From Azonexaceae bacterium (GTDB lineage Bacteria > Pseudomonadota > Gammaproteobacteria > Burkholderiales > Rhodocyclaceae), in the NCBI GenBank assembly GCA_009469665.1, contig SSTB01000195.1:1-7212 (forward strand): a DNA stretch of 7,212 nucleotides. Direction: 5' to 3'. Below are positions 1 to 7,212 of the stretch, in pieces; positions within the stretch are counted from its first letter, which is position 1; each line of letters begins with the position of its first letter. The notes below the pieces were generated by a model. It was not told where the DNA came from and made no database searches. It saw only the letters and a list, made by a program, of their open reading frames with translations. Position numbers and translations under genes: made by a program.

Positions 1-317
1 ACAGCCTTGGAGTTCTCGTCGTAGCCGTAGCCCTGCCAGGGTTCCGGGGTGAACACGGCGAGGTACTTCAGGATGCGCATGGACGGAATGCCATACACGA
101 TGATCTGGCCCGACTGGCCCCCGGAGCTGAACACCACGAACTCATCGCGCTTGCCGGTCGGAACGTAGGTCTTGGCCGCGGCCAGCAGATCCTGCTGGCT
201 CAGGTTGCGACGCTTCATCACGTCCTGCAGCGACTCGGCGGACCACGCTGAGGCGGCGCCGAATCCGAGGCCGGCTGCGACCAGCAGCGCGGTGGATTTC
301 ACTGCAAATTTTCTCAT
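1..317 (-). CDS. nosZ: Nitrous oxide reductase NosZ, clade II (Sec-type), N-terminal 105 residues, cut by window edge
   Basis: NosZ reduces N2O to N2 in the periplasm with CuA and CuZ copper centres. Only the first 105 codons are present; the rest runs off the left edge. Residues 1-24 or 1-27 form a signal peptide (basic MRKF start, hydrophobic core 9-22, likely cleavage after ASA or WSA). There is no twin-arginine motif; the RR at 36-37 lies after the signal peptide. The mature start matches my memory of clade II (atypical, Sec-exported) NosZ: LLAAAKTYVPTGKRDE (44-59), FSSGGQSGQ (63-71), SMRILKY (79-85) and FTPEPWQGYGY (89-99). The copper-ligand histidines lie outside the window. The ATG at 317 has GGGAG (complement of 326-330) eight bases upstream. 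It is divergent from a copper-chaperone operon. The family call is strong; the clade call rests on the signal peptide and N-terminal motifs. Confidence 0.93.
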   Translation of the reverse strand, partial: MRKFAVKSTALLVAAGLGFGAASAWSAESLQDVMKRRNLSQQDLLAAAKTYVPTGKRDEFVVFSSGGQSGQIIVYGIPSMRILKYLAVFTPEPWQGYGYDENSKA

Positions 318-389
318 CTCGATATCTCCCATTTAATCAAGGGTTTGTAGACCTTCTTCCCTCCATTGGCACAGCATCCACAGTCCACT

Positions 390-404
390 GCGACAATTTG
401 CCGC
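390..404. promoter_or_regulatory. RegA/RegR-like box upstream of nosZ
   Basis: GCGACAATTTGCCGC is an inverted repeat of the form GCGNC-N5-GNCGC. It fits the RegR/RegA consensus as I remember it (GNGRCRTTNNGNCGC) with one mismatch. The flanks extend it to TGCGAC...GCCGCA (389-405), and the 17-mer recurs with one change at 4196-4212, beside regB. It would span about -4 to +11 of the nosZ start predicted from the neighbouring FNR-like box, which suggests repression or modulation there. It lies near -86 of the copper operon on the other side. Binding by RegA is inference. Confidence 0.55.
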
Positions 405-406
405 AC

Positions 407-412
407 ACTGTA
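407..412 (-). promoter_or_regulatory. Predicted -10 hexamer of nosZ promoter
   Basis: The minus strand reads TACAGT, 4 of 6 to TATAAT. It sits exactly at -12 to -7 if the FNR-like box at 435-448 is centred at -41.5, giving a start near 400 and a leader of about 82 bases before the nosZ ATG. No good -35 hexamer is needed at a class II FNR-dependent promoter. Confidence 0.4.
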
Positions 413-434
413 TGCCGCTGAGGCTGTGAAAAAA

Positions 435-448
435 TTGACGCGCATTAA
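435..448. promoter_or_regulatory. FNR/Dnr/Anr-like box between nosZ and copper operon
   Basis: TTGAC-GCGC-ATTAA matches TTGAT-N4-ATCAA at 8 of 10 conserved positions, with one mismatch in each half. It lies between two divergent operons expected to be induced by low oxygen or nitrogen oxides. Its centre (441.5) is 41.5 bases from the predicted starts on both sides, near 400 toward nosZ and near 483 toward the copper operon. Whether FNR, Anr or a Dnr/Nnr-type NO regulator would bind cannot be told from the box. Confidence 0.55.
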
Positions 449-469
449 GTTTTCGCGGCCTCCTTGCCG

Positions 470-475
470 CAGAAT
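470..475 (+). promoter_or_regulatory. Possible -10 hexamer of the copper-chaperone operon
   Basis: CAGAAT (4 of 6 to TATAAT) lies within one base of the class II spacing from the FNR-like box at 435-448. It predicts a start near 482-483 and a leader of about 28 bases before the TTG at 511. The match is weak and is supported mainly by position. Confidence 0.3.
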
Positions 476-510
476 CGCTTCCCGTTTCTCCTACTGGCGC
501 GAGTTTCGTC

Positions 511-978
511 TTGAATAAGAAGATGCTGATCGACGCGATCGGCCTGCTCCTCATGGCCTTGATTGTCGTGGTCGGGTACAAGCTTTCGCCGCTTCTTTTG
601 CCCAAGGCGGATGTCACGGCGACGCCGGACCCCGCCTGCGATCTGCACCGCAATCCGTGCGCTGCGGCCCTTCCCGGAGGGGGGCGGGTGGAGTTGTCAC
701 TTGCTCCGCGGCCCATTCCCATGATCAAACCCCTGCGGGTCGAGGTGGTCGTCCAGGGTCGTGGAGTCTCTACCGCCGAGGTCGATTTTGCCGGGGTGTC
801 CATGAACATGGGACTCAACCGCCCCCGGCTGGCCGCAGGGGAAGAAGGGCGCTTTTCCGGGGAGGCGACCTTGCCCGTGTGCGTGACGGGAACCATGGAC
901 TGGCAAGCTACCGTCCTGCTCGAAACTGAGCGGGAGCGTATTGCCATACCGTTCCGTTTCGGATCTCAGCCGAGGTAG
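511..978 (+). CDS. Membrane-anchored periplasmic protein of unknown function, Sco/PCu(A)C-associated
   Basis: A 155-residue protein with one N-terminal membrane segment (about 6-30) and a soluble periplasmic domain. Visible features are a Cys pair (C43, C50, spacing CX6C), a Met pair in SMNMGLNRPRL (97-107), and C124 in LPVCVTG followed by M129. The beta-rich pattern with a Met pair resembles FixH/YtkA-type periplasmic domains linked to metal or oxidase assembly, and I recall similar proteins beside sco genes in betaproteobacteria. Copper binding by the Cys and Met residues is inference. No reaction can be assigned. The start is uncertain: TTG at 511 has only a weak upstream GCGAG, while the in-frame ATG at 523 has a purine run with no spacer. 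The stop is three bases before the sco1 start, so it is the first gene of that operon. Confidence 0.82.
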   Translation: MNKKMLIDAIGLLLMALIVVVGYKLSPLLLPKADVTATPDPACDLHRNPCAAALPGGGRVELSLAPRPIPMIKPLRVEVVVQGRGVSTAEVDFAGVSMNMGLNRPRLAAGEEGRFSGEATLPVCVTGTMDWQATVLLETERERIAIPFRFGSQPR

Positions 979-981
979 AGG

Positions 982-1578
982 GTGTCCCTGCGCGTCCTGC
1001 AAATCATCGCCGCTCTGCTTGCCGCTGCCGTCATCGGCCTGGCGCTGTTCTGGCACCCGGAGCCGGTGCCGCGGGCCTTGCCGCGCGCGCCGGAGCCCGC
1101 GGGGGGCGATTTCACCTTGGCCTCCGCGGATGGGCCGGTGAGCCTCTCCGCCATGCGCGGGAAGGTTGTCCTGATCTATTTCGGCTATACCTACTGTCCC
1201 GACATTTGCCCGACTGCGTTGGCGGCCGTGTCTGATGCCTTGGAACGGCTCAGCCGCGAGGAATTGGCGCGGGTCAGCGTGCTATTCGTTTCCGTCGACC
1301 CGGCCAGGGATACGGTGGGCCACCTCAAGGAATACGCGGCCTTTTTCCATCCGGCCATCCTTGGCGTAACCGGCAGCGAGGCCCAGATCACCGAGATCGC
1401 CGCCCGCTATGGTGTCTATTACGCCCGCCAGCCGGAGGCGTCCGGCGGCGGCTACGCCGTCGATCACAGCTCAGACTTGCACCTGATCGCGCCGGAGGGC
1501 CGCCCCGCCGGTCGCTTGCCCCACGGCGCCGGTCCCGACCAGATCGTGGCGGAAATCCGCCGCCTGCTGGAGTACTGA
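982..1578 (+). CDS. sco1: SCO1/SenC family copper chaperone, membrane-anchored
   Basis: A 198-residue thioredoxin-fold protein that binds copper in the periplasm and helps metallate CuA sites, classically of cytochrome c oxidase. An N-terminal membrane anchor spans about 5-24, followed by a Pro-rich linker. The copper-binding CPDICP motif gives C72 and C76, and the third ligand is H162 in VDHSSDLHL; all three are present, so it should be functional. VDPARDT (105-111) is the usual SCO strand motif. Length is typical. It starts with GTG at 982, three bases after the upstream stop, with GAGG at 972-975. In Rhodobacter the homologue SenC lies next to regA, and here it is separated from regBA by only one gene and a palindrome. 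With nosZ divergent, NosZ CuA is a plausible client, but an oxidase encoded elsewhere is equally possible. Confidence 0.95.
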   Translation: MSLRVLQIIAALLAAAVIGLALFWHPEPVPRALPRAPEPAGGDFTLASADGPVSLSAMRGKVVLIYFGYTYCPDICPTALAAVSDALERLSREELARVSVLFVSVDPARDTVGHLKEYAAFFHPAILGVTGSEAQITEIAARYGVYYARQPEASGGGYAVDHSSDLHLIAPEGRPAGRLPHGAGPDQIVAEIRRLLEY

Positions 1579-1609
1579 TTTTCACCATCCCGATCGAGAG
1601 GAAGTCACC

Positions 1610-2077
1610 ATGTTGAAGAAGATTTGCCTGTTGGCCGCCCTGGCCACCGCCATCCCCGCCTGGGCCGGCTCCGCCGACGAGGTATCGGTCGAAGGCCCCT
1701 ATGTCCGCATGGCGCCCCCGGGGGCGCCCGCGACGGCCGCATTCATGGTGCTCAGGAATTCCGGCGGCAAGGCGGCTCGTCTGGTCAAGGTCGACAACCG
1801 CGTTGCCAAGATCACCGAATTGCACAACCACCTCAACGACGGCGGTGTGATGCGCATGCGGCAGGTCAAGGCCATCGAGATCCCCGCCAAGGGTGAGGTG
1901 AGTCTGGCGCCGGGAGGTCTGCACGTGATGCTCATCGATCTCAAGGCGCCCCTCACGGAGGGGGCCAGCGTGCCGCTCACCCTGGGATTCGACGATGGCA
2001 GCAGCAAGACCGTCGACGCCAAGGTCGTGCGCCCTGGAGCCGCCGCCCAGGAACATCAGCACGGCCACCATCACTGA
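1610..2077 (+). CDS. Periplasmic copper chaperone PCu(A)C with His-rich C-terminus
   Basis: A 155-residue exported protein of the PCu(A)C family (DUF461), which hands Cu(I) to Sco proteins and CuA sites in the periplasm. The signal peptide is about 1-19 with AWA cleavage. The family copper motif is present: H72 (with H74) in ELHNHL, M83 in VMRMR, then 21 residues to H105 and M107 in GLHVM. The spacing from the first His to the first Met is one shorter than the textbook HMX10M. The tail HQHGHHH (149-155) is an extra probable metal site, seen in many family members. The ATG at 1610 has AGAGGAAG a short distance upstream. It lies 31 bases after sco1, third gene of the operon. Known names include pcuC and pccA. 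Confidence 0.95.
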   Translation: MLKKICLLAALATAIPAWAGSADEVSVEGPYVRMAPPGAPATAAFMVLRNSGGKAARLVKVDNRVAKITELHNHLNDGGVMRMRQVKAIEIPAKGEVSLAPGGLHVMLIDLKAPLTEGASVPLTLGFDDGSSKTVDAKVVRPGAAAQEHQHGHHH

Positions 2078-2175
2078 TCCTAGAAACCTCGGTTGACCGC
2101 TTGTCAGTCCCTGGAAAGCCTTGTGCCTTGAACCTCCGGGCACCTTCGCGACGCTCACCCGTCGGGTCCATCGCT

Positions 2176-2293
2176 ACGAGCCCGTTGGCGCATCCGGGCG
2201 GGCGCCTGGCTTTGTCGCTCCTCCTCGCAGGCATGTGCCTGCCGCGTCGTCGCTTGGCGCCAGACACCCGCCCGAACGCACTAACGGGCTCGT
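2176..2293. repeat. 118-base imperfect palindrome (possible dispersed repeat or structured RNA)
   Basis: Two 35-base arms (2176-2210 and 2259-2293) pair almost end to end. The outer 11 bases, ACGAGCCCGTT against AACGGGCTCGT, are perfect. An inner GCAGGCA/TGCCTGC palindrome (2227-2242) caps the structure. Of the six imperfect positions in the arms, five become G-U pairs if the minus strand is transcribed and only one does on the plus strand. So the better folding RNA is read in the direction of regBA. It lies between the convergent ends of the PCu(A)C gene and regA. It has no credible gene and no IS-like terminal repeats or transposase. It could be an intergenic repeat family member, a 3' RNA structure or a bidirectional transcription block. 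Confidence 0.6.
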
Positions 2294-2330
2294 CCAACTG
2301 AGGTTGCTAGGCCGATTGACCCACGCGAAA

Positions 2331-2347
2331 GGGGCGGGGTACGCCCC
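2331..2347 (-). terminator. Probable terminator hairpin of regBA
   Basis: Sixteen bases beyond the regA stop, the minus strand reads GGGGCG-TACCC-CGCCCC followed by TTTCGCG: a six-pair all-GC stem with a short loop and only three T residues. The stem is strong but the T tract is poor, so termination may be partial or Rho-assisted. Confidence 0.4.
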
Positions 2348-2362
2348 GATGCCCTCAGGGCG

Positions 2363-2896
2363 TCAGTGTTTCACGGGGCGTTTGGCCAGTTTGCGCTGCA
2401 AGGTGCGCCGGTGCATCTTCAGGGCGCGGGCCGTGGCGGAAATATTGCCGTCGTTTTCGTGCAGGACGCGCTGAATGTGCTCCCACTCCAGTCGGTCCAC
2501 CGAGAGGGGCTCGTCGGAGGGGATGCAATCGATATCCGGCGTCTCGGCATCGGCGAAGGCTGCCAGGATCGCCTCCAGTTCAACCGGCTTGGCCAGGTAC
2601 TGCACGGCCCCCAGCTTGATGGCGTCGACCGCCGTGGTGATGCTGGCATAGCCGGTCAGGACCACGATGCGGCATTCGGGGTTGAGCGCGAGAAGTTGTG
2701 GAATGAGGGCCAGGCCGGAACTGCCCCCCAAGTTGAGGTCGAGGACTACCCGTTGCGGTGGCGCGGCCAAGGCCTGGGCCAACGCATCCTCTGGCGTGGT
2801 CGCGCCGCGGGCGGCGAGATCGCGACGCTGCAGGGCACGCACGAGTACGCTATTGAAGGTGGAGTCATCGTCGATGACGAGGATGGAGTCTTTCAT
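2363..2896 (-). CDS. regA: Redox response regulator RegA/PrrA/ActR family
   Basis: A 177-residue two-domain response regulator, the DNA-binding partner of RegB. The receiver domain (1-120) has acidic D9-D11, phosphoacceptor D53 in VVLDLNLG, T81 and K103 in YLAKP. The C-terminal Fis-type helix-turn-helix (about 133-173) includes ISATARALKMHRR and the family hallmark HRRTLQRKLAKR. Length matches the family (about 180). Such regulators globally control aerobic and anaerobic respiration, cytochromes, denitrification and carbon or nitrogen fixation according to redox state. Its ATG overlaps the regB stop as ATGA, so the two are translationally coupled. RegA-like boxes lie upstream of its own operon and of nosZ, suggesting autoregulation and direct control of neighbours. 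In pseudomonads the equivalent is called RoxR. Confidence 0.95.
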   Translation of the reverse strand: MKDSILVIDDDSTFNSVLVRALQRRDLAARGATTPEDALAQALAAPPQRVVLDLNLGGSSGLALIPQLLALNPECRIVVLTGYASITTAVDAIKLGAVQYLAKPVELEAILAAFADAETPDIDCIPSDEPLSVDRLEWEHIQRVLHENDGNISATARALKMHRRTLQRKLAKRPVKH

Positions 2897-4149
2897 GGCG
2901 GGGCGAGGGGAAGTTCCAGGCGGGCGATGGCTCCGCCAGCGGGGTCATTGCTCAGCGCGAGGGTGCCGCCGCGCCTTTCGATGGCTGAGCGGGCCAGCAG
3001 GAGCCCGATGCCGCTGCCGCCGGCGTGGGCGGGGAAAGCCCGCTGTCCGCCTTCCGCGAGGACGTTCGGCGGGAAGCCGGGGCCGTGGTCACGGATAGCC
3101 ACCACGAGCCTTTCGGCACTCCAGGAAACAAGGATTTCGACAGGTTGCGGCGATGTGTTGGCAGCGTTGTTGAGCAGGTTGATCACTGCCTGGCCCAGGG
3201 TGGGGTCGGCAACGATGTCGGGAGGAGGGTGGGGACCGCTGGCGGTGAACCCGTGGCGGGCATCGGGGCGTAGTTCCTCCCAGCGGGTCATGATGCCGGC
3301 GAGCCACTGATCGACGGGCCGTGGGGCTGCGGCGTCCAGTCTTTCGGCGCCGGCGCGCCGCGACAGCCCGGTGATGATGTCCTTGCAGACGCTGATCTGC
3401 CGACGCAGGAGGGTCACGTCGTCGTGCAGGGCGCCGGGCAAATTGGCATCCCGGGCGAGTTCCCCCGCCACGACCGCCATGGTCGCCAGGGGGGTGCCCA
3501 GTTCGTGGGCTGCGCCCGCGGCGAGGGCGCCCAGGGCGACCAGACGTTCGTCGCGCAGGGCCGCTTCCCGAGCGGCGGCGAGCGCAGCGTCGCGCTGCCG
3601 GATGAGGGCGCTCAGGCGCACCACGAACCATGCGATCATCCCCGACGACACGGCGAAGGTGATCCACATGCCTCCAAGGTGAAGGCGGGTCGCCCGCTCG
3701 CCGTCGGCCAGGGGCAGGGGAAGGTAGACCCCCATGAGCAGGGAATAGAGTGCGATGGCCAGGGCGCCGGTAGTGAGCACCCAGGCGGTCGGTAGAGCGA
3801 GGGCGGCGATGGCGACCGGCGGCAGCAGCAGGGAAACCAGGGGGTTGGTGGCGCCGCCGCTGAAGAAGACGAGCGCGCCCAGCGTACCGAGATCCAGCCA
3901 GAGCTGCAGGGCGAACTCGCTCGCCGTGACGCGAGCGCCGCGGCCGAGGCGGACCAGGGTGATGCCGTTCTGCGCCGCCGCGATGGCGATCAGCAACAGC
4001 ATGGGGAGGAGGGGCAGCGGAACGCCCAGAAGGGGGTCGGTCACCACCACCAGCACGGCCATGACACCCAGTACCAGCCAGCGGGCCGCACACAGCCGGC
4101 GCAGGCTTGCGGACAGCGTGTCGGCGTCGGGGGCGGGCGTGGCGACCAT
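2893..4149 (-). CDS. regB: Redox sensor histidine kinase RegB/PrrB family
   Basis: A membrane kinase of 418 residues from the ATG at 4149. About six hydrophobic segments span residues 23-178. The quinone-site motif GGxxNPF appears as GGATNPL (98-104), with Leu in place of Phe. The H-box is GAAHELGTPL with H215, and the redox-active Cys is C255 in ISVCKDIITGLS. The kinase domain has the N-box NLLNNAANTS, the G1 box RDHGPGF and the G2 box GSGIGLLLA. RegB phosphorylates RegA when the respiratory chain is reduced and is held off by oxidised quinone and by thiol oxidation. The start is uncertain: the ATG lacks a Shine-Dalgarno sequence, and in-frame TTG codons exist at 4176 (with GGGG just upstream) and 4203. 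A -10-like GATAAT would place transcription start on the ATG itself. It is coupled to regA and divergent from the cytochrome gene. Confidence 0.94.
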   Translation of the reverse strand: MVATPAPDADTLSASLRRLCAARWLVLGVMAVLVVVTDPLLGVPLPLLPMLLLIAIAAAQNGITLVRLGRGARVTASEFALQLWLDLGTLGALVFFSGGATNPLVSLLLPPVAIAALALPTAWVLTTGALAIALYSLLMGVYLPLPLADGERATRLHLGGMWITFAVSSGMIAWFVVRLSALIRQRDAALAAAREAALRDERLVALGALAAGAAHELGTPLATMAVVAGELARDANLPGALHDDVTLLRRQISVCKDIITGLSRRAGAERLDAAAPRPVDQWLAGIMTRWEELRPDARHGFTASGPHPPPDIVADPTLGQAVINLLNNAANTSPQPVEILVSWSAERLVVAIRDHGPGFPPNVLAEGGQRAFPAHAGGSGIGLLLARSAIERRGGTLALSNDPAGGAIARLELPLAPP

Positions 4150-4155
4150 GGCCGG

Positions 4156-4161
4156 ATTATC
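4156..4161 (-). promoter_or_regulatory. Candidate -10 hexamer of regBA promoter
   Basis: The minus strand reads GATAAT, 5 of 6 to TATAAT. With a standard six-base discriminator, transcription would begin at 4149, the A of the regB ATG, giving a leaderless mRNA. This would explain the missing ribosome site. There is no good -35 at 17 bases upstream (GGGAAA). Confidence 0.38.
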
Positions 4162-4162
4162 G

Positions 4163-4176
4163 GTGATATGGGTCAA
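4163..4176. promoter_or_regulatory. FNR/Dnr-like box between regB and cytochrome c4
   Basis: GTGAT-ATGG-GTCAA matches TTGAT-N4-ATCAA at 8 of 10 conserved positions. Its centre (4169.5) is 41.5 bases before a cytochrome start at 4211 predicted by the -10-like GACAAT (4199-4204), the class II activation spacing. Toward regB it would sit at about -20.5, where binding would be expected to repress. Confidence 0.5.
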
Positions 4177-4196
4177 TTTTTCCCCGCAACCCCCGT

Positions 4197-4211
4197 GCGA
4201 CAATTCGCCGC
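4197..4211. promoter_or_regulatory. RegA/RegR-like box at the cytochrome c4 / regB control region
   Basis: GCGACAATTCGCCGC has the same GCGNC-N5-GNCGC form as the box at 390-404. The extended 17-mers (4196-4212 and 389-405) differ at one base. It spans about -14 to +1 of the predicted cytochrome start and is centred near -55 of regB, a suitable place for autoactivation of regBA. Binding is inference. Confidence 0.52.
4199..4204 (+). promoter_or_regulatory. Predicted -10 hexamer of cytochrome c4 promoter
   Basis: GACAAT (4 of 6 to TATAAT) lies at exactly -12 to -7 if the FNR-like box at 4163-4176 is centred at -41.5, giving a start at 4211 and a 25-base leader. It lies inside the RegA-like box, so RegA and polymerase would compete for it. 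Confidence 0.38.
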
Positions 4212-4224
4212 ATCGATTTTCTTC

Positions 4225-4228
4225 GAGG
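4225..4228 (+). promoter_or_regulatory. Ribosome binding site deciding the cytochrome c4 start
   Basis: GAGG ends seven bases before the ATG at 4236. It favours that ATG over the in-frame TTG at 4230, which would leave almost no spacer. Confidence 0.6.
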
Positions 4229-4235
4229 CTTGCCG

Positions 4236-4892
4236 ATGTCTGCCTTCCGTTTTCTTCCCTTGCTCCTTGTGCTGGCCGCCGGGTCGGCGGTCGCGGCGGA
4301 CCTCGAGAAAGGCAGGGAAATCAACGGCACCTGCGCGGCCTGTCACGGGGAGTTCGGTCAAGGGGGCAAGAAGGGCGAGTATCCGCGCATCGCGGGCCAG
4401 CGGGCCGGCTACATCATGGACCAATTGAAGAGCTTTCGTTCCCGTACCCGGGTGAACATTCCCATGTTTCCCTATACCCAGGAAAGAGAATTGCCAGACG
4501 AGGACATTCGCGACGTGGCGGAATACCTGGCCGCCATCGAATTGCCGACCAGGATGCCCACCTTCAAGGGGGACGAAGACGCCCTGACCCGCCTGCAGAT
4601 GGTGGACAAAGTGATGATCATTCCCCGCTCTGAAGGGGATATCGAGAACGGCGGAGCGGTGTACCAGAAGCTCTGTGTCACCTGCCATGCCAAGACTGGT
4701 CTGGGGCGCGGCAAATTTCCCATGCTGGTGGGGCAATACACCAATTACCTCAAGCGTCAGATCGACGCCTACGTGAAGGGCGAGCGTCCCCACGACGAGG
4801 AAGGCAAGGGCGGTGTTCTCAACACCTTGAAGGAAAAGGACATCCAGGACGTGCTTGCCTATCTCACCACCTTGCAGGGGCCGAGCGAATGA
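4236..4892 (+). CDS. Diheme cytochrome c4-like electron carrier
   Basis: A 218-residue periplasmic cytochrome c with two class I domains, an internal duplication typical of cytochrome c4. The signal peptide is 1-21 (cleavage after AVAA). Heme 1 attaches at CAACH (33-37) with M77 in NIPMFPYTQ as the likely axial Met. Heme 2 attaches at CVTCH (147-151). The second domain keeps the end pattern KEKDIQDVLAYLTTL, but no Met lies in the usual place before it; M163 in KFPML and H186 in RPHDEE are the nearest candidate ligands. Family members pass electrons from the bc1 complex to oxidases or anaerobic reductases. A role as donor to NosZ or a cbb3-type oxidase is possible but unproven. It is divergent from regB under a shared control region and overlaps the next gene as ATGA. 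Confidence 0.92.
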   Translation: MSAFRFLPLLLVLAAGSAVAADLEKGREINGTCAACHGEFGQGGKKGEYPRIAGQRAGYIMDQLKSFRSRTRVNIPMFPYTQERELPDEDIRDVAEYLAAIELPTRMPTFKGDEDALTRLQMVDKVMIIPRSEGDIENGGAVYQKLCVTCHAKTGLGRGKFPMLVGQYTNYLKRQIDAYVKGERPHDEEGKGGVLNTLKEKDIQDVLAYLTTLQGPSE

Positions 4893-5224
4893 AGACGTTG
4901 CAGGCCTTAATCCTCTTCCTGGTCGCCCAGAGTGCCGGCGCCCACGGTCATCCAGGGGCAGTGGATGACTCCATGCCTGACGCCGAGCGCATTCGTTTTT
5001 GCCAAAGGGTGCGGGATTTCGCCATGGTTGCCTTCGGTGACCGGGAAAGGGGCCGCCCGATGAAGTTGTTCGCCGAGGATGGTAGTCCGGGGCCTCGGGT
5101 GACCAATGCCATCGTCCGCCGCATTTACGAGGAACCCCAGATCGACAGCCCCAAGAAGGCCGAGGCCTTCAGCCGTGCCACCTGCAACGAGATGATGCAG
5201 GGCGCGGGGTCCAATAATCCCTGA
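4889..5224 (+). CDS. Small exported protein of unknown function, coupled to cytochrome c4
   Basis: A 111-residue protein that I do not recognise as a named family. Residues 1-18 look like a signal peptide (MKTLQ, hydrophobic core, cleavage after AGA), leaving a mature N-terminus HGHPG that could bind metal. The body is short and helical with two Cys, C38 in IRFCQRV and C99 in SRATCNEM, about 60 residues apart, which could form a disulfide joining two helices. No heme motif (CXXCH) or membrane anchor is present. The ATG overlaps the cytochrome stop as ATGA, so the two are co-translated and probably work together in the periplasm, for example in cytochrome maturation or electron transfer. That role is inference from position only. 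Confidence 0.8.
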   Translation: MKTLQALILFLVAQSAGAHGHPGAVDDSMPDAERIRFCQRVRDFAMVAFGDRERGRPMKLFAEDGSPGPRVTNAIVRRIYEEPQIDSPKKAEAFSRATCNEMMQGAGSNNP

Positions 5225-5264
5225 CTGTCCAGCCGCTTCGTGCCATGGAGAGAAGGGGAGCTTT

Positions 5265-5277
5265 CCTGGCTTCCAGG
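5265..5277 (+). other. Short hairpin downstream of the cytochrome c4 operon
   Basis: CCTGG-CTT-CCAGG forms a five-pair stem 40 bases after the stop at 5224. A TTTT run follows only nine bases later (5286-5289), too far for a standard intrinsic terminator. It may be a weak 3' end signal, but nothing better is visible in the gap. Confidence 0.2.
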
Positions 5278-5334
5278 GCCGGTAATTTTCGTCGTTTTGC
5301 TGCGGGGCAATGCGGAGAAGCCTGCGCGAACGGA

Positions 5335-5340
5335 TAAAAT
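5335..5340 (+). promoter_or_regulatory. Candidate -10 hexamer of the rml operon
   Basis: TAAAAT (5 of 6 to TATAAT), in the only AT-rich stretch near rmlB, predicts a start near 5347 and a leader of about 60 bases. No convincing -35 lies 16-18 bases upstream, so the promoter is weak, activated or misread. Confidence 0.35.
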
Positions 5341-5396
5341 GCCAAGTCGTTCGTGCCATGCCGGCCGGGAAGCGGTCAGGCGCGCGCCGCAATCTC

Positions 5397-5402
5397 AGGA
5401 GG
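5397..5402 (+). promoter_or_regulatory. Strong ribosome binding site deciding the rmlB start
   Basis: AGGAGG, a perfect Shine-Dalgarno core, ends six bases before the ATG at 5409. It rules out the in-frame upstream ATGs (5310 and others), which would add an arginine-rich leader not found in RmlB. Confidence 0.85.
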
Positions 5403-5408
5403 CTTTGC

Positions 5409-6476
5409 ATGATATTGGTTACCGGGGGTGCCGGATTCATCGGCTCCAACTTTGTCCTCGACTGGCTTGAGGGGAGTGACGAACACGTCCTCAACCTCGA
5501 CAAGCTCACCTACGCCGGCAATCTTGCCAATCTGAAATCCCTGCAGGGCGACGCCCGCCACCACTTCGTGCGTGGCGACATCGGCGACTTCGCCCTCGTG
5601 GCGGCCTTGCTCGCCGAGCACCGGCCCCGGGCGGTGGTCAATTTTGCGGCGGAGTCCCACGTGGACCGCTCGATCCACGGCCCGGAGGATTTCATCCAGA
5701 CCAATATCGTCGGCAGTTTCCGGCTGCTGGAGGCGGTTCGCGCCCACTGGGGCGGGCTCCCGCAGGCGGAGAAGACCCCATTCCGCTTCCTGCACGTGTC
5801 CACCGACGAGGTCTATGGCTCCCTGGGTAAGGACGATCCTCCCTTTGCCGAGAGCAACCGCTACGAGCCCAACAGCCCCTATTCGGCATCAAAGGCCGCT
5901 TCCGACCACCTGGTGCGGGCTTATTGCCACACCTACGGTCTGCCGGTCCTGACCACCAATTGTTCCAACAACTACGGCCCCTACCACTTCCCCGAGAAGC
6001 TCATCCCCCTGGTGCTGCACAATGCCCTGGCGGGAAAGCCCCTGCCCATCTACGGCGACGGCCAGCAGGTGCGTGACTGGCTTTACGTCAAGGACCATTG
6101 CAGCGCCATCCGCCGTGTGCTGGAGGCCGGGCGGCTGGGCGAAACCTACAACGTCGGCGGCTGGAACGAGAAGCCCAATCTGGACGTGGTCCATACCCTG
6201 TGCGACATCCTGGATGAACTGCGTCCCCGGGCGGACGGCGCCTCGTATCGCAGCCAGATTACCTTCGTCAAGGATCGTCCCGGTCACGACCGGCGTTACG
6301 CCATCGACGCCCGCAAGCTGGAGCGCGAACTGGGCTGGAAACCGGCCGAGACCTTCGAAACCGGCATTCGCAAGACGGTGCGCTGGTACCTGGACAACCC
6401 GGACTGGGTGAGCGACGTGACCAGCGGCGCCTACCTGGAATGGACCAAGCTGCACTATCAGGAGGGCAAGGCATGA
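5409..6476 (+). CDS. rmlB: dTDP-glucose 4,6-dehydratase RmlB
   Basis: A complete 355-residue extended-SDR enzyme that converts dTDP-glucose to dTDP-4-keto-6-deoxyglucose with bound NAD, the second step toward dTDP-rhamnose. The Rossmann NAD motif GGAGFIGS is at 6-13, followed by [11 protein letters not shown] and [12 protein letters not shown]. The active-site triplet T132-D133-E134 is in STDEVYGS, and the catalytic YxxxK is Y158/K162 in [27 protein letters not shown] and [15 protein letters not shown] are RmlB signatures for sugar-nucleotide binding. The length is normal for RmlB. It opens a new operon after a 184-base gap and overlaps rmlA as ATGA, so the pair is translationally coupled. 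The cytosolic product feeds LPS O-antigen or exopolysaccharide; rmlC and rmlD would be expected beyond the right edge. Confidence 0.97.
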
Positions 6477-7212
6477 CACGCAAGGGCATCATCCTCGCCG
6501 GCGGTGCCGGCACCCGGCTGCATCCCGCCACCCTGGCGGTCTCCAAACAACTGCTGCCGATCTTCGACAAGCCGATGATCTACTACCCGCTCAGCACCCT
6601 CATGCTGGCTGGAATCCGGGACATCCTCATCATTTCCACGCCCCAGGACACGCCGCGCTTCGAGCAACTCCTGGGGGACGGCAGCCGCTGGGGTGTCAAT
6701 CTGAGCTACGCCATACAACCCTCGCCGGACGGTCTCGCCCAGGCCTTCATCATCGGCGAGAAATTCATCGGCGGCGATCCCAGCGCCCTCGTCCTCGGCG
6801 ACAACATCTTTTTCGGGCACGACTTCCATCTGTTGCTGGAAAACGCTGTGGCCCGCGACCATGGCGCCACGGTGTTCGCCTACCACGTCCATGACCCGGA
6901 ACGCTACGGTGTGGTCGAATTCGACGGCGCAGGCCGGGCCATCAGCCTGGAAGAAAAACCCAAGGCGCCCAAGTCCAATTACGCCGTCACCGGGCTCTAT
7001 TTCTACGATACCCGCGTCGTTTCCCTGGCCAAGGCCCTCAAGCCCTCTCCCCGCGGGGAACTGGAAATCACCGACCTGAATCGCCTCTATCTGGAGCAGG
7101 GGGGGCTCTCGGTCGAGATCATGGGGCGCGGCTACGCCTGGCTCGACACCGGCACCCATGAATCCATGCTCGACGCCTCGCAGTTCATCGCCACCCTGGA
7201 AAAACGCCAGGG
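6473..7212 (+). CDS. rmlA: Glucose-1-phosphate thymidylyltransferase RmlA, C-terminus cut by window edge
   Basis: The first 246 residues of an enzyme usually about 290 long; the remainder lies past the right edge. It makes dTDP-glucose from dTTP and glucose-1-phosphate and is normally the feedback-regulated first step of dTDP-rhamnose synthesis. The nucleotide-binding motif [11 protein letters not shown] (8-18) is followed by SKQLLP (24-29). The metal-binding aspartates are D110 in VLGDNIFFG and D225 in [12 protein letters not shown], in line with the Mg ligands known in Pseudomonas RmlA. EEKP and [11 protein letters not shown] are further family motifs. Its ATG overlaps the rmlB stop, and no separate promoter is visible. 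The B-A order is common in rml operons. Confidence 0.96.

Follow-up and report, generated by a model that had tools for sequence, protein, structure and literature searches.

The window analysed here, meaning the whole stretch of DNA, comprises 7,212 nt from an Azonexaceae bacterium (GCA_009469665.1, contig SSTB01000195.1, positions 1 to 7,212, forward strand). It opens with the first 110 residues of nosZ, which encodes a clade II, Sec-type nitrous-oxide reductase (3..332, minus strand; NCBIfam TIGR04246, E 3e-27 over residues 52-109) and extends beyond the window edge. On the plus strand follow hypA (511..978), a SCO1/SenC copper chaperone gene (982..1578; PF02630, E 3e-41) and a PCu(A)C copper chaperone gene (1610..2077; PF04314, E 5e-39); hypA encodes a conserved unknown protein that has no Pfam or NCBIfam match and lies in the same place beside nosZ in relatives. 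The response regulator gene regA (2363..2896) and the sensor kinase gene regB (2893..4149) are both on the minus strand, and divergent from regB lies a gene for a c4-like dihaem cytochrome c (4236..4892, plus strand; cytochrome c domains PF00034 and PF13442), whose in-frame ATG at 4236 is downstream of the listed TTG at 4230.

Sensor kinases of RegB/RegA systems carry a redox-active cysteine after the H-box and the quinone motif GG..NP. The predicted RegB protein appears to share both features with the RegB/RegA (PrrBA, ActSR, RegSR) systems, and GG..NP and Cys255 are each present in at least 95% of 74 sequences. The RegA protein consists of a receiver domain (PF00072) and a Fis-type helix-turn-helix (HTH) domain (PF02954) that is nearly invariant among 73 sequences; its residues 4-176 match 3rqi, and residues 126-174 match the PrrA domain 1umq. 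The RegA and RegB models are the best NCBIfam matches of the two proteins, yet both scores lie below the equivalog cut-offs (NF033791, E 4.5e-51, 173 of 250 bits; NF033792, E 6e-75, 253 of 350 bits) and thus establish kinship with the RegB/RegA family rather than equivalence.

FNR-type boxes and class II promoter geometry

In class II FNR- or CRP-dependent promoters, the activator box lies near position -41.5. An FNR-type box with two mismatches is found in each of the two divergent control regions, TTGACGCGCATTAA at 435-448 and GTGATATGGGTCAA at 4163-4176. Toward both nosZ (TACAGT, 407..412, minus strand) and the cytochrome gene (GACAAT, 4199..4204, plus strand), the distance from the box centre to a -10-like hexamer is 32 bp, which would centre the FNR-type box at -41.5 of each. 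The same 32 bp between the two centres was computed for nosZ promoters of clades I and II, and 39 of 56 clade II promoters show xAxxxT at the exact nosZ-side gap.

The nosZ box also lies at class II distance, about -41, from the divergent hypA-SCO1-PCuAC operon, for which CAGAAT (470..475, plus strand) begins 21 nt after the box; on this side xAxxxT falls at gaps of 21-23 in 45 of the 56 promoters, and each of the other gaps from 17 to 26 accounts for 0-4. The cytochrome-side box lies in addition at about -20 of regB, whose -10-like hexamer GATAAT (4156..4161, minus strand) is separated by 6 nt from the ATG of the gene. In 50 of 74 regB loci, a hexamer of this kind has an ATG 6-9 nt away.

A strict two-hexamer sigma-70 scan of the window found no promoter, as is expected of activator-dependent promoters. 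The sequence of the boxes does not separate FNR from DNR or NnrR, and we infer that the activator is FNR rather than DNR. FNR-like sites with up to three mismatches number 15 in the window (mean of shuffles, 10.5), which alone is not beyond chance; what decides the reality of the module is the conservation of its boxes and spacing in relatives.

A RegA-type palindrome on the core promoters

RegA half-sites are of the GNGRC-N5-GNCGC type. With up to three mismatches, the 17-bp palindrome TGCGRCAAWTYGYCGCA occurs at just two places in the window, and these share 16 of 17 bases. The predicted RegA-type box TGCGACAATTTGCCGCA (389..405) has its centre near +3 relative to the predicted nosZ start. 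The second one, TGCGACAATTCGCCGCA (4196..4212), is centred at -7 of the cytochrome gene, where it covers the -10 hexamer, and at about -55 with respect to regB. Both predicted sites fit the half-site type, and boxes of this kind, as described below, go with the RegA gene.

Counted on both strands, the window holds 4 matches to the palindrome; shuffled versions held 0.36 on average and reached 4 in 1 of 200 cases. Of the nosZ upstream regions, 65 of the 78 from clade II and 38 of the 59 from clade I hold a box matching at least 15 of 17 positions, as do 2 of 2740 shuffled ones; best-scoring boxes were picked by simple matching, and the consensus was drawn from the same data. The window shuffles and the upstream counts together rule out chance as the origin of the boxes. 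A second RegA-type site accompanies the first in 32 of the 103 boxed regions, nearly always 16-17 bp away.

Co-occurrence of the palindrome and the RegA gene

The family sample consisted of 199 genomes. We cut nosZ upstream regions from starts predicted by alignment, dropped hits with no N-terminal match or with less than 150 bp upstream, and merged near-identical regions, leaving 137; a RegA gene counted as present when a six-frame search gave E 1e-30 or better. Of the 110 genomes with a scored nosZ, 80 have a RegA gene, and 79 of these have the box; among the 30 in which no RegA gene was scored, 5 have it (Fisher p about 1e-18, uncorrected for kinship), so that box and gene agree in 104. On a NosZ tree of the 110 of 137 rows with at least 90 residues, which has few columns, the rows lacking both RegA gene and box need 8 changes, 5 of them forced.

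The exceptions comprise the boxes of the five genomes without a RegA gene and eight box-less nosZ genes (six clade II, two clade I) in genomes that have one; in all of these eight cases but G147, another nosZ of the same genome is boxed. Because the box tracks the RegA gene in this way, it is very probably RegA that reads it.

Spacing of the two boxes and its conservation

The box positions given in an earlier note on this DNA proved correct, as did its centre distances of 44.5 bases on the nosZ side and 34.5 on the cytochrome side. Its proposal of a two-box module at both genes, with FNR at class II distance and RegA over the core promoter, was supported by a comparison across related genomes, the check that the note had called for, in which boxes and spacing were conserved. 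Of the 56 clade II nosZ promoters with both boxes, 40 have an FNR-RegA distance of 44.5; in clade I, the distance is 47.5-49.5 in 30 of 37 nosZ promoters, and at loci with a cytochrome gene divergent from regB it is 33.5-35.5 in 22 of 28. The observation is thus confirmed and is stronger than the window alone could tell. A few distances of 60.5-61.5 were rejected as further spacing exceptions, since each reflects a second, tandem box 16-17 bp past a first one at 43.5-45.5.

Relative to predicted starts, the RegA centre lies at -7 for the cytochrome gene, +3 for clade II nosZ and +7 for clade I nosZ; the box contains the cytochrome -10 hexamer, and that of nosZ precedes it by 1 nt in clade II and by 5 nt in clade I. 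The suggestion that both factors sit on the same helix face suits 34.5 and 44.5 and fails for the clade I distances, so that a single FNR-RegA face is not required and helix phasing was discarded as a general rule. The idea of a local regulon stands as regards the shared control, and its restriction to this locus does not, because nosZ genes far from regB (for example L107, L120 and L212) also possess the module.

The pattern TCAA-N15..35-RegA box gave 43 matches in 38 of the 199 family genomes, and a reversed control gave none. Its 42 distinct places lie before nosZ (33), before the cytochrome gene (3), toward a contig end (3) or elsewhere (3). It also precedes clade II nosZ in both of the two named Accumulibacter genomes tried. 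Beyond the family the evidence is weak: the exact pattern, which was built from the host's family, occurs in 8 of 369 class-level genomes, G001 itself and seven others.

At about -55 the cytochrome-side RegA box also holds an activator-like position for regB; this is not universal, since nine regB loci have over 100 bp between the box and the regB -10 hexamer. Where the cytochrome gene is missing, an FNR box at 33.5-35.5 persists at L003 alone, and a RegA-type box is kept near regB in L002, L155, L157, L161, L167 and L169. L002 has no nosZ here, yet bears a RegA-type box before hypA.

Discussion

We moderately favour a model in which an FNR-type protein activates nosZ and the cytochrome gene while RegA occludes their core promoters and activates its own genes. 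Each control region would be a promoter with two inputs. The FNR-type activator at -41.5 would turn on nosZ and the c4-like cytochrome without oxygen and, from the same nosZ box, the divergent copper-chaperone operon. RegA, encoded between the two regions, would bind the palindrome on the core promoter and so compete with RNA polymerase, acting as a redox brake that holds nosZ and the cytochrome down despite active FNR. The cytochrome-side RegA box could double as a regB activator site and the FNR box at about -20 would block regB, so that the two proteins would have opposite effects on the divergent genes. Judged by the position of its site, RegA would block nosZ and cytochrome transcription and not assist it.

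The direction of RegA action, like its binding, is read here from sequence, and in other bacteria the sign varies by species. In Rhodobacter capsulatus, RegA is a repressor of nosZ and nosR, among other nos genes (PMC5359404), which counts for the brake. In Burkholderia pseudomallei, RegA/RegR regulates nos genes positively, and RegA, like FNR, has a strong positive effect on nosZ (PMC8191878); RegR is positive for nos genes in Bradyrhizobium and binds the nosR and norC promoters (PMC4064962). Both of these cases count against it. They favour a co-activator role, in which RegA bound over the start together with FNR would be needed for full anoxic expression of nosZ and the cytochrome, for example through DNA bending or promoter opening. 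The RegA site is also placed more strictly, relative to the FNR box and the -10 hexamer, than a roadblock needs. However, the overlap with or close approach to the -10 hexamer, and the roughly 4 bp, rather than one helix turn, between the clade I and clade II positions, argue against this role, which we consider rather unlikely. Core promoter strength gave a weak further point against it: the -10 and FNR matches are no weaker with a RegA box than without (clade I -10, 4.3 vs 3.7 of 6, n=36 and 18), and box-less promoters were searched another way.

Alternatively, the RegA box could serve the divergent gene, by regB autoregulation or control of hypA-SCO1-PCuAC, and overlap the nosZ and cytochrome cores merely because intergenic regions are short. 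Where the cytochrome gene has been lost, a RegA-type box does stay at 48.5-50.5 from the regB -10 hexamer, in the six loci named above as well as L163 and L164, and the hypA-side box of L002 fits this explanation too. Yet around nosZ it is the placement relative to the FNR box and the -10 hexamer that does not vary; nosZ copies distant from regB retain the box, and in the clade I neighbours L201-L203, L207 and L210 it lies 105-128 bp from the regB -10 hexamer and still over the nosZ core. We therefore regard this explanation as improbable. That a protein other than RegA reads the palindrome, for which the degenerate RegA sites of other genera, or their want of a strong consensus, might speak in the literature available to us, is very improbable given the box at regB itself, the half-site TGCGAC in the RegR table in the available part of PMC4064962, and the agreement between box and RegA gene.

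A wider reading of the brake model is tentative, and we hold it possible rather than probable: within the host's family, RegB/RegA would be wired separately onto the core promoters of two very divergent nosZ clades, Sec clade II and TAT clade I, and of the c4-like cytochrome gene, so that N2O respiration driven by FNR would be subject to a general quinone-redox veto. Between regB and the cytochrome gene, FNR and RegA would form a divergent toggle whose two states exclude each other (with FNR, the cytochrome on and regB off; with RegA, regB on and the cytochrome off), and the regB message would be leaderless.

In the related Candidatus Accumulibacter, PMC6446978 describes an FNR regulon with an FNR-like motif before the nos operon and cytochrome c4 as a member, and states that binding sites for RegAB and the other extra regulators had not been identified; the present data differ in placing a RegA-type site over the core of nosZ, both in the two named Accumulibacter genomes and in relatives. 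The three studies of RegR/RegA nos control likewise concern a RegA-family regulator acting on nosZ or nosR, but a fixed FNR-RegA spacing, as seen here, was not found in their available portions, and the half-sites of Bradyrhizobium RegR are variably spaced (PMC4064962). A single RegA consensus was sought and not obtained in the literature within our reach, where no earlier description of a nosZ promoter with a RegA site was found for the host's family either. New here is the association of the box with the presence of the RegA gene. The earlier note did not mention that the copper-chaperone operon shares the nosZ FNR box at class II distance, nor the activator-like placement of the cytochrome RegA box for regB.

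The promoters resemble class II FNR- or CRP-dependent ones in box position, -10 distance and the empty sigma-70 scan, and differ in that one box seemingly drives two divergent promoters, one of them with a RegA site on its core. The FNR and RegA site pairing is kept in many members of the host's family, which is common in wastewater and sediment, and the switching-on of the removal of nitrous oxide, a strong greenhouse gas, is therefore directly testable.

In loci of the regB-senC-regA type, the RegB/RegA genes lie near a SCO1/SenC copper chaperone gene. The window shares this arrangement and differs from it in that the pair is flanked by nosZ and the copper-chaperone operon on one side and by the c4-like cytochrome gene on the other.

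Boxes in the window and their setting

The window opens on the minus strand with the first part of nosZ (3-332), a gene of the Sec-type clade II, followed on the plus strand by an operon comprising hypA, which encodes an unknown protein, and the copper chaperone genes SCO1 and PCu(A)C. To the right of this operon, the minus strand carries regA and regB and the plus strand a dihaem c4-like cytochrome gene with a small unknown gene; beyond the cytochrome, the right end of the window carries what we take, from their sequence, to be sugar-nucleotide genes. HypA (511-978) has no match in Pfam or NCBIfam, and its gene often adjoins nosZ within the family. The gene block is largely kept around RegB relatives of 55-61% identity in Dechloromonas, Azonexus and other MAGs. 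The NosZ N-terminus (3-332) is 99% identical to that of one family genome (locus L240 of G024), whereas the RegB proteins of the same pair are ~60% identical, hinting at separate histories for nosZ and regB.

An earlier note had proposed one two-box module at both nosZ and regB/cytochrome. Its FNR-like boxes, predicted oxygen-sensor sites, are present as sequence matches at 435-448 and 4163-4176, and taken alone fall within chance expectation for the window; the RegA-like boxes it placed at 390-404 and 4197-4211 were found as palindromes at 389-405 and 4196-4212, which exceed chance.

Conserved geometry upstream of nosZ

Using TIGR04246 and TIGR04244, we located nosZ in 199 family genomes and collected the upstream DNA. 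Together with earlier loci, this made up a non-redundant set of 137 regions, of which 78 belong to clade II and 59 to clade I. A RegA box of at least 15/17 occurs in 65/78 clade II and 38/59 clade I regions, compared with 2/2740 shuffled regions. Among these 103 RegA-boxed regions, an FNR box of at least 7/10 lies 20-75 bp upstream in 56 of clade II and 37 of clade I (shuffled upstream halves yield one in 458/5150). The spacing between the two boxes is conserved in relatives: the centre-to-centre distance at clade II nosZ is 44.5 bp in 40/56 promoters and 43.5-45.5 bp in 45/56, that at clade I nosZ is 47.5-49.5 bp in 30/37, and the remaining distances, both clades taken together, run from 36.5 to 67.5 bp. 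Those of 60.5-61.5 bp (loci L241, L270, L306, L322 and L325) were measured to the second RegA-type site of a tandem pair. Such a second site (at least 14/17, within 40 bp) is found in 32/103 boxed regions, in nearly all of them 16-17 bp from the first, and lies mostly deeper in the transcribed region (e.g., L241, L302, L305, L143 and L348). Genomes G031, G035, G041, G092 and G100 carry two clade II nosZ genes ~4-8 kb apart, and in several genomes the FNR box or its distance differs between such copies.

The -10-like hexamer claimed at class II spacing is also borne out: the logos of both nosZ clades show T-A-x-A-x-T 32 bp away from the centre of the FNR box. In clade II, the hexamer rule holds in 39/56 promoters when the gap is set to 22 nt alone and in 52 when gaps of 21-23 nt are summed; a gap of 17 scores 6 and a gap of 24 scores 27, the latter arising from neighbouring conserved bases. 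This position puts the FNR box at -41.5 and thereby the RegA centre at -7 (cytochrome), +3 (clade II nosZ) and +7 (clade I nosZ), over the predicted start as had been proposed. On the divergent hypA side, the rule holds at gaps of 21-23 in 45/56 promoters, whereas any other single gap between 17 and 26 is found in just 0-4. Because the rule holds on both sides, a single FNR box appears to serve both nosZ and hypA-SCO1-PCuAC.

The regB/cytochrome control region

We scored the regB upstream region in 74 loci (the window, 13 and 60 further loci). Here too the boxes and their spacing recur in relatives, both lying 33.5-35.5 bp apart in 22/28 loci with the cytochrome divergent from regB; in L158, L160, L173, L174, L176 and L184, one box is absent or placed elsewhere. 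Among the 74 loci, an FNR box at this distance is absent from all cytochrome-less regB loci except L003, where both boxes remain at 34.5 bp. A RegA-type box persists near regB despite cytochrome loss in, for example, L002, L155, L157, L161, L167 and L169.

Relative to the predicted regB start in the window, the RegA centre lies at about -55 and the FNR centre at about -20. With 6 nt between the -10-like hexamer (4149-4161 region) and the ATG, the regB message is predicted to be leaderless. The ATG is 6-9 nt from a CATAAT/GATAAT-type hexamer in 50/74 regB loci, the distance being 6 nt in 24 of them, among which is the window. In 48 of those 50, with a RegA box of at least 14/17 beyond the hexamer, the distance from RegA centre to hexamer is 43.5-46.5 bp in 26 (45.5 in 17), 48.5-50.5 in 9, 55.5 in 3, 60.5 in 1 and >100 in 9.

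Association with the RegA gene and proposed role

Searching these genomes for RegA gave a bimodal result. In the 110 genomes whose nosZ was scored, RegA and the box occur together in 79, 25 have neither, one has RegA without the box and five have the box without a RegA hit (G040, G066, G089, G096 and G127; G089 holds a RegB fragment). Eight nosZ genes in RegA-bearing genomes lack the box (clade II: G032, G093, G124, G181, G186 and G210; clade I: G060 and G147). In the 110-row NosZ tree, the 15 RegA-less, box-less rows stand in several places, with 8 changes, 5 of which are forced by well-supported branches; they are thus not a single lineage. Two named genomes with neither RegA nor the box are Azoarcus indigens and Azoarcus sp. 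TTM-91 (G142, G173).

Judging from site position, RegA would exclude RNA polymerase when it occupies the nosZ or cytochrome core, and at regB it could be an activator. Our confidence in RegA as a brake on nosZ and the cytochrome is moderate because its relatives, in the available text of published work, differ in sign on nos genes: positive in Burkholderia pseudomallei (PMC8191878) and Bradyrhizobium (PMC4064962), negative in Rhodobacter capsulatus (PMC5359404). For Accumulibacter, the available text of one report describes FNR control of nos and c4 and states that RegAB sites had not been identified (PMC6446978). Our literature search, within the text available, found no earlier report of this predicted RegA operator, its fixed core position, its presence in both nosZ clades or its link to the RegA gene.

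The Cys and the GG..NP motif of RegB are kept; in Rhodobacter, these have redox and quinone roles.

Specificity and other RegA-box sites

The strict combined pattern (TCAA-N15..35-RegA box) gave 43 matches in 38/199 family genomes and, in its reversed control, none in the 199. These matches represent 42 places, one (G069) being listed twice: 33 at nosZ, some with the gene soon cut by a contig end (e.g., L227, G013), 3 at cytochromes, 3 at contig ends without a visible nosZ and 3 others (L231, L234 and G143:C37). The pattern precedes clade II nosZ in 2/2 named Accumulibacter genomes tried and is absent from 2/2 Azoarcus genomes tried.

RegA boxes also occur without the FNR spacing, for example before TonB-dependent receptors (L102, L105, L108, L111, L116 and L119), and metal uptake could be part of the RegA regulon. 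The receptors of L105, L108 and L116 match the copper-receptor model TIGR01778 weakly (77-82 bits; cut-off 472).
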